The notes below the pieces were generated by a model. It was not told the origin of the DNA and made no database searches. It saw only the letters and a program-made list of their open reading frames with translations. From NCBI RefSeq assembly GCF_016803135.1, contig NZ_JAEVFE010000001.1, positions 124,001 to 188,000 on the forward strand: DNA of 64,000 nucleotides. Reading direction: 5' to 3'. Shown here one piece after another: positions 1 to 64,000 of this stretch. The DNA is from Altererythrobacter sp. C41. GTDB taxonomy: Bacteria > Pseudomonadota > Alphaproteobacteria > Sphingomonadales > Sphingomonadaceae. Within the stretch, counting starts at the first letter, position 1, and each line of letters starts with the position of its first letter. The translations under genes were made by a program, and so were the position numbers.

Positions 1-156
1 CTCGGTACCCAGATCGGCGGCGACCGCGGCAAGGCGCGCCTCGTCGCGGCCCGAGAGTATAACCTTGGCGCCGTGTCCCGCGAACTCGCGGGCCAGCGCC
101 GCGCCGATGCCGGAGGATGCGCCGGTGATCCAGACGACTTTGCCTTCGAAACTCAT
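1..156 (-). CDS. SDR-family oxidoreductase, N-terminal part only
   Basis: The first 52 codons of a short-chain dehydrogenase/reductase; the rest lies beyond position 1. The N-terminus carries the Rossmann nucleotide-binding signature TGASSGIG at about residues 11-18, followed by the ILSGR strand that in this family binds the NADP(H) ribose. Its ATG overlaps the TGA of the pirin gene (ATGA), so it is the fourth gene of a bolA-GST-pirin-SDR operon. The substrate cannot be told from this fragment. Confidence 0.85.
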
Positions 157-1034
157 GGATAGCTCACCGTCTTCGGCTGTTCGGGGATCGGGATGAATTC
201 CTTGTCGTCACCCGGCACCTTGGGAAACTCGCCACGCGTCCATGCATCGCGTGCCGCGCGAATCCGCTCGCGGTCGGAGCTGACGAAGTTCCACCAGACA
301 TGGCGTTTGGTCGCGAAAGCCTCGCCGCCGAGGAGCATGACGCGTCCGCCGCGCTCGCTCGAAAGCGTCATCTGCACGCCGGGTGCGAGGACGGTCAGCT
401 CGTAGAGCACCAAAGGCCGGCCATCGACGCCTGCCTCGCCGCCGACCAGCATGACCGCGCGCTCGTCCGCCTCGGCCTCGATCGGCAGCGCGCCCGAGGC
501 GGCGAGCACCACGTCGGCATAGATCGTATCCGCATGCGTTGTCGTCTGCGCGCGCTTGCCCCACAGCTCGCCCATGATCACGATCGCCTTGGCGCACTGG
601 TCTTCGACCACCGGCAGGTCGATCTGCGCTTCGAAGGCGGGCGCGATCTCCTCCTGTCCGTCGGGCAGCGCTAGCCAGGTCTGCATGCCGTAGAGCCGCG
701 CGCCCTTGTCGCGCTCCTCCTGCGGACTGCGTTCCGAATGGACGATGCCGCGGCCGGCGGTCATCAGATTGACCTGTCCGGGGCGAATGGTCGCGAAGGT
801 GCCCAGACTGTCGCGGTGGTCGATCGCCCCCTCGAACAGCCAGGTGACTGTGGCGAGATTGATGTGCGGGTGCGGCCGCACATCCATGCCGCCGCCGATG
901 TCGAGCTGCGCCGGTCCGAACTGATCGACGAAGATGAATGGCCCGACCATCGTCCGCTCGCGCGAGGGGATCGCGCGGCGCACCTCGAACTGACCGAGGT
1001 CGTGGGTGACCGGGGTGATTGTCTGTTCGATCAT
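153..1034 (-). CDS. Pirin family protein
   Basis: A 293-residue bicupin. The first cupin holds the family's metal-site pattern, with [15 protein letters not shown] near residues 50-65 and [10 protein letters not shown] near residue 95, giving the usual His/His/His/Glu set. Pirins bind Fe(II); some act as quercetin 2,3-dioxygenases or redox cofactors, so the substrate is unknown. An open frame extends further upstream, but the ATG at 1034 starts the conserved domain and overlaps the GST stop codon as ATGA. It lies between a GST and an SDR gene, which suggests a role in redox or aromatic-compound metabolism. Confidence 0.9.
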
Positions 1035-1738
1035 GATCCGTCGAGCTCCGGATAGCGGCGGAAGATGCCGTCTTCGTTGAACGGAATGCAGCGGTCGGAT
1101 GCGCGGTAGGCGGCGATCCCTTCCAGCGCGGCAACCGCTTCGTGACAGGCGAGCAGGCGAGGGTAGTGGCCTTCGATCGCCGTCATCCGCTGCGGGAACA
1201 TGTAGCGCAGTCCCTCGAACAGTTGGAACAGCGAGGTGTCGACGTGGCTCCACTTGCGGCCGAGCACGAAAGGCCCTTGGTTGGCACCAAGCGCATCCTC
1301 GAAGTAGCCGAGGAACTGCGGTATGCGGTCTGCGCGGAAATGCTCTGCGGCCTGCAGCGCGGCGTCCTTCTGGTCCTCGTAATAGAGTGCGGTCGAGATC
1401 GGATGATGCACGGCGTGCACTTCCGCGACCATGTCGCTGATCGTGAGCTGGAGCGTGATGAGTTCGAGTTCGCGCTCCAGTTCACCCGCGCCGAAACCGT
1501 GCCGATCGGACAACCAGGCGAGGATGTGCGCGACCTGCGCGATCGCGAAGTCGCCGTCGACGAGATAGGGCGGGGCGAAGGGCCGGATGCCGCTGCGCGC
1601 CTCGAGGTCGCGCATCAGCGCTTCGGAGCCCTGTTCGCGGGCCATGTCGCAGTATGCGACCCCCGCGGCCTCCAGCGCCAATCGCACGAATTCTCCGCGC
1701 CCCGGTATGCCTGGCCAATACCAGAGCGCGTAGGCCAT
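1031..1738 (-). CDS. Glutathione S-transferase family protein
   Basis: A 235-residue GST-fold protein. The N-terminal thioredoxin-like domain starts with YALWYWPGIPGRGEFVRLALE, resembling the sigma/alpha-type start where a Tyr contacts glutathione; the helical C-terminal domain holds SHVDTSLFQLFEGL, the hydrophobic-core region. It is coupled on both sides: its ATG overlaps the bolA stop by one base (TGATG) and its stop overlaps the pirin ATG. It probably conjugates or reduces electrophiles with glutathione in the cytosol; the substrate is unknown. Confidence 0.88.
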   Translation of the reverse strand: MAYALWYWPGIPGRGEFVRLALEAAGVAYCDMAREQGSEALMRDLEARSGIRPFAPPYLVDGDFAIAQVAHILAWLSDRHGFGAGELERELELITLQLTISDMVAEVHAVHHPISTALYYEDQKDAALQAAEHFRADRIPQFLGYFEDALGANQGPFVLGRKWSHVDTSLFQLFEGLRYMFPQRMTAIEGHYPRLLACHEAVAALEGIAAYRASDRCIPFNEDGIFRRYPELDGS

Positions 1739-2013
1739 CAGCTCTCTCCGGGCGCGGAGGCGCGGACCGCAACTGCGTGGACGCGCTGGCCGGGAATATC
1801 GCCGAGCGCGGCATTGACCATGCGCTGGCGATCGAGCCGGCTCTTGCCTGTAAATGCGGCGCTTTCGATCAGGATCGTGAAGTGCGATTCGCCGCTGCCG
1901 TCGTCGCCGGCGTGGCCGTGGTGTTTGGCGCTGTCGTTGATCACCTCCAGCCGCGAAGGGGCGAACGCCGAGGTGAGCAGCGATTCGATTTCGGATTGCA
2001 ACGTTCCAGCCAT
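1738..2013 (-). CDS. bolA: BolA family protein
   Basis: A 91-residue protein with the BolA fold: LEVINDSAKHHGHAG with its conserved His cluster, then ESHFTILIESAAF and the signature helix SRLDRQRMVNAAL. BolA proteins partner monothiol glutaredoxins in Fe-S/iron handling, and in some bacteria affect envelope genes. The ATG at 2013 gives a standard-length protein, although the frame stays open upstream. It heads the minus-strand bolA-GST-pirin-SDR operon and diverges from the J-domain gene across about 46 bp. The family call is solid; the exact role is inferred. Confidence 0.92.
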   Translation of the reverse strand: MAGTLQSEIESLLTSAFAPSRLEVINDSAKHHGHAGDDGSGESHFTILIESAAFTGKSRLDRQRMVNAALGDIPGQRVHAVAVRASAPGES

Positions 2014-2059
2014 GGGTCGGGTTTGGGGGTTCCCATCCGGCTTGTCCATGCCCATCCTA

Positions 2060-2659
2060 ATGGGCGTGAAGCAGACAAAGTTCCATGGGCGGTACGAAGG
2101 TACGGGGCGCAGGTGTGAGACCCCGGGGTGCAACGAAGCCGGCGAGTTTCGCGCCCCCGGCGCGCACGGCAGTTCGTTCGATGGACCTGGCGCCTGGCGC
2201 TGGTTCTGCCTCGACCACGTGCGGGAATTCAATTCGGGTTACGACTGGTTCGAAGGCATGAGCGCGGAGGAAATCCTGGCTGCCCAGGCGCCCGCCGCCG
2301 GTTGGCGCACCGAGAGCCATGCATTCAGGCCGACTGCCGGCCTCGATGGAATGCCGCGCTGGTCGGATTTCGACGATCCGCTCGATGCCATCGCCGCACG
2401 GGCTGGCGGGATCAGGAGCCGCGCCCAGCGCGAAGCGCAGATGGCGATGGACGGTCGCTTCAGCCGCGAGGAAGCGCAGGCGCTCGAGACCATGGGCCTC
2501 GGAACCGACACCGACCGGCGCCGGCTGCGGCGGCGCTATTCGGAACTCGTCCGCCGCTATCATCCCGACCGCAACGGCGGCGACCGACGGCACGAAGGGC
2601 GTCTGAACCGCGTGGTGGAAGCCTACCAGTTGCTCAGGAAAAGCGCGGTGATCGGTTGA
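2060..2659 (+). CDS. J-domain (DnaJ-like) protein
   Basis: A 199-residue protein with a J domain at its C-terminus instead of the N-terminus. The HPD tripeptide that stimulates Hsp70 ATPase lies in RRYHPDRNGG near residue 169, followed by the last J-domain helix. The N-terminal half has a short Cys-rich part (CETPGCNEAGEF and WFCLDHV), suggesting a small metal site. No G/F region or DnaJ zinc finger is present, so this is a type III co-chaperone. The start is uncertain: an in-frame ATG also lies at 2048 and neither has a clear Shine-Dalgarno site. It is divergent from bolA. Confidence 0.85.
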   Translation: MGVKQTKFHGRYEGTGRRCETPGCNEAGEFRAPGAHGSSFDGPGAWRWFCLDHVREFNSGYDWFEGMSAEEILAAQAPAAGWRTESHAFRPTAGLDGMPRWSDFDDPLDAIAARAGGIRSRAQREAQMAMDGRFSREEAQALETMGLGTDTDRRRLRRRYSELVRRYHPDRNGGDRRHEGRLNRVVEAYQLLRKSAVIG

Positions 2660-2721
2660 GGGCCGACCTTCCATGCGGGCAGCGGCTTTACTCGCCGGTC
2701 CGTCATTCTTCACATCATCCT

Positions 2722-2750
2722 CGTCATCCCAGCTTTTCGCTGGGATGACG
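2722..2750. repeat. Family A palindrome, single copy (hairpin)
   Basis: A perfect 12-bp inverted repeat, CGTCATCCCAGC and its complement, around a 5-base loop (ttttc). The core CCCAGC...GCTGGG recurs at 15515-15540, 18616-18694, 46031-46106 and 46508-46593, so this is a dispersed REP-like element. It lies downstream of the J-domain gene and of the converging 13-gene operon and could act as a transcription terminator. Confidence 0.85.
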
Positions 2751-2814
2751 CCAGGGTTAGTGAGTTAGAGAGTCCAATCCCCCGGACCGCGCGGCGACAA
2801 GCCTCCCTTCCATT

Positions 2815-2902
2815 CGTGCTGAGCTTGTCGAAGCACCGCTCATTCTCTGCGCGAAACACCCGAAGAGAAGAGCGGCCCTTCGACAAGCTCAGGGCGAACG
2901 GG
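2815..2902. repeat. Family B palindromes, inverted doublet
   Basis: Two inverted copies of a TGAGCTTGTCGAAG / CTTCGACAAGCTCA unit, at about 2815-2837 and 2875-2902, separated by roughly 40 bp. The same unit pair recurs at 35579-35667. The arrangement resembles a REPIN, a doublet of REP sequences able to fold into one long hairpin. Together with the family A copy it fills most of the gap between the J-domain gene and the GFA gene. Confidence 0.85.
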
Positions 2903-2948
2903 GGTTTGCGAGGGAGCGTAGAAAGCAGCGGCTCGTCTCGCACAAACC

Positions 2949-3299
2949 CTAGAACGACGCCCCATCCACCCGGTTGATCTCCAGCGCGTCGATATCGCAC
3001 TCGGGCACGCAACGCAGGTTGACGGCGACCATCTCTCGCCCATCCGGCCCGGTGCCGAGCGCGAAAGGCGTGCAACCGCACTCGGTGCAGAAGTGGTAGT
3101 GGATCGTCTGTTTGTTGAACGTATAGTCGCCGAGTTTGCCGGCCGGCGCGTCGACCGTTGCTTCGGAAGCTGGCACGAAGTGGAGGATAGTGCCCTTGCG
3201 TCTGCACATCGAACAGTTGCAGGTCATGCCGCTGGCCGGCAGGTCGCCCTCGACCGTCGCGCTGATGGTGCCGCAATGGCAACTGGTGGTGTAGCTCAC
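2949..3299 (-). CDS. GFA family (glutathione-dependent formaldehyde-activating-like) zinc protein
   Basis: A 116-residue GFA/CENP-V-domain protein with the family's zinc-binding cysteines: CHCGT near residue 7, CNCSMCRRKG near residue 31 and CTECGC near residue 76. Some members were linked to glutathione-formaldehyde adducts; most are uncharacterised. The GTG start at 3299 is chosen because it overlaps the upstream GST stop as GTGA and gives the usual length. It is the last gene of the 13-gene minus-strand block, followed by repeat palindromes that may end transcription. Confidence 0.88.
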   Translation of the reverse strand: MSYTTSCHCGTISATVEGDLPASGMTCNCSMCRRKGTILHFVPASEATVDAPAGKLGDYTFNKQTIHYHFCTECGCTPFALGTGPDGREMVAVNLRCVPECDIDALEINRVDGASF

Positions 3300-3940
3300 G
3301 CCTGGTTCTCCCGCGCCTGGATCTCCGCGATCAGCTTGCCGTCGATCGCCTTGCCCGCCTGATAGGCCGCGCGTGCGCTGCAACGCCCGGCGTAAGCCTT
3401 GAAAGCCTCGCGCTCGGGGATGGAGCCGAACTGGAGGCCCCAGTCAACCGCGCTGCCGACGTAGACGTCCGCCATCGTGAACCGGTCGCCGCAGACGAAA
3501 TGGCGTTCGGCAAGCCAGCCTTCGAGCGTGTCGATCGTCCGTTCGTAGCTGCCGAAGCCGGCCATGACCTCGCGCTCCTTCGGCACGTCCCAGCCCATCG
3601 CCTTCGCGACGACGGCCTGCTCGAAGGGGCCCGCGGCGAACAGCAGCCAGCGGAAATAGTCCGCCTTCTCGTGCTCGCGCGGGAGCAGCTCGGGCGCGTT
3701 CATCTCTGCGAGGTAGTGGCAGATCGCAGCCGCCTCGGTCACGACGTGATCGTGCTCGCCGTGGTGGTGCACGATCGTCGGCACCTTGCCCATTGGGTTG
3801 GCCTCGAGAAAACGCTCGGGTTTATCCTGCCAGTCGACGAGGACCTGCTCATATTGCGCGTTTGCCTCGTGCAAGGCCCACCGGACGATCTGCCCGCGGC
3901 TCATGGGATTGGTGTAGAACGTGTACTCGGCCACGGGCAT
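3296..3940 (-). CDS. Glutathione S-transferase family protein
   Basis: A 214-residue two-domain GST. The N-terminal thioredoxin-like domain has FYTNPMSRGQIVRWALHE, the glutathione-binding start with Ser/Arg, and NPMGKVPTI with the conserved cis-Pro; VTEAAAICHYLAE follows. The C-terminal helical domain contains FTMADVYVGSAVDW with the N-capping motif. It lies in the detoxification block, coupled to the GFA gene by a GTGA overlap and 46 bp after the SRPBCC gene. It probably acts on small electrophiles; the substrate is unknown. Confidence 0.9.
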   Translation of the reverse strand: MPVAEYTFYTNPMSRGQIVRWALHEANAQYEQVLVDWQDKPERFLEANPMGKVPTIVHHHGEHDHVVTEAAAICHYLAEMNAPELLPREHEKADYFRWLLFAAGPFEQAVVAKAMGWDVPKEREVMAGFGSYERTIDTLEGWLAERHFVCGDRFTMADVYVGSAVDWGLQFGSIPEREAFKAYAGRCSARAAYQAGKAIDGKLIAEIQARENQA

Positions 3941-3986
3941 CTCCTGCGATCCAAGGTCGGGAACATATGAAGAACATTGACCTTTG

Positions 3987-4436
3987 TCAACTTGCTTCGG
4001 AGAGCGCCTTCAACTGATCTGCGCAGGCGCCCCAGCCTTCCTCGAAACCCATTTCCTGATGCTGCTTGAGCGTCTCGTCGGTCCAGTGGCGGGCGCGGGC
4101 GGTGTAGCGAGTGCCGTCGCCTTCGGGTTCTATTTCCCAGATACCGATCATGAACGGACCGGCGGGCTCGAAATCGCCCGTTACGGCATCGGTGGTGACG
4201 AAGCGGCGGCCCTCGTCGAATGCGAGGTAGATTCCGTTCTGCGGCATCTTCTCGCCGTCGGGGCCATGGAAGGTCATCTCGCACCGGCCGCCGGGGCGGC
4301 GGTCCGCGTAATCGATCTCGGCGCGCCACGGGACGGGGCACCACCACTCTTCCTGCCGGTTGACCATCGTGTCCCACACCTTAGCCGGTGCTGCGTCGAT
4401 GTAGCGGGTGACGGACAGTTCCTTGGTATCGGTCAT
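3987..4436 (-). CDS. SRPBCC (AHSA1-like) domain protein
   Basis: A 149-residue protein of the START/Bet v1 fold, AHSA1-like branch. It begins LSVTRYIDAAPAKVWDTMV, the usual first strand and helix, and ends with the long helix ...GFEEGWGACADQLKAL that lies over the ligand cavity. Such proteins bind hydrophobic small molecules and often travel with DUF899, GST and VOC genes, as here. The ATG at 4436 leaves a 4-bp gap to the upstream DUF899 gene, so they are probably co-translated. Confidence 0.87.
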   Translation of the reverse strand: MTDTKELSVTRYIDAAPAKVWDTMVNRQEEWWCPVPWRAEIDYADRRPGGRCEMTFHGPDGEKMPQNGIYLAFDEGRRFVTTDAVTGDFEPAGPFMIGIWEIEPEGDGTRYTARARHWTDETLKQHQEMGFEEGWGACADQLKALSEAS

Positions 4437-4440
4437 CGGA

Positions 4441-5193
4441 TTATCCTTTCTGGTCGGAAGCGACATAGGTGACTTTGGGGAAGAAGGTGTCGCCGCGGCC
4501 TTCGGGCGTGGTGTCGAGCAGCCCCCAGACCGCATCGGCGAAGTCGAGTCCGCGGTGATCCTGGCCGGGGTCGTCGGGTGCGAAGACCAGTTCGCTACCC
4601 CAGAAATGGCGGATCGCATCGCCATCCTTACGGAAGACGTTGAGCATCGGCTCGTCCCAGTTTTCGTCTTCGCCGTAGCCGCGCTGCTCACGCATCGCCG
4701 GGGTCAACGCTGCCGTATTGCCGAAATAGTGCGCGCTGTAGTCGTTGCCGGCAGTGGAGAGCAGCTGGAGATGGTTCCAGCCCCGCGCATGGGCCCAGGC
4801 GGCGAGCCGTGCGATCGGCGACCGTGCGACGACGTAGAGCGGCGCACGCTGCGGTACATGGCGTGCGGCACCCTCGATGCAGTCCAGCAGATGGGTGCAG
4901 CCGGGGCAGGGGACATCGCGCTCCGGCCCGAACATGTAGCTGTAGATCAGGATCGACGGAAAATCGCCGAACAGCTCCGACATGCGGACCTGCTCGGGCC
5001 GGAAGTGAGCGCCGATCCGCTCGAAGACGTAGTCCTCGGGCACTTCGCCGCCGGGTGGAAGCGCACGGCGCATTTCGGCGACCGCTTCGGTCTGGCGGCG
5101 AAGCGCGATCTCCGCATCGAGCAGCGTGTTGCGCGCCTCGCGATAGGTGGAGCTTTCGTTGGGGAAGTGCATACGGGCGAAATCGGCGCTCAT
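4441..5193 (-). CDS. DUF899 thioredoxin-like protein
   Basis: A 250-residue DUF899 family protein. It has the typical core FGDFPSILIYSYMFG followed by the cysteines of DVPCPGCTHLLDC, then YVVARSPIARLAAWAHARGW and the C-terminal RKDGDAIRHFWGSEL. The fold is thioredoxin-like and the cysteine pair may be redox active, but no reaction is established for the family. A GAGAGGAG ribosome-binding site just upstream of 5193 supports the start. It is fourth from last in the 13-gene block. Confidence 0.85.
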   Translation of the reverse strand: MSADFARMHFPNESSTYREARNTLLDAEIALRRQTEAVAEMRRALPPGGEVPEDYVFERIGAHFRPEQVRMSELFGDFPSILIYSYMFGPERDVPCPGCTHLLDCIEGAARHVPQRAPLYVVARSPIARLAAWAHARGWNHLQLLSTAGNDYSAHYFGNTAALTPAMREQRGYGEDENWDEPMLNVFRKDGDAIRHFWGSELVFAPDDPGQDHRGLDFADAVWGLLDTTPEGRGDTFFPKVTYVASDQKG

Positions 5194-5222
5194 GGCGATC
5201 TCCTCTCTCTTCTCTCCGATCC

Positions 5223-5876
5223 TCAATCCCGGTCCGGCGCGCCGGGCGGGAACCAGGGGCGGTAGGGCCGCGCATCGTCGACGCAGCGGGCGACGGCGGG
5301 GAGAGCGAGCACTTCGGCGCGCAGCGCGGCGAGGCGCGGGCAATCATCGGGAATGCGCTCGACCCAGTCGGCGTAGAACAGCGACGGCGCGGCGGCGCAT
5401 GTTACCAGCGAGACGTGCGGCGGAAGGGTGTTCGCCTCCAGCCAGACCTCCAACCAGCGGTAGACGCGCAGCAGGCCTTCCTTGCCCGCCGCAATCTCGG
5501 CGGGATCAGGCGCTTCCTTGTTTACGAGATAGGCGTTCACCACCCGCTGCATGCTCGCCATGACATAGTTGTCGAACACCCGGTCGAGCATGCGCGTGAC
5601 GGCCGCTTGTGCCGGATCGGACGGAATCAGCGGAGCGGGGCCAGGGTGATGGAGTGCGAGGTGTTCGACGATCGAAGTCGCCTCGATCACCGTTGCGTCG
5701 CCGTCCGCCAGCACTGGGAACTTGCCCGCCGGGTGCGCCTGCTGGACGAACTCGGCATGGTGCGGATGATCGGACCCGACCTCGCGGAATTCGAAATCCG
5801 TCCCGTTCGCGTAGAGCGGAATCAGCGCCTTCCAGGTGTAGGACGAGAACGGATGGCCGTAGAGTGCGAGAGTCAC
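5223..5876 (-). CDS. Glutathione S-transferase family protein
   Basis: A 217-residue GST-fold protein starting LALYGHPFSSYTWKALIPLY, a Ser-type glutathione site, with HPAGKFPVL carrying the cis-Pro and VIEATSIVEHLA the Glu/Ser pair that binds the gamma-glutamyl end. The GTG at 5876 is the start because it overlaps the stop of the upstream GST as GTGA. It forms a coupled pair with that second GST, from a different subfamily, inside the detoxification block. Confidence 0.9.
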   Translation of the reverse strand: MTLALYGHPFSSYTWKALIPLYANGTDFEFREVGSDHPHHAEFVQQAHPAGKFPVLADGDATVIEATSIVEHLALHHPGPAPLIPSDPAQAAVTRMLDRVFDNYVMASMQRVVNAYLVNKEAPDPAEIAAGKEGLLRVYRWLEVWLEANTLPPHVSLVTCAAAPSLFYADWVERIPDDCPRLAALRAEVLALPAVARCVDDARPYRPWFPPGAPDRD

Positions 5877-6520
5877 GAGGAAAGCTCCTCGAACACGGCC
5901 CGCTGTGCCGCGTAGGCGCGCTGGTAGGCGGGCCGCGCAGTGCCGCGCGCGACATAATCGCTGAGCGTCGGATAGTCTTCCAGAATGTCCGTTCCTTCCA
6001 GCCGGCGCAGGACCATCACCATCATCAGGTCGCCGGCGCTGAATCCGCCGTCGAGCCATTCTTGATCGGCAAGCCGGCCGGCGAGCTGGTTCAGTCTCAC
6101 CCGAACCCGATCGTCCAGGAGCGGCAGGCGCGCCGCGTACCAGCTCCTGCCGGCTTCGGTATATTCGACCTGCTCGCGCTCGACGATCGGCGGCTCCACC
6201 GTGTTGAGCGCAGCGAAGAGCCAGCCGATCGCGCGCTCCCGTGCATCCGGAACGTCGGGGAGCAGGCCTGGATGATGCGTGGCGAGGTGGAGCACGATCG
6301 CGCCGGATTCGAACAGCGCCAGGCTACCTTCCTCGTATGTCGGAATCTGTCCGAAGGGATGAAGCGCCAGGTGCTCCGGGCGCTTCATCTCGTCGAACGA
6401 AACCAGTCGCACGCCGTAGGGCTGATCCGCTTCCTCCAGCGCCCAGCGCACGCGCATGTCGCGCGCAAGGCCGCGGCCCTGGTCGGGCGACTGGGCGAAG
6501 GCGGTGATCGTCGGGCGCAT
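5873..6520 (-). CDS. Glutathione S-transferase family protein
   Basis: A 215-residue GST. It contains RDMRVRWALEEAD in helix 1, HPFGQIPTYEEG with the cis-Pro, ALFESGAIVLHLA for glutathione binding and FSAGDLMMVMVLR in the C-terminal domain. It is clearly related to the GST at 9021-9710, with near-identical GQ(I/V)PT(Y/F)EEG, LFESGAIVLH and FSAGDLMM segments, so this pair probably arose by duplication within the block. The ATG at 6520 has a GGAG site about 8 bp upstream; in-frame starts also exist at 6538 and 6559. Confidence 0.9.
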   Translation of the reverse strand: MRPTITAFAQSPDQGRGLARDMRVRWALEEADQPYGVRLVSFDEMKRPEHLALHPFGQIPTYEEGSLALFESGAIVLHLATHHPGLLPDVPDARERAIGWLFAALNTVEPPIVEREQVEYTEAGRSWYAARLPLLDDRVRVRLNQLAGRLADQEWLDGGFSAGDLMMVMVLRRLEGTDILEDYPTLSDYVARGTARPAYQRAYAAQRAVFEELSS

Positions 6521-6551
6521 GGCGGAACTCCGGCTCATGGGGACGAAGGGC

Positions 6552-7028
6552 TCAGCCACCGCGCCGCGCGGCTTCGATCTTGGCGACGTCGATCTTCTGC
6601 ATCGTCATCATCGCCTCGAAAGCGCGCTGCGCCTCGCTGCCGCCCGCGGCCATGGCGTCGGTCAGCACGCGCGGGGTGATCTGCCAGTTGAGGCCCCACT
6701 TGTCCTTGCACCAGCCGCAGGCCGATTCCTTGCCGCCGTTGCCGACGATCGCGTTCCAGTAACGGTCGGTCTCCTCCTGATCGTCGGTCGCGATCTGGAA
6801 CGAGAAGGCTTCGGACTGCGGGAAGGTGGGCCCGCCGTTGAGGCCGACGCACGGGATGCCGCACACGGTGAATTCGACGGTCAGCACATCGCCTTCTTTC
6901 CCGCCGGGGAAGTCTGACGGGGCCTTGCGCACCGCTGTCACCTCGCTGTCGGGAAATGTCGCGGCATAGAACCGTGCGGCTTCTTCCGCGTCGCGGTCGT
7001 ACCACAGGCAGATGGTGTTCTTGTTCAT
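6552..7028 (-). CDS. VOC/PhnB-like protein (3-demethylubiquinone methyltransferase-like fold)
   Basis: A 158-residue protein of the vicinal-oxygen-chelate superfamily, PhnB-like branch. It opens with ICLWYDRDAEEAARFYAATF, includes GLNGGPTFPQSEAFSF, and ends with the helix NWQITPRVLTDAM and a tail giving AFEAMMTMQKIDVAKIEAA. The start at 7028 has AGGAG seven bases upstream; the ATG two codons earlier sits too close to that site. The substrate is unknown. Many such proteins sit beside GST and SRPBCC genes, as here. Confidence 0.88.
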   Translation of the reverse strand: MNKNTICLWYDRDAEEAARFYAATFPDSEVTAVRKAPSDFPGGKEGDVLTVEFTVCGIPCVGLNGGPTFPQSEAFSFQIATDDQEETDRYWNAIVGNGGKESACGWCKDKWGLNWQITPRVLTDAMAAGGSEAQRAFEAMMTMQKIDVAKIEAARRGG

Positions 7029-7039
7029 CGTCATTCTCC

Positions 7040-7843
7040 TCAAGCCTTTCGCGGGCCGACCAGCCCGAATGCGGCGCCTTGCGGATCGGCGCAGTGGACG
7101 GCGAAGTCTCCGCCCGGGATCTCCATGATCTCGCCGAGGTGCTCGCCGCCTCCGTCGGTCACCGCCCCGGCCGCGCGGTCGATGTCGTCGACGCCGATGT
7201 AGTAGGACCAGACCGACTGCGGCACGTCCGGCATCTTGGGCATGACCGCACCGATCATCCCGCCATCGTGGTGGAGGAACTGATAGTCGCCCATCTCGCC
7301 CATCGGCATGCTGTCCTTCTGCTCCCAGCCGAACAGCTCTGTGTAGAGCGTCACGGCGGCGGCCGGGTCGGTGGTCTGCAACTCGTTCCAGCGGACGTGC
7401 TGCGGTTTTTCGTAATCGAACACGTCGCTTTGAGCGTCCGGCTGATCCGGGGGCGGAGTGGGCGTCATCACGTAGATCGGCGCGCCCTGCGGGTCGGCGA
7501 CGAGGGCCATCCGACCGACGCCTTCCAGGTCGTGCGGCGCGATGAACGTGGTCCCGCCCGCTTCGACGATCCGCGCGACGGCGGCATCGACATCGGGAAC
7601 GTGAACATAGCCGAACCAGCCGGGACGCGCGCCCTCCTCGCACATCGCATCGGTGAGGGTGAGCACGCCGCCGGCAAAGCCGCCGTCGCTGCGCTTGATC
7701 ATCCGATATTCGGGCCCGTCGCCGGGCATGGAGTTTTGCGCGTCGATATCCCAGCCGACGACGGCGTCGTAAAACGCCTTCGCGCCGGCTGCGTCCGTCG
7801 TCATCAGTTCATACCAGATGAACGCGCCGCGATCCTGTGCCAT
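7040..7843 (-). CDS. Two-domain VOC (glyoxalase-like) protein
   Basis: A 267-residue protein with two tandem VOC modules: residues about 5-125 starting FIWYELMTTDAAGAKAFYDA and about 145-265 starting VRWNELQTTDPAAAVTLYTE, each ending in an ADPQGA segment. The duplicated module can form one complete metal site within a single chain. Glyoxalase, dioxygenase and resistance proteins share this fold, so the reaction is unknown. A GAGAGGAG site precedes the ATG. It lies between the DUF1428 and PhnB-like genes with gaps of 11-13 bp. Confidence 0.9.
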   Translation of the reverse strand: MAQDRGAFIWYELMTTDAAGAKAFYDAVVGWDIDAQNSMPGDGPEYRMIKRSDGGFAGGVLTLTDAMCEEGARPGWFGYVHVPDVDAAVARIVEAGGTTFIAPHDLEGVGRMALVADPQGAPIYVMTPTPPPDQPDAQSDVFDYEKPQHVRWNELQTTDPAAAVTLYTELFGWEQKDSMPMGEMGDYQFLHHDGGMIGAVMPKMPDVPQSVWSYYIGVDDIDRAAGAVTDGGGEHLGEIMEIPGGDFAVHCADPQGAAFGLVGPRKA

Positions 7844-7856
7844 CCTAAATCTCCTC

Positions 7857-8573
7857 TCAGGCGTCGATCATCGGGCGGAAGCCGCCCCAGATCATCCGCT
7901 TCCCATCGAACGGCATCTCGCCCTGGGGCTGCATGTCGGGATCGGACATCATGGCGTCCCAGGCCTTGTCGCGGGTCGGCTTGTCGGGCCATTCGACGTA
8001 GGAGAAGATCACACCTTCGCCGTCCTGCGCCTTCACCGCGCGGCGGTAGTCGGTGATCTTCCCGTCGGGCACGTCGTCGCCCCAGGCCTCGACCACGCGG
8101 ACGGCGCCCCGTTCGATGAACTTGCCGGCGACGTTCTGCGCCAGCTCGCGGTAGGCTTCCTTCTTGTCCGCGGGGACGGGAACGAGATAGCCGTCGGTAT
8201 AACCCGGCGTCCCTTGCCCGCGCTCGTCCACGATCGCGTCGAACCCGCCGAAGATCATGCGCTTGCCGTCGAAGGGCATGGTCTCGCCCATGGCCTCCAT
8301 CCGCTCGTCGCTCATCATCTTCTCGTTGGCGGCGTCGCGGGTCGCCTTGTCCGGGTATTCGAACCACGAGAACACGACCGTCTCGTCATCCTTCGCCTGG
8401 ACCGCGCCGTAGAAATCGGTCACTTCGCCCTTGGGCACGTCGTCGCCCCAGGTCTCGACCATGCGGGCCGCGCCGAACTCGCGGAACAGCGGCGCCGCAT
8501 CCTCGGCGTGCTTGCGATAGGCATCCTTGTTCGCGGTCGGAACCGCTGCGACAAATCCTTCCAGATAGGTCAT
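7857..8573 (-). CDS. Tandem DUF1428 (dimeric alpha-beta barrel) protein
   Basis: A 238-residue protein made of two copies of DUF1428, a ferredoxin-like dimeric alpha-beta barrel domain that normally stands alone at about 115 residues. Copy one runs from about residue 2 and closes with PFDGKRMIFGGF; copy two starts near residue 125 (TDGYLVPVPADKKEAYREL) and closes with PFDGKRMIWGGF. Both also carry VE(T/A)WGDDVP. The fused pair would mimic the usual homodimer in one chain. The family's function is unknown; its position in the detoxification block suggests small-molecule binding or degradation. Confidence 0.88.
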   Translation of the reverse strand: MTYLEGFVAAVPTANKDAYRKHAEDAAPLFREFGAARMVETWGDDVPKGEVTDFYGAVQAKDDETVVFSWFEYPDKATRDAANEKMMSDERMEAMGETMPFDGKRMIFGGFDAIVDERGQGTPGYTDGYLVPVPADKKEAYRELAQNVAGKFIERGAVRVVEAWGDDVPDGKITDYRRAVKAQDGEGVIFSYVEWPDKPTRDKAWDAMMSDPDMQPQGEMPFDGKRMIWGGFRPMIDA

Positions 8574-8587
8574 CGTCTCTCTCCTTG

Positions 8588-9004
8588 TCAGCTTTGCTTC
8601 ACCGGCGCGCCGATGGACCAGCGATGTCCGAATGGATCGGTCACCTGTCCGTACCGGTCGCCCCAGAACTGGTCGGCGAGCGGCATCGTTTCGGTTGCTC
8701 CGGCCTTCAACGCGCGCGAGAACCATGCGTCCGCATCGTCGACGTGAAGATGGAGCGTTACCGCGGCCGGCTTGCCCGCGGCCTCGCCATATTCGGGGAA
8801 GTCGTCGTTCAGCATCACGGAACCGCCGTTGATGTGGAGGTGGGCGTGCGTGATCCGCTCGCCATCCTCCGCCATATGCGGTTCCATGACCTGCTCGGCG
8901 CCGAAGGCCGCCTTGTAGAAATCGATGGCTTCCTTGGCCCGCTTTTCGCCGATCGTCAGATGCGGGGTGACGCCTGCGAGCGTTTGGTGCTGGCCATTAC
9001 TCAT
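8588..9004 (-). CDS. VOC/PhnB-like glyoxalase-fold protein
   Basis: A 138-residue single-domain VOC protein: VTPHLTIGEKRAKEAIDFYKAAFGAE at the start, ITHAHLHINGGSVMLNDDFPE in the middle and QVTDPFGHRWSIGAPVK at the end. The spaced His and Glu residues fit the PhnB/YjdN type. It follows the GST at 9021 by 16 bp and precedes the DUF1428 gene by 14 bp, so all are in one transcription unit. The substrate is not known. Confidence 0.9.
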   Translation of the reverse strand: MSNGQHQTLAGVTPHLTIGEKRAKEAIDFYKAAFGAEQVMEPHMAEDGERITHAHLHINGGSVMLNDDFPEYGEAAGKPAAVTLHLHVDDADAWFSRALKAGATETMPLADQFWGDRYGQVTDPFGHRWSIGAPVKQS

Positions 9005-9020
9005 GGTTCGTCTCCTTGGG

Positions 9021-9710
9021 CTATTGGTCGCCCCATCCGGCGGGCGGCTTGCCGGTAAATCCCTGAAGCTGCGCCTCCAGCGCGCGCTGAAAGGCCGGGC
9101 GGGCCTCGCCGCGCTCGCGGTAGGCGGCGAGATTGGGATAGCGATCGAACATGTCGGCGAGTTCGCCGCCGACCATCTGCAGCACGGCGATCATCATCAG
9201 GTCGCCTGCACTGAACGTGCCTTCGAGCCATTCCGCGTCGCCCAGCCGATCCGACAGTTCGCCGAGGCGTTCGTCGATTCGTTTCCGGATCGCCGGCTTG
9301 CGCGGTTCGGACCACGGCTGATCCGCTTCGAAGATCGTTGCAATGGCCCAATCGCTAAGGTGTGGCTCGATCGTGTTGAGCGCGGCGAAGACCCACTCCG
9401 CGGTGCGGGCCCGAGAATTCGGCCCCTCCGGCAGCAGTCCCGGCGCGCGGTCCGCGATGTGGAGCACGATTGCGCCCGACTCGAATAATGTCAGGTCCCC
9501 TTCCTCGAAGGTCGGCACCTGGCCGAACGGCTGGCGGGTACGGTGCCGAGACAGCTTTTGCGTGCCTTGCGGGAGGTAATCGACCCGGTAGTCGAGCCCG
9601 ACTTCCTCGAGCGCCCAGCGCACCCGCAGGTCGCGGACGAGGCCGCGTGCGAAGCCGGGCACCCAGTCGTAGGCCGTGATCGTGATCGGCGCGTGGGGAT
9701 CGATGGCCAT
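9021..9710 (-). CDS. Glutathione S-transferase family protein
   Basis: A 229-residue GST with RDLRVRWALEEVGLDY, QPFGQVPTFEEG (cis-Pro), LFESGAIVLHIAD and FSAGDLMMIAVLQ. It is the closer relative of the GST at 5873-6520. The start at 9710 is only 2 bp from the stop of the DoxX-like gene, so the two are probably co-translated. Cytosolic, glutathione-dependent, substrate unknown. Confidence 0.9.
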   Translation of the reverse strand: MAIDPHAPITITAYDWVPGFARGLVRDLRVRWALEEVGLDYRVDYLPQGTQKLSRHRTRQPFGQVPTFEEGDLTLFESGAIVLHIADRAPGLLPEGPNSRARTAEWVFAALNTIEPHLSDWAIATIFEADQPWSEPRKPAIRKRIDERLGELSDRLGDAEWLEGTFSAGDLMMIAVLQMVGGELADMFDRYPNLAAYRERGEARPAFQRALEAQLQGFTGKPPAGWGDQ

Positions 9711-9712
9711 GG

Positions 9713-10153
9713 TCAGTCCTTCCGGCTGTCGAATGGGAAGACGGAGCGGAGCGCCGGATTCCTCAACCACAATCCGCCCCAGACCATCAGGCCCAGATAG
9801 ACCCCGAACAGCGTGTGGGTCGGCAGGGGGCTGTCGATCCGCAGGTGCGTGGCGATCGCGCCGCCGAGATAGCCGGTGATCAGCACCGCGCCGAGCACCG
9901 CCGTGCGGGGCCAGATGTACAGCAGCGTCGGGATCAGCAGGAGGATCGCGAGCGTGTACATCATGCCCACTTCGAGCGGCCAACCCAGATCGGGCGGGCT
10001 GTACTTGATCGCGAGCTCGGGGGCGGCCAGCTTGAATCCCGCGTCGAACAGCAGGAAGGCGATCACGAGTCCGCTGAGAACCCGCCCGATCCAGACCCCG
10101 GCCGGGGTCGAGGAACGGGTGGCGGGAAGCGCGGTATCGGCAACAGTAGCCAT
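9713..10153 (-). CDS. DoxX-like integral membrane protein
   Basis: A 146-residue protein with four predicted membrane segments: about residues 22-45 (IGRVLSGLVIAFLLFDAGFK), 60-80, 85-103 (AVLGAVLITGYLGGAIATHL) and 112-130. The GYLGGAIATHLR segment is typical of DoxX-like small membrane proteins that often sit beside HxlR regulators and SRPBCC or glyoxalase genes. Some DoxX-family members take part in thiol-oxidant defence, but no activity can be assigned here. It is second in the operon, 32 bp after the first VOC gene. Confidence 0.85.
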   Translation of the reverse strand: MATVADTALPATRSSTPAGVWIGRVLSGLVIAFLLFDAGFKLAAPELAIKYSPPDLGWPLEVGMMYTLAILLLIPTLLYIWPRTAVLGAVLITGYLGGAIATHLRIDSPLPTHTLFGVYLGLMVWGGLWLRNPALRSVFPFDSRKD

Positions 10154-10185
10154 CGGTTTGCTCCTCTTTCAAGAAGGCGCGCGGA

Positions 10186-10623
10186 TCAGCCTGCGGGCTG
10201 TTCGGACGGGTGTTCGCCTTCGGGCATGGCGCTCATGTCCATGAACGCGTTCTCCCAGATATGCCCGTCGGGATCCTCGAAGCTGCGGCCGTACATGAAG
10301 CCGAGGTCCTGCTTGGGCGTCGGGTCCGCCTTGCCGCCGGCGGCGACGGCCTTGCGGACGATGTCCTCGACCGCGTCCTGGCTGTCCTGGCTCAGCGCGA
10401 GCATGACCTGAGCGCTCTCGTGCGCATTCGGAATCGTCTTGCTGGTGAAGGTCTTCCAGAAGTCGTGCTTCAGCAGCATGACATAGATCGCATCCGACCA
10501 GACCATGCTCACGGCATTGTCGTCGCTGAACTGCGGATTGTTGGTGAAGCCGACGGCTTCGTAGAACGCCTGCGACCGGGCGAGGTCGGTGACGGGCAGG
10601 TTCACAAAGAGCATCTTGGTCAT
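10186..10623 (-). CDS. VOC family protein, first gene of the detoxification operon
   Basis: A 145-residue glyoxalase/extradiol-dioxygenase-fold protein: MLFVNLPVTDLARSQAFYEAVGF at the start and FEDPDGHIWENAFMD at the end, which supplies the conserved C-terminal Glu. It is the promoter-proximal gene of the minus-strand block and lies about 90 bp from the divergent HxlR-type regulator gene, so it is the likeliest primary target of that regulator. The substrate is unknown. Confidence 0.9.
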   Translation of the reverse strand: MTKMLFVNLPVTDLARSQAFYEAVGFTNNPQFSDDNAVSMVWSDAIYVMLLKHDFWKTFTSKTIPNAHESAQVMLALSQDSQDAVEDIVRKAVAAGGKADPTPKQDLGFMYGRSFEDPDGHIWENAFMDMSAMPEGEHPSEQPAG

Positions 10624-10696
10624 GGCGGTTTCCTCTCGGTTTTCGCGTCGCCTTTTCGCTCGGGGCGAATCGGAACTTGCATTTTCTGAACGACTC

Positions 10697-10734
10697 AGTT
10701 ACAAAAAGCAACCATGAAGTTACAAAATGAAACC
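10697..10734. promoter_or_regulatory. Tandem 17-bp repeat overlapping the HxlR gene start, likely operator
   Basis: Two near-identical 17-mers, AGTTACAAAAAGCAACC at 10697-10713 and AGTTACAAAATGAAACC at 10718-10734, match at 15 of 17 positions and repeat every 21 bp, two helical turns. Each is itself an imperfect inverted repeat of the form GTTAC-N5-G(C/A)AAC. The second copy lies inside codons 2-7 of the regulator gene. This is a plausible site for autoregulation and control of the divergent operon; the binding protein is inferred. Confidence 0.6.
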
Positions 10735-11397
10735 AAGGTGCACGGAAAGTGGTATGGCGACGCCTGCGGCACCGCATTCGCCATGGAGCTGGTGGGGGAG
10801 CGGTGGTCGCTGTTGATCGTCAGGGAACTGATGCTCGGCGCGCGGCGCTTCTCCGACATCCGCGCGAGTCTGCCTGGGATCAGCGCCAAGGTCTTGACCG
10901 AGCGGTTGGGCTCCCTGGAGGAGGCGGGCGTTCTCGTCCGCCGCCAGTTGCCGCCGCCGGTGAAGGCGCAGGTCTACGAGCTCACCGAGTGGGGCTATGC
11001 CGCCGAGCCCCTGATCCAGGAAGCCGGGCGGTGGGCCGCACAATCGAGCGCACACGACCCGACGCTACCGCTCTCCAACGTCTCGCTGATGCTGTCGATG
11101 CGCACGATGGTCGACAAGGCGCGGATTGGCGAGATCGAGGGCACGATCGGCTTTGCCATCGGCGACGATGGCTTCATCGCCGAACCGGGGCAGGGTACGT
11201 TGCCGATCCGGCGCGGCGATCCCGACCAAGCCGATGCGATCTTCCGCGCGCCGATTGCGGCGGTGATCGCTGGCGGGCTCTATGCGGGAGTAGCGTGGGA
11301 GGAACTGGAGCGCGGAGTAGGGCTCTCGATCGAGGGCGACCGCGATCTGGCCCTGCGCTACGCGAGCATGTTCGGCCTGCCGCCCAAGCTCGCCTAG
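10714..11397 (+). CDS. HxlR-family winged-helix transcriptional regulator
   Basis: A 227-residue regulator. Residues about 10-105 form the HxlR winged helix: CGTAFAMELVGERWSLLIVREL, FSDIRASLPGISAKVLTERL and the wing VYELTEWG. The remaining 120 residues look like an SCP2-type sterol/lipid-binding domain, a combination known in some HxlR proteins that would let the regulator sense a hydrophobic ligand. It diverges from the 13-gene detoxification block and is therefore its likely local regulator. Its stop codon overlaps that of the convergent MpaB-like gene within the tetranucleotide CTAG. Confidence 0.88.
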   Translation: MKLQNETKVHGKWYGDACGTAFAMELVGERWSLLIVRELMLGARRFSDIRASLPGISAKVLTERLGSLEEAGVLVRRQLPPPVKAQVYELTEWGYAAEPLIQEAGRWAAQSSAHDPTLPLSNVSLMLSMRTMVDKARIGEIEGTIGFAIGDDGFIAEPGQGTLPIRRGDPDQADAIFRAPIAAVIAGGLYAGVAWEELERGVGLSIEGDRDLALRYASMFGLPPKLA

Positions 11398-12233
11398 TTC
11401 TGCCGGAACGCCCAGCGCAGGGTCTTGCCAATGGCCCAGGTCGCCGCGCGCGCCGGGATCGCTTCGAGGCCCGGCCGGTCCAGCCCCAGCATCGAGCGCG
11501 CGAATGGCGGCAGCAGCGCGATCGCCTCGGTCCGGAGCATGGATTGCAAGCCTGCCGGCGCGCCTTCCGGCCGCTGCGTCAGGACCAGTCGCGCAACCTC
11601 GCGCGCTTCCGGCGATCCGCGCAGGTCGCCGCGCAGCTCCCGGAAGATCGTCTCGGCTTCGTGCTGGTTTTCGGGCACGGGGTCCGCACCGAGCGCCCGC
11701 GCGATGGCCGCGAATTGGCGGTAGTACTCGTCGCGCGCGCTATTGGGCATGTCGGGCCGGACGAGCCGCAGATAGGCGGCGAGGAAGCTCGTCGCTTCGG
11801 CCACATGCACCCAGGCGAGGGTGCGCGGATCGCGCGCGGAGTAGGGGGTGCCGTCGGGCAGGGTGCCGCTCACCTGTTCATGGATCCGATTGACCCGCTG
11901 GATTGCCGCTCGCGCATCGTCGCGGTGGCCGAAGGTGGTCACTGCGATGAACCGCGCGGTGCGCCGCAGCCTGCCGTGCATGTCGGCGCGAAAGTCCGAA
12001 TGATCGAGCACGCCCTGCAGCGCGTGCGGATGGAGCATCTGCAATAGCAGACTGCGCATGCCGCCGACCATCATCGCCACGACATCGGCATGGACCAGGC
12101 GAATCGGCGTGTCCTTCGCGAACAGCGCCTCGTCCGACGGCGGAACGGGCCGCTGGCCTTCCTCGTTGAACGTCGCGCGCACCCGGCGGACCAGTTCCTG
12201 GCGAATATGGTCGGTCGGGCGGGGCGGCGGCAT
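11394..12233 (-). CDS. MpaB/DUF2236 family oxygenase-like protein
   Basis: A 279-residue (or longer) member of the DUF2236/MpaB family, related to latex-clearing and mycophenolate-pathway heme oxygenases. The conserved core is visible: [37 protein letters not shown] and [15 protein letters not shown], then [16 protein letters not shown]. The start is uncertain: ATG at 12233 is used, but a GTG at 12314 would add an N-terminal basic helix ([18 protein letters not shown]) and would reach almost to the divergent cobS start. The substrate is unknown. Confidence 0.8.
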
Positions 12234-12324
12234 GAGTTCAATATACCGTTGCCCCGCCGGAATGAAATCTCGCCGCAAGCGTGCTTGCAGCCGCTCCCCC
12301 GCGCGTATAGGCACCGCGCCCGAG

Positions 12325-13317
12325 ATGAACGACATGACCGACAAGAGCTTCGAAGCCTCGAACAAGACCGTGATGGCCGCGCCGGACACCGAGGTGGATG
12401 TGCGCGAGACCTTCGGCATCGACATCGACTGGAAGGTGCCCGCCTTCTCCAGGGCGGACGAGCGCGTGCCAGACATCGACACCGCCTACGTGTTCGATCC
12501 CGACACGACGATGGCGATCCTCGCCGGCTTCGCGCACAACCGCCGCGTGATGGTGCAGGGCTACCACGGCACCGGCAAGTCGACTCACATCGAGCAGGTC
12601 GCCGCGCGCCTCAACTGGCCGTGCATCCGCATCAACCTCGACGCGCATATCAGCCGCATCGATCTCGTCGGCCGTGACGCGATCGTGCTGCGTGACGGGC
12701 TGCAGGTGACGGAGTTCCGCGAAGGCCTGCTGCCCTGGGCGTTGCAGCACCCGGTCGCGCTGGTGTTCGACGAATACGACGCCGGCCGGCCCGACGTGAT
12801 GTTCGTGATCCAGCGCGTGCTGGAACAGGCGGGCAAGCTCACCCTGCTCGACCAGAACCGCGTCATCCGCCCCGATCCGCATTTCCGCCTGTTCGCGACC
12901 GCCAACACCGTGGGCCTCGGCGACACCAGCGGGCTCTACCACGGCACGCAGGCGATCAACCAGGGGCAGATGGACCGCTGGAACATCGTCGTCGCGCTCA
13001 ACTACCTGCCGGCGGAGACCGAGCAGGAGATCGTGGCCGCGAAGAATCCCGATACCGATGCCAAGACCATCGCCGACATGATCAAGGTGGCCGACCTGAC
13101 CCGGCAAGGCTTCATTAATGGCGACATCTCCACGGTGATGAGCCCGCGCACGGTCATCACCTGGGCGGAGAACGCGGCCATCTTCAAGGACGTCGGCTTT
13201 GCCTTCCGCCTCAGCTTCCTCAACAAGTGCGACGAGGCCGAACGGATGTTGGTGGCAGAATACTACCAGCGCGTCTTCGGCGAGGATCTGCCGGAGAGCG
13301 TTGTCTCGGGCACCTGA
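12325..13317 (+). CDS. cobS: CobS-type AAA+ ATPase (cobaltochelatase subunit)
   Basis: A 330-residue MoxR/CobS-type AAA+ protein. Walker A is GYHGTGKST (about 79-87), Walker [12 protein letters not shown] (about 144-154) and the sensor region [11 protein letters not shown]. CobS with CobT powers cobalt insertion by CobN in aerobic B12 synthesis. The usual partner cobT does not follow; the next gene encodes a penicillin-binding protein. A second in-frame ATG lies at 12334. Without cobT and cobN in view, B12 synthesis cannot be assumed. Confidence 0.88.
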
Positions 13318-13337
13318 CCGCTTGCGATGCGACGTCA

Positions 13338-13359
13338 CTGTGTTAAGTAATTAACACAG
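13338..13359. promoter_or_regulatory. 22-bp palindrome just upstream of the PBP gene
   Basis: A perfect 9-bp inverted repeat, CTGTGTTAA and TTAACACAG, separated by GTAA. It lies 6 bp before the ATG of the penicillin-binding protein gene and about 20 bp after the cobS stop. It is markedly AT-rich for this genome and lacks a GC stem or U-tract, so it looks more like a dimeric repressor site than a terminator. The binding protein is unknown. Confidence 0.55.
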
Positions 13360-13365
13360 CAGACG

Positions 13366-15489
13366 ATGGATCGTATTCTCCCCTGGACTTCGCGCGAGCG
13401 GCGCGGCGGCGGCGAACCGGCCGACCCCGGATACTATTCCCTGCAGGACGCGCCCGCCGACCCATGGGCGGAGCGGTTGGAAGAGCTCGACCGCTACATC
13501 GACGACGAGCCGAAGCGCGAAAAGAAGCGCCGCCGGTGGCGCTGGGCCGTGCGGATTTTCGCAGGTGCGCTGTTGGTCTTCATCCTGCTGGTCGGCTGGC
13601 TGGCCGTCACTGCGCCGCTTTCGCGCTCGCTCGAGCCGATCGCGCCGCCGCAACTCACCCTGCTGGCCGCCGACGGCACGCCGATCGCCCGGAACGGCGC
13701 TGTCGTGGACGAGCCGGTCGAAGTCGCGGAGCTGCCGGCCCATGTAATCGAGCCGTTCCTCGCGATCGAGGACCGCCGCTTCTACAGCCACTGGGGCATC
13801 GACCCACGCGGCATCGCGCGCGCCGCCTGGTCGAACGTGACCGGCGGCTCCACGCAGGGCGGCAGCACGATCACTCAGCAACTCGCCAAATTCACCTTCC
13901 TGACACCCGAACAGAGCCTGACCCGCAAGGCGCGCGAGGCGCTGATCGCCTTCTGGCTCGAGGCCTGGCTGAGCAAGGACGAGATTCTCGAACGCTATCT
14001 CTCCAACGCCTATTTCGGCGACAACACCTACGGTTTGCGCGCTGCCTCGCTCCATTATTTCTACCGTCAGCCGGAGAATCTCAAACCCGAGCAGGCGGCC
14101 ATGCTTGCCGGGCTCCTCAAGGCGCCCTCGCGCCTCGCGCCGACGCGCAATTTCGATCTCGCGGAGAAGCGCATGCGGCTCGTCCTCAGCGCGATGGTCG
14201 ACGCCGGTTACCTGACCGAAGCCGAGGCGCGACGCCTGCCGACCCCGCGGCTCGACGTACGCACGCGCAACGAGCTGCCGACCGGGACCTACTTTGCAGA
14301 CTGGGCGCTGCCCGCCGCGCGCAAGCTTACCGGCGGAGGCTACGCGGAGCAGACGATCACCACCACGCTCGATTCGCGCCTTCAGGGCATTGCCCGCGAC
14401 GTGGTCGCGCGTGCCCCGCTGGGACAGGCGCAAGTCGCGCTCGTCGCGATGCGGACCAATGGCGAGGTCGTGGCGATGATCGGCGGGCGTGACTACGAGA
14501 AGTCGCCGTTCAACCGCGCGACGCAGGCGCGGCGGCAGCCCGGCTCGACTTTCAAGTTGTTCGTCTATCTCGCCGCGCTCCGAGCCGGGATGACGCCGGA
14601 GGACCGGATCGACAACACCGCATTCGAAACCGGCAGCTACCGACCGCAGAACGCCGCAGGAAATTACTCCGATAGCCTGACGCTGGAGCAGGCCTTCGCC
14701 CGCTCCAGCAACGTCGCGGCAGTGCGGCTGTTCAACCTCGTGGGCGACGAGGCGGTGATCGACACTGCGCGCAGCCTTGGCGTCACTTCGCCGCTCGCAT
14801 CCGGAGATCCGAGCCTTGCGCTCGGCACGTCGACGATGACGCTGATGGAGTTGACGGCGGCTTATGCCGGCGTTGCGGGGAACGCCTTTCCCGTCCGTCC
14901 TCACGCCTTCGTCGAGGGGGAGCCAGGCTGGTTCGCGTGGTTGTGGGACGGGCCGGAAAGCCTTTCGCGCCGCAAGCATGAGGAGATGGAACAGCTCCTG
15001 CGCAGCGCGATCAACCGCGGCACGGGCCGCGTCGCCATGCTGCGCGCGCCAAACTACGGCAAGACGGGGACCACCCAGGACAACCGTGACGCGCTGTTCG
15101 TCGGCTATGCAGGCGATCTCGTGGTTGGCGTATGGATCGGCAACGACGATAATTCGCCGCTCGCAGGCATTCACGGCGGCGGGCTGCCGGCGCGCATCTG
15201 GCGTGATTTCATGCGCCAGGCGCTGGGCGAGGCCCGCGCACCTGTCCGCCCGAGGGCGACGCCGAGCCCGGACCCCAGCGGACCCGTGCAGCCGCAGGAC
15301 GTGCCGCAAATCGGCGACATACCGCTGGGCGAAGACGGCTCGCGCCTGCAGATCAGGGACAACGGAGTGGTCATCTCGACCGACGTGGGAGGCGTGCCGG
15401 TGGACGTGCGGCTCGACGAGGGCGGCGTGGCGCTCGAACCCGGCACCGGCCCGCGCGACCCGCCCCCTGAGGAATCCTCGCCGCGGTAA
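13366..15489 (+). CDS. Class A penicillin-binding protein (glycosyltransferase-transpeptidase)
   Basis: A 707-residue bifunctional peptidoglycan synthase. A basic cytoplasmic tail (REKKRRRWRW) leads to one membrane anchor at about 61-82. The GT51 domain has IEDRRFYSHWGIDPRG with the catalytic Glu near residue 135 and GGSTITQQLAK. The transpeptidase shows SxxK as STFK (Ser about 394), SxN as SSN (about 447) and KTG as KTGTTQDNRDA (about 566). The C-terminal 100 residues are Pro/Asp-rich. It polymerises and cross-links periplasmic glycan. Slightly shorter than many PBP1A proteins. Confidence 0.93.
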   Translation: MDRILPWTSRERRGGGEPADPGYYSLQDAPADPWAERLEELDRYIDDEPKREKKRRRWRWAVRIFAGALLVFILLVGWLAVTAPLSRSLEPIAPPQLTLLAADGTPIARNGAVVDEPVEVAELPAHVIEPFLAIEDRRFYSHWGIDPRGIARAAWSNVTGGSTQGGSTITQQLAKFTFLTPEQSLTRKAREALIAFWLEAWLSKDEILERYLSNAYFGDNTYGLRAASLHYFYRQPENLKPEQAAMLAGLLKAPSRLAPTRNFDLAEKRMRLVLSAMVDAGYLTEAEARRLPTPRLDVRTRNELPTGTYFADWALPAARKLTGGGYAEQTITTTLDSRLQGIARDVVARAPLGQAQVALVAMRTNGEVVAMIGGRDYEKSPFNRATQARRQPGSTFKLFVYLAALRAGMTPEDRIDNTAFETGSYRPQNAAGNYSDSLTLEQAFARSSNVAAVRLFNLVGDEAVIDTARSLGVTSPLASGDPSLALGTSTMTLMELTAAYAGVAGNAFPVRPHAFVEGEPGWFAWLWDGPESLSRRKHEEMEQLLRSAINRGTGRVAMLRAPNYGKTGTTQDNRDALFVGYAGDLVVGVWIGNDDNSPLAGIHGGGLPARIWRDFMRQALGEARAPVRPRATPSPDPSGPVQPQDVPQIGDIPLGEDGSRLQIRDNGVVISTDVGGVPVDVRLDEGGVALEPGTGPRDPPPEESSPR

Positions 15490-15514
15490 GATTGGTGAAC
15501 GCGCAAACAGGTCC

Positions 15515-15540
15515 GTAATCCCAGCGAAAGCTGGGATTAC
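15515..15540. terminator. Family A palindrome between convergent genes, likely bidirectional terminator
   Basis: A perfect 11-bp stem, GTAATCCCAGC with its complement, closed by a GAAA tetraloop. It lies between the convergent PBP and thioesterase genes and belongs to the dispersed CCCAGC...GCTGGG palindrome family. The stable stem suits transcription termination in both directions. Confidence 0.7.
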
Positions 15541-15552
15541 GAAGTGGTGATG

Positions 15553-15990
15553 CTAGCCCCCGCTGCCGTCCTCCGGCGCCGCCATCAGGACGTTCATCAC
15601 GGCCGTCGCGACCGGCCGCGAGCGGTCGTCCTGCCATGCCTCGACTTCGATATTCGCGTTGCGCCGCCCCAGGCGTAGCACTCGGCCGCGCGCGTAAGTC
15701 GGGCGGCTCTTTGCCGCGCTCAGGAATTGAACCGTAACGTTGATCGGCTTCAGCCGCTGCTCGCGTCCCGCGCGGGCAAGTTCGACACGCAAGGCCGCGT
15801 AGCCGGCGTTCTCGAGCAATCCGCTGGTGGCGCCGCCATGGAAGACCGTCGGCCGCCCCTCGACGATCTTGCCGAACGGTACGACGAGGACCGGAGAGCC
15901 GCCGTCGATCGAATCGACTGTGATCCCGAGCGAGCGGGCATAGGCGGGCAGTTCCCGCTCCACAGCGGCGAGAAGGTCAGCGTCGCTCAT
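15553..15990 (-). CDS. PaaI-like hot-dog thioesterase
   Basis: A 145-residue hot-dog-fold protein of the PaaI/YbgC-like acyl-CoA thioesterase group: PTVFHGGATSGLLENAGYAAL in the central-helix region, then KPINVTVQFLSAAKSRPTYARGRVLRLGRRNANIEVEAW across the sheet. The HGG...N segment replaces the HGG(A)...D catalytic pattern of PaaI. It overlaps the end of the upstream thioesterase gene by 14 bp, suggesting the two form a heteromer or act on related substrates. Confidence 0.87.
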   Translation of the reverse strand: MSDADLLAAVERELPAYARSLGITVDSIDGGSPVLVVPFGKIVEGRPTVFHGGATSGLLENAGYAALRVELARAGREQRLKPINVTVQFLSAAKSRPTYARGRVLRLGRRNANIEVEAWQDDRSRPVATAVMNVLMAAPEDGSGG

Positions 15991-16429
15991 CGCGGCGTCC
16001 TCCGATCGACATGAACACCCCGGCGATGTGCGCCACGGGATCGTCCGGATCGCCGTCATGCGCGATGCCGCGGACGAACGCCGCGGAGCGCGTCAGGCGG
16101 TAGCACTCGGACCGTCCATTGACCGCCGCACCCTTGCGCGCCGGCCGCATGTAATCGACCCGGAGATCGAGCGTTGCGATCGCGAGGAATTCGCTCGTCC
16201 TGGTCCAGATCGCCATGCCGGACGCCATGTCCATCAGGCTGACGATCGGCCCGGTGGCGAGGATGCCGCTGCCGGTCTCCCCCACCAGATCCTCGCGCCA
16301 TGGAAGGGCAAGTTCCACCCAGTCCGCGCCGTGCGCGACATAGTGCATGCCGAGCCATCCGGGGTGGCCGTGTTGCAGCATGAAGGCGGCTGCGGTGGCG
16401 GGATCGAAGGGCGGCAGGTCGCTGGCCAT
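15977..16429 (-). CDS. PaaI-like hot-dog thioesterase
   Basis: A 150-residue hot-dog protein. It has the domain pattern HYVAHGADWVELALPW, then GSGILATGPIVSLMDMASGMAIW in the central helix and ATLDLRVDYMRPARKGAAV in the dimer strand. The central helix carries Asp in the position used by PaaI-type thioesterases. It overlaps the second thioesterase gene and diverges from the small-peptide gene at 16547 across 117 bp. It probably hydrolyses an acyl- or aryl-CoA thioester in the cytosol. Confidence 0.88.
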   Translation of the reverse strand: MASDLPPFDPATAAAFMLQHGHPGWLGMHYVAHGADWVELALPWREDLVGETGSGILATGPIVSLMDMASGMAIWTRTSEFLAIATLDLRVDYMRPARKGAAVNGRSECYRLTRSAAFVRGIAHDGDPDDPVAHIAGVFMSIGGRRDERR

Positions 16430-16546
16430 GGCAGCGCTCTACGGCAGCGGCGCCGCATTTCAATGTTCTAATTTCCCGCAGCCGGGTCGGCGCGCCATCC
16501 GTTCGATGCGGGCGGAATCGCGTTCGCGTCATCAGGGGATGCCACT

Positions 16547-16714
16547 GTGAACTTTCCGAAAATCGACCTTTCGTCGCTGCCGGCCCTGGACAAAGCCGCG
16601 GGCATGTTCGGCAGTCTGTCCGACGCGGCCACCGCTGCCTCCGACGACCGCGTGGTGATCATCATGGTCTATCTCTACGAGACGGTATCGGAACCGACGC
16701 TGGGGCTCTTCTGA
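16547..16714 (+). CDS. 55-residue peptide, possible RiPP-type precursor
   Basis: A short gene with a GTG start preceded by an AGGGGA ribosome-binding site about 7 bases upstream and no in-frame ATG before it. The product has an N-terminal part rich in Leu/Ser/Ala (FPKIDLSSLPALDKAAGMFG), a middle Asp-Asp-Arg, and a hydrophobic C-terminus with VVIIMVYLYETVSEPTLGLF. No signal peptide or cysteine is seen. It ends 10 bp before a gene of unknown function that is itself coupled to a paralogue, so a precursor peptide with two modifying proteins is one reading. That role is inference. Confidence 0.6.
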   Translation: MNFPKIDLSSLPALDKAAGMFGSLSDAATAASDDRVVIIMVYLYETVSEPTLGLF

Positions 16715-16724
16715 GGGCGCGCCG

Positions 16725-17696
16725 ATGCGGATCGATTCGGCGACCGCAGCGCTGCGGAGCGACGGCGCTCTGCAGCGCGACGCGCAGGCGCGGCTCGAGC
16801 GCGTCAAGGCCGCATGGCTGGCGGAGCCCGGCACGGCGACGGTGTTGCAGGCCCTCGAGCGCTACGGAGAGGGCGCGGCGCTAGCCGACTGCGCACCGCT
16901 CGGGGCGCTCGTATCGGAGATCGGGGTTGCGCGCAGGCTCATAGGACGGCTGATGGGCGGGATGATCGGGGGGCTGCGCGAGAACCCGTTCGGCCATGTC
17001 CCGTTCCGGCATCAGTATGTCGATGGCCTCGCCATGCTCCAGCTCGCGCAGTCGGGCAGGGCGACGCTCTCGCTGCTGCAGTACGCTCCGCCTGAGAGCG
17101 GGACCGCACCGGATTCGGTATGCTTCACCGATGGGGAGCGGCATGAGATCTGCCTGGCGGGCGCGGCGCAGGCGCGGCGCGTGACAGTTACGGGCGGTCG
17201 TCCGGACAAGGCGGAGCTGGCCTGCAGCGGCATCCGCATCGCTGCTGGCTCGTGCCTCTCCTTTTCCGGATTGCAGGAGACGAAGCTTGTCGACCGGGTC
17301 GAGGGAAGACTGGTCATGCTGCGCCTTTCGCGTCCGGCCGCCACGCCGTTGCCGAGCGTGGAATACCGTCTCGCTGACGGCGCACTGCTGCACCGGGCGG
17401 CAGGGGAATGCCGCGAGAGCCGGCAGGAGCTGATGCTGGCGGTGCTCGGCGCGATGCAACGCCGCGATGCCGCGCCCGCGATCGCTCGCCTGGCCCGGAC
17501 GGGCAGCGAGAGCCTGCGTTGGCAGGCGCTGCGCGAATGCCTCGCGCTCGACAGCGCGGAAGGCTTCCGGCAGTTGTCAGGCATCTCGCGCGACGCGGCC
17601 GATCCGCTGCACGGTCCCGCCGGAGCGCTGCGCCGTGATCTGCTCGCCCGATACCCGCAACTTGCGCGCGCGGAGTGTGAACCGTGCCTCGCCTAA
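16725..17696 (+). CDS. Uncharacterised protein, degenerate paralogue of its downstream neighbour
   Basis: A 323-residue cytosolic protein not recognised as any named family. Its central part (about 90-200) aligns by eye with the cupin-like region of the next gene: VPFRHQYVDGLAML matches IPHDHNFDFLTIGY, and the later GIRIAAGSCLSFSGLQETKLVD matches the region carrying the third His, but here the His residues are missing. The C-terminal 100 residues are helical and Ala/Arg-rich, also shared with the neighbour. It may therefore be a non-catalytic partner or peptide-binding subunit. It overlaps the next gene by 13 bp. Confidence 0.75.
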   Translation: MRIDSATAALRSDGALQRDAQARLERVKAAWLAEPGTATVLQALERYGEGAALADCAPLGALVSEIGVARRLIGRLMGGMIGGLRENPFGHVPFRHQYVDGLAMLQLAQSGRATLSLLQYAPPESGTAPDSVCFTDGERHEICLAGAAQARRVTVTGGRPDKAELACSGIRIAAGSCLSFSGLQETKLVDRVEGRLVMLRLSRPAATPLPSVEYRLADGALLHRAAGECRESRQELMLAVLGAMQRRDAAPAIARLARTGSESLRWQALRECLALDSAEGFRQLSGISRDAADPLHGPAGALRRDLLARYPQLARAECEPCLA

Positions 17697-18589
17697 TCGA
17701 AGGGGAGGACCTTGCCTCCTGCTCGCTCGAAGAGGCGGTTCACGCGATCGACGCGGCCGGTTTCGAGCCACGCGAGGAAGATAGCCTGATGCATGCGGCC
17801 CGGTGGCTCCGCCGCCTCGGCAACAACGCGACCTTTCTCGGCGACCGCATCGTGACGCAACTCGTCGCCGGTCCTGCGCGTCAGGAGGCGGAGAGTGCCT
17901 ACGGGCCGCAGGCGATCGTACTTTCGGGCATGCGGAACGGCTTCTTCTTGCGCGCGAACGTATGGCCGTCGGAGCGCGATCACGCTGTCCGCACGAGCGG
18001 GGCTCGCAGCTTCGTCTACGGCATCCCGCACGATCACAACTTCGATTTCCTGACCATCGGCTACTTTGGCCCCGGTTATCGCAGCGACTACTACGAATAC
18101 GACTACGCAGCGGTTGCGGGTCGATGCGGCGAGACGGCGGGTCTACAGTTCGTGGAGCGCAGTGCTCTCAGCCCTGGCAAGCTGACGCATTACCGTGCGC
18201 ACCGCGACGTTCACCGCCAGTTGCCGCCCGAAAGCCTATCCGTGTCACTCAACGTGGTCGCTGCGGAGCCGTCCGCAGGCTGGTTCGATCAGTACGGTTT
18301 CGACGTCGAGGCGGACACCGTAACAGGCGTGCTCAATCCGACTTCGACCGAGGTATTCCTGCGCCTGGCCGTGGGAATGGGCGGGGCCGAGGCGCTGGAT
18401 TTGGCCGAGCGGTTCGGCAGGACCCACCCCAGCGACCGCCTCCGCCTCGCGTGTTTCGAAGCGAAAGCGACACTGGCGGCGGTGCCGGCAAACGCCGACG
18501 CCATCTGGCGCGAGGCTGAACTCTGCGGCAGCCGCTTGGTCGCCGAAGAAGCGCGTTCGCGCCGCCGGATGCTGTCGTTGACGGCGTAG
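17684..18589 (+). CDS. Uncharacterised cupin-like protein with conserved histidines
   Basis: A 301-residue protein starting at GTG, with GGAG eight bases upstream. Residues about 110-195 look like a cupin of the cysteine-dioxygenase type: IPHDHNFDFLTIGYFGPGY gives a His-x-His pair, and SPGKLTHYRAHRDVHRQLPPE gives the later His. This could hold Fe(II) and support an oxygenase reaction. The C-terminal helical part resembles that of the upstream gene. With the preceding peptide and paralogue it forms a compact three-gene unit. No substrate can be named. Confidence 0.75.
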   Translation: MPRLIEGEDLASCSLEEAVHAIDAAGFEPREEDSLMHAARWLRRLGNNATFLGDRIVTQLVAGPARQEAESAYGPQAIVLSGMRNGFFLRANVWPSERDHAVRTSGARSFVYGIPHDHNFDFLTIGYFGPGYRSDYYEYDYAAVAGRCGETAGLQFVERSALSPGKLTHYRAHRDVHRQLPPESLSVSLNVVAAEPSAGWFDQYGFDVEADTVTGVLNPTSTEVFLRLAVGMGGAEALDLAERFGRTHPSDRLRLACFEAKATLAAVPANADAIWREAELCGSRLVAEEARSRRRMLSLTA

Positions 18590-18615
18590 GCCGCGTGAAT
18601 CCGTGTGAGCTGTCC

Positions 18616-18694
18616 GTCATCCCAACGAAAGCTGGGATCGGGTGCCGCACAGATCGAGCTCAGGGCAAGCGATCCCAGCTTTCGCTGGGATGAC
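18616..18694. repeat. Family A inverted doublet (REPIN-like)
   Basis: Two inverted copies of the CCCAGC/GCTGGG unit, at 18616-18638 and 18671-18694, separated by about 32 bp and able to fold as two small hairpins or one long stem. It sits in the 228-bp gap between the cupin-like gene and otsB. No other feature was recognised in that gap except the otsB upstream region. Confidence 0.85.
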
Positions 18695-18817
18695 AGCTAC
18701 GAGGTGGTCGTTCCCTCTCCGCAGGAAAACGCCCTGCCGCGGCGCGCCTGGGTCGCGCCACCGGGAAGTCGTATTCACGTTTGACCTCGCGCGCCGCACC
18801 GGTAAGAGGCAGCGCGG

Positions 18818-19561
18818 ATGAGCGATGCGATCGACCTTCCTCCGCCGCCCCCGCTCGATCGGCTGGCAGGCGAGCGCGAGATCGCGGTGTTTCTCGACTT
18901 CGACGGCACGCTCGTTGATCTGGCCCATACGCCGGGCGCGATCGTGGTACCGCCCGACCTTGGCAGCCGGTTGCGCACTCTGGCGGAGCGGCTCGACGGG
19001 CGGCTTGCCCTGATCTCGGGCCGTTCGCTGGAAGACCTCGGCGGGCATTGCCCGATCGACGGCATTGCATGCGCGGGCTCCCACGGTGCGGCGCGCCGTG
19101 ACGCTGCGGGGATGGCGCTGGGAGAACCCGCTGTCGCGATGGCGCCCGAGGCTCTGGATGCCCTGCGCACCGGCGCTCGCGAGTTCGGCCTGATGCTGGA
19201 GGCAAAACCTCACGGCGCCGCGCTCCATTACCGAACGCGCCCGGAGCGCGCAGACCTGGCGCGAACGTTGGCCGACGAGGTCGCCGCGCGTTTCGAACTG
19301 GCAATCAAGCCCGGCAAGGGCGTGGTCGAGCTTACGCAGACCGGTGCCGACAAGGGCGGGGCGGTCCGCGCTTTCCTCGCGCTGTCGCCTTTCGCCGGGG
19401 CGCTGCCAGTGTTCATCGGCGACGACGTGACCGATGAGGACGGCATGGCGGCCTGCGAGGAAGCCGGCGGCTTCGGCATCCTCGTCGGCGACCGCACGCC
19501 CACTACGGCACGTTATCGCCTGCCCCACGTTTCCGCCGTCTATGAATGGTTGAGCCTGTGA
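18818..19561 (+). CDS. otsB: Trehalose-6-phosphate phosphatase
   Basis: A 247-residue HAD phosphatase. Motif I is FLDFDGTLVDLA (nucleophile Asp about residue 27), motif II LALISGRSLEDL, then the cap region with AGSHGAARRD, and motif IV FIGDDVTDEDGM. It removes phosphate from trehalose-6-phosphate to give free trehalose in the cytosol. Its TGA overlaps a GTG start for the GH15 gene, and otsA follows directly, so synthesis and processing of trehalose are encoded in one operon. Confidence 0.93.
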   Translation: MSDAIDLPPPPPLDRLAGEREIAVFLDFDGTLVDLAHTPGAIVVPPDLGSRLRTLAERLDGRLALISGRSLEDLGGHCPIDGIACAGSHGAARRDAAGMALGEPAVAMAPEALDALRTGAREFGLMLEAKPHGAALHYRTRPERADLARTLADEVAARFELAIKPGKGVVELTQTGADKGGAVRAFLALSPFAGALPVFIGDDVTDEDGMAACEEAGGFGILVGDRTPTTARYRLPHVSAVYEWLSL

Positions 19562-21360
19562 CCGATCCGAACCAAGCCTCGCTCGAACTCTGGCCCATCG
19601 GAAACTGCCAGGTCAGCGGCCTGATCGACACCAAGGGCGCGCTCGTCTGGGGCTGCGTGCCCCGGGTGGACGGTGACCCGGTGTTCTGCTCGCTGCTGAA
19701 CGGCGACCGGCAGGATCTCGGCGCATGGCGCTTCGAACTCGAAGGGCAGGTTTCGGCCACCCAGCACTATGAGCGGAATACGCCGATCCTGGTCACCCGT
19801 CTGGAGGCGGAGGACGGCAGCGCGGTCGAGATCCGCGACTTCTGTCCGCGTTTCGAGCGCTCGGGACGCATGTACCGCCCGGTGGCCTACGTTCGCATCG
19901 TTCATCCGGTTGCGGGCACGCCGCGGATGAAGGTCATGCTGCGTCCGGCGCGCGACTACGGCGCGCAGCTCGCCGAGACCACCAACGGCACGAACCACAT
20001 CCGCTATCTCGTCGGCGGGCAGGCCATGCGCCTGAGCACAGACGCACCGGTCGGCTATGTCCTTTCGGGCCGGAGCTACCGGGTCGAGAGCGACCAGCAC
20101 TTCTTCCTCGGCCCGGACGAGCCGTTCTCCGGCAACCTGCGGGCCGAGCTGCGCCAGATGGACGAGCAGACGCGCAAGTACTGGACCCTGTGGGTCCGCG
20201 GCCTGCACATTCCGCTCGAATGGCAGGACGAGGTGATCCGCTGCGCCATCGCGCTGAAGCTGTGCCAGCACGAGGAGACCGGCGCGATCGTCGCCGCGCT
20301 GACGACCTCGATACCCGAAGCGCCGCACAGCGAGCGGAACTGGGATTATCGCTATTGCTGGATCCGCGATTCCTACTTCACCGTTCAGGCGCTCAACCGG
20401 ATCGGCGCGCTCGACGTGCTGGAGAAGTATCTCTCGTACCTGCGCAACATCGTCGATTCGGCGCATGGCGGGCAGATTCAGCCGCTCTATTCGGTGATGG
20501 GCGACAGCATGCTCGAGGAAAGCACCGCGGCTCATCTGGCCGGATATCGGGGAATGGGCCCGGTGCGTGTCGGTAATGCGGCCTATTTCCAGGTCCAGCA
20601 CGATTGCTACGGCCAGATCGTCATGCCGACCGCGCAGGCGTTCTTCGACCGGCGGCTGCTGCGCATGGCCGACGAACACGACTTCGCCAGCCTCGAGAAA
20701 GTGGGCGAGATGGCGTGGAAGATGCACGACCAGCCCGATGCCGGTCTCTGGGAGTTCCGCACCCGGCAAGAGGTCCACACGTACTCCGCCGTCATGTGCT
20801 GGGCCGCCTGCGATCGCCTGGCCAACGTCGCGGCGCATCTCGGCCGGGAAGACCGGCGCAAGCTCTGGCGCGAACGGGCGGATGCGATCCACGACCGGAT
20901 CGAGCGCGAGGCCTGGGTCGAAAGCGAGGATGGCGGCCATTATGGCGCCAGCTTCCAGAGCGACTATCTCGACGCGAGTCTGCTGCAGATGGTCGAGCTG
21001 CGGTTCCTGCGGCCCGACGATCCGCGTTTCCGCACGACCTTCGCCGCTATCGAGAAGGCTCTTCGCCGCGGTGAGCATATGCTGCGCTATGCCAGCGAGG
21101 ATGACTTCGGACTGCCCGAAACCGCCTTCAACGTCTGCACCTTCTGGCTGATCGAGGCGCTCCACATGGCCGGCCGCGACGAGGAGGCGCGCGGCCTGTT
21201 CGAGACGATGCTGTCCCATCGCACAGCCTCCGGAATGCTCTCGGAAGACCTCGATTTCGACACTGGCGAACTGTGGGGGAACTTCCCCCAGACCTACTCG
21301 CTTGTAGGGATAATCAACTGCGCCGGCCTTTTGTCCAAACCGTGGAGTGAAGTGCGATAA
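19558..21360 (+). CDS. Glycoside hydrolase family 15 protein (glucoamylase/trehalase-like)
   Basis: A 600-residue GH15 protein. The catalytic domain contains RNWDYRYCWIRDSYFTVQAL, with the Trp-Arg-Asp active-site segment, and the C-terminal acid/base region SGMLSEDLDFDTGELWGNFP. The N-terminal beta domain begins WPIGNCQVSGLID. No signal peptide is seen, so it acts in the cytosol. Placement between otsB and otsA suggests a trehalase-type or glucan-trimming activity as known for some GH15 members. The GTG start is chosen for its GTGA overlap with otsB; an ATG at 19546 is possible. Confidence 0.88.
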   Translation: MTDPNQASLELWPIGNCQVSGLIDTKGALVWGCVPRVDGDPVFCSLLNGDRQDLGAWRFELEGQVSATQHYERNTPILVTRLEAEDGSAVEIRDFCPRFERSGRMYRPVAYVRIVHPVAGTPRMKVMLRPARDYGAQLAETTNGTNHIRYLVGGQAMRLSTDAPVGYVLSGRSYRVESDQHFFLGPDEPFSGNLRAELRQMDEQTRKYWTLWVRGLHIPLEWQDEVIRCAIALKLCQHEETGAIVAALTTSIPEAPHSERNWDYRYCWIRDSYFTVQALNRIGALDVLEKYLSYLRNIVDSAHGGQIQPLYSVMGDSMLEESTAAHLAGYRGMGPVRVGNAAYFQVQHDCYGQIVMPTAQAFFDRRLLRMADEHDFASLEKVGEMAWKMHDQPDAGLWEFRTRQEVHTYSAVMCWAACDRLANVAAHLGREDRRKLWRERADAIHDRIEREAWVESEDGGHYGASFQSDYLDASLLQMVELRFLRPDDPRFRTTFAAIEKALRRGEHMLRYASEDDFGLPETAFNVCTFWLIEALHMAGRDEEARGLFETMLSHRTASGMLSEDLDFDTGELWGNFPQTYSLVGIINCAGLLSKPWSEVR

Positions 21361-22748
21361 GTCGTCTCGTCGTTATCTCGAATCGCGTTGCCGTCCCCAA
21401 AGCTCGAGGGGCCGCTGGCGCCCAGGGAGGATTGGCGGGCGCGCTCAATGCGGCGCTCAAGAAGCACGGGGGCATCTGGTTCGGCTGGTCCGGACAGGAG
21501 TGCGAAGAGTTCAGCGGCAATCTGAACGTCCAGCGTAGCGGCGGCGTGACGACGGCTACGGTCGACCTGCCGCATCAGGACGTCGAGGAATACTACAACG
21601 GCTATGCGAACTCCACGCTATGGCCGCTGTTCCACTTCCGCCTCGACCTGACCGAATACGAACGCGAGACGGGCAGGGGCTACGAACGGGTCAACGAGCG
21701 GTTTGCCGACAGTGTCGCGCCGCTGATCGAGCCTGACGATCTCGTCTGGGTCCACGACTATCATTTGATCCCGCTCGGCGCGCGCCTGCGCTCGCGAGGG
21801 CTGAAGAACCGGATCGGATTTTTCCTCCACACGCCCTGGCCGCCGACGCGGCTGTTCGTCTCGCTGCCGTTCCACGAGCGGCTGGTGCAGACGATGCTCG
21901 AGTACGACCTGATCGGCTTCCAGACCGAGGAATGGCTCGAGAGTTTCGTCCATTACTGCGAGAAGGCGCTCGGCGCCGAGGTGGACGAGGCGACCGGGAC
22001 GATCACCTATGAAGGTCGCAAGACCGTCGCGCGCGCCTATCCGATCGGGATCGACTACGATCATGTGCGGGCGCAGGCCGACACCGGCGAGGCCAGGCAG
22101 GCCGCGCAGCGATTGCTGTCGAGCACGCGGCGGCGCACGGCTATGATCGGCGTCGACCGGCTCGACTATTCCAAGGGATTGCCGGAGAGGATAGACGGCA
22201 TCGGGCGCTTCTTCGACAACTATCCGGAGCGCGTGCGCGATCTCGTATTCATCCAGATCGCACCGCCGAGCCGCGAGAACGTCGAATCCTACCAGGACAT
22301 CCGTGCCACGCTCGAACAGAAGATCGGCCAGATCAATGGTGCGCGTACCGAAGTCGACATCGTGCCGATCCGCTACGTAAACCGGGGCCACACACTGGCC
22401 GAGCTATGCGGGTTCTACCAGGCGGCGAAGATCGGGTTGGTGACGCCGCTGCGCGACGGAATGAATCTCGTCGCCAAGGAGTACGTCGCGGCGCAGGATC
22501 CGGAGGATCCCGGCGTCCTGATCCTGTCCCGCTTCGCCGGGGCCGCGCTGCAACTGAAGGACGCGGTTCTCGTCAACCCGCACAGCCCCGACGACCTCTC
22601 GCACGCGATCCACACCGCACTCGACATGCCGCTCGAGGAACGCCGGCGCCGGTGGGAAGGCATGATCGAGACGGTCGCCAACGACAACGTCCAGCGCTGG
22701 ACGGAGAGCTTCACGTCCGATCTCGCGGGACGCGAAGCGGAGCGCTGA
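21357..22748 (+). CDS. otsA: Trehalose-6-phosphate synthase with apparent AUA start
   Basis: A 463-residue GT20 enzyme that makes trehalose-6-phosphate from UDP-glucose and glucose-6-phosphate. The N-terminal SRLVVISNRVAVP, the WVHDYHLIPLGARLR segment and IGVDRLDYSKGLPERI with its conserved Asp-Tyr-Ser-Lys are all present. The required N-terminus begins directly after ATA at 21357-21359; no ATG, GTG or TTG precedes it in frame. A GGAG site lies nine bases upstream of the ATA. An expected ATGA overlap has become ATAA, so the start is AUA or the base is an error. Confidence 0.87.
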   Translation: MSRLVVISNRVAVPKARGAAGAQGGLAGALNAALKKHGGIWFGWSGQECEEFSGNLNVQRSGGVTTATVDLPHQDVEEYYNGYANSTLWPLFHFRLDLTEYERETGRGYERVNERFADSVAPLIEPDDLVWVHDYHLIPLGARLRSRGLKNRIGFFLHTPWPPTRLFVSLPFHERLVQTMLEYDLIGFQTEEWLESFVHYCEKALGAEVDEATGTITYEGRKTVARAYPIGIDYDHVRAQADTGEARQAAQRLLSSTRRRTAMIGVDRLDYSKGLPERIDGIGRFFDNYPERVRDLVFIQIAPPSRENVESYQDIRATLEQKIGQINGARTEVDIVPIRYVNRGHTLAELCGFYQAAKIGLVTPLRDGMNLVAKEYVAAQDPEDPGVLILSRFAGAALQLKDAVLVNPHSPDDLSHAIHTALDMPLEERRRRWEGMIETVANDNVQRWTESFTSDLAGREAER

Positions 22749-22792
22749 CACCGGCTTGTGCCGCGCCGGGTGAGATGGCAGGGCCTCGTTCC

Positions 22793-23584
22793 ATGGACCA
22801 ACAACGCGTCGTCGCGCTGGAAGGCGTGCACAATTTCCGCGACTACGGCGGCTATGCAGTGGCGGGCGGAGGGCGTCTGCGGAGCGGACTGCTCTACCGT
22901 TCCGGCCAGCATGTCGGGGCGAGCGATGCCGATCTCGCGAAGATCGACGCGCTCGGGCTCCGGCACGTAATCGATTTTCGCGGGGTAAGCGAACGGCAGA
23001 GCTATCCCTGCCGGCGGGCAGACGGTTTTTGCGCCGAAGTCATCGCTTACGAGGGGGAGACCGCCAATCTCGCCCCGCATGTGGAAGCCGCGGGCGGCGT
23101 ACTGACGCGAGAAGGGGCGCATCGGGCGATGGAGCGCATCTACCGCAACCTGCCCAACCGGGAGCCGGTGCTGTGGGTTATGCGGCAGTATTTCGCCACC
23201 CTCGCGCGAGGGCCCGATGAAGGGGGCGGGGCGAGCCTCGTTCACTGCCTCGCGGGCAAGGACCGGACGGGCATGGCGGTGGCGCTGCTTCACCATGCCC
23301 TCGGCGTTCATCCGGCCGATGCGATGGAGGATTTTCTCCTCACCAACACGGCCGGCAATATCGAGGCGCGCGTGGCCGCGGGCGGCGAGACGATCCGCGC
23401 GAAATACGGCGCGGTCGACGACGAGACGATCCGCGTGTTGATGGGGGTCGACGCGCGCTATCTCCACGCCATGCGCAAAGCTGTGGAGGAGGCGCACGGC
23501 TCGCTCGACGCCTTCCTCACCGATGTGCTGGAGGTAGACGAAGCCCGGCGTGAGGCGCTGCGCTTGCATCTCGTCGAAGCCTGA
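22793..23584 (+). CDS. Tyrosine-protein phosphatase (DSP3-like)
   Basis: A 263-residue phosphatase of the bacterial Tyr/Ser phosphatase group with the P-loop HCLAGKDRTG (Cys about 152, Arg about 158) and the N-terminal signature VHNFRDYGGY plus GLLYRSGQH. The cysteine forms the phosphoenzyme intermediate. It may act on phosphotyrosine or phosphoinositide-like substrates. It follows otsA by 44 bp and may share its transcript. An in-frame ATG at 22775 is an alternative start. Confidence 0.9.
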   Translation: MDQQRVVALEGVHNFRDYGGYAVAGGGRLRSGLLYRSGQHVGASDADLAKIDALGLRHVIDFRGVSERQSYPCRRADGFCAEVIAYEGETANLAPHVEAAGGVLTREGAHRAMERIYRNLPNREPVLWVMRQYFATLARGPDEGGGASLVHCLAGKDRTGMAVALLHHALGVHPADAMEDFLLTNTAGNIEARVAAGGETIRAKYGAVDDETIRVLMGVDARYLHAMRKAVEEAHGSLDAFLTDVLEVDEARREALRLHLVEA

Positions 23585-23630
23585 CCCACCTGAGGGTCGG
23601 ATCGTTATTCAATCGGAACGGAAATCTCGC

Positions 23631-24605
23631 ATGGCTATCCACCGCACGAAGATGCTCATCATCGGCTCCGGCCCCGCGGGCCTTTCGGCCGCGATCTACG
23701 GTGCGCGCGCGATGATGGAGCCGATCGTGGTGCAGGGCCTCCAGCCCGGCGGTCAGCTCACGATCACGACCGACGTCGAGAACTATCCCGGCTTCAAGGA
23801 CGTGATCCAGGGCCCGTGGCTGATGCAGGAGATGCAGGCCCAGGCCGAGCATGTCGGGACGCGGATGATGTGGGACACGATCGTCTCGGTCGAGGTCGAC
23901 AAGGGCCCGCCCTTCCGCGCCATCGGCGACAGCGGCGACGAGTACATCGGCGACACGCTGGTGATCGCGACCGGTGCGCAGGCCAAGTGGCTCGGCGTTC
24001 CCGGCGAGCAGGAATTGGGCGGCAAGGGCGTGTCGGCCTGCGCGACTTGCGACGGGTTCTTCTATCGCGGCAAGAAAGTCGCGGTGATCGGCGGCGGCAA
24101 CACCGCGGTCGAGGAAGCGCTCTACCTGACCAACCATTCCGACGACGTCACGCTGATCCACCGCCGCGACGAACTGCGCGCGGAAAAGATACTGCAGGAA
24201 CGGCTGTTCAAATCGGACAAGATCTCGACGCTTTGGAACAAGGCGGTCGAGAGCTTCGAAGGCGATCCGCTTGCAGGCGGCCTGACGCACCTCGTGCTCA
24301 AGGACACGGTGACCGGCGAGACCTCGAAGCTGGAAGTGGACGGTGCCTTCGTCGCCATCGGCCACGCGCCTGCGACCGAGCTTTTCAAGGGCAAGCTCGA
24401 GATGGACGGGAGCGGCTATCTGATCGTCGAACCGGGCACGCCGAAGACCGCGATTCCCGGTGTCTTCGCCTGCGGCGACGTGATGGACCACACTTACCGC
24501 CAGGCGGTGACGGCGGCGGGGACGGGCTGCATGGCCGCCCTCGACGCCGAACGCTTCCTCGCGACGCTGGAGTTCGCGAAGCACGAGGCCGAAGCGGCGG
24601 AGTGA
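23631..24605 (+). CDS. trxB: Thioredoxin-disulfide reductase
   Basis: A 324-residue FAD/NADPH flavoprotein. The FAD site is GSGPAGLSAAIYGARA (about 12-27), the redox pair is CATC at 137-140, the NADPH site GGGNTAVEEALYL, and the C-terminal FAD segment GVFACGDVMD. It reduces thioredoxin with NADPH. The length is that of the low-molecular-weight bacterial enzyme. It is followed by a repeat hairpin pair that probably ends transcription from both sides. Confidence 0.96.
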   Translation: MAIHRTKMLIIGSGPAGLSAAIYGARAMMEPIVVQGLQPGGQLTITTDVENYPGFKDVIQGPWLMQEMQAQAEHVGTRMMWDTIVSVEVDKGPPFRAIGDSGDEYIGDTLVIATGAQAKWLGVPGEQELGGKGVSACATCDGFFYRGKKVAVIGGGNTAVEEALYLTNHSDDVTLIHRRDELRAEKILQERLFKSDKISTLWNKAVESFEGDPLAGGLTHLVLKDTVTGETSKLEVDGAFVAIGHAPATELFKGKLEMDGSGYLIVEPGTPKTAIPGVFACGDVMDHTYRQAVTAAGTGCMAALDAERFLATLEFAKHEAEAAE

Positions 24606-24612
24606 ATCCGAA

Positions 24613-24683
24613 GTCCCCGCGCAGGCGGGGACCTCATGCCGCCTGTGGAGTCAGCGGCCTGGATCCCGTCTTCGCGGGGGATC
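24613..24683. repeat. Family C palindromes, doublet
   Basis: Two hairpins: GTCCCCGC...GCGGGGAC at 24613-24632, and a related GATCCCG...GGGGGATC unit at 24662-24683. A similar doublet occurs at 54095-54168. It lies between the convergent trxB and MAPEG genes, where it can serve as a bidirectional terminator. Confidence 0.85.
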
Positions 24684-24686
24684 AGG

Positions 24687-25124
24687 TTAACTCAGCCCAA
24701 ACACCGCCATCGCCGCGTGGACGATCAAGGCGATAAGCACCAGGCTCGACAGGGCGAACAGCACGAAGCGCACCATCACCTTGTTCGCGGTCGCCTGCAC
24801 CAGCGAATGGATCACCCGCAGGCCGACGTAGATCCACGCGAGCAGCGCGTTCATCCCGTCGCCCTGGCCGATGATCGCAAGGACCAGGCCGACCGCATAG
24901 AACACGGTCGGTGCTTCGTGCAGGTGATTGTAGTTGTGCGCCTTCCACTGCACCTGCGGCGGCAGGACACGATCGAGCGACGCCTCTGGATCGCGCGTCA
25001 TCGCGTCGGGGTCGATCTTGGCGCGGCTCATCGCCGGAATGCGCGTCGCATACATCCACAGCCACATGACCATCATCCACGCCATCAGCGCAACGAGCGG
25101 TTGGAGGATCGCCATGCCGATCAT
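24687..25124 (-). CDS. MAPEG family membrane protein
   Basis: A 145-residue protein with four membrane helices of the MAPEG fold. WKAHNYNHLHEAPTVFYAVGL, with its conserved Asn, His and Glu-x-Pro, and GLRVIHSLVQATANKVMVRF with the Arg/His helix mark the family. Eukaryotic MAPEG members use glutathione; bacterial roles are mostly unknown. Its ATG overlaps the stop of a second MAPEG gene as ATGA. The two chains may form a heterotrimer. Confidence 0.9.
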   Translation of the reverse strand: MIGMAILQPLVALMAWMMVMWLWMYATRIPAMSRAKIDPDAMTRDPEASLDRVLPPQVQWKAHNYNHLHEAPTVFYAVGLVLAIIGQGDGMNALLAWIYVGLRVIHSLVQATANKVMVRFVLFALSSLVLIALIVHAAMAVFGLS

Positions 25125-25567
25125 ACGGCGACTCCCGGATCGGCAAACAGCGTCAGCGCCAGCGCGCTGATCGTCAGGACGATCAGGCAGGCAGTCGCGA
25201 GAATGAACAGCAGGAACCGCACGTTCACCTTGTTGACCGTCGCCTGCCAGATCGAATGGACCACGCGGATCGCGACATAGGCCCAGGCGAACAGCACATC
25301 GTGTGCATGCGGGCCCATGATCGCGAGGATGACCACGACGGCGTAGAACAGCGTCGGCTGTTCGAGCAGGTGCGTGTAGTTGTGCGACTTCCAGTTGATC
25401 CGGTCGTCGATCACGCCTTCCAGATCCTGCCCGCGGCCGCCCGGCTTGGCATTGGCCATTCCGCCGATCTGCTTGAGCGCCGGCAGCCGGGTCGCGGCCA
25501 CCCAGACGAGCATGACGAGCGTCCAGGCCGCAAGAACGGCGGCGGGTGCGAGTATCTGTGCCTGCAT
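25121..25567 (-). CDS. MAPEG family membrane protein
   Basis: A 148-residue paralogue of the next gene, with four membrane segments and the same signatures WKSHNYTHLLEQPTLFYAVVV and AIRVVHSIWQATVNKVNVRF. It has a longer polar loop after helix 1 (GGMANAKPGGRGQDLEGVI). Tandem arrangement with ATGA coupling indicates duplication followed by equal co-expression. The predicted location is the inner membrane. Confidence 0.9.
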   Translation of the reverse strand: MQAQILAPAAVLAAWTLVMLVWVAATRLPALKQIGGMANAKPGGRGQDLEGVIDDRINWKSHNYTHLLEQPTLFYAVVVILAIMGPHAHDVLFAWAYVAIRVVHSIWQATVNKVNVRFLLFILATACLIVLTISALALTLFADPGVAV

Positions 25568-25645
25568 CGTGAATTCCCCCTCAGCCGACCCGGCGCGAGA
25601 CTGCGACGGGGAGGGGGCGATGTCAAACCCCGGCGCCGCGCGCCG

Positions 25646-26602
25646 CTATCCGGCGATGGTCTGCGCGAAGCTCGCCGGATCGCAGTTGCCGCCGGTGAGC
25701 ATGACCACGGTATCCGCCACGGCCGGCACTTTCCCCGCAAGAACGGCGGCCAGCGCGGCCGCGCCGCCCGGTTCGACCACCAGCTTGAGCCGGGCGAAGG
25801 CGAAGCGCTGCGCGGCGCGAACCTCGTCGTCGGTCACGGCCACGCCGGGCTCGCTCCTGCCGCGCAGGACGTCGAGGTCGATCGGCGCGCTGGCCGTGGG
25901 CTGGAGCGCGTCGCAGATCGTCGCCGGCGCATCGGGCGCGGCGCGGACGATCCCGCCCGCCGCCAGGCTCTGCCCGACCATGTCCCAGCCCACGGGCTCG
26001 GCCGGAACGATGCGGGAGGAAGGGCAGGCGAGGGCGAGCCCCGCGCTCAGGCCGCCGCCGCCGCAGGGTGCGACGATCCGGAACGGTTCCCGTCCAAGCT
26101 GTTCGGTAATCTCGATGCCCGCGCTGCCCTGACCCTCGATCACCCACGGATCGGCGAAGGCGTGGACCAGCACCGCGCCGCGCCGCTCGACCTCGCGCGC
26201 GGCGACTTCGTCGCGGTCCTCGCCCGGCCGGTCGTAGAGCACGATCTCGGCCCCGAGCGCACGGGTCGCCTCGAGCTTCACCTTCGGCGCATCGCGCGGC
26301 ATGACGATGGTTGCCTTCATGCCCAGCCGCCGTGCCGCCCAGGCGACGCCCTGTGCATGATTGCCGCTGGAGACCGCGACCACGCCTCGGCCGCGCTCCT
26401 CCTCGCTCAGGTCGCTCAGCCGGTGCCAGGCGCCTCGGATCTTGAACGCGCCGATCGGCTGCAGCACCTCCGCCTTGGCCCATAGCCGCGTGCCCTCGAT
26501 GTCGAATGGCAGCAGCGGCGTGGGCGGGAGGATTTCCGCGATCTTCGCGGCGGCGCGCAGCACACCGTCTCGAGTGGGCGTTCGAATCGGTTCCTGGATC
26601 AT
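25646..26602 (-). CDS. Threonine/serine dehydratase-like PLP enzyme
   Basis: A 318-residue fold-type II PLP enzyme. The lysine that binds PLP lies in QPIGAFKIRGAWHRL (about residue 53), substrate binding in AVSSGNHAQGVAWA and phosphate binding in CGGGGLSAGLAL. No regulatory ACT domain is present, so it resembles catabolic threonine dehydratase or serine racemase/dehydratase. It probably deaminates threonine or serine to a 2-oxo acid. It is divergent from the polyamine dehydrogenase gene across 84 bp. Confidence 0.88.
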   Translation of the reverse strand: MIQEPIRTPTRDGVLRAAAKIAEILPPTPLLPFDIEGTRLWAKAEVLQPIGAFKIRGAWHRLSDLSEEERGRGVVAVSSGNHAQGVAWAARRLGMKATIVMPRDAPKVKLEATRALGAEIVLYDRPGEDRDEVAAREVERRGAVLVHAFADPWVIEGQGSAGIEITEQLGREPFRIVAPCGGGGLSAGLALACPSSRIVPAEPVGWDMVGQSLAAGGIVRAAPDAPATICDALQPTASAPIDLDVLRGRSEPGVAVTDDEVRAAQRFAFARLKLVVEPGGAAALAAVLAGKVPAVADTVVMLTGGNCDPASFAQTIAG

Positions 26603-26686
26603 GTTGCCCTGCTAGCGCATTTCCCTATGTGAGCGAGCATTCAGGAGTCCACGCAGGGGCTCGAGCGAAAGAGAAGCGGAGTAACT

Positions 26687-27898
26687 ATGTCGAAAGTGCT
26701 GGTAATCGGTGCGGGCGGGGTCAGCTCCGTCTGCGTGCACAAGATGGCGATGAACCCCGACATCTTCAGCCAAATCCACCTCGCGAGCCGCACCAAGGCC
26801 AAGTGCGATGCGATCGCCGAATCGGTCAAGCAGCGCACCGGCCAGGAGGTTTCGACTTACGAGATCGACGCCGAGGAAGTTCCGGCGATGGTCAACCTGA
26901 TTCGCAAGATCGGGCCGAGCCTGGTGGTCAATCTCGCGCTTCCTTATCAGGACCTGCCGATCATGGATGCGTGCCTGGAGGCTGGCGTCGATTACCTCGA
27001 CACCGCGAACTACGAGCCGAAGGACGAGGCGAAGTTCGAGTACAAGTGGCAGTGGGCCTACCACGACCGCTTCAAGGACGCCGGGATCATGGCGCTGCTG
27101 GGCAGCGGCTTCGATCCGGGCGTGACCAGCGTCTTCACCATGTGGCTCAAGAAGCACAAGCTGAAGACCATCCGCCAGCTCGACATTCTCGACTGCAACG
27201 GCGGCGACCACGGCCAGCATTTCGCGACCAACTTCAATCCGGAGATCAACATCCGCGAAGTGACCGCGCCCGCGCGCCACTGGGAAAACGGCCAGTGGGT
27301 CGAAACTCCCGCGATGTCTGAGAAGGTCGAGTTCGACTTCGAGGCGGTCGGCCCGAAGAACATGTACATGATGTATCACGAGGAGCTGGAAAGCCTCGCG
27401 AAGTTCGTCCCCGAACTGGAGCGCGCGCGCTTCTGGATGACCTTCGGCGACCAGTACATCACGCATCTGACCGTGCTGCAGAACGTCGGCATGACCGCGA
27501 TCGAGCCGATCCGTTATCAGGGCAAGGACATCATTCCGCTCCAGTTCCTCGCCGCCGTCCTGCCCAAGCCGGAGACGCTGGGCGAGACGACCAAGGGCAA
27601 GACCAACATCGGCGTCATCGCGACCGGCGAGGCGCTCGACGGATCGGGTGAGAAGACGTTCTACATCAACAATATCTGCGACCACGAGGATGCCTACGAG
27701 GAGACCGGCAACCAGGCCGTCAGCTACACCACCGGCGTCCCCGCCATGATCGGCAGCGCCATGGTGCTGCAGGGCAAATGGAAGGGCGAGGGCGTGTTCA
27801 ACATGGAAGAATTCGACCCGGATCCCTTCATGGACATGTTGAACGACCACGGCCTGCCCTGGAACGTGAAGGAGCTCGACGGACCGGTAGGCTTCTGA
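26687..27898 (+). CDS. Carboxynorspermidine/carboxyspermidine dehydrogenase (saccharopine dehydrogenase family)
   Basis: A 403-residue saccharopine-dehydrogenase-type NADPH enzyme. The Rossmann segment is VLVIGAGGVSSVCVHKMA; GSGFDPGVTSVF and DILDCNGGDHG are typical of the carboxynorspermidine synthase branch. It reductively joins aspartate semialdehyde to a diamine to give carboxy(nor)spermidine. The decarboxylase for that product is encoded at 29045, one gene downstream. GGAG lies six bases upstream of the ATG. With ornithine decarboxylase nearby, putrescine is the likely amine. Confidence 0.92.
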   Translation: MSKVLVIGAGGVSSVCVHKMAMNPDIFSQIHLASRTKAKCDAIAESVKQRTGQEVSTYEIDAEEVPAMVNLIRKIGPSLVVNLALPYQDLPIMDACLEAGVDYLDTANYEPKDEAKFEYKWQWAYHDRFKDAGIMALLGSGFDPGVTSVFTMWLKKHKLKTIRQLDILDCNGGDHGQHFATNFNPEINIREVTAPARHWENGQWVETPAMSEKVEFDFEAVGPKNMYMMYHEELESLAKFVPELERARFWMTFGDQYITHLTVLQNVGMTAIEPIRYQGKDIIPLQFLAAVLPKPETLGETTKGKTNIGVIATGEALDGSGEKTFYINNICDHEDAYEETGNQAVSYTTGVPAMIGSAMVLQGKWKGEGVFNMEEFDPDPFMDMLNDHGLPWNVKELDGPVGF

Positions 27899-27900
27899 TC

Positions 27901-29040
27901 GTGATCAAAGCCGTTCTGACCGCGGCTGCGGCGTTGGTGGCCGCATTCTGCCTTCCAGCGTCGGCGGCCGAGCCCGCGAGCGATCCCTACGCTCCGGCGC
28001 GCGAGATCATCGCGGACATGAACCGGATCGTGACGCCGAACGGCGTCCAGGAAACCTTCGTCGCCACGCTCGGCGGCGCGAAGCAGGTCGTCAACGTTCG
28101 CGGGACCGACCGCGACAACCCGATCCTGGTCTTCGTCCACGGCGGGCCGGGCGCGGTCGAGATGCCGTTCGCCTGGACGTTCCAGCGCCCGTGGGAGGAC
28201 TTCTTCACCGTCGTCCATTACGACCAGCGCGGTGCCGGACGGTCCTATCCGCTGAACCCGCAGGAGGCGCTCGCGCCGACCATGACGCTGGAGCGCTACC
28301 GCGACGACGCCATCGAACTGATCGAGCTGCTGCAGGAGCGTTATGGCAAGCGCAAGGTCCTGCTGATGGGGCATAGCTGGGGCTCGTTCGTGGGGCTGGC
28401 GGTTGCATTGGAGCGGCCCGACCTGCTCCACGCCTATGTCGGGGTCGGGCAGGGCATCGATTTTCGCGAAGGCGAGAAAGTCGGCATGGCCTGGACGCGG
28501 GCCAAGGCGCTGGCTGCGGGCGACGAGGAAGCGGTCGCCGCGATCGATGCGCTCGCACCCTATCCGATGGCGGGCCCGTTCACGATCGATCAGGCCGACG
28601 GCTGGCGCAAGTACGCGATGCCGTACGGGTCGCTGCTCTACAACCGCCCGCCCGCGGAGACGCTGTATTTCCACCAGCCGCGCCTGTCGCCGCTTTACTC
28701 CGCAGCGGATCGCAAGGCGTGGGGCGAGGGCAGTGTCTTCACGGTGACGACGCTCTGGCCTCGCCTCGCCGATGTCAGCTTCGCGGAGGTCGATCGGGTC
28801 GAGGTGCCGCTGGTGTTCCTCCTCGGGCGGCACGACTATACCGTGCCTTCGCCCGTCGCGGCCGAGTGGCTTGAAGAGGTCCAGGCGCCTTCCAAGGAAC
28901 TGGTCTGGTTCGAGCATTCGGCGCACATGCCGATGTTCGAGGAGCCCGGCCTGTTCTTCGCCGCGCTGCTGCGCGAAGTGGTTCCGCTTGCCGAGGGCGC
29001 AACGCAAGCGTCCGCGACTGCCTATCCGAAAGGTTCCTGA
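27901..29040 (+). CDS. Secreted alpha/beta hydrolase (proline iminopeptidase-like)
   Basis: A 379-residue alpha/beta hydrolase with a Sec signal peptide: VLTAAAALVAAFCLPASAAEP, probably cut after ASA at about residue 22. The oxyanion segment is FVHGGPGAVEMP, the nucleophile elbow GHSWGSFVG, and the Asp and His lie in LGRHDYTVP and EHSAHMPMFEEP. The HGGPG pattern is that of the prolyl iminopeptidase group. It sits between the two carboxyspermidine-pathway genes, 2 bp after the first and 4 bp before the second, so it is co-expressed; its role there is unclear. Confidence 0.88.
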   Translation: MIKAVLTAAAALVAAFCLPASAAEPASDPYAPAREIIADMNRIVTPNGVQETFVATLGGAKQVVNVRGTDRDNPILVFVHGGPGAVEMPFAWTFQRPWEDFFTVVHYDQRGAGRSYPLNPQEALAPTMTLERYRDDAIELIELLQERYGKRKVLLMGHSWGSFVGLAVALERPDLLHAYVGVGQGIDFREGEKVGMAWTRAKALAAGDEEAVAAIDALAPYPMAGPFTIDQADGWRKYAMPYGSLLYNRPPAETLYFHQPRLSPLYSAADRKAWGEGSVFTVTTLWPRLADVSFAEVDRVEVPLVFLLGRHDYTVPSPVAAEWLEEVQAPSKELVWFEHSAHMPMFEEPGLFFAALLREVVPLAEGATQASATAYPKGS

Positions 29041-29044
29041 GCCG

Positions 29045-30223
29045 ATGGAAACCAGAGCCGGCGATCCGGGCGCGTTCGCCCATTTCGACCTTCACCGTGT
29101 CGACAGCCCAGCCTTCGTCGTCGATGCGGCGAAGCTGCGCGCGAACCTGCAGGTGCTTGCCGATATCCGCGATGCGGCGGACATCAAGGTGCTCGCCGCG
29201 CTCAAGGCGTTCTCGATGTGGAGCGTCGCGCCGATCGTCGGCGAATATCTCGACGGCGTGTGCACCTCGGGCCTGTGGGAAGCGCGGCTGGCGAGCGAGT
29301 TCTACGACGGTGAGATCGCGACTTATTCGGCGGCCTACAAGCCGGACGAGCTGGAGGAAGTCTGCCGCCTTTCGGATCACGTGATCTTCAACTCGCCTGG
29401 CCAGCTCGAGCGCGCGGCGCTCATCCTCGAGCAGGCGCTGGCGAGCGGGCAGGACTTCGACGTGGGGCTGCGGATCAATCCGCTGTGCCCCTGCGGTGAC
29501 GTGCCGCGTTACGATCCCTCGTCGCCCGGCTCGCGGCTCGGCTTCCCGATCGACCAGCTCACGCCCGAGATCATGGAGCAGGTCAACGGTATCCACTTTC
29601 ACAACCTGTGCGAGCAGGACTTCGAGCCGCTCCGGCGCACCTGGGACACGGTGTTCGACGCGATCGAGCCCTGGTTCGGGCAGCTCAAGTGGATCAACAT
29701 GGGCGGCGGACATCATATCACCCGCGCCGACTATCAGCGCGAGGAACTCGTCGAGTTCCTGCGTGATGCGAAGGAGGATACCGGGGCCGAGATCTACCTC
29801 GAGCCGGGCGAAGCCGTGGCGCTCGATGCCGGGATCCTCGTGGGAACGATCCTCGATTCGATGTGGAACGGCATGCCGCTCGCGGTGACCGACATCTCTG
29901 CCACCTGCCACATGCCGGACGTGATCGAGGCGCCTTACCGCCCCGCGATGCTGCACGAGGAGGCCGCAGGCGAAGGCGATCCCGTCCGCCTCGGCGGGCC
30001 GTCCTGCCTCGCGGGTGACGTGATCGGCGATTACCGCCTGCCGGTGCCGTGCGAGCCCGGCCACCGAATCGCCTTTCTCGACCAGGCGCACTATTCGATG
30101 GTGAAGACCAACACCTTCAACGGCGTCCAGTTGCCCTCGATCTGGCTGTGGGACAGCGACACCGACGCGCTCGAGCGGGTGAAGAGCTTTGACTACGAAG
30201 ATTTTCGCGACCGGTTGAGTTAG
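29045..30223 (+). CDS. nspC: Carboxynorspermidine decarboxylase
   Basis: A 392-residue fold-type III PLP decarboxylase. The N-terminal SPAFVVDAAKLRANLQ and the PLP lysine in VLAALKAFSMW, then IHFHNLCEQDFEPL, GGGHHITR and the C-terminal ISATCHMPDVIEAPYRP are characteristic of NspC. It decarboxylates carboxy(nor)spermidine to (nor)spermidine. Together with the dehydrogenase at 26687 it forms the alternative, S-adenosylmethionine-independent spermidine route. Confidence 0.93.
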   Translation: METRAGDPGAFAHFDLHRVDSPAFVVDAAKLRANLQVLADIRDAADIKVLAALKAFSMWSVAPIVGEYLDGVCTSGLWEARLASEFYDGEIATYSAAYKPDELEEVCRLSDHVIFNSPGQLERAALILEQALASGQDFDVGLRINPLCPCGDVPRYDPSSPGSRLGFPIDQLTPEIMEQVNGIHFHNLCEQDFEPLRRTWDTVFDAIEPWFGQLKWINMGGGHHITRADYQREELVEFLRDAKEDTGAEIYLEPGEAVALDAGILVGTILDSMWNGMPLAVTDISATCHMPDVIEAPYRPAMLHEEAAGEGDPVRLGGPSCLAGDVIGDYRLPVPCEPGHRIAFLDQAHYSMVKTNTFNGVQLPSIWLWDSDTDALERVKSFDYEDFRDRLS

Positions 30224-30283
30224 CGGGGGTTGGCGGGGCGGACGGTCCGTGGAAGGATCGCCGCAAGACGTTGGGGAGTGCCG

Positions 30284-30793
30284 ATGCGAAAAGTCCATCT
30301 TCTGGCCGCTGCCGTCGTGCTCGCCGGCGGAAACGTGGCGGCTGCGCCGGCGGCACGGGCGCAGGGCTATTCGGCGGAGCGTCTGGTGAAGTCGGTGGAC
30401 CTCGACGATCTGAAGGCGATCGTCGCATCGCTGGGCCACACCGTCAGCGAGCAGGGTAAGTTCGGCGAGATCAGCCTCTCCGCGACCGATGCCGAGAAGA
30501 CCAATTACGTCCTCATCGGAACCGCCTGCGACGCCAACGGCGTTCCAGGGTGCCAGGGCGTGATGATGCAGGTTCGGTTCGATCCGGACGAGAGCGTCGA
30601 CTCCGAAAGCCTCGCGCGGGCCAACCTGTCGCAGGCCGCGGTCAACACCTGGCGTGACCCGGCGAACGGCACGATCGGCGTTACCCGCTACGTCGTGCTC
30701 GACCACGGGGTCACCATGGCCAACCTGCGCGAGAATGTGAACGTGCTCCTTTCGCTGACGCCCAGCGTCGTGGACGCGCTTCTCGAGGAATGA
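30284..30793 (+). CDS. YbjN-domain secreted protein
   Basis: A 169-residue protein with a signal peptide (VHLLAAAVVLAGGNVAAAPAARA, probable cleavage after ARA near residue 26) followed by a YbjN-type domain: VDLDDLKAIVASLGHTVSE and the ending ENVNVLLSLTPSVVDALLEE. YbjN-like proteins share the type III secretion chaperone fold and have poorly defined roles. GGGGAG lies before the ATG at 30284. It lies between the two polyamine decarboxylase genes. Confidence 0.82.
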   Translation: MRKVHLLAAAVVLAGGNVAAAPAARAQGYSAERLVKSVDLDDLKAIVASLGHTVSEQGKFGEISLSATDAEKTNYVLIGTACDANGVPGCQGVMMQVRFDPDESVDSESLARANLSQAAVNTWRDPANGTIGVTRYVVLDHGVTMANLRENVNVLLSLTPSVVDALLEE

Positions 30794-30879
30794 TCGGGGC
30801 ACGGATCGCCTCGCCGCACCCCCGTTTCGTCCCTTCTCCGGTTGCAGGGGAAAGCACGAGTTTTCACTTGCGGTTCACG

Positions 30880-30973
30880 CTGCGAAGCTTATAGGCGCAC
30901 CCCGCTGCCCCAAGGGGACTTCCTAACCGCAAGGCAGCCTCGTTCGAACTTAACCGTTTGGGGGTCCCTTGAG
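30880..30973 (+). ncRNA. speF-like leader RNA upstream of the ornithine decarboxylase gene
   Basis: The 180-bp leader before the decarboxylase gene holds structured RNA: a long-range CTGCC (30905-30909) with GGCAG (30933-30937) pairing, an outer AGG (30893-30895) with CCT (30938-30940), and an inner CCCC-AA-GGGG hairpin (30908-30917). Position, AGGCGCACCCCG entry and GGGGGTCCCTTGAG exit look like the speF motif known upstream of ornithine decarboxylase genes in Alphaproteobacteria. Assignment is by memory of that motif, not by a covariance search. Confidence 0.65.
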
Positions 30974-32176
30974 TTGCACATCCATCCTGACGCCCGGTCT
31001 GTAGTTCGCGCTCTCGCGCCGGACGAGCCGGTTATCCTCAATCGCCCGCATGCTGCGGAGCGCGCCGCGCGTTTCTTCGTCGAGAAGTTTCCGGGCAAGT
31101 CGCTCTATGCGGTGAAGGCCAATCCTTCGCCCGACCTGCTGCAGATCCTGTGGAATGGCGGGGTGACGCATTTCGACGTCGCCTCGATCGCGGAAGTGCG
31201 CCTGGTTCGCGCAATGCTGCCCGAGGCGACGCTGTGCTTCATGCATCCGGTGAAGACGCCGCGCGCGATTCGCGAGGCCTACTTCGAGCACGGGGTGAAG
31301 ACCTTCAGTCTCGATACGATCGAGGAACTGGCGAAGATCGTCGAGGCGACCACCGCCGAGGACGGCACGCCGGCTGCCGACCTGCGCCTGCTGGTGCGCC
31401 TTCGCGTCTCGTCCGACTATTCCGAGCTTAGCCTCGCGTCCAAGTTCGGCGTCGACCTGGTCGACGCTGCACCGCTGCTGCAGGCGACTCGTCAGCATTG
31501 CGACTGGCTGGGCGTGTGCTTCCATGTCGGCAGCCAGGCGATGACGCCGTTCGCCTACGTCCAGGCGCTGGAGCGCGTGCGCGCCGCGGTGGCCGAGGCG
31601 AGCGTCGTGATCGACGTGGTCGACGTCGGCGGCGGCTTCCCGTCGGTCTATCCGGACATGGAGCCCCCGCCGCTGGAGGACTACTTCGAAGTCATCCACC
31701 GGCACTTCGAGAACCTGCCGATCGCCTATAACGCCGAGCTGTGGTGCGAGCCCGGCCGCGCGCTCTGCGCCGAGTATTCCTCGGTCGTCGTGCGGGTCGA
31801 GAAGCGCCGGGGGGACGAACTCTACATCAACGACGGCGCATACGGCGCGCTGTTCGACGCGGCCCATGTCGACTGGCGCTTCCCGGTCGCTGCGCTGGAG
31901 GACGACTTGCGCGATTCGCCGCAGGAGTTCGCGTTCTACGGGCCGACCTGCGACGATGCCGATTACATGAAGGGCCCCTTCATGCTCCCCGGCGACATCC
32001 AGGCGGGCGACTATATCGAGATCGGCATGCTTGGTGCCTACGGGGCTGCAATGAAGACCGGCTTCAACGGTTTCGGCAACGCGCAGCAGATCGTGGTCGG
32101 CGACGAACCGATGGCGAGCCTCTACCGCGGCGACCGCGAGCGCCCGGCGACCGACAACGTGGTGAGCCTGCGCTGA
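30974..32176 (+). CDS. Ornithine/lysine decarboxylase, PLP fold type III
   Basis: A 400-residue decarboxylase of the eukaryote-like ornithine decarboxylase family. PLP-binding Lys is in KSLYAVKANPSPDLL, followed by GVTHFDVASIAEV, the FHVGSQAM segment, the phosphate-binding DVGGGFPSVYP and EPGRALCAE, and the active-site Cys in YGPTCDDADYM. It makes putrescine (or cadaverine). No ATG precedes the conserved start; TTG at 30974 with GGGGG upstream is the best start. A speF-like leader points to polyamine-dependent control. Confidence 0.9.
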   Translation: MHIHPDARSVVRALAPDEPVILNRPHAAERAARFFVEKFPGKSLYAVKANPSPDLLQILWNGGVTHFDVASIAEVRLVRAMLPEATLCFMHPVKTPRAIREAYFEHGVKTFSLDTIEELAKIVEATTAEDGTPAADLRLLVRLRVSSDYSELSLASKFGVDLVDAAPLLQATRQHCDWLGVCFHVGSQAMTPFAYVQALERVRAAVAEASVVIDVVDVGGGFPSVYPDMEPPPLEDYFEVIHRHFENLPIAYNAELWCEPGRALCAEYSSVVVRVEKRRGDELYINDGAYGALFDAAHVDWRFPVAALEDDLRDSPQEFAFYGPTCDDADYMKGPFMLPGDIQAGDYIEIGMLGAYGAAMKTGFNGFGNAQQIVVGDEPMASLYRGDRERPATDNVVSLR

Positions 32177-32182
32177 GCAGGC
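32166..32182. terminator. Short hairpin at the convergent ODC/SleB ends
   Basis: A perfect 6-bp stem GCCTGC...GCAGGC spans the stop codon of the decarboxylase gene (TGA in the loop). It lies between two convergent genes only 27 bp apart. It may aid termination, but lacks a U-tract. Confidence 0.4.
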
Positions 32183-32203
32183 TTCCTGTCCCCACGCGAC
32201 CGG

Positions 32204-33409
32204 CTACGGCCTCGCGCGGGGAAGGCAGGTGCCCACGGGCGGTGAGGCGAAGATCCGGCAGTCGAAATAGACCGCCTCGGCATTGCCGTTTCGCGCCGGC
32301 AGGAAACTGAAGCGAAGCGCGCGGCGTGCATCATCGGACAAGGGCAACTCGCTCGGAATCGCGGCCGCATCGTCCCAGCCGTAGACTTGGCAATAAACGC
32401 CGCCCGGACACAGAGCCCGGGCGCGCTCAACCAGCGTCTGAGGCGAATCTCCGCGCGCTACCAACACGAAATGCACGCCGGGCGTGGGAGAGGCGGGAGA
32501 TGCGGTCGGTGCATCCGCAGCCGCGGTCGGCTTTTCCTCCGTCTCATGCTTGCCGGCTGCGGTGATGGTGCGGACTGCCGTGCCCTGTTCGGCAAGCCGG
32601 GGGAGGAGCAGGTCCGCGGGCCGATCGACCTCCTGCGCCGTCCTGCGCAGCGCCAGGGGGTCGGGCTCGCCGCCCGAATAGCGCGCCGACATCGCCGCGC
32701 CGCTTCCCCACCATCCGCGCCAGCGGAAGAACAGGTGCGGCCCGACTGCCGCGATCTTGTCCAGCTCGCCGCTCCAGGCGGGATAGACGTAGTCCGCATG
32801 GTAGTGCGTAGCGGTCCCTACCGGCGCGTGTGCGTAACCGCCCAGCGCCTCTTCCGCCCGCTGCCGCGCCGCGCGCCACAGGGTCTCCGAATAGCTGCGC
32901 GCGAGCGAGCCGTCGCAGGTGAACGTGAACTGGCATCCGGTAGGTCGCTCCGAGCCCTGGAAGACCACGCCGCAGACCGTATCCGCGAAAGCCGGGTGGC
33001 GTACGCGGTTGAGGATCACCTGCATAACTGCCCGCTGATCGGCATCACCCGCGCCGGCCTCGGCCATGGCGGCGAGCGCGAGGCAATCTCGCGCTCGGGC
33101 GCGGTCGGTGGAGCTGCCGCGAAAAACAAATGGGCGGGCGGCTGCGGGATCGGTCTCGGCAAAGGGAACCGCGGCATTGCGCTCCCGTGCATCCTCGGCC
33201 GGAAGCGTGGAGAGGATCGTGCCCTCGTCCTCGGCGCTGGCCGGGAGGGCATCGAGTGGCGCTGATATGGGGGAGGAGGGAACCGCCTTGATTGCGGGCC
33301 GATCGACTACGCCGAACACCACCAGTGCGGCGAAAGCGAGCGCGAGAATTGTGGAGACCGCGTAGAGCGGCGCGTTCTCGCGCAACTGCCCGGATCGGTT
33401 CTCGTCCAT
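32204..33409 (-). CDS. SleB-type cell wall hydrolase
   Basis: A 401-residue protein anchored by one N-terminal membrane helix (about 15-36). A Hydrolase_2/SleB domain follows at about 105-225: CLALAAMAEAGAGDADQRAVMQVILNRV with the catalytic Glu, then GCQFTFTCDGS and HYHADYVYPAW. A Pro/Ala-rich linker and a C-terminal tail of unknown fold (VHFVLVARGDSPQTLVERAR) end the chain. It probably cleaves peptidoglycan in the periplasm as a lytic transglycosylase or amidase. The lysozyme-like role is family knowledge. Confidence 0.88.
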   Translation of the reverse strand: MDENRSGQLRENAPLYAVSTILALAFAALVVFGVVDRPAIKAVPSSPISAPLDALPASAEDEGTILSTLPAEDARERNAAVPFAETDPAAARPFVFRGSSTDRARARDCLALAAMAEAGAGDADQRAVMQVILNRVRHPAFADTVCGVVFQGSERPTGCQFTFTCDGSLARSYSETLWRAARQRAEEALGGYAHAPVGTATHYHADYVYPAWSGELDKIAAVGPHLFFRWRGWWGSGAAMSARYSGGEPDPLALRRTAQEVDRPADLLLPRLAEQGTAVRTITAAGKHETEEKPTAAADAPTASPASPTPGVHFVLVARGDSPQTLVERARALCPGGVYCQVYGWDDAAAIPSELPLSDDARRALRFSFLPARNGNAEAVYFDCRIFASPPVGTCLPRARP

Positions 33410-33453
33410 TGCCGCTATCTAGCGTCGCGAGCGGCGGTGACCAGTGGCAGCGC

Positions 33454-34674
33454 TCAGGCTGCCTGCGCGAGTTCCAACTCGAGCCGGTCCCAGATCTCCA
33501 CCAGTGCGGTGGTCAGATCGTCCATCATCGCTTCGGTATGCGTGGGGCCGGGGGTGAAGCGCAGCCGCTCGGTGCCGCGCGGCACGGTCGGGAAATTGAT
33601 CGGCTGCACATAGGCGCCGTATTCGGCGAGCAGGATGTCGCCGATCTTCTTCGCGCGCACAGGATCGCCGACCATCAGCGGCACGATATGCGTCTGGCTC
33701 GGCATGACCGGCAGGCCGGCAGCGGCGAACTTCGCCTTGAGCAGCGCGGCGTTGCGCTGCTGCGCCTCACGCTCCTCGTTCGATTCCTTGAGGTGCCGCA
33801 CGGCCGCGAGGACGCCCGCCACGAGAACGGGGCTGAGCGAAGTCGTGAAGATGAACCCCGGCGCATAGCTGCGGATGCAGTCGATCACGCGCGTATCGGC
33901 CGCAATGTAGCCGCCCATGACGCCGAACGCCTTGCCCAGCGTGCCTTCGATGATGTCGATCCGGTGCGCAGCCTCGTCACGCTCCGAAATTCCGCCGCCT
34001 CGCTTGCCGTACATGCCGACGGCGTGAACCTCGTCGATATAGGTCAGCGCGTTGTATTTCTCGGCGAGGTCGCAGATCGCGTGGATCGGGGCGATGTCGG
34101 CGTCCATCGAATAGACGCTCTCGAACGCGATCAGCTTGGGCGTCTCGGGCGCTTCGGCCGCGAGCAGCTCTTCCAGATGCTCGACGTCGTTGTGTCGGAA
34201 CACGCGCTTCTCGCAGCCCGAGTTGCGGATACCGGCGATCATGCTGGCGTGGTTGAGCTCGTCGGAGAAGATCACGCAGCCAGGCAGCAGCTTGGCGAGC
34301 GTGGAGAGCGTCGCATCGTTGGAGACGTAGCCGCTGGTGAACAGCAGCGCGCCGTCCTTGCCGTGCAGGTCGGCGAGTTCGCGTTCGAGCTGGACGTGGA
34401 AGTGCGTGTTGCCCCCGATGTTGCGCGTGCCGCCGGATCCGGCGCCGACATCGTGCAGCGCCTCTTCCATCGCGGTGATGACTTTCGGGTGCTGGCCCAT
34501 CGAGAGGTAGTCGTTCGAGCACCAGACGGTGATCGGCTTCGGGCCGTTGTGCCCCGCGAAGCAGCGCGCATTGGGGAAGGTGCCCTTGTTGCGCATGATA
34601 TCGATGAAGACGCGGTAGCGGCCTTCTGAGTGCAGGCGGTCGATCGCCTGATCGAAGATCTGGTTGTAGTTCAT
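33454..34674 (-). CDS. hemA: 5-aminolevulinate synthase
   Basis: A 406-residue ALAS of the alpha-oxoamine synthase family. Substrate-binding [32 protein letters not shown], the Asp/His pair in [12 protein letters not shown] and PLP Lys in [14 protein letters not shown] are all present. It condenses glycine and succinyl-CoA, the C4 route to haem typical of Alphaproteobacteria. Full length for the family. It stands alone between the wall hydrolase and murI. Confidence 0.96.
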
Positions 34675-34773
34675 CGCACGCTCGCGCCTCGCCGTCCGAT
34701 CCCGGCCATTCGGGCAGGCGTTTAGGCTGCTCTAGTCTCTATTTCCACTGCGATCTTTGCGAGCGATTCGCAG

Positions 34774-35568
34774 CTAGAATTTCTCAAGACGCTCGATCCC
34801 GCAGGCGCGGAACGCCTTGGCGAGCGGTTCGAACTCCTCGATCGGTCCTGTCGTCACGGCCCGATCCGGCTCGCTTCGCGCCATGGGCTGCCCCGCGACG
34901 AGGTGTGCGATCCGGCGCGCGATGCCTTGGGCGCCATCGACGAACTTCACCTGCGCACCGAACGCCTCCGCCAGTTCGGCCTGCAAGAGGGGGAAGTGGG
35001 TGCAGGCGAGCACGACCGTGTCGATCTCCTCCCCGCCGGGCTGTGTGCGAAGCCCCGCCACGGCTTCATCGATCGCGGCAGGGTCGACCGCACGCCCGCG
35101 TAGCTTGGCTTCCGCCGCCTCGACCAGACCGGGCGCGGCATGACGCAGCAGCGTCCTGCCGTCCGCGAACTGAGATTCGAGGTTGTCGACATAGGCCTGG
35201 CGGATCGTCGCCGCCGTGCCGAGCAAGCCGATCGTACCGCTGCGCGTCTCGCTCGCCGCGGGCTTGATCGCAGGTACCGTTCCGACGATCGGGATCTCGA
35301 GCACCTCGCGCACCATGCCGAGCGCTATCGTGCTTGCGGTGTTGCACGCGATGCAGATCAGCCGCGGGTTCCAGCGCTCCGCCATCCGTCCGAGCAGCCC
35401 GCAGACCCGTGCCGCGACTTCCGCCTCGCTCTTGGTGCCATAAGGCAGGCCGGCGAGATCCGCGGCGTAGATCACCGGCGCGTGCGGCAGCGTCTTGCGC
35501 ACCTCCGCGAGCACGCTGAGCCCGCCGACACCGGAATCGAACAGCAGGATGGGGGATGAATCGTCCAA
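34774..35568 (-). CDS. murI: Glutamate racemase
   Basis: A 264-residue Asp/Glu racemase with the two-cysteine active site: ILLFDSGVGGLSVL, ICIACNTASTIA (first Cys) and VVLACTHFPLLQ (second Cys). It makes D-glutamate for peptidoglycan. The start is TTG at 35568; the nearby ATG at 35576 is out of frame. GGAA lies eight bases upstream of the TTG. Family B repeats occupy the upstream gap shared with divergent plsY. Confidence 0.92.
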   Translation of the reverse strand: MDDSSPILLFDSGVGGLSVLAEVRKTLPHAPVIYAADLAGLPYGTKSEAEVAARVCGLLGRMAERWNPRLICIACNTASTIALGMVREVLEIPIVGTVPAIKPAASETRSGTIGLLGTAATIRQAYVDNLESQFADGRTLLRHAAPGLVEAAEAKLRGRAVDPAAIDEAVAGLRTQPGGEEIDTVVLACTHFPLLQAELAEAFGAQVKFVDGAQGIARRIAHLVAGQPMARSEPDRAVTTGPIEEFEPLAKAFRACGIERLEKF

Positions 35569-35578
35569 GGAACCATTT

Positions 35579-35667
35579 CCGTTCGGGCCGCGCTTGTCGA
35601 AGCCCCGCTTTTTCTTCTAGCGCCGTAGAAGAGAGAACGGCCCTTCGACAAGCTCGGGGCGAACGGT
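35579..35667. repeat. Family B palindromes, inverted doublet
   Basis: Inverted copies of the GCTTGTCGAAG / CTTCGACAAGC unit at about 35590-35605 and 35640-35667, each flanked by CCGTTCG or CGAACGG. Same family as 2815-2902. It fills the region between divergent murI and plsY, so transcripts from either gene may carry it in the 5' leader. Confidence 0.85.
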
Positions 35668-35698
35668 TATCTGCTGTCGAATAGGGAGGGGCGCTGCC

Positions 35699-36322
35699 AT
35701 GGACGTGACCACCGATAGCTTGCTTGCCGCGCTGCTCGGCTACTTGTGCGGTTCGATCCCGTTCGGACTGATCCTGGCGCGGCTTGCCGGGCTGGGCGAC
35801 GTGCGCAAGATCGGCAGCGGCAATATCGGCGCGACCAATGTGCTGCGCACCGGCAACAAGGCCGTCGCCGCGGCTACCCTGCTGCTCGACCTTGCCAAGG
35901 GGCTCGTGGCGGTGCTGCTCGCCGTGCACCTGCTCACCGGGCCGAGCGAGATGCCGGGCGCCGCGCTCGGTCCGGCCCCGGTGGCCGCGGTGTTTGCCGT
36001 GCTCGGTCACTGTTTTCCGGTCTGGCTCGAGTTCAAGGGGGGGAAGGGGGTTGCGACCAATGCCGGCGTCAGCTTCGGCCTCGCCTGGCCCATCGGGCTT
36101 GCCTACGCACTCATCTGGCTCGGGGTTCTGGGGTTGAGCCGGATCAGCTCGCTGGCAGGGATGAGCGCGGTGGTCGCCGCAGCGATCGTCGCGGCGGTCC
36201 TCGGTTACGCCGCCTACGTTCCCGCGCTGGTGTTCATCGCATTGATCGTGATCTGGCTCCACCGCGAGAACCTCAAGCGTTTGGCGAACGGCACCGAACC
36301 GAAGGTCGGCTCCAAGGGGTGA
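35699..36322 (+). CDS. plsY: Glycerol-3-phosphate acyltransferase PlsY
   Basis: A 207-residue inner-membrane enzyme with about five helices. Its three cytoplasmic motifs are visible: GSIPFGLILAR, DVRKIGSGNIGATNVLR and FKGGKGVATNAGV, then HRENLKRLANGTEPKVG at the end. It transfers acyl from acyl-phosphate to glycerol-3-phosphate, the first step of phospholipid synthesis. The stop overlaps the dprA GTG start (GTGA). Confidence 0.95.
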   Translation: MDVTTDSLLAALLGYLCGSIPFGLILARLAGLGDVRKIGSGNIGATNVLRTGNKAVAAATLLLDLAKGLVAVLLAVHLLTGPSEMPGAALGPAPVAAVFAVLGHCFPVWLEFKGGKGVATNAGVSFGLAWPIGLAYALIWLGVLGLSRISSLAGMSAVVAAAIVAAVLGYAAYVPALVFIALIVIWLHRENLKRLANGTEPKVGSKG

Positions 36323-37413
36323 GCGCGCTCTCGCAGCCCGAAGCCTTCGCGCGCATTCGGCTACTGCGCTCGCCCAACGTCGGCCCGGTTTCCTACGCGC
36401 AACTGCTTCGGCGGTTCGGCAGCGCGCAAGCCGCGCTGGAGGCGCTGCCCGATCTCGGCCGGCGTGGCGGGCGCGACTATCGCGCGGCGCCCGCCGAACG
36501 GATCGAACGCGAGGTCGAGGCGGTACGTGCCGCCGGCGCGCGCTACCTGTTCCACGATCAGCCCGGCTTTCCGCCGCTTCTGGCTGAGATCGAAAGCGTA
36601 CCGCCGATCCTGACCTTCCGGGGCGACCTCGCGCTCGCGGCAAAGCCGTGCGTCGCGATGGTCGGCGCACGCAACGCCTCGGCGGCGGCGGTCAAGCTGG
36701 CGCGCGATTTCGCGGCGGCGCTGAGCGAAGCGGGTTTCGTCGTCGTCTCGGGCCTGGCACGCGGCATCGACGGCGCGGCGCATCGCGGGGCGCTTCCGGC
36801 CACGATCGGTGTGATCGCGAGCGGCATCGACATCGCCTACCCGCCGCAGCACGCCGAACTGCAGGAGGAGATCTCGGCCACTGGCCTCGTCCTCGCCGAG
36901 CAGCCGCCGGGTACCGAGCCGCGCGGCAGCCATTTCCCGAGCCGCAACCGCATCATCGCGGGACTCGCCGCGGGAACACTGGTGGTAGAGGCCGCGCCCA
37001 GATCCGGTTCTCTGATCACGGCACGCCTCGCAGGCGAAGCGGGGCGCGAGGTCATGGCGATCCCGGGCAGTCCGCTCGACGCCCGTTCGCAAGGCTGCAA
37101 CCAGTTGATCCGCGACGGCGCGGTCCTCGTCCAGACTCCGGAGGACGTGGTCGAGCTTCTCAACGGCTTCGACGGCACGCCGCGCTCCACCTTTCGCGAA
37201 GCCGCGCCAGGATACGACTGCACGCCCGACGAATTCGAAGACGCGGAGCCGGCCAACATCAGCGGCCTGCTTACGACAGCGCCGGTCCCGGTAGACGAAC
37301 TGATCCGCCAATCGAACACTGGCGCAGCGGCCGTTCAGATGGCGCTGCTGGAACTCGAGATCGCCGGACGACTACAGCGACACGCGGGCGGGAGGGTCTC
37401 GCTCGTGAGATAA
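36319..37413 (+). CDS. dprA: DNA-processing protein DprA
   Basis: A 364-residue DprA/Smf protein. The N-terminal SAM-like region (RIRLLRSPNVGPVSYAQLL) precedes the Rossmann core with AMVGARNASAAAV, VVSGLARGIDGAAHRGAL, FPSRNRIIAGLA and EAAPRSGSLITA. The C-terminal winged-helix-like DML1 domain (PVPVDELIRQSNT) is also present. It loads RecA on incoming single-stranded DNA during transformation. The GTG start overlaps the plsY stop. Confidence 0.93.
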   Translation: MSALSQPEAFARIRLLRSPNVGPVSYAQLLRRFGSAQAALEALPDLGRRGGRDYRAAPAERIEREVEAVRAAGARYLFHDQPGFPPLLAEIESVPPILTFRGDLALAAKPCVAMVGARNASAAAVKLARDFAAALSEAGFVVVSGLARGIDGAAHRGALPATIGVIASGIDIAYPPQHAELQEEISATGLVLAEQPPGTEPRGSHFPSRNRIIAGLAAGTLVVEAAPRSGSLITARLAGEAGREVMAIPGSPLDARSQGCNQLIRDGAVLVQTPEDVVELLNGFDGTPRSTFREAAPGYDCTPDEFEDAEPANISGLLTTAPVPVDELIRQSNTGAAAVQMALLELEIAGRLQRHAGGRVSLVR

Positions 37414-37429
37414 CCAAATAGGGGGGGAA

Positions 37430-38134
37430 ATGCATCGGAAGGCGGATTTCAGCGGAATTCTCGAGGAAACCTTCACCCTCGCACGTGAGGTCTCCGGTTA
37501 CCTGCTCATTTTTGTGATTGTGGTCGGCGGTTTGGGCGCGGTCAGCGAGATAGGCGGTGCCACCGATTCCGATCGCGTGTGGGGTTTCGGTTTTACCATC
37601 GGTGCCGACACCACGATCTTGGGCATCGCCGGTGTGGCCGCTCTCGTGGCCCATATCGTCGGCAGCTACCTCATCCTCGAAAGAATGCTCGAACTGCGCG
37701 GGCGATTGGGTTCAGGCGAAACGCGCATCTGGGCCTACTTCGGTCTTACGATCCTCACCTGGTTTGGCATAATATTTGGGCTGGTGTTGTTGATCGCGCC
37801 AGGCCTGATCCTGGCTATTCGCTGGAGCGCGACCTCGGGCTTCCTCATCGCACGGCGGACTGGCGTCGTCGAAGCGATGAGAGAAAGTTGGGACGCGACG
37901 CGAGGGCACAGTTGGCCGATCTTTTTTGCAGGGCTGGTGTGCTTCCTCCTGCCCATTGTTCCGATCGTCGCCGTCTCGAGTTTCATTGACTTTGCCGGGG
38001 CGGGGCCGGTCGGCGCAGCCATCGGCACGGGGCTTACCGATACGATATCCACCGTGCTCTTCCTCCCCCTCGGAATCGCAATCTTCACGCTGCTCGACGA
38101 GGGCACTCAGGAAATCGAGGAGGTCTTCGCCTGA
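37430..38134 (+). CDS. Uncharacterised multi-pass membrane protein
   Basis: A 234-residue protein with five to six hydrophobic helices, including YLLIFVIVVGGLGAV, ILGIAGVAALVAHIVGSYLI, YFGLTILTWFGIIFGLVLLI and WPIFFAGLVCFLLPIVPIVA. The pattern APGLILAIRWSATSGFLIARR followed by EAMRESWDATRG resembles the glycerophosphoryl-diester-phosphodiesterase membrane domain family. No catalytic motif is seen. It has a GGGGGG-type ribosome-binding site and lies between dprA and topA; function unknown. Confidence 0.8.
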   Translation: MHRKADFSGILEETFTLAREVSGYLLIFVIVVGGLGAVSEIGGATDSDRVWGFGFTIGADTTILGIAGVAALVAHIVGSYLILERMLELRGRLGSGETRIWAYFGLTILTWFGIIFGLVLLIAPGLILAIRWSATSGFLIARRTGVVEAMRESWDATRGHSWPIFFAGLVCFLLPIVPIVAVSSFIDFAGAGPVGAAIGTGLTDTISTVLFLPLGIAIFTLLDEGTQEIEEVFA

Positions 38135-38221
38135 TTGTCAGGCAAAATCATGGATTGACGAATACGCAGGAGCCTCGCCACCCTCGCGCACGTACACACG
38201 TAAGGGACCGTCTCCACTTCC

Positions 38222-40780
38222 ATGCAGCTTGTCATCGTCGAATCGCCCGCCAAGGCGAAGACCATCGAGAAATACCTGGGCAAGGACTTCAAGGTTCTCG
38301 CGTCCTACGGTCACGTCCGCGATCTGCCTCCCAAGGACGGGAGCGTGCGGCCGGACGAGGATTTCGCGATGGACTGGGAACTCTATCGAGACAAGCAGAG
38401 CCGCTTCAAGGAAATCGCCGACGCCGCGAAGAAGGCCGACCGGCTCGTGCTCGCGACCGACCCTGACCGGGAGGGCGAGGCGATTTCCTGGCACGTTCGC
38501 GAACTGCTGGCCAAGCGCAAGGCGCTGCCCAAGGACGTGGAGCGGGTGACCTTCAACGCAATCACCAAGCAGGCGGTGACCGACGCGATGAAGGCGCCGC
38601 GCGACCTCGATAGCGATCTGATCGACGCCTACCTCGCGCGCCGCGCGCTCGACTATCTCTACGGCTTCACGCTCTCGCCGGTGCTCTGGCGCCGTCTTCC
38701 GGGCGCCAAGAGCGCGGGCCGCGTACAGTCGGTCGCGCTCCGGCTGATCGTCGACCGCGAGCGTGAGATCGAGGCCTTCCGCGCGCAGGAATACTGGTCG
38801 GTCGTCGCGAAGCTGGAGCAGGACGGGACCGAGTTCGACGCGCGCCTCGTCAAGTACGACGGCAAGAAGCTCGACAAGCTGACGCTCGGCGACGAGGGCA
38901 GTGCGATGGCCGCCCGCGCTGCGGTGGAGCAGGGCCGCTTCACGGTCGAGGAGATCGAGACCAAGCCGCTCACCCGCAATCCCGCGCCGCCGTTCACCAC
39001 CTCGACGCTACAGCAGGAGGCTGCGCGCAAGCTCGGCTTCTCGGCCAGCCATACGATGCGGCTTGCGCAGTCGCTCTACGAGGCGGGCGCGATCACCTAC
39101 ATGCGAACCGACGGCGTGCAGATGGACGGCAGTGCGATCAGCGCCGCGCGCAAGGCAATCGCGGAGCGCTATGATGGGCATTATCTGCCCGAAAAGCCGC
39201 GCCATTACAGCACCAAGGCCAAGAATGCTCAGGAAGCGCACGAGGCGATCCGCCCGACCGATTTCTTGCGCGATCGCGCTGGGTCGGGGGACGAGGGGAA
39301 GCTCTACGACCTGATCTTCAAGCGCGCGATGGCGAGCCAGATGGCCGCCGCACGGCTCGAGCGCACGACCGTCACCCTGCGCGACGGGACCGGCAAGAAC
39401 GAACTGCGTGCGACCGGGCAGGTCGTGAAGTTCCCGGGCTTCTTCGCCGTCTATCAGGAGGGTTTCGACGACAGGGACAGCGACGACGACGAGGGCCTGC
39501 TGCCGGTCATGCACAAGGGCGACAGCCCGGTGAAGAAGGGCGTCGACGCCAACCAGCACTTCACGCAGCCGCCGCCGCGCTTTTCCGAAGCATCTCTGGT
39601 CAAGCGGCTCGAGGAGCTGGGCATCGGCCGGCCTTCGACCTACGCCTCGACGATCCAGACACTGCGCGACCGCGAATATGTACGGATGGAGAAAAACCGT
39701 TTCTTCGCAGAGGAATCAGGGCGGCTCCTCACGGCATTTCTGGAGCGCTTCTTCGAGCGCTACGTGGCCTACGATTTCACCGCCGGGATGGAGGATGAGC
39801 TCGACGAAGTCTCCGGCGGGCGCGAGGAATGGAAGGCGTTGCTCACCCAGTTCTGGCGCGACTTCAAGCCGAAGACCGAAGAAGTCATGGAGCGCAAACC
39901 CTCGGAAGTGACCGAGGCGCTCGACGATTTCCTGTCCGATTACCTCTTCCCGCCGCGCGCCGATGGCAAGGACCCGCGTACCTGTCCGCTGTGCGAAGCC
40001 GAGGGGCGCTCCGGCGGCCGGCTTGCGCTTCGTGGTGGACGCTACGGCGCGTTCGTCGCCTGCGCCAACTATCCCGAATGCAAGTTCACCCGCCGCTTTG
40101 CGCAGCCGGGCGCCGACGGGGAAGCCGCGGCCGACGACGGCGTGCTCGGCAAGCATCCTGAAACCGGCGAGGAGATCCACCGCAAGACCGGCCGCTTCGG
40201 CCCCTACATCCAGATGGGCGAGGGCAAGGACGCAAAGCGCGCCAGCATTCCCAAGGACCTGCCCGACTTCGACCTCGAATGGGCGATCAAGCTGCTCGAA
40301 CTGCCGCGCATCGTTGGTCAGCATCCGGAAACGGGTCAGGATATCGAAGCGAATATCGGGCGTTATGGTCCGTACCTGCGCCACAACGGAAAGTATGCCA
40401 AGCTGTCCTCGACCCGCGACGTTTTCGAGACCGGGATGAACGCCGCGGTCGCGGCGCTTGCCGAAGCGGCCCAGCGCGGCGGTCGCGGCACGCGTGCCAA
40501 GGCCGAGCCGATCAAGACCCTGGGGGCCCATCCGACGAGCGGCGGGGAGATCAAGGTCATGCCGGGCCGCTACGGCCCCTACGTCACCGACGGCGCGACC
40601 AACGCGACAATCCCGAAGGACGTGAAGCCGGAGGATATCACCGAAGCGCAGGCGATCGAACTGATCGACGCGAGGGCGGCGAAGGGTCCTGCGAAGAAGA
40701 AGGGCGGGCGAAAGGCGGCGCCGAAGAAGAAGCCTGCGGCGAAGAAGAAGGCGGCGCCGAAGAAAAGCGCAGCGAAATAG
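38222..40780 (+). CDS. topA: DNA topoisomerase I
   Basis: An 852-residue type IA topoisomerase. The Toprim domain starts LVIVESPAKAKTIEKYLG and has ATDPDREGEAISWH; the catalytic Tyr lies in AITYMRTDG; ARRALDYLYGF and GRPSTYASTIQTL follow. One zinc-ribbon (CPLCEAEG...CANYPEC) and several basic repeat modules with GRYGPY(L/V) form the C-terminus, which ends in a Lys/Ala-rich tail. It relaxes negative supercoils. A small basic protein gene begins 2 bp after its stop. Confidence 0.97.
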   Translation: MQLVIVESPAKAKTIEKYLGKDFKVLASYGHVRDLPPKDGSVRPDEDFAMDWELYRDKQSRFKEIADAAKKADRLVLATDPDREGEAISWHVRELLAKRKALPKDVERVTFNAITKQAVTDAMKAPRDLDSDLIDAYLARRALDYLYGFTLSPVLWRRLPGAKSAGRVQSVALRLIVDREREIEAFRAQEYWSVVAKLEQDGTEFDARLVKYDGKKLDKLTLGDEGSAMAARAAVEQGRFTVEEIETKPLTRNPAPPFTTSTLQQEAARKLGFSASHTMRLAQSLYEAGAITYMRTDGVQMDGSAISAARKAIAERYDGHYLPEKPRHYSTKAKNAQEAHEAIRPTDFLRDRAGSGDEGKLYDLIFKRAMASQMAAARLERTTVTLRDGTGKNELRATGQVVKFPGFFAVYQEGFDDRDSDDDEGLLPVMHKGDSPVKKGVDANQHFTQPPPRFSEASLVKRLEELGIGRPSTYASTIQTLRDREYVRMEKNRFFAEESGRLLTAFLERFFERYVAYDFTAGMEDELDEVSGGREEWKALLTQFWRDFKPKTEEVMERKPSEVTEALDDFLSDYLFPPRADGKDPRTCPLCEAEGRSGGRLALRGGRYGAFVACANYPECKFTRRFAQPGADGEAAADDGVLGKHPETGEEIHRKTGRFGPYIQMGEGKDAKRASIPKDLPDFDLEWAIKLLELPRIVGQHPETGQDIEANIGRYGPYLRHNGKYAKLSSTRDVFETGMNAAVAALAEAAQRGGRGTRAKAEPIKTLGAHPTSGGEIKVMPGRYGPYVTDGATNATIPKDVKPEDITEAQAIELIDARAAKGPAKKKGGRKAAPKKKPAAKKKAAPKKSAAK

Positions 40781-40782
40781 GC

Positions 40783-40965
40783 ATGGCGAAGGAACACTTC
40801 GAGCGCCACAAGCAACCGTGGAAGGCCGACGAGGCCGGTCAGCTCCGCACGCTGGCGGCCAAAGGCCACGGCCTCAAGGCGATCGCCAAGACTCTCAACC
40901 GCAGCGAGGAATCGGTCAAGGACTTCGCGAAGAAGAACAAGATCGGGATCGCGAAGAAGCGCTAG
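40783..40965 (+). CDS. 60-residue basic protein coupled to topA
   Basis: A short Lys-rich protein beginning AKEHFERHKQPWKADEAGQL, with LRTLAAKGHGLKAIAKTLNRSEESVKDFAKK, which looks like a single helix-turn-helix or SANT-type DNA-binding segment. It starts 2 bp after the topA stop and must be co-translated. No name can be given; its charge and motif suggest it binds DNA. Confidence 0.75.
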   Translation: MAKEHFERHKQPWKADEAGQLRTLAAKGHGLKAIAKTLNRSEESVKDFAKKNKIGIAKKR

Positions 40966-40971
40966 CGGTGC

Positions 40972-41901
40972 TCAGTCGCCGCTCCGGTGCGGAGCAAGCG
41001 TGGGCGTGGGCGCGCCCAACACCAGCTTGCGGGCGCGCAGGACCATGTCGAGAAATGGCGTTTCCAGATTGAGGAAGCGCCGCGCGGTCATGCCAAGGAA
41101 GCGCTCCGAGTCGCGCAGGAAGTGCGAGGCGTCGGTGTAGGCGCAGTCGATCGCCGCGTAACCTTCGGTCGCGCCGGTTTCCTTGAGCGCGATGAGCGAG
41201 CGCATGAACCGCGTGCGCATCAGCAGTATCTTGGGCGGGAAGCCGAAGCGTTTCAGCGACAGGCGGCGCAAGGTCTGCGGGTGCATGTCGAGTTCCTCCG
41301 CGATGTCCCGGGCGCTTTGGAACCGCTCGTCGAGCAGCAGCTGGTTGAGCGCAGCGATGTCGGCCTCGGCCGAATGCGGGCGAGCCATGTGCGAACGAAA
41401 GAAGCGGTCGAGGATCGGCTTGACCGCCGGTCCTTGATCCGACCGGCGCAACTCGCCGACCAGCGCGGCACAATCCGCCGTCGGCAGCAAGGTGTCGAGC
41501 GGGACCATGCGATTGCGGTAGCGGGATACGTCGATGTCGAGCAGGCGCGCGATGCCTGCGGGCGTCAGGCTCACACCGATCGTGACGCCGCCAAACGAGG
41601 TATGTCGCATCGCCTGGCTCGTCGTGCCGTAGAACCCGGCCTCCAGCAGCGGAGACCAGCGCCAGTCGCGCGCCTCGACCGTGATCGGCCGCTCCGCCAG
41701 CACGAAGCGGATGACGGGCCAGTTCGGCAGCATCCATTCGACGGCGCCCATCGCCTCCGGTCCTTCGGAGTCGAATACGAAATAATCGCCGATGAGCCCG
41801 GCGAGCGCGGGATCGGGCCGCTCGTATCGCAGGGCGGTGTAAGAGCGCAGCTTGAAAGATGCGGGATCGATCCCCGGCGTATGCGACCCGCTCTCGATCA
41901 T
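40972..41901 (-). CDS. AraC-family transcriptional regulator
   Basis: A 309-residue regulator. The C-terminal AraC helix-turn-helix pair occupies about 190-285: ARDIAEELDMHPQTLRRLSLKRFGF and AAIDCAYTDASHFLRDSERFLGM with the ARRF ending. The N-terminal domain resembles the arabinose-type cupin-like sensing domain of AraC proteins (FDSEGPEAMGAVEWMLPNW). The ligand is unknown. It follows era by 19 bp on the same strand and may share its transcript. Confidence 0.9.
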   Translation of the reverse strand: MIESGSHTPGIDPASFKLRSYTALRYERPDPALAGLIGDYFVFDSEGPEAMGAVEWMLPNWPVIRFVLAERPITVEARDWRWSPLLEAGFYGTTSQAMRHTSFGGVTIGVSLTPAGIARLLDIDVSRYRNRMVPLDTLLPTADCAALVGELRRSDQGPAVKPILDRFFRSHMARPHSAEADIAALNQLLLDERFQSARDIAEELDMHPQTLRRLSLKRFGFPPKILLMRTRFMRSLIALKETGATEGYAAIDCAYTDASHFLRDSERFLGMTARRFLNLETPFLDMVLRARKLVLGAPTPTLAPHRSGD

Positions 41902-41920
41902 GGGGCGGTCGGCATGGGAT

Positions 41921-42826
41921 TCATCGCGTCCAGTCCAGCCCGATTTCCTCGAAGATCTCGCGGTTCTCGGCCCAGTTCTCCTCGACTTTCACGTGGAGGA
42001 ACAGGTGGACCTTCACGCCCAGCATCTCGCTCAATTCCTTGCGCGACGCCTCGCCGATCGCCTTGATGCGGCTGCCGCCCTTGCCGAGGACGATCGGGCG
42101 CTGGCTTTCCCGGCCGACGACGATCTGCTGATGGATCTCCAGGCTGCCATCGGGACGCTCCTGATAGCTCTCGGGCCGCACGGCGCTGTCGTAAGGCAGT
42201 TCCTCGTGGAGCTGGCGATAGAGTTGCTCGCGGGTCACTTCCGCCGCGAGCAGGCGTTCGCTGGCGTCGGATACCTGATCCTCCGGGTACATCCACGCGC
42301 CTTCGGGCATCGTCTCGGCGAGCGCCGCCTTCATCGCGGGAACGCCGTCGCCGGTAAGGGCGGAGACGAAGAACACCTCCGCGAAATTGGCTTTGCCCGA
42401 CAGCTCCTGCGCCAGCGCGAGGAGTGGTTCCTTCTTCGCGACATCGACCTTGTTGAGCACCAGGATCTTGCGTTCGGGACGGGCGGCGAGCGCTTCGAGC
42501 AGCGGCTCGAGTTCATGCCGCCGCTGCTTGACCGGATCGACCAGCAGCAGCACCGCGTCCGCCGCCTCGGCGCCTTCCCACGCGGCGCTCACCATCGCGC
42601 GGTCGAGCCGCCGGCGCGGTGCGAAGATGCCCGGAGTGTCGACCAGGATCATCTGCGTCTCGCCGTGCAGCGCGATGCCGAGCATGCGCGCGCGGGTGGT
42701 CTGCGCCTTGGCGCTGGTGATCGCCACTTTCTGCCCGACGAGCTGGTTCACCAGCGTGGACTTGCCCGCGTTCGGCGCGCCGATCACGGCGACGAGGCCG
42801 CAGCGGGTATTCGTATCGTCGGTCAC
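41921..42826 (-). CDS. era: GTPase Era
   Basis: A 301-residue GTPase with an N-terminal G domain (G1 GAPNAGKST, G2 in AQTTRARM, G3 DTPG, G4 NKVD) and a C-terminal KH domain (IVLGKGGSRIKAIGEASRKEL). It assists 16S rRNA maturation and 30S assembly. The GTG start at 42826 overlaps the rnc stop as GTGA. lepB, rnc and era form an operon. Confidence 0.96.
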   Translation of the reverse strand: MTDDTNTRCGLVAVIGAPNAGKSTLVNQLVGQKVAITSAKAQTTRARMLGIALHGETQMILVDTPGIFAPRRRLDRAMVSAAWEGAEAADAVLLLVDPVKQRRHELEPLLEALAARPERKILVLNKVDVAKKEPLLALAQELSGKANFAEVFFVSALTGDGVPAMKAALAETMPEGAWMYPEDQVSDASERLLAAEVTREQLYRQLHEELPYDSAVRPESYQERPDGSLEIHQQIVVGRESQRPIVLGKGGSRIKAIGEASRKELSEMLGVKVHLFLHVKVEENWAENREIFEEIGLDWTR

Positions 42827-43494
42827 CCGAACATCTCCATGAACTTGCGTGCGGCCGCCGTCTCGGCCTCCTGCTTGCTGCTGGCCGTGGCCTCGGCCTC
42901 GCCGACTTTGTGCACCTTGACCCGCACGGTGAAGCTGGCGGCGTGGTCGGGGCCGGATCGGTCGGTCAACTCGTATTGCGGCGGCCTGCGCTGGTTGCCG
43001 GCGGCCCATTCCTGCAGCGCGCTCTTCGGGTGCTTGGAGCGGCCGGCGTGCCCCTCGACCTGCTCGCGCCACAGCTTGTGGACGAGATCGCGGGTGGCGT
43101 CGAACCCACTCTCGACGAAGCTCGCGCCGAGCAGCGCCTCCATCACGTCGCCGAGGACATTGTCGCTCTCGGCAGCGCCGTCGTCGCGCGCCTGTTTGCC
43201 GAGACGGACGTGGGCGGGGGCACCGATCTCGCGGGCGATGGCAGCGCAGGCCTGCCGGCTGACGAGTGCGTTGAGGCGCTGCGCCAACTCGCCTTCTGCC
43301 GCGCCGTTGCGTCCGTAGAGCCATTCGGCGATCGAGAGGCCCAGCACCCGGTCGCCGAGGAACTCGAGCCGCTGGTAGTGCCGCGTATCGCCCGTGCTGC
43401 CGTGGGTCAGCGCCTCGCGCCACAGCGCTTCGTCGCCGACCGCGAAGCCGACGCCAACCAGCCACTCGCGCGTCTTGCCGTCGAGCGCGCTCAC
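42823..43494 (-). CDS. rnc: Ribonuclease III
   Basis: A 223-residue RNase III. The catalytic signature is RLEFLGDRVLGLSIAEWLY and the second acidic motif is NVLGDVMEALLGASFVE; a double-stranded-RNA-binding domain closes the chain (PKSALQEWAAG ... ASSKQEAETAAARKFMEM). It processes rRNA precursors and structured mRNA. The GTG start at 43494 overlaps the lepB stop codon. Confidence 0.95.
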   Translation of the reverse strand: MSALDGKTREWLVGVGFAVGDEALWREALTHGSTGDTRHYQRLEFLGDRVLGLSIAEWLYGRNGAAEGELAQRLNALVSRQACAAIAREIGAPAHVRLGKQARDDGAAESDNVLGDVMEALLGASFVESGFDATRDLVHKLWREQVEGHAGRSKHPKSALQEWAAGNQRRPPQYELTDRSGPDHAASFTVRVKVHKVGEAEATASSKQEAETAAARKFMEMFG

Positions 43495-44312
43495 AGGCCG
43501 TCTCCGATGCGGCTCCAGCGCGCGGCCGTGAACCAGGTCCAGGGCTTGATCCACTCGGCGCTGCCGTCGGTCGACCACATGATCGCGCTCGCGCGGCCGA
43601 CGAGGTTCTCCTGCGGCACGAGCCCGACGCCGCCGCCCGGCATGGCGGGGAAGCGGCTGTCCTGCGAGTTGTCGCGGTTGTCGCCCATCACGAAGATCGT
43701 TCCCTCGGGTACGATCAACGGGCCGTAGTCGTCCTGCGGGGTCGAACCGAAGTCGAGCACGTCGTAGCTGCGGCCCGAGGGCAGTGTCTCGCGGAAGCGG
43801 GCGTAGCGGCATTGCTCACCCACCTTGCCGTCCGCTTCACGCACCGCGCCCCAGGCGCAGTCGGTGTTGGGCGAGACGGGGATCACGAAATCCTCGATCC
43901 GCTGCTTCGCGACCGGATTTCCGTTGAGGAAGAGCTGGCCGCCGCGCATGGCCACGGTATCGCCGGGCAGACCGATCACACGCTTGATGTAGTCGGTGTT
44001 GTCGATCGGATGCTTGAAGATCGCCACGTCGCCGCGCTCGGGCTGATCGGCGAACAGGCGGCCCGGGATCAGGGGGGCGGAGAAGGGCAGCGAGTAGTCG
44101 CTGTAGCCGTAGGGCCACTTGGCCGCGACGAGGAAGTCGCCGTTCATCAGCCGGGGCAGCATCGATTCGCTGGGGATCGAGAACGGCGAGAAGATGAAGC
44201 TGCGGAAGATCAGCACGGCCAGCGCCAGCTTGACCAGGAACAGCATGAAGCTGCCGAGCGTCTCGCTCTGCTGCTCCGGCTTCGGCGTTTCGGCTTCGGA
44301 TGCGGCGGTCAT
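43491..44312 (-). CDS. lepB: Signal peptidase I
   Basis: A 273-residue membrane peptidase with one N-terminal anchor (FMLFLVKLALAVLIFRSFIF). The catalytic Ser lies in IPSESMLPRLMNGDF, the general-base Lys in DYIKRVIGLPGD, and the box E MGDNRDNSQDSR is present. It removes Sec/Tat signal peptides at the periplasmic face. The ATG at 44312 gives the usual family length although the frame is open upstream. It heads the lepB-rnc-era operon. Confidence 0.95.
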   Translation of the reverse strand: MTAASEAETPKPEQQSETLGSFMLFLVKLALAVLIFRSFIFSPFSIPSESMLPRLMNGDFLVAAKWPYGYSDYSLPFSAPLIPGRLFADQPERGDVAIFKHPIDNTDYIKRVIGLPGDTVAMRGGQLFLNGNPVAKQRIEDFVIPVSPNTDCAWGAVREADGKVGEQCRYARFRETLPSGRSYDVLDFGSTPQDDYGPLIVPEGTIFVMGDNRDNSQDSRFPAMPGGGVGLVPQENLVGRASAIMWSTDGSAEWIKPWTWFTAARWSRIGDGL

Positions 44313-44377
44313 GCCAGGCCCGGGTGTTGACAGATGCCACACGCTCGCGCCGTTGAAAAACCGCGGTTCCGGGGGAA

Positions 44378-44401
44378 AAGGTCACAGCGGCCTGTGACCT
44401 T
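44378..44401. promoter_or_regulatory. 24-bp palindrome between divergent lepB and pgi
   Basis: A perfect 10-bp inverted repeat, AAGGTCACAG and CTGTGACCTT, around CGGC. It lies 65 bp upstream of lepB and 91 bp upstream of pgi, in the 180-bp divergent promoter region. Symmetry and position suit a dimeric regulator site shared by both genes. A hairpin role in an mRNA leader is also possible. Confidence 0.5.
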
Positions 44402-44492
44402 CCGAAGAGGACCGTTCCGGCTCGGTTGAGTGCTTGCAAACATCGCCACAGTCCCTAGTCGGGCGCCCACGATGTAGGAAAGGGATTTTCGC

Positions 44493-46022
44493 ATGACCGA
44501 CGCAGTTTCCGCAGCCTGGCAGCAGATCGAGGCCGTGCCGCAGCGCACGCTGAAGGAACTGTTCGCAAGCGATCCCGGCCGCGTGGCCAAGCTCTCGCAG
44601 CGGATCGAATGGGGCGAAGGCGAAACCGCCGGCGGCATCCGCTTCGACTGGTCGAAGACCCATCTCGAGGAAGACCTTCTCGCCGGTTTCGAGGCGCTGG
44701 CCGAGGCGCGCGGCTTCGCGGCGCAGCGCGCGGCCCTGCTCGGCGGCGAGAAGATCAACGTCACCGAAGGCCGCGCGGCCGAACACACGGCCCAGCGCGG
44801 CGTCGGCAGCGAGGCGTCGGTGGAAGAGGCCGCTGCGCTCCACGCGCGCATGCGGCTCCTGGTCGAGGCGATCCATGGGGGCGCTCTGGGCGAGGTAAAG
44901 CACCTGATCCACATCGGTATCGGCGGCAGTGCGCTGGGCCCGGCCATGGCGATCGACGCGCTGACCCGCGACCTCGCGCTGGTCGACGTTCACGTCGTCT
45001 CGAACATCGACGGGCTTGCGCTCGAGCAGGCCTTCGCCGCCTGTGATCCGGCGACCACGCTGATCGCGGTGGCGAGCAAGACCTTCACCACCATCGAAAC
45101 GATGACCAACGCCGCCAGTGCGCTCAACTGGCTGCGCGACAACGGCGTTTCCGATCCCTCCGGGCGCGTGGTCGCGCTCACCGCGAGTCCCGAAAAGGCG
45201 GTCGAGTGGGGCGTCGACGAAACCCGCGTCCTGCCGTTCCCGGAGAGCGTCGGCGGGCGCTATTCGCTGTGGTCCTCGATCGGTTTCCCGGTCGCGCTCG
45301 CCGTCGGGTGGGAAGAATTCGCAGCGATGCTCGCCGGCGCGCGCGCGGTGGACGAGCATTTCCGCGACACGAACGGGCGCGACAACCTGTGCCTGCGCGC
45401 TGCGTTTGCCGACCAGTACTACACCAGCGTACGCGGCTGCCAGACCCGCGCCGTCTTCGCCTACGACGAACGGCTGGCGCTGCTGCCCGATTACCTCCAG
45501 CAGCTCGAGATGGAATCGAACGGCAAGCGGGTGACGGCCGACCAGCGGCCGGTCTCCGGCCCGACGGCGCCGATTACCTGGGGCGGGGTGGGCACCGATG
45601 CGCAGCACGCGGTGTTCCAGCTCCTCCACCAGGGGACCAACCTGGTGCCGATCGACTTCATCGCCAGCGTTGCGCCCGGCGACACGCTCGACCCCGCGCA
45701 TCACCGCATCCTGCTGACCAACTGCTTCGCGCAAGGCGCCGCGCTGATGGCCGGCGACGCGGGCGAGGACCCCGCGCGCCACTTCCCCGGCGACCGGCCG
45801 AGCGCGACGATGCTGTGCGACGACCTCGACTCCGCGGCGCTCGGCGCGCTCATCGCCTTCCACGAGCACCGCACTTTCGCCAACGCGGTCATGCTGGGCA
45901 TCAACCCGTTCGATCAGTTCGGCGTCGAGCTGGGCAAGCGCATGGCGAAGGATATCGAGGCCGGCGGCGGCGACTTCGACGCCAGCACGCAGGCGCTGCT
46001 GGAGGCTGCGGGGTTGGGGTAG
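44493..46022 (+). CDS. pgi: Glucose-6-phosphate isomerase
   Basis: A 509-residue isomerase linking glucose-6-phosphate and fructose-6-phosphate. Sugar-isomerase motifs GIGGSALGPAMA, VASKTFTTIETM and VGGRYSLWSSIGFP are present, with the C-terminal active-site region. It supplies or drains the glucose-6-phosphate used by OtsA. Upstream GTAGGAAAGGG provides a ribosome-binding site. Confidence 0.95.
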   Translation: MTDAVSAAWQQIEAVPQRTLKELFASDPGRVAKLSQRIEWGEGETAGGIRFDWSKTHLEEDLLAGFEALAEARGFAAQRAALLGGEKINVTEGRAAEHTAQRGVGSEASVEEAAALHARMRLLVEAIHGGALGEVKHLIHIGIGGSALGPAMAIDALTRDLALVDVHVVSNIDGLALEQAFAACDPATTLIAVASKTFTTIETMTNAASALNWLRDNGVSDPSGRVVALTASPEKAVEWGVDETRVLPFPESVGGRYSLWSSIGFPVALAVGWEEFAAMLAGARAVDEHFRDTNGRDNLCLRAAFADQYYTSVRGCQTRAVFAYDERLALLPDYLQQLEMESNGKRVTADQRPVSGPTAPITWGGVGTDAQHAVFQLLHQGTNLVPIDFIASVAPGDTLDPAHHRILLTNCFAQGAALMAGDAGEDPARHFPGDRPSATMLCDDLDSAALGALIAFHEHRTFANAVMLGINPFDQFGVELGKRMAKDIEAGGGDFDASTQALLEAAGLG

Positions 46023-46030
46023 GAAGCGAG

Positions 46031-46106
46031 CGATTCCCAGCTTTCGCTGAGATGGCAGATATCCTTTTGCTCCCCTAGCCGTCATCCCAGCGAAAGCTGG
46101 GATCGC
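46031..46106. repeat. Family A inverted doublet upstream of the GIY-YIG gene
   Basis: A decayed copy at 46031-46056 and an intact copy at 46081-46106 of the CCCAGC(GAAA)GCTGGG unit in inverted orientation. It lies between pgi and the GIY-YIG gene. A second doublet follows the same gene at 46508-46593, so the gene is framed by the repeats. Confidence 0.85.
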
Positions 46107-46183
46107 TGGCCTCCGGGTCGGACGGTCGCACGTGGCGGAATCCGATCCCGGCGTGTATGCGGGGTGCTGGAGGAGGGGAGAGA

Positions 46184-46477
46184 TTGGAGAGGGGCGGTTA
46201 TACCTACGTTCTGACCAACAAGCCCCGTGGCGTGCTCTATACCGGCGTCACGAGCGATATCGCGGCGCGCATGGTGCAGCACCGTGAAGGAAGGGGTTCG
46301 GCTTTCGCACGTCGGTACGGACTCGATCGGCTCGTCCTGATTGAGCATCACGCCACGATCGAAGAGGCGATCGCGCGCGAGAAGGCGCTGAAAGCGTGGC
46401 AGCGCGCGTGGAAGATCGAATTGATCGAGAAGTCGAACCCGGGGTGGTGCGATCTGTTCGAGGAGATCAACGCTTAA
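46184..46477 (+). CDS. GIY-YIG nuclease-domain protein
   Basis: A 97-residue stand-alone GIY-YIG protein of the UvrC/YhbQ-like type. The two halves of the signature are YTYVLTNKPRGVLYTGVT; the catalytic Arg lies in ARMVQHREGRGS, followed by a conserved Glu-rich helix (IEEAIAREKALKAW). The TTG at 46184 is preferred because AGGAGG lies seven bases upstream; an earlier in-frame ATG at 46157 lacks one. Such single-domain proteins are common near repeat palindromes. Its natural substrate is unknown. Confidence 0.87.
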   Translation: MERGGYTYVLTNKPRGVLYTGVTSDIAARMVQHREGRGSAFARRYGLDRLVLIEHHATIEEAIAREKALKAWQRAWKIELIEKSNPGWCDLFEEINA

Positions 46478-46507
46478 GGGTTAGGGTGCCTGCGCCTCTC
46501 CACCCGC

Positions 46508-46593
46508 CTCCCAGCGAAGGCTGGGATCGGGTCGAACGCGGTCGCAACCGTCGCCCAGGGACGGAGCGATCCCAGCTTTCGCTGGGATGACGG
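46508..46593. repeat. Family A inverted doublet downstream of the GIY-YIG gene
   Basis: Inverted copies at 46508-46529 and 46566-46593 with an approximately 36-bp spacer. The pair mirrors the doublet at 46031-46106 on the other side of the GIY-YIG gene and resembles the doublet at 18616-18694, including a similar GATCGGGT spacer start. Confidence 0.85.
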
Positions 46594-46676
46594 AAAGAGA
46601 GAGGGGCATGATGGAAATGGGGAAGAGTGCGGGGCGCAGGTTGGGATTGCTCGCGGCCTTGGCTAGCGGTTGGGGC

Positions 46677-47546
46677 ATGAGGGTCCCTCGCACCGTCATC
46701 GCAATGCTCGCCGCACTACTGGCGTTCGCGTCCCCGGCGTCGGCCGAGGAGAGGCGGACGATCCTGTTCATCGGCAACAGCTTCACCCAGGGCGCGACCT
46801 CGGCGGTCATGCATTACCGGCCGGAGAGCGTGACCGATCTGAACGGGGAGGGCGTGGGCGGAATTCCGGCGTTGTTCGCGCATTTCGCCGAGCAGGCAGG
46901 CCAGGCCTGGAATGTGTCGCACGAGACACGCGGGGGATCGACGCTGGGCTTTCACCTCAACGAGCGGCGCGACAAGATCGATGCGCCGTGGGACGTGGTG
47001 GTGATGCAGCAGTATTCGGTGCTCGACCCCGACCGGCCGGGGGACCACGCGCAGACGCTGGCCGATGCACCGGCGCTGGCGCAGATGTTCGCCCGGGCCA
47101 ACCCGGCTGTGGACGTCTACCTGATGGCGGCCTGGTCGCGCGCGGACCAGGTCTATCGCGAGGACGGGCACTGGCACGGCCGGCCGGTCGCCGCGATGGC
47201 GCTCGACCTGCGGCGGGCGATGGACGTTGCTGACGCGGCGTCGCCCGAGATCGACGGCGTTATTCCGGTGGGGGAGGCGTGGAACCGCGCCATGTCGCGC
47301 GGCGTGGCCGATCCCAACCCCTACGACGGACGGGCCTTCGGCCAGATCGATCTGTGGAGCTACGACCAGTATCATGCGAGCATCGAAGGGTCGTACCTCG
47401 AGGCGCTGGTCGTATTCGGCTATGTCACCGGAATTGATCCGCGCACGCTAGGCCCGAACGAGCAGGCGGCACGCGATCTCGGCATGCCCGCCAGGGTCGC
47501 GCAGGCGCTTCAGCAGGTCGCGGCGGCGCAGCTCGGGATGGTCTGA
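46677..47546 (+). CDS. Secreted SGNH-hydrolase-like protein
   Basis: A 289-residue protein with a signal peptide (VPRTVIAMLAALLAFASPASAEE, probable cleavage after ASA near residue 23). The mature N-terminus has ILFIGNSFTQGATS, the GNSF variant of the SGNH block I carrying the nucleophile Ser, and DVVVMQQYSVL for block III; the late DQYHASIEGSYLEAL supplies the block V Asp-x-x-His. This is typical of SGNH esterases of the DUF4886-like group. The substrate is unknown. An upstream ATG at 46587 would lack a proper signal peptide start. Confidence 0.82.
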   Translation: MRVPRTVIAMLAALLAFASPASAEERRTILFIGNSFTQGATSAVMHYRPESVTDLNGEGVGGIPALFAHFAEQAGQAWNVSHETRGGSTLGFHLNERRDKIDAPWDVVVMQQYSVLDPDRPGDHAQTLADAPALAQMFARANPAVDVYLMAAWSRADQVYREDGHWHGRPVAAMALDLRRAMDVADAASPEIDGVIPVGEAWNRAMSRGVADPNPYDGRAFGQIDLWSYDQYHASIEGSYLEALVVFGYVTGIDPRTLGPNEQAARDLGMPARVAQALQQVAAAQLGMV

Positions 47547-47632
47547 TCCGGGCCGTCCGAGCCCAAAGCGCATCTTGCGCTTCGGTTAACAAATGTGCCA
47601 TTGTTTACGGCCGGTTATCCTAGTATCGACCC

Positions 47633-49054
47633 ATGGTGAAAGTCGGACGAACCAGCAGCTTTCGCGACGCGCACCTCGCTGCGATCGTGGACCATTCCTC
47701 CGACACCATCGTGTCGAAGGATCTGGACGGCAATGTCCTGAGCTGGAATGCCGCGGCCGAAAGGCTGTTCGGCATCCCGGCTTCCGAAATGATCGGACAG
47801 TCGATCCGGCGGATCATCCCCGCCGACCGGCAGGACGAAGAAGACCGGATCCTCGCCCGCGTCCGCAGCGGAGAGCTGGTCTCCAAGTTCGAGACCTTGC
47901 GGCTGCGCGCCGACGGAACCGAGATTCCCGTCGCGATCACCGTGTCGCCGATCCGCGACGAAGCCGGCCGCATCATCGGCGCTTCCAAGATCGCCAACGA
48001 CTTGCGCGAGCAGACCAGCCTGCGAACCGAACTGCTGCGCAGCCAGCGGCAGTTCAAGGCGCTCGCCAACAATATTCCCCAACTGGCCTGGATGGCCGAC
48101 GGTGACGGGCGAGTGTTCTGGTACAACCAGCGCTGGTACGAATTCACCGGCACGACTGCGGAAAGCGCGCAGGGCTGGGGCTGGCACGATGTCGTGCATC
48201 CCGAACACGCCGAACGTGTGATCGACAGCATCCGGGATGTCTGGAGCAGGGGCGAGCCGTGGGAGGATACCTACCCGCTGCGCGGCGCCAGCGGCGAGTA
48301 CCACTGGTTCCTCTCCCGCGCGCAGCCCGTGCACGACGAGAAGGGCGATCTGCTGTTCTGGTGCGGCACCAATACCGACATCACGGAGGAGCGCGAGACC
48401 AACGAGCGCATCCGCCTGCTGATGAACGAGGTGAACCACCGCGCGCGCAACATCCTCGCGACGATCCAGGCCATCGTGCACCGTACGGTCGGCAGCACCG
48501 ATCAGGCGCTGACCGAAGCGCTGATCCGCCGGATCACAGCGCTCGCCGCGAACCAGGATCTGCTGACCAACAGCAACTGGTCGGGCGCGTCGATCGACGC
48601 GATCTGCAGGTCGCAGATGCTCCACGTCGTCGACCCATCGGACCGCCGCGTCCAGTTCGACGGGCCCGAGGACCTCGTCCTGAAGCCGACGGCGGCGGAG
48701 GCTCTGGGGCTTGCGATCCACGAGCTGGCGACCAACGCCATGAAATACGGCGCGCTATCGAGCGACACGGGCAAGGTATCGCTGCGCTGGAACGTTGCCG
48801 AAGTCGGAGGCGAGCGCCGCCTGGAGATCGAGTGGCGCGAGAGCGGCGGGCCGCCGGTGAGCCGCCCGAGCCAGACGGGCTTCGGCACGGTCATCATAAC
48901 GCGCAATCCCGAGATGGCGCTACGCGGCAAGGTCGTGCTCGACTACTCGCCCGAAGGTGTGGTCTGGAGCGTCGCGACGACGGACAAGGTCTTTTCCGAC
49001 AGTGCTTCGGACCGCTCGCGGAAGGACGCGAAGCGGGCCGCGGCGGCCGGGTGA
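47633..49054 (+). CDS. PAS-domain HWE/HisKA_2-type sensor histidine kinase
   Basis: A 473-residue cytosolic kinase. Two PAS domains lie at about 15-130 (IVSKDLDGNVLSWNAAAERLFG) and 140-255 (NIPQLAWMADGDGRVFWYN ... YEFTG). The phospho-acceptor helix has LLMNEVNHRARNILATIQAI with His near 269, the alphaproteobacterial HWE/HisKA_2 form; the ATPase domain has HELATNAMKYGALS and GTVI. No membrane segment is present, so it senses an internal signal, perhaps light or redox. No response regulator is adjacent. Confidence 0.9.
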   Translation: MVKVGRTSSFRDAHLAAIVDHSSDTIVSKDLDGNVLSWNAAAERLFGIPASEMIGQSIRRIIPADRQDEEDRILARVRSGELVSKFETLRLRADGTEIPVAITVSPIRDEAGRIIGASKIANDLREQTSLRTELLRSQRQFKALANNIPQLAWMADGDGRVFWYNQRWYEFTGTTAESAQGWGWHDVVHPEHAERVIDSIRDVWSRGEPWEDTYPLRGASGEYHWFLSRAQPVHDEKGDLLFWCGTNTDITEERETNERIRLLMNEVNHRARNILATIQAIVHRTVGSTDQALTEALIRRITALAANQDLLTNSNWSGASIDAICRSQMLHVVDPSDRRVQFDGPEDLVLKPTAAEALGLAIHELATNAMKYGALSSDTGKVSLRWNVAEVGGERRLEIEWRESGGPPVSRPSQTGFGTVIITRNPEMALRGKVVLDYSPEGVVWSVATTDKVFSDSASDRSRKDAKRAAAAG

Positions 49055-50155
49055 TCACGCCGCCTTCCGGCTTTCCAGCTCGAGGCCGATCGGTTCGGGT
49101 GCGGCGAGCCGGTTCCTCGGGAACGCGTCGGGACAGTTCTCCGCGATCCAGTCGAGCATGGCTTCGCGAATATCGCAGCGCAGATCGAACAGAACGCCGG
49201 AATCGGCCGCGCTCATCAGCAGCCGCAGTTCGATCGCGTCGCGCTGCGTTTCGGTGACCTGCGCCACCTGCACGCGTCCGTCCCACCGCGGGTTCGCCTT
49301 GATTCGCCGTTCGAACTCGGCCCGGATGGGCGCGATCCTCGCCGCGGGATCGAGGTAGAGGACCACGGTGCCGAGCAGCTGCGCGGTCTTCTTGGTCCAG
49401 TTCTGGAACGTGTCCTCGAGAAAGCGGGAAGTGGGGACGATCAGCCGTCGCTCGTCCCAGATCTTGACCACCACGTAAGTCGTGCGGATGTCCTCGATCC
49501 GGCCCCACTCGCCGTCTATGATGACGACGTCGTCGATATTGATCGGCTCGGTCAACGCCATCTGCACGCCCGCGATCAGCGACTTGAGCGCGGGCTGGGC
49601 CGCGGCGCCGACGGCAAGGCCCGCGAGCCCGGCGGAGGCGACGAGCGTCAGCCCGACGTCGCGCACGCCGGGGATCGAGAGCAGCATCAGCCCGACGGTG
49701 ACGAAGACGATCAGGAACGTTGCGATGCGGCTGAACATGGTCAGCTTGGTGCGCTGGCGGCGGGCGGCGAGGTTGTCGGCCACGGTGATGTCCGCGCGCA
49801 GCTTCATCGCCTCGACCAGCGCATGGAGGATCGCAAGTGCGATCCAGCCGACCAGCGCCGGCATGACGAAGCTGGCGACCTTCTGCCACACGGAGGCGAG
49901 CGCGGGGACCTCGCGCGCGACGAGCACCAGCGCGAGTGCGATCAGCGCGACGCGGGTGGGCCGGGCGAGGCAACGGACGAGAACATTGTCGGAATCGCTG
50001 TCGCTGCTGCGGGCGATGCGGCGCAGCACGCGGAACGCGATCCAGTGGATGAAGAGCGCGGCAAGTGTCGCCGCCAGCGCGGCGGCGAGGATGCTCCAGG
50101 GGTCCGAGAGGACCTGCGCCTGGCGGTCGATCGCATCGACGAAGGGGGCGAACAT
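49055..50155 (-). CDS. MscS-family mechanosensitive channel
   Basis: A 366-residue inner-membrane protein with four or five helices before the MscS pore and beta domain: SAGLAGLAVGAAAQPALKSLIAG (pore helix) and NIDDVVIIDGEWGRIEDIRTTYVVVKIWDERRLIVP. The cytoplasmic cage domain follows. It probably releases solutes under hypo-osmotic shock. The ATG at 50155 has GGAG seven bases upstream; longer in-frame starts are less likely. Confidence 0.9.
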   Translation of the reverse strand: MFAPFVDAIDRQAQVLSDPWSILAAALAATLAALFIHWIAFRVLRRIARSSDSDSDNVLVRCLARPTRVALIALALVLVAREVPALASVWQKVASFVMPALVGWIALAILHALVEAMKLRADITVADNLAARRQRTKLTMFSRIATFLIVFVTVGLMLLSIPGVRDVGLTLVASAGLAGLAVGAAAQPALKSLIAGVQMALTEPINIDDVVIIDGEWGRIEDIRTTYVVVKIWDERRLIVPTSRFLEDTFQNWTKKTAQLLGTVVLYLDPAARIAPIRAEFERRIKANPRWDGRVQVAQVTETQRDAIELRLLMSAADSGVLFDLRCDIREAMLDWIAENCPDAFPRNRLAAPEPIGLELESRKAA

Positions 50156-50494
50156 GGGGGAGCTCCGGTTGCTGTGACATCGGACGAGGAGGACCAGCCG
50201 GCGTGCGGCGTCCTCTGATGGAATCGGTTGCGGACAGCGCCGGTTCCCCCTTTTGTCGCCGGGAGAGGCTGGCCCTAGGATGACGTGCGCCATTGACTTT
50301 CTCGGCTTTTGCCCCCATCTGCGCCTCAGCGAAGCGCGCGTGCCAGCGTGAAGCGGCGGCCCGAGACAGGGACGCCCCGGCCGCGCTTCGGTTTTCCCAT
50401 GAGACTTCCCTTTTCACGCGGGCGGTTTTGATAACCACCGCGAGCGCGCGCCATTTCGGCTGCGCGCCGCATATTTTGCGAGTTCAATAGCAAC
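50156..50494. other. 339-bp intergenic region between divergent MscS and DEAD-box genes
   Basis: No convincing gene is seen. A minus-strand 24-codon frame at 50326-50400 (MGKPKRGRGVPVSGRRFTLA...) has a GGGAAG site in front but no recognised homology. The region probably holds the promoters of both flanking genes and a long 5' leader for the helicase gene. Confidence 0.5.
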
Positions 50495-51880
50495 ATGACA
50501 TTCGAACAACTCGGGCTCTCGCAGCCCGTCCTCCAGGCGCTCGACCTGAAGGGTTACAACACGCCTACGCCGATCCAGGCGCAGGCCATTCCGCCGGTGC
50601 TCGAAGGGCGCGACCTGCTCGGGATCGCGCAGACGGGCACCGGCAAGACGGCGGCCTTCATGCTGCCCTCGATCGACCGGCTGCGCGACGCAGGGCGGCA
50701 GACGCCGTTCAAGTCGTGCCGCATGCTCGTGCTCGCCCCGACGCGCGAGCTGGCCGGGCAGATCGCCCAGTCGGCGCGCGATTACGGTGCGCTCGCGGGC
50801 CTGAAGGTGCAATCCATCGTCGGCGGCACTTCGGTCAACAAGGATCGCAACAAGCTCCACCGGGGCACCGACATCCTCGTCGCCACGCCGGGCCGTCTGC
50901 TGGACCTGATCGACCAGAAGGCCTTCGGGCTGGGCGGGGTCGAGATCCTCGTGCTCGACGAGGCGGACCAGATGCTGGACCTCGGCTTCATCCATGCGCT
51001 GCGCAAGATCAGCCAGCTCGTGCCGCAGGACCGCCAGACGCTGTTCTTCAGCGCTACGATGCCGAAGCAGATCAAGGATCTGGTCGGGCAGTATTGCCAC
51101 GATCCGGTCCAGGTCTCCGTGACGCCCGAAAGCACGACCGCCGAACGGATCGACCAGTATCTGTTCATGGTCCAGCAGGATGAGAAGCAGACGCTGCTCG
51201 AAATGATCCTCGCCGGGCGCCATCCGGTGCCGGGCAAGATCGAGCGCGTGCTCGTCTTCACCCGCACCAAGCACGGCGCGGACCGCGTGGTGAAGAAGCT
51301 GGCGCAAGTCGGCATCGCCGCCAATGCGATCCACGGCAACAAGAGCCAGCCGCAGCGTGAGCGCGCGCTGGCCGAGTTCCGCTCCGCCAGGACACCGATC
51401 CTCGTCGCGACCGACGTCGCGGCGCGCGGGATCGACATTCCGGGCGTGAGCCACGTGATCAACTACGAGCTGCCCAACGTGCCCGAGCAATACGTCCACC
51501 GCATCGGCCGCACCGCGCGCGCCGGGGCGGACGGGATCGCGGTCGCCTTCTGCGCCGAGGACGAGCGCGCCTACCTGAAGGATATCCGCAAGACGACCGA
51601 CGCGGAATTCACCCGGCTCGACCTGCCGCCGAACTTCCGCGCAGTGGTCGAGGGCGTCGGACCGACCAAGCCCGAACCGCGCCAGCCGCGCCAGCGGGTT
51701 GCGGTGAAGCCGCGCGGGGAGGGGCGCCCTGCCACGGGCGAGCAGCGCAAGCCGAAGCCCAAGCACAAGCATCCGAATCGCGCGGGCAAGCCGCACGGTG
51801 CGGGTGAACACAGCGAAAGCGCCGGTCGCGGCCGCCCGCCCCGGCGCCGCAGACGCTCGGGTCGTGGCGGGCAGGGTTGA
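50495..51880 (+). CDS. DEAD-box RNA helicase (RhlE-like)
   Basis: A 461-residue DEAD-box helicase. Q motif TPTPIQAQAIP, motif I AQTGTGKTA, II LDEADQML, III SATMP, and the C-terminal VLVFTRTK, ATDVAARGIDIPGV and HRIGRTARAG are intact. A basic, disordered tail rich in Pro/Lys/Arg (KPKPKHKHPNRAGKPHG, RRRRRSGRG) ends it, as in RhlE or CsdA types. It probably unwinds rRNA or mRNA structures, often in the cold. Confidence 0.94.
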   Translation: MTFEQLGLSQPVLQALDLKGYNTPTPIQAQAIPPVLEGRDLLGIAQTGTGKTAAFMLPSIDRLRDAGRQTPFKSCRMLVLAPTRELAGQIAQSARDYGALAGLKVQSIVGGTSVNKDRNKLHRGTDILVATPGRLLDLIDQKAFGLGGVEILVLDEADQMLDLGFIHALRKISQLVPQDRQTLFFSATMPKQIKDLVGQYCHDPVQVSVTPESTTAERIDQYLFMVQQDEKQTLLEMILAGRHPVPGKIERVLVFTRTKHGADRVVKKLAQVGIAANAIHGNKSQPQRERALAEFRSARTPILVATDVAARGIDIPGVSHVINYELPNVPEQYVHRIGRTARAGADGIAVAFCAEDERAYLKDIRKTTDAEFTRLDLPPNFRAVVEGVGPTKPEPRQPRQRVAVKPRGEGRPATGEQRKPKPKHKHPNRAGKPHGAGEHSESAGRGRPPRRRRRSGRGGQG

Positions 51881-51967
51881 CGCCTGCGTTAGTTTACTGG
51901 ACTTCGCCGCCCGCGGGCCGGTAATGCCCTTCTTTTGCGCGACCCAGCCAGCAACGGGCGATCTGTC

Positions 51968-52666
51968 ATGGAACCATTTGCCAACGCCACCGCCGCGCCG
52001 ATCGAGCGAATTCAGGAAAACCTGATCGCTCGTGTCGAGCGGCGGATCCTCAACCGCCTGTGCGCCGCGATGCCGCCGTGGGTGACGCCCGACATGCTGA
52101 CTTTCACCGGCATGTTCGGCGCCCTGCTGGTCTTCGGCGGCTACATCGCGAGCAATCTCGACGCGGGCTGGCTGTGGTTGTCCATCGCCGGCTACGTCGT
52201 CCACTGGTTCGGCGATTCGCTCGATGGCAGCCTCGCCCGCTACCGGGCGATCGAGCGTCCGCGCTACGGCTATTTCCTGGATCACAGTTGTGACGGTTTC
52301 GCGACCATGCTGGTGGTCGTCGGCATCGGCCTGAGCGCCTATGTCGAGCTCGAAGTGGCGCTCGTCGCGCTCGCCGGATACCTGCTCATGTCGATCCACG
52401 CCTTCCTGTCGGTTCGCGTGCTCGGCGAATTGCGGCTTTCATACCTCAACGCCGGCCCGACCGAGCTGCGGCTTGTCCTGATCGGCCTGACGCTGGCCAT
52501 GCTCATTGCCGGGCAGGAGCACCCGATCATCTGGCAGCTCAACGGCTTCGATCTTTTCGTCGGCGGCGTGGGGCTGCTGCTGATCGTGCTGTTCGTGTTG
52601 CAAACCGCCTCGACCGCCCGGCGGCTGGCGAAGGAAGAACCCCCGGTCCGCCGCCGCGACGACTGA
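51968..52666 (+). CDS. CDP-alcohol phosphatidyltransferase family membrane protein
   Basis: A 232-residue multi-pass enzyme with the CDP-alcohol phosphotransferase signature in WFGDSLDGSLARYRAIERPR, completed by GYFLDHSCDG with the paired Asp residues. Six membrane helices are predicted. It transfers a phospho-alcohol between CDP-linked lipid and an alcohol acceptor; which one (glycerol phosphate, inositol, choline) is not clear. It precedes glutathione reductase by 74 bp. Confidence 0.87.
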   Translation: MEPFANATAAPIERIQENLIARVERRILNRLCAAMPPWVTPDMLTFTGMFGALLVFGGYIASNLDAGWLWLSIAGYVVHWFGDSLDGSLARYRAIERPRYGYFLDHSCDGFATMLVVVGIGLSAYVELEVALVALAGYLLMSIHAFLSVRVLGELRLSYLNAGPTELRLVLIGLTLAMLIAGQEHPIIWQLNGFDLFVGGVGLLLIVLFVLQTASTARRLAKEEPPVRRRDD

Positions 52667-52740
52667 CCGGCGGCCGCTCGGGACGGTTGGCAAGCGCGTT
52701 CCTGCCCGCCATATCGCGCTCCAGGGCAAGGAGCGCGCAC

Positions 52741-54090
52741 ATGGCGGACCAGTACGACTACGACCTCTTCACCATCGGCGCAGGCTCCGGCGGAGTGCGC
52801 GCGAGCCGGGTCGCCGCGGCGCACGGGGCGAAAGTCGCCGTTGCGGAGGAGCATCGGGTCGGCGGCACCTGCGTCATCCGCGGCTGCGTGCCCAAGAAGA
52901 TGCTGGTCTACGGCGCGCATTTCGCCGAGGATCTGGAGGACGCGAAGGCATTCGGCTGGACCATCGACAATCCGAGGTTCGACTGGGCGACGCTGCGCGA
53001 CAACGTCCTGCGCGACGTGGACCGGCTGAACGGTCTTTATACGGAGACGCTGGAGAATCACGGCGTCGAGATCATCAACGAGCGCGCCGAGCTGACCGGA
53101 CCGCATGAGATTGCTCTCGCGAGCGGCAGGAAGGTCACCGCGAAGCATATCCTGATCGCGACCGGCGCGCGGCCGCACGTGCCCGGCTGCCCGGGCAACG
53201 AGCTGGGCATTACCAGCAACGAGGCGTTCCATCTCGATGCCCTGCCGCCGCGTATCCTGATTGCCGGCGGTGGCTATATTGCCAACGAGTTCGCGGGGAT
53301 CTTCAACGAGTTCGGCAGCCAGGTCACGATCATCAACCGGTCCGACGTTCTGCTGCGCGGCTACGACGCGGCCTTGCGCGACCGGCTGCTGCAGATCAGC
53401 GTGATGAAGGGTATCGATTTCCGCTTCCACGCCGAGTTCCGCGGGATCGAGCAGAACGCGGACGGGAGCCTGAAGGTCTCGATGACCAATCACGACGATC
53501 TCGTCGTCGACGCGGTCCTGTTCGCCACCGGCCGGGTGCCGAATACCGAAGGGCTGGGGCTCGACAAGGCCGGCGTGAAGCTGGGCGACAAGGGCGAGAT
53601 CGCGGTCGATGAATTCAGCAAGACCAGCGTCGATCATATCTATGCCGTCGGCGACGTGACCAATCGCGTACAGCTCACCCCGGTGGCGATCCGCGAGGGG
53701 CAGGCTTTTGCCGACACCGTGTTCGGCGGGAAGCGGACGAAAGTCGATCATAGCTGCATCCCCGCCGCCGTGTTCAGCCACCCGCCGCTCGCCGGCGTAG
53801 GGCTGACCGAGGGAGAGGCGCGCAACAAGTACGGCTCGGTGCGCGTCTACCAGTCCGATTTCCGGCCGATGAAGAACGTGCTCGCCGGCCGCAACGAGCG
53901 GGCGCTTTACAAGATGATTTGCGACGAAGACTCGGGCCGCATCCTCGGCATCCACATGATCGGCCCCGAAGCGGCCGAGATCATGCAGGCCGCCGCGATT
54001 GCAGTGAAGGCGGGGCTGACCAAGGCGGACTTCGACGCAACCGTGGCGATCCACCCGACCATGGCGGAAGAACTTGTGCTGCTGAGGTGA
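52741..54090 (+). CDS. gor: Glutathione-disulfide reductase
   Basis: A 449-residue FAD/NADPH reductase. The FAD site is TIGAGSGGVRASRVA, the redox cysteines lie in GGTCVIRGCVPKK (Cys 44 and 49), NADPH binding in IAGGGYIANEFAGIF, and the C-terminal HPTMAEE supplies the active His. GYDAALRDR and the Arg pair RSDVLLRG favour NADPH and glutathione over lipoamide. It keeps glutathione reduced for the GSTs of this region. Confidence 0.93.
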   Translation: MADQYDYDLFTIGAGSGGVRASRVAAAHGAKVAVAEEHRVGGTCVIRGCVPKKMLVYGAHFAEDLEDAKAFGWTIDNPRFDWATLRDNVLRDVDRLNGLYTETLENHGVEIINERAELTGPHEIALASGRKVTAKHILIATGARPHVPGCPGNELGITSNEAFHLDALPPRILIAGGGYIANEFAGIFNEFGSQVTIINRSDVLLRGYDAALRDRLLQISVMKGIDFRFHAEFRGIEQNADGSLKVSMTNHDDLVVDAVLFATGRVPNTEGLGLDKAGVKLGDKGEIAVDEFSKTSVDHIYAVGDVTNRVQLTPVAIREGQAFADTVFGGKRTKVDHSCIPAAVFSHPPLAGVGLTEGEARNKYGSVRVYQSDFRPMKNVLAGRNERALYKMICDEDSGRILGIHMIGPEAAEIMQAAAIAVKAGLTKADFDATVAIHPTMAEELVLLR

Positions 54091-54094
54091 CGCG

Positions 54095-54168
54095 AGTCCC
54101 CGCGAAGGCGGGGGCCTCAGGCCGGCCGCGCTGGTCCGCTGCACGAGTTCCTGCCTTCGCGGGGACTG
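54095..54168. repeat. Family C palindromes, inverted doublet
   Basis: AGTCCCCGCGAAGGCGGGGG at about 54095-54114 and its inverse CCTTCGCGGGGACT at about 54154-54167. It matches the doublet at 24613-24683. It follows gor and may terminate it; the rest of the 154-bp gap before the carboxylase gene shows nothing else recognisable. Confidence 0.85.
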
Positions 54169-54244
54169 CTGTAACGCGCATGAAAGATTGACGCTCGCTT
54201 GCGCTGCCCGCTAGGCCTCCGCCACCGCAAGATCAGGGGTCAGG

Positions 54245-55776
<1,532 letters not shown>

Positions 55777-55777
<1 letters not shown>

Positions 55778-56004
55778 TGATTACACTTCTCTATCTAGGC
55801 GTTTTTGGAATATCGGCTCTGCTGAGTTGGAATGCGATCCGGGCTGTGCAAACGGGGCGAATTGAGGTGGCGGCGGGCGCCTACAATCGAGGCGAACAGC
55901 CGGTACAGTTTTGGGCTTGTACGGTCATGTACGCCATCGCAGCCTCGCTCTTCGTTGGCGGGGCGATTTTCGGACTTCTGGCGAGTTCTGGAGTTGTGGA
56001 ATGA
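55777..56004 (+). CDS. 75-residue two-helix membrane protein
   Basis: A small protein with two hydrophobic helices (LLYLGVFGISALLSWNAIR and CTVMYAIAASLFVGGAIFGLL) and a short loop with GRIEVAAGAYNRG. Its start overlaps the stop of the carboxylase gene (TAATG) and its stop overlaps the epimerase ATG. Base use is more AT-rich than its neighbours. Unknown function; the tight coupling suggests a role linked to the propionyl-CoA pathway or a small regulatory membrane protein. Confidence 0.75.
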
Positions 56005-56450
56005 AACTCGGCCGTCTCAATCATATCGGCGTCGCTACGCCCTCGATCGCCGACAGCATCGCGCACTATCGGGAGGCGATGGGTGCGAGCGACATCACCG
56101 AGCCGTTCGACCTGCCCGAGCAGGGGGTGAAGGTCTGCTTCGTCAACACTCCGACGGACAGTGGCATGAACGGCACGCAGATCGAGTTGATCGAGCCGCT
56201 GGGCGAGGGCTCCGCGATCCGGGGATTTCTCGAGAAGAACCCGCTCGGCGGGCAGCATCACGTCTGCTTCGAGGTCGAGGACATCGCGGCGGCGCGCGAA
56301 TGGTTCGAGGGGAAGGGCAAGCGCATCCTCGGTCCGACGCGGATCGGGGCGCATGGCACGCCGATCTTCTTCGTTCACCCCAAGGATATGATGGGGCAGC
56401 TTACCGAGATCATGGAGACGCCCCGGGCCGGCGCGGCCGCCGGGCACTGA
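56001..56450 (+). CDS. mce: Methylmalonyl-CoA epimerase
   Basis: A 149-residue VOC-fold epimerase: LNHIGVATPSIADSIAHYRE at the start, QIELIEPLGEGSAIRGFLEKN and GGQHHVCFEVEDI, and FFVHPKDMMGQLTEIME at the end give the four metal ligands of the family. It interconverts the (S) and (R) methylmalonyl-CoA isomers before the mutase. Coupled to the upstream small gene by ATGA, so it shares the carboxylase operon. Confidence 0.93.
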   Translation: MKLGRLNHIGVATPSIADSIAHYREAMGASDITEPFDLPEQGVKVCFVNTPTDSGMNGTQIELIEPLGEGSAIRGFLEKNPLGGQHHVCFEVEDIAAAREWFEGKGKRILGPTRIGAHGTPIFFVHPKDMMGQLTEIMETPRAGAAAGH

Positions 56451-56468
56451 TCCGCTCCGTCATCGAAG

Positions 56469-56511
56469 GAAGCGCCGGCGGCGCGGCGTGATGCCGTCCC
56501 GCCGGCGCTTC
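56469..56511. terminator. 13-bp perfect hairpin between convergent genes
   Basis: GAAGCGCCGGCGG at 56469-56481 pairs perfectly with CCGCCGGCGCTTC at 56499-56511 over a 17-base loop. It lies between convergent mce and the lipoprotein gene and is the strongest hairpin noted in this part of the window. It very likely stops transcription from both directions. Confidence 0.75.
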
Positions 56512-56516
56512 TCGTA

Positions 56517-56945
56517 TCAGCTCGTCGCGGCTTCGGCTTTCACGACCGTGACGGTGGTGCCGTCGTCGGCGGTGGCGGTCCAGCTTCCGTCGGCCGCCGG
56601 GGCGCTATCGGTCCAGCACAGCTCCGCGCCGCCTTCGGGCGTCAGGCAGCTCTTGCCCGCCTTCACCGCCCAGACGCCGCGGGCCGTTTCCTCATCTCCC
56701 ATCATGTCGACATAGGTGCCGTCGGCATTGATGGTCGTGCTGGTGGTCGTACCGTCCGCCCAGGTCACGGTGTAGGTGCCGGCGGCATCGGTGGCGGCCA
56801 GCGCGGACGTTCCCCCGGCAGCTCCCTCAGTGGCGGCCGGAGCCGCTGCCGCTTCGGTCGTTTCGGCGGGCGCCGGCGTTTCGTCGGCGCCCTGCGAGCA
56901 GGCGGAAAGTGCGACCGTCGCAGCGATCAGAACAAGGCTTCTCAT
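56517..56945 (-). CDS. Small lipoprotein, uncharacterised
   Basis: A 142-residue lipoprotein: SLVLIAATVALSAC is a signal peptide with lipobox LSAC, lipid-modified Cys at 16. A Thr/Ala/Glu-rich linker follows, then a compact beta-rich region (GTYTVTWADGTTTST, GTYVDMMGDEETARGVW) with two cysteines (SCLTPEGGAELC) that may form a disulfide. Probably periplasmic or outer-membrane. No function is known. Confidence 0.85.
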   Translation of the reverse strand: MRSLVLIAATVALSACSQGADETPAPAETTEAAAAPAATEGAAGGTSALAATDAAGTYTVTWADGTTTSTTINADGTYVDMMGDEETARGVWAVKAGKSCLTPEGGAELCWTDSAPAADGSWTATADDGTTVTVVKAEAATS

Positions 56946-57041
56946 CTCCCAGATCTCCTTATTTCCCGGAGGTTAGGCGATGATACTCCTATGGAACGCG
57001 CACCGCAAACGGTCTGCGCCGGGTGTCCCCGGTTGCGGGCG

Positions 57042-58238
57042 TCAGACCAGCTCGACCGCCACCGCCGTCGCTTCGCCGCCGCCGATGCAGAGCGAGGCGA
57101 CGCCGCGCTTCTTGCCCTGCCGCTTGAGCGCATTGAGCAGGGTGACGATGATCCGGGTGCCGCTGGCGCCGATCGGGTGGCCGAGGGCGGTGCCGCCGCC
57201 GTTGACGTTGATCTTCTCGTGCGGGATGCCGATGTCGCGCATGGCAAACATCGCCACGCAGGCGAAGGCTTCGTTGACTTCCCACAGGTCGACGTCGTCG
57301 ACGGCCCAGCCGGCCTTTTCGAGCACCTTCTGGATCGCGCCGATCGGGGCGACGGTGAATTTCGCCGGCTCCTGCGCATGCGCGGCCATGGCGACGATCT
57401 TTGCGACCGGAGTGAGGCCCTTTTCGTTCGCGACGCTCTCGCGCGTCAGCACGACCGCGGCCGCGCCGTCGGAGATCGAGCTGGAGGTGGCGGCGGTGAT
57501 CGTGCCGTCCTTGGCAAAGGCGGGCCTCAGCGTCGGAATCTTGTCCGGCTTGCCGCGGCCCGGCTGCTCGTCGGTGTCGACCACGGTTTCGCCGGCGCGG
57601 GTGGTGACGGTGACCGGGACGACCTCGTCGGCGAACGCGCCGCTCTCGATCGCGGCGTTCGCGCGGCGGAGCGATTCGATGGAATAGTCATCCATCTCCT
57701 CGCGGGTCATCTGGTATTCGTCCGCGGTTTCCTGCGCGAACGTGCCCATCGCGCGGCCCGCTTCGTAGGCGTCCTCCAGCCCGTCGAGGAACATGTGGTC
57801 GTAGGCCGTATCGTGGCCGATGCGCGCGCCGGAGCGGTGCTTCTTGAGCAGGTAGGGGGCGTTGGTCATGCTCTCCATGCCGCCCGCGATCGCCATGTCG
57901 ATCGTGCCGGATGCGAGCGCCTCGGCGCCCATGATGACCGTCTGCATACCGCTGCCGCAGACCTTGTTGACCGTCGTCGCCTGCACCGACTTCGGCAGGC
58001 CCGCCTTGATCGCCGCCTGGCGCGCCGGTGCCTGGCCGAGGCCGGCGGGGAGCACGCAGCCCATGTAGATGCGCTCGACGTCCTCGCCCGACACGCTTGC
58101 ACGCTCGACCGCCGCCTTGACCGCGGTGGCGCCGAGATCGGTTGCCGAAACGTCTGCCAGAGCGCCCTGCATGCCGCCCATCGGGGTGCGCGCGTAGGAG
58201 AGGATCACGACGGGATCGGCGGCTGAGAACTGGGCCAT
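57042..58238 (-). CDS. Acetyl-CoA acetyltransferase (thiolase)
   Basis: A 398-residue thiolase. The nucleophile Cys lies in VNKVCGSGMQT (about 94), the His and second Cys in NVNGGGTALGHPIGASG and SLCIGGGEATA, and NEAFA near residue 350 is conserved. It condenses two acetyl-CoA, or cleaves acetoacetyl-CoA. An ATG at 58238 is used; longer in-frame extension runs upstream without homology. Confidence 0.94.
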   Translation of the reverse strand: MAQFSAADPVVILSYARTPMGGMQGALADVSATDLGATAVKAAVERASVSGEDVERIYMGCVLPAGLGQAPARQAAIKAGLPKSVQATTVNKVCGSGMQTVIMGAEALASGTIDMAIAGGMESMTNAPYLLKKHRSGARIGHDTAYDHMFLDGLEDAYEAGRAMGTFAQETADEYQMTREEMDDYSIESLRRANAAIESGAFADEVVPVTVTTRAGETVVDTDEQPGRGKPDKIPTLRPAFAKDGTITAATSSSISDGAAAVVLTRESVANEKGLTPVAKIVAMAAHAQEPAKFTVAPIGAIQKVLEKAGWAVDDVDLWEVNEAFACVAMFAMRDIGIPHEKINVNGGGTALGHPIGASGTRIIVTLLNALKRQGKKRGVASLCIGGGEATAVAVELV

Positions 58239-58386
58239 CGGGAGAATGCCTTTCGGGTTGGACTCGTGTCTTGGCGGCCTAGGTAATGTTGCAGTGCGGC
58301 AAAGGCAAATCGCGCGATCGCGGCGCTTGTCAAAGGCGAGGGTCTGGTGAACACTCGGTGGCAAAGAGAAACCAGTGGAGAGAGCG

Positions 58387-59817
58387 ATGGCCGAGTTCCC
58401 GAAATCCGCGATGGAGACCATCCTGCGCAAGCAGCGCGACGCCTTCACCGCCGCTCGGCCCGAAGGCCTCGGCGTGCGCCGCGACCGGGTGAAGCGGGCG
58501 ATCGCGCTGCTCAAGGACAATGCCGAGGCGCTGTGCAAGGCGATGAGCGCCGACTTCGGCAATCGCAGCGCCCACCAGTCGATGATCACCGACATCGCGG
58601 GGACGGCGAACTTCGGCAAGTACTGCCTCAAGCATCTCGACAAGTGGGCGAGGGCGGACAAGCGACACGTGCAGTTCCCGCTCGGTCTGCTCGGCGCGAA
58701 GGCGGAGGTGCGATACGAGCCCAAGGGCGTGATCGGGATACTCAGCCCGTGGAATTTCCCTGTGAATCTCAGCTTCGGGCCGCTGATGCAGGTGCTCGCG
58801 GCGGGCAACCGCGCGATGATCAAGCCGAGCGAGTTCACCGAGCGAACGTCAGAGCTCTCCGCAGAGTTGTGCGCGAAGTATTTCGACGAGACGGAGGTGA
58901 CCTTCGTCACCGGCGGGCCCGAGGTTGCGCACGAATTCTCCGCGCTGCCGTTCGACCATCTCGTCTTCACGGGTTCGACCCCGACGGGGCGCAAGGTGAT
59001 GGAGGCCGCGGCGCGCAACCTGTGCCCGGTCACGCTCGAACTCGGCGGCAAGTCGCCGGTGTTTCTCGGCCGCAGCGCCGATCTCGAGCAGGCGGGAGAG
59101 CGGATCGCGCTCGGCAAGATGCTGAACGCGGGCCAGATCTGCCTCGCGCCCGATTATATGTACGTGGCCGAGGATCAGGAGGACGCGGCGATCGCAGCGG
59201 TCGAACTCGGCGTCCACAAGATGTACCCGACCCTGCTCGAGAACGAGGACTACGCCTCGGTCGTGACCGACCGGCACTTCGACCGTCTGCAGGGCCTCGT
59301 CGCCGATGCGCGCGACAAGGGCGCCGAGGTGATCGAGGTCAATCCGGGCAAGGAGGACTTCGGCAACACCAATGCGCGCAAGATGCCGTTGACGATCCTG
59401 CGGGGCGTCACCGACGACATGCAGGCGATGCAGGAGGAGATCTTCGGGCCGGTGCTGCCGGTGAAGACCTACAAGGACGTCGGCGAGGCGATCGATTACG
59501 TGAACCGGCGCGACCGGCCGCTTGGTCTGTACTACTTCGGTCAGGATGCAGGGGAGCGCGAGCAGGTGCTGAGGCGGACGATCTCGGGCGGCGTGACCGT
59601 GAACGACGTCGTCTTCCATGTCTCGATGGAGGACTTGCCGTTCGGCGGCGTGGGTCCGAGCGGGATGGGCTCGTATCACGGCATCGAGGGCTTCCGCGAG
59701 TTCAGCCACGCGCGCAGCATCTATACCCAGCCGAAGATCGACGTCGCCAAGCTGGGCGGGTTCAAGCCGCCTTATGGCGCGGCGACCGAAAAGGCGGTTC
59801 GGACGATGATGAAATAG
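58387..59817 (+). CDS. Aldehyde dehydrogenase (coniferyl-aldehyde-dehydrogenase-like)
   Basis: A 476-residue aldehyde dehydrogenase. The NAD site has GIGILSPWNFPVNLSFGPLM and VFTGSTPTGRKVMEAAA; the catalytic Glu lies in LELGGKSPVF and the Cys in NAGQICLAPDY. Relatives are annotated as coniferyl aldehyde dehydrogenases; substrate choice is not proven. GGAG lies six bases upstream of 58387, so this start is preferred to an in-frame GTG at 58375. Divergent from the thiolase gene. Confidence 0.92.
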   Translation: MAEFPKSAMETILRKQRDAFTAARPEGLGVRRDRVKRAIALLKDNAEALCKAMSADFGNRSAHQSMITDIAGTANFGKYCLKHLDKWARADKRHVQFPLGLLGAKAEVRYEPKGVIGILSPWNFPVNLSFGPLMQVLAAGNRAMIKPSEFTERTSELSAELCAKYFDETEVTFVTGGPEVAHEFSALPFDHLVFTGSTPTGRKVMEAAARNLCPVTLELGGKSPVFLGRSADLEQAGERIALGKMLNAGQICLAPDYMYVAEDQEDAAIAAVELGVHKMYPTLLENEDYASVVTDRHFDRLQGLVADARDKGAEVIEVNPGKEDFGNTNARKMPLTILRGVTDDMQAMQEEIFGPVLPVKTYKDVGEAIDYVNRRDRPLGLYYFGQDAGEREQVLRRTISGGVTVNDVVFHVSMEDLPFGGVGPSGMGSYHGIEGFREFSHARSIYTQPKIDVAKLGGFKPPYGAATEKAVRTMMK

Positions 59818-59822
59818 CGGTT

Positions 59823-59841
59823 CGCCGGCGGCTCTCCGGCG
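59823..59841 (+). terminator. Short hairpin after the aldehyde dehydrogenase gene
   Basis: CGCCGG at 59823-59828 pairs with CCGGCG at 59836-59841 over a 7-base loop, starting 6 bp after the aldehyde dehydrogenase stop codon. It is a plausible intrinsic terminator though no U-tract follows. Confidence 0.5.
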
Positions 59842-59853
59842 CCCGCCAGCTGT

Positions 59854-59868
59854 TGCGAATCGTTCGCA
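59854..59868. promoter_or_regulatory. Fur-like 7-1-7 palindrome upstream of nuoA
   Basis: A perfect palindrome TGCGAATCGTTCGCA around a central base, 100 bp before the nuoA start. It fits the 7-1-7 layout of Fur-type iron-regulator sites (TGATAATNATTATCA) with GC-richer arms. The nuo operon encodes many iron-sulfur proteins, so iron control would make sense. No other copy was noticed in this window, and the regulator is inferred. Confidence 0.45.
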
Positions 59869-59968
59869 TTTCCATGCCCTTGCACCATGCGAGCGAGGGG
59901 CCTAGAGGCGGGCGCGCAATATCCGCCCCCAGGGGGAATCGCCCTGGGAAAGCCGCCAAGGAACGAGC

Positions 59969-60343
59969 GTGGTCGACCTGAGCCAATATCTTCCGATACT
60001 GATCTTCCTGGCGATCGCGCTTGGTCTGTCCACCGCGTTCGTCTTCCTGCCGATGGGTGTCGCGCGGCTGACCGGGACGCACAATCCCGACGCCGAGAAG
60101 CTGAGCGAATACGAGTGCGGCTTCCCCGCGTTCGAGGATCCGCGCAGCCAGTTCGACGTGCGCTTCTACCTGATCGCGATCCTGTTCATCGTGTTCGACC
60201 TCGAAGCGGCGTTCCTGTTTCCCTGGGCGGTCAGCCTCGACCTGACGGGATGGCCGGGCTGGATCACGATGATGATCTTCCTGTTCGAACTTGCCGTGGG
60301 CCTTGCCTACGCCTGGAAAGTGGGAGCCCTGGAATGGGAGTGA
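59969..60343 (+). CDS. nuoA: NADH-quinone oxidoreductase subunit A
   Basis: A 124-residue membrane subunit of complex I with three helices ([57 protein letters not shown]). The loop motif [21 protein letters not shown] is conserved in NuoA. GTG start with AAGGA about six bases upstream. First gene of the nuo operon; the ATG of nuoB lies inside its last codons. Confidence 0.95.
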
Positions 60344-60882
60344 GCGAAACCCTTCCGACGGCGCGGCCCGGCGAAGTCCGCCAGCCCGACGCGGATTACT
60401 TCCGCGCGCTGCAGACCGAGGTGAACGACAAGGGCTTCCTCGTCACCAGCACCGAGGAACTGTTCCAGTGGGCCCGCACCGGCTCGCTGTGGTGGATGAC
60501 GTTCGGCCTCGCCTGCTGCGCGGTCGAGATGATCCACGTCAACATGCCGCGCTACGACATGGAGCGCTTCGGCGTCGCCCCGCGCGCCAGCCCGCGCCAG
60601 TCGGACGTGATGATCGTCGCCGGCACGCTGTGCAACAAGATGGCCCCGGCGCTGCGCAAGGTCTACGACCAGATGTCGGACCCGAAGTACGTCATCTCCA
60701 TGGGGAGTTGCGCCAACGGCGGCGGCTACTACCACTACAGCTACAGCGTCGTGCGTGGGTGCGACCGCATCGTGCCGGTCGACATCTACGTGCCGGGCTG
60801 CCCCCCGACTGCGGAAGCGCTGCTCTACGGCGTGATGCAGCTCCAGCGGAAGATCCGCCGCGAAGGGACGATCGAGCGATGA
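60334..60882 (+). CDS. nuoB: NADH-quinone oxidoreductase subunit B
   Basis: A 182-residue peripheral-arm subunit that binds the terminal iron-sulfur cluster N2. Cys ligands lie in [21 protein letters not shown] and [14 protein letters not shown]. The ATG at 60334 has GGGAG seven bases upstream and overlaps nuoA by 10 bp; a GTG at 60340 is possible. Its stop overlaps nuoC as ATGA. Confidence 0.96.
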
Positions 60883-61772
60883 CCGTCGTCCATTCCGCCC
60901 CCAGGTTCGCCTCCAACGAAGGCGTGAAAGATGCGCTCTCCACCGCGCTCGGCGACATGCTCGTCGAGGCGCACGAGGAGCATGGCGAGATCCTGTTCAC
61001 GGTGAAGCGCGAGCGTATCGAGGATGCGCTGCGCCTGCTTCGCGACGAGCACCAGTATCAGCAGCTCATGGAAATCGCGGGCGTCGACTACCCGCAGCGC
61101 GCCGAGCGCTTCGAAGTAGTCTACATGCTGCTGAGCGTGACCAAGAACCACCGGGTCATGGTCAAGGTCACCGCGTCCGAGAAGACGCCGGTGCCGACGG
61201 TTACCACGCTGTGGCCCAACGCGGGCTGGCTCGAGCGCGAGGTGTTCGATCTCTACGGCGTGTTGTTCGACGGCAACACCGACTTGCGCCGCATCCTCAC
61301 GGACTACGGCTTCGAGGGGCATCCCTTCCGCAAGGACTTCCCGCTCACCGGCTATATCGAGCTGCGCTACTCCGAGGAGGAGAAGCGGGTCGTGTACGAG
61401 CCGGTCGACCTGCCGCAGGACCTGCGCCAGTTCGATTTCATGAGCCCGTGGGAAGGCGCGAACTACGTGCTTCCGGGTGACGAGAAGGCGGAAGTCCCGC
61501 CGGTCGCCGAGGTGAAGACGACCGAGAAGAAGAGCGAAACCGGCGCCGGCGAGAAGACCAACGACAAGGCGGCGGAGAAAGTCGCTCCGGCGGAGCGTTC
61601 GAGCGGCTCGGTAGCCGGGCAGGGCGACGCCAATCCGGCGCCGGTCGACACCGGCAAGGACGAGCCCGGCGCGCCTGCGCCGACCGAGGACCGTCCGGAC
61701 AGGAAGCCGCGCAAGGAAACCGCGCGCGACACCTCCGGCGCGACCGAGCCTGAAGAAAACGGAGAAGACTGA
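60879..61772 (+). CDS. nuoC: NADH-quinone oxidoreductase subunit C with long acidic tail
   Basis: A 297-residue NuoC. The conserved fold runs to about residue 205: [63 protein letters not shown] and [19 protein letters not shown] further 90 residues form a low-complexity Glu/Lys/Thr/Pro-rich tail ([19 protein letters not shown] ...) that is longer than the usual NuoC C-terminus. TGATG coupling links it to nuoD. Confidence 0.93.
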
Positions 61773-62986
61773 TGGCGGGCCTGGTTCAGGAATCCTCGCC
61801 GACCACCGACGGCGAGGTGATCTCCAACTATACGATCAACTTCGGCCCGCAGCATCCGGCGGCGCACGGCGTGCTGCGCATGGTGATGGAACTCGACGGC
61901 GAGATCATCGAGCGGATCGACCCGCACGTCGGCCTGCTGCACCGCGGGACCGAGAAGCTGATCGAGCACAAGACCTATCTGCAGGCGCTGCCGTACTTCG
62001 ACCGCCTGGATTACTGCTCACCGCTCTGCATGGAGCACAGCTACGTTCTCGCGATCGAGAAGCTGCTCAACCTCGAAGTGCCGATCCGTGCGCAGTATCT
62101 GCGCGTGCTCTTCGCCGAGCTGACGCGCATCTCGAACCACATGCTCAACATCGGCAGCCACGTCATGGACGTCGGCGCGATGACGCCGAACCTGTGGGTG
62201 TTCGAACTGCGCGAAGACTGCATGAACTTCTTCGAGCGGGCTTCCGGCGCGCGCATGCACAGCGCCTGGTTCCGCCCCGGCGGCGTGCACCAGGACGTGC
62301 CGCTCAAGCTGCTGACCGACATCGGCGACTGGGTCGATACGCGCCTGCCCGAACTGTTCGGCGACGCGATGAGCCTCGTCATCGACAACCGCATCTTCAA
62401 GCAGCGCAACGTCGATATCGCCGTCGTGAGCAAGGAAGACGCGCTGCGCTGGGGCTTCTCCGGCCCGCTGATCCGTGCCGCAGGCATTCCGTGGGACCTG
62501 CGCAAGTCGCAGCCCTACGACGTCTATGACCGGATGGACTTCGAGATCCCGGTCGGCACCAACTCCGACTGCTACGACCGCGTCATGGTCCGCGTGAAGG
62601 AAGTCTACGAGAGCGCGAAGATCATCAAGCAGTGCCTCGCCGAGATGCCCGAAGGGCCGATCGCGAGCGATGACGGCAAGGTTTCCCCGCCCCGGCGCGG
62701 CGAGATGAAGCAGTCGATGGAAGCACTGATCCATCACTTCAAGCTCTATACCGAGGGTTTCCACGTTCCGGCCGGCGAAGTCTACGTCGCCACGGAAAGC
62801 CCGAAGGGCGAATTCGGCGTCTATCTCGTGTCGGACGGGTCGAACAAGCCCTACCGCTGCAAGATCCGGCCGACCGCGTTCAGCCACCTGCAGGCGATCG
62901 ATTTCATGGCGAAGGGCCATATGCTGCCCGACGCGACCGCGATCCTCGGCGCGATCGACGTGGTATTCGGGGAATCCGACCGGTGA
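61772..62986 (+). CDS. nuoD: NADH-quinone oxidoreductase subunit D
   Basis: A 404-residue core subunit near the quinone site. It has [36 protein letters not shown] and [20 protein letters not shown], with the C-terminal [26 protein letters not shown]. Full length for the family, related to NiFe-hydrogenase large subunits but without Ni ligands. Its stop overlaps a GTG start of a small membrane gene. Confidence 0.96.
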
Positions 62987-63162
62987 TCCGCGAGCTGTTC
63001 ATCTTCGTCGCGGCCTTCGCCGCCTTCGCCTCGGCAGTCGCCGCCTATCTGCTGGCGGTGCATGGTCAGTCGAGCCTGAAGGAAGTTCTCTCCACGGCGT
63101 TCGCCGCCGTCGTCGGCCTCTACGTCGGCCGCTATCTGGAACGAAAGCTGATCAATGGCTGA
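62983..63162 (+). CDS. 59-residue membrane protein between nuoD and nuoE
   Basis: A short protein starting at GTG inside the nuoD stop codon (GTGA) and ending 8 bp inside nuoE. It has two hydrophobic helices ([22 protein letters not shown] and [18 protein letters not shown]) with a basic end. It is translated with the complex I genes and may be a small accessory or assembly factor. No name can be given. Confidence 0.75.
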
Positions 63163-63823
63163 CCGCTCCCCCGCACCCGATACCCCCGAACTGCGCGAGC
63201 GCTGGGGCTCGTTCGAGTTCTCGCCCGCGTACAAGGCGAAAGCCGACACCGCGATCGCGCGCTATCCGGAAGGGCGGCAGCGTTCGGCCGTCATGCCGCT
63301 GCTCGACCTCGCCCAGCGTCAGGTGGGTGAAGAAACGAACACGCAGGGCTGGTTGCCGCTGCCGGTGATCGAATACGTTGCCCGCTATCTCGAGATGCCG
63401 GTCATCCGCGTGCTCGAGGTCGCGACGTTCTACTTCATGTACAACCTTCAGCCCGTGGGCCGCTTCCACGTGCAGGTCTGCGGCACGACGCCGTGCATGC
63501 TGCGCGGCTCGGACGGACTGCTCGAGACCTGCAAGAAGCGCGGCATGGTGAAGGGCCATGTCTCGGAAGACGGGCTGTGGACGCTGACCGAGGTCGAATG
63601 CCTCGGCAACTGCGCGACCGCGCCGATGGTCCAGATCAACGACGACAACTACGAGGATTTGACGCCCGAACGGCTCGATCACGTCCTCGACGAGCTGGCC
63701 GCGGGCCGCCAGCCGAAGACCGGTACGCAGGAGCCGGGGCGGCACACCAGCGAACCCGTCGGCGGGCCGACGACGCTGAGGGAAATGGTCACCGAGAACC
63801 ACGACTATCGGGGGGAATGGTGA
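63155..63823 (+). CDS. nuoE: NADH-quinone oxidoreductase subunit E
   Basis: A 222-residue thioredoxin-like [2Fe-2S] subunit of the NADH-oxidising module. Cluster ligands lie in CGTTPCMLRGSDGLLETC and VECLGNCATAPM. N-terminal helical region includes YPEGRQRSAVMPLLDLAQRQ. A C-terminal stretch of about 40 residues is rich in Gly/Pro/Thr. The start lies 8 bp inside the previous gene. Confidence 0.95.
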   Translation: MADRSPAPDTPELRERWGSFEFSPAYKAKADTAIARYPEGRQRSAVMPLLDLAQRQVGEETNTQGWLPLPVIEYVARYLEMPVIRVLEVATFYFMYNLQPVGRFHVQVCGTTPCMLRGSDGLLETCKKRGMVKGHVSEDGLWTLTEVECLGNCATAPMVQINDDNYEDLTPERLDHVLDELAAGRQPKTGTQEPGRHTSEPVGGPTTLREMVTENHDYRGEW

Positions 63824-64000
63824 TGCCCCAGCCTCGAATGCTCCAACTGGCCGGGATCGCGTTCATCGTATGCGCGCTGGCCTTCATCATCGGCGGCAAT
63901 AGCGCTCTGGGCGGCAGCTTCGTCGCGATCGGTGCGGCCTTCCTCGCCATTTCCGCGAGCCAGTCGAAGAGCCGCGAGATACGCGAACGGCAAGGGAAGG
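63823..64000 (+). CDS. Small membrane protein after nuoE, 3' end outside window
   Basis: A gene starting ATG at 63823 within the nuoE stop (TGATG), open to the window end. At least 59 residues: two hydrophobic helices, LAGIAFIVCALAFIIGG and LGGSFVAIGAAFLAISAS, then a basic tail (QSKSREIRERQGK). It lies where nuoF would be expected next. Like the gene at 62983 it is a two-helix small protein inserted in the nuo operon. Function unknown. Confidence 0.7.
   Translation, partial: MPQPRMLQLAGIAFIVCALAFIIGGNSALGGSFVAIGAAFLAISASQSKSREIRERQGK

Follow-up and report, generated by a model that had tools for sequence, protein, structure and literature searches.

What is a 55-residue peptide gene doing directly in front of two coupled larger genes, here called A and B, in Altererythrobacter sp. 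C41? A sequence-only reading had taken the three genes for a candidate RiPP-like or signaling system, in which an active cupin-like enzyme and its degenerate paralogue modify the short peptide. We followed up this proposal in the window (the whole stretch of 64,000 nucleotides analyzed) and in relatives of the locus. The operon is most likely an uncharacterized route to chemically modified peptides. We favor a RiPP-like peptide-modification cassette, at a probability of about two in three, in which protein A would help dock the leader of the peptide and protein B would oxidize its core at a non-thiol position.

The layout described in the sequence-only reading (a 55-codon gene with a ribosome-binding site, a 10-bp gap, and a 13-bp overlap between the two larger genes) was found in full (Table 1). 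The sequence GAGGG ahead of gene A overlaps the stop codon of the peptide gene, and GGAG lies upstream of gene B. Across loci, the median gap between the peptide gene and A is 15 nt, and the A/B overlap is usually 13 nt. Neither larger protein reached a Pfam or NCBIfam cut-off, in keeping with their description as members of unknown families, and the same held for the peptide; the 80 B homologues, searched as a set, gave no matches to these libraries apart from a weak HEAT_2. Neither the window proteins nor the B-homologue set matched the Pfam CDO_I and PCO_ADO models, the NCBIfam thiol-dioxygenase models, or any RiPP model in Pfam or NCBIfam. The last result excludes the known classes held in these two libraries, not the RiPP concept in general.

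Table 1. Features of the cassette and its 3' flank, in window coordinates
Feature	Position	Strand	Remarks
Ribosome-binding site of the peptide gene, AGGGGA	16534..16539	+	Read directly from the sequence
Peptide gene, 55 aa, GTG start	16547..16714	+	Conserved, selected, and sole profile match in its own genome
Peptide parts in order: leader MNFPKIDLSSLPALDKAAGMFGS, linker, core DDRVVIIMVYLYE, variable tail	16547..16714	+	
Gene A, 323 aa, ATG start	16725..17696	+	Predicted CDO-type cupin fold without metal ligands; C-terminal HEAT-like helices
Gene B, 301 aa, GTG start	17684..18589	+	Predicted thiol-dioxygenase-fold cupin with 3-His site; C-terminal HEAT-like helices
B His-x-His codons, H116-D117-H118	18029..18037	+	Predicted metal ligands; H116 and H118 invariant (80/80)
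B H177 codon	18212..18214	+	Predicted third metal ligand; invariant (80/80 and all 22 divergent members)
REP-like elements, inverted pair directly 3' of B	18621..18689	.	Context, not specific to the system

The immediate surroundings of the cassette are a penicillin-binding protein gene, two divergent 4HBT thioesterase genes, and genes for a trehalose phosphatase, a GH15 protein, and a GT20 protein. The two thioesterase genes (positions 15553 to 16429) overlap each other, are divergent from the cassette, and flank about half of the loci. An obligate link to the pair was considered and rejected: many genomes that lack the cassette have the pair, and several cassette-bearing genomes do not. Since it is distributed independently of the cassette, it is a marker of the chromosomal site only. 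A REP-like palindrome (CCCAGCGAAAGCTGGG) occurs in seven copies in the window, most of them paired in inverted orientation (sites at 15520, 18621-18689, 46036-46101, and 46510-46586); shuffling gave an expectation of 0. The pair just after B folds strongly (z of -5.1) and is a possible 3' hairpin.

The short frame itself is kept across the 80 aligned homologues, so the check on its conservation in relatives came out in its favor. Compared with five relatives, the peptide has a dN/dS of 0.12 to 0.29, similar to that of B, which indicates purifying selection. A peptide profile matched a single site in each of 40 relatives, at the cassette, and gave no match in genomes lacking B, save one (G023). 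That genome has lost A and B at the syntenic position, which is recognizable by the penicillin-binding protein, two thioesterases, and RuvX; the peptide leader has eroded, while the core YSDDRIVILMAYVYE can still be read. The relic lies on the minus strand at positions 8262 to 8606 of the locus (L192), between the thioesterase pair and ruvX. By these sequence measures, the short ORF is a genuine gene under selection, beyond what chance would give. The very short spacing and the overlapping start and stop signals would also suit a translated leader (uORF or attenuator) that merely couples the translation of A and B. We regard this as very improbable, as it is the amino acid sequence, and not position alone, that is under purifying selection, and in some gammaproteobacteria the peptide is encoded downstream of B (L188, and L190 with two such peptides).

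One scan of species genomes yielded 104 relatives of B, 80 of which were kept for alignment. In practically all of them, a peptide gene lies directly upstream of A. It was absent only at L055, where the contig starts within A, and at L090, whose contig is rearranged or chimeric. Loci missed by BLAST carry a diverged peptide, such as MKYPSIDINSLPDLEAMTGPLINGNSEDILVVIATYFWE in Sphingorhabdus. The peptide-A-B order, whose recurrence had been named as a check, is present in nearly all of about 100 Sphingomonadaceae loci, with a conserved C-terminal core in the peptide, and the same order was found scattered in two gammaproteobacterial families. A and B almost never occur without a peptide gene nearby; the exceptions are L090 and the copy on a Vibrio plasmid (L025), in which no peptide was recognized.

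B is present in 97 of 298 sampled Sphingomonadales genomes, all in one family among the matches listed, and in 15 of 398 sampled genomes of the phylum, 2 of these 15 outside Sphingomonadaceae. Further sampling of the two outside families recovered it in 6 of 148 and 6 of 149 genomes. From gene content and a named Alteromonas plasmid, these families are probably gammaproteobacterial, Alteromonas- and Xanthomonas-like. The nearest relatives of the window's genome are of the Pelagerythrobacter type, and in Sphingomonadaceae the chromosomal location of the cassette is stable. Besides the Vibrio plasmid, the Alteromonas plasmid pASTE61-200 carries a relative; viral contigs and phages, when searched for relatives, gave none. 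In a small B tree, one gammaproteobacterial family has a copy that groups with that of the Alteromonas plasmid and copies that group with L150 from Sphingomonadaceae; these groupings are consistent with horizontal transfer. One genome (G821) has three A-B pairs. Some B matches showed apparent in-frame stops; in the one checked (G388/L158), this was the terminal stop, and the gene is not a pseudogene.

The sequence-only reading had also assigned a His-x-His motif and a later His to B, in a cysteine-dioxygenase-like layout. These residues (H116, H118, and H177) are invariant, down to members at about 24% identity and including the 22 divergent members, in the surroundings HDHNFDFLTxGYFGPGY and DVHxQ. 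An AlphaFold model of B, built from the homologue alignment, has a pLDDT of 92.6, and its best fold matches are thiol dioxygenases (8vni and 4tlf with a Z score of 13.2; CDO, PCO, and ADO with 11 to 12.6). By sequence register, the positions of CDO His155 and Tyr157 would be occupied in B by Asn and by Met or Val. B is presumed to be an active enzyme. The model of A (pLDDT, 94.6), searched independently, also retrieved the same family first (4qm9 with a Z score of 11.2; CDO with about 10.8). A CDO-type cupin fold is therefore predicted with high confidence for both proteins, and both models end in C-terminal helices. Pfam HEAT_2 was detected in distant A proteins (E values of 1.4e-8 and 7.4e-7), with the A protein of the window below threshold.

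The claimed paralogy of A and B was borne out only in part. Because both match the CDO family by predicted fold, it is upheld at that level, but the two did not align by sequence: BLASTP gave an E value of 0.058 over 54 aa and HHalign a probability of 0.7%, so neither method supports homology at the sequence level. A sequence search of solved structures with the A and B profiles returned nothing relevant. The loss of the metal-site residues from A held up, in that no conserved His was found in the assigned register, which was anchored on F134 and G175 by sequence and not by superposition of the models; the region has a His at position 140 in 33 of 80 proteins and is otherwise mostly aromatic. 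A leader-binding RRE (PqqD-like) domain had no Pfam match and was absent from the fold matches listed for A. A may stand in place of an RRE for leader binding.

The peptides have the leader/core organization of a RiPP precursor, and the encoded short precursor adjoins the putative modifying genes. The alignment runs from a conserved leader, LPKIDLxSLPDLDxxTGxFGS, through a variable linker to a hydrophobic core rich in V and I. In the core, D34 is kept in 78 of 80 peptides, position 44 is aromatic or His in all 80, and position 45 is E or D in 77, with V, I, M, or A between. Outside the main clade, a V/I-rich C-terminal stretch is common to the peptides (e.g., ELGIVITIAVVIL, LDPVFVIPIIII, and GVFGVIVVAVVIFL). 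An ORF with a ribosome-binding site and a hydrophobic tail precedes A in 14 of 22 distant cassettes compared with 3 of 291 control genes, a ratio that is indicative, as the hydrophobicity rule was chosen after some peptides had been seen and one of the 14 (L148) listed another ORF first. The core of L185, GIPPFIGYQEPPIEEL, departs from the hydrophobic rule. Hydrophobic, V/I-rich cores would also suit a membrane-active toxin or signal that A and B protect against or sequester without modifying it (as toxin/immunity or signal/sensor pairs), and near some copies there are exporter genes and ABC genes resembling those for lantibiotic protection. This explanation is improbable. The complete metal site and its surrounding residues are kept in all B members, as for an enzyme, and in the models A and B are compact cupin-plus-helix proteins. 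The anti-phage defense models of PADLOC gave no match.

In gammaproteobacterial relatives, the cassette has different surroundings. Those of L024 and L181/L182 are next to Yip1, HlyD, ABC, and MacB_PCD genes, and MacAB-type genes are found at L187 and L188. A second ABC system resembling drrA/lantibiotic-protection subunits is present at L182 and L187, and an ABC-2 pair is present at L024. In L181/L182, about 15 kb of one genome, a single Yip1-HlyD-ABC-MacB exporter is surrounded by three A-B pairs and their separate small peptide ORFs, and a SohB protease gene adjoins one of the pairs. The precursors vary as well: L185 and L186 have a double-glycine leader (MKELTLEDAEFVSGGG), the Sphingomonadaceae copy L150 has a GA-type leader, L187 encodes two precursor-like peptides, and L189 has a tandem core (STLFIFAARK...STAFIFAAQR). 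Upstream of the L185 cassette, several tandem small ORFs (MKLKLNKKKLKNLSKD...GG...CARYCASDIMDC; positions 4693 to 5779, minus strand) lie beside an NRPS gene and look like a separate family of precursor peptides with GG leaders.

These observations bear on the main alternative, that A and B form a small-molecule dioxygenase (for a thiol or another substrate), with the peptide as an obligate small subunit, lid, or regulator. The predicted fold and 3-His site of B are those of thiol dioxygenases, there is one peptide per genome with a core conserved across genera, and the Sphingomonadaceae cassettes examined have no linked protease or exporter; beside the window cassette there is neither an exporter nor a peptidase, and the Yip1/HlyD/ABC/MacB_PCD set is absent. 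We nevertheless consider this alternative unlikely overall, although it may hold for Sphingomonadaceae. A subunit does not explain the gammaproteobacterial variants: paralogous peptides, tandem cores, GG leaders, and flanking export ABCs make little sense for it, and between clades the peptide sequence differs strongly, whereas B is conserved. The linkage to exporters in relatives, together with their GG-type leaders, paralogous precursors, and tandem cores, instead suggests that the peptide is the substrate of A and B, as originally proposed, and so does the decay of the leader where A and B have been deleted.

Under the favored reading of a RiPP-like modification cassette, the short peptide would be a precursor whose conserved leader is acidic and contains proline and whose C-terminal core is hydrophobic and rich in V and I. 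B would be a mononuclear-iron (3-His) oxygenase on a CDO fold and A a catalytically dead cousin of that fold; the two, each with C-terminal HEAT-like helices, may form a complex. The leader would be gripped by A, the HEAT helices, or both, and B would use O2 to oxidize the core at a non-thiol position. The leader would then be removed and the product exported, at least in gammaproteobacteria, by an ABC transporter of the MacAB/YknWXYZ type. Since only 7 of the 80 peptides contain Cys, the peptide cannot in general be modified by thiol oxidation, although B may still act on a small thiol; hydroxylation, desaturation, or a similar change within the hydrophobic core is the most likely reaction. 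Several points speak against this reading. In Sphingomonadaceae, the cassette has no linked protease or exporter, its chromosomal location is stable, and its core is conserved and not hypervariable, an unusual pattern for a weapon-type RiPP. A thiol-dioxygenase fold classically suggests a thiol substrate, yet 73 of the 80 peptides lack Cys. In addition, the L185 core does not follow the hydrophobic rule, and the Vibrio plasmid copy has no recognized peptide.

The cassette shares with RiPP systems built on an MNIO enzyme and a partner protein a short precursor with a conserved leader, a metalloenzyme with a non-catalytic partner (both predicted here), a compact operon, and exporters in some clades. 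MNIOs are TIM-barrel multinuclear iron proteins, whereas here a CDO-fold cupin is predicted as the enzyme, with a dead version of that fold as its partner. The thiol dioxygenases (cysteine, 3-mercaptopropionate, and mercaptosuccinate dioxygenases, ADO, and plant cysteine oxidases) are the best fold match (Z scores of 11 to 13 for B and 10 to 11 for A) and have the same 3-His site as B. PCO and ADO act on protein N termini. The cassette differs from this group in lacking a Pfam or NCBIfam match and in having an extra C-terminal HEAT-like domain, an obligate degenerate partner, and a peptide gene whose products mostly lack Cys. Streptococcal SHP short hydrophobic peptide pheromones likewise have an acidic residue followed by a V/I-rich stretch, a likeness confined to core composition; they belong to another phylum, and no Rgg-type receptor was seen next to the cassette. 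In RiPPs, iron enzymes are already established to oxidize peptides at non-thiol positions, for example, in a biphenomycin-like pathway, whose "cupin-like" PbsQ/BpmG is described as JmjC related (PMC12257519). The Bacillus pump YknWXYZ, which has the same composition as the exporters at L024 and L181/L182 (Yip1, HlyD, ABC ATPase, and MacB-type permease), expels the SDP peptide toxin (PMC4887032), but neither the window nor the Sphingomonadaceae cassettes examined contain such exporters.

RiPPs, thiol dioxygenases, and MacAB-type exporters are already known separately. In the open-licence literature, we found no description of a system in which a CDO-fold enzyme is accompanied by a dead partner of that fold and by a dedicated hydrophobic peptide. 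It seems an evenly balanced proposition that the cassette represents a so far undescribed RiPP class, whose CDO-fold iron enzyme works with a dead paralogue to oxidize a hydrophobic peptide at non-thiol positions, aliphatic or aromatic. The class would occupy a stable chromosomal locus in about one-third of sampled Sphingomonadales genomes and would be shared by horizontal transfer with gammaproteobacteria of the Alteromonas and Xanthomonas type. Should modification of the peptide be demonstrated, the cassette would define a new RiPP class, and peptide natural-product biosynthesis would gain an enzyme fold, namely, a thiol-dioxygenase scaffold turned, together with a pseudoenzyme, to a non-thiol peptide. 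The cassette is carried by 97 of 298 sampled Sphingomonadales genomes, and its protein families have no Pfam or NCBIfam model, so abundant marine and freshwater bacteria may make a common peptide product that has escaped annotation.
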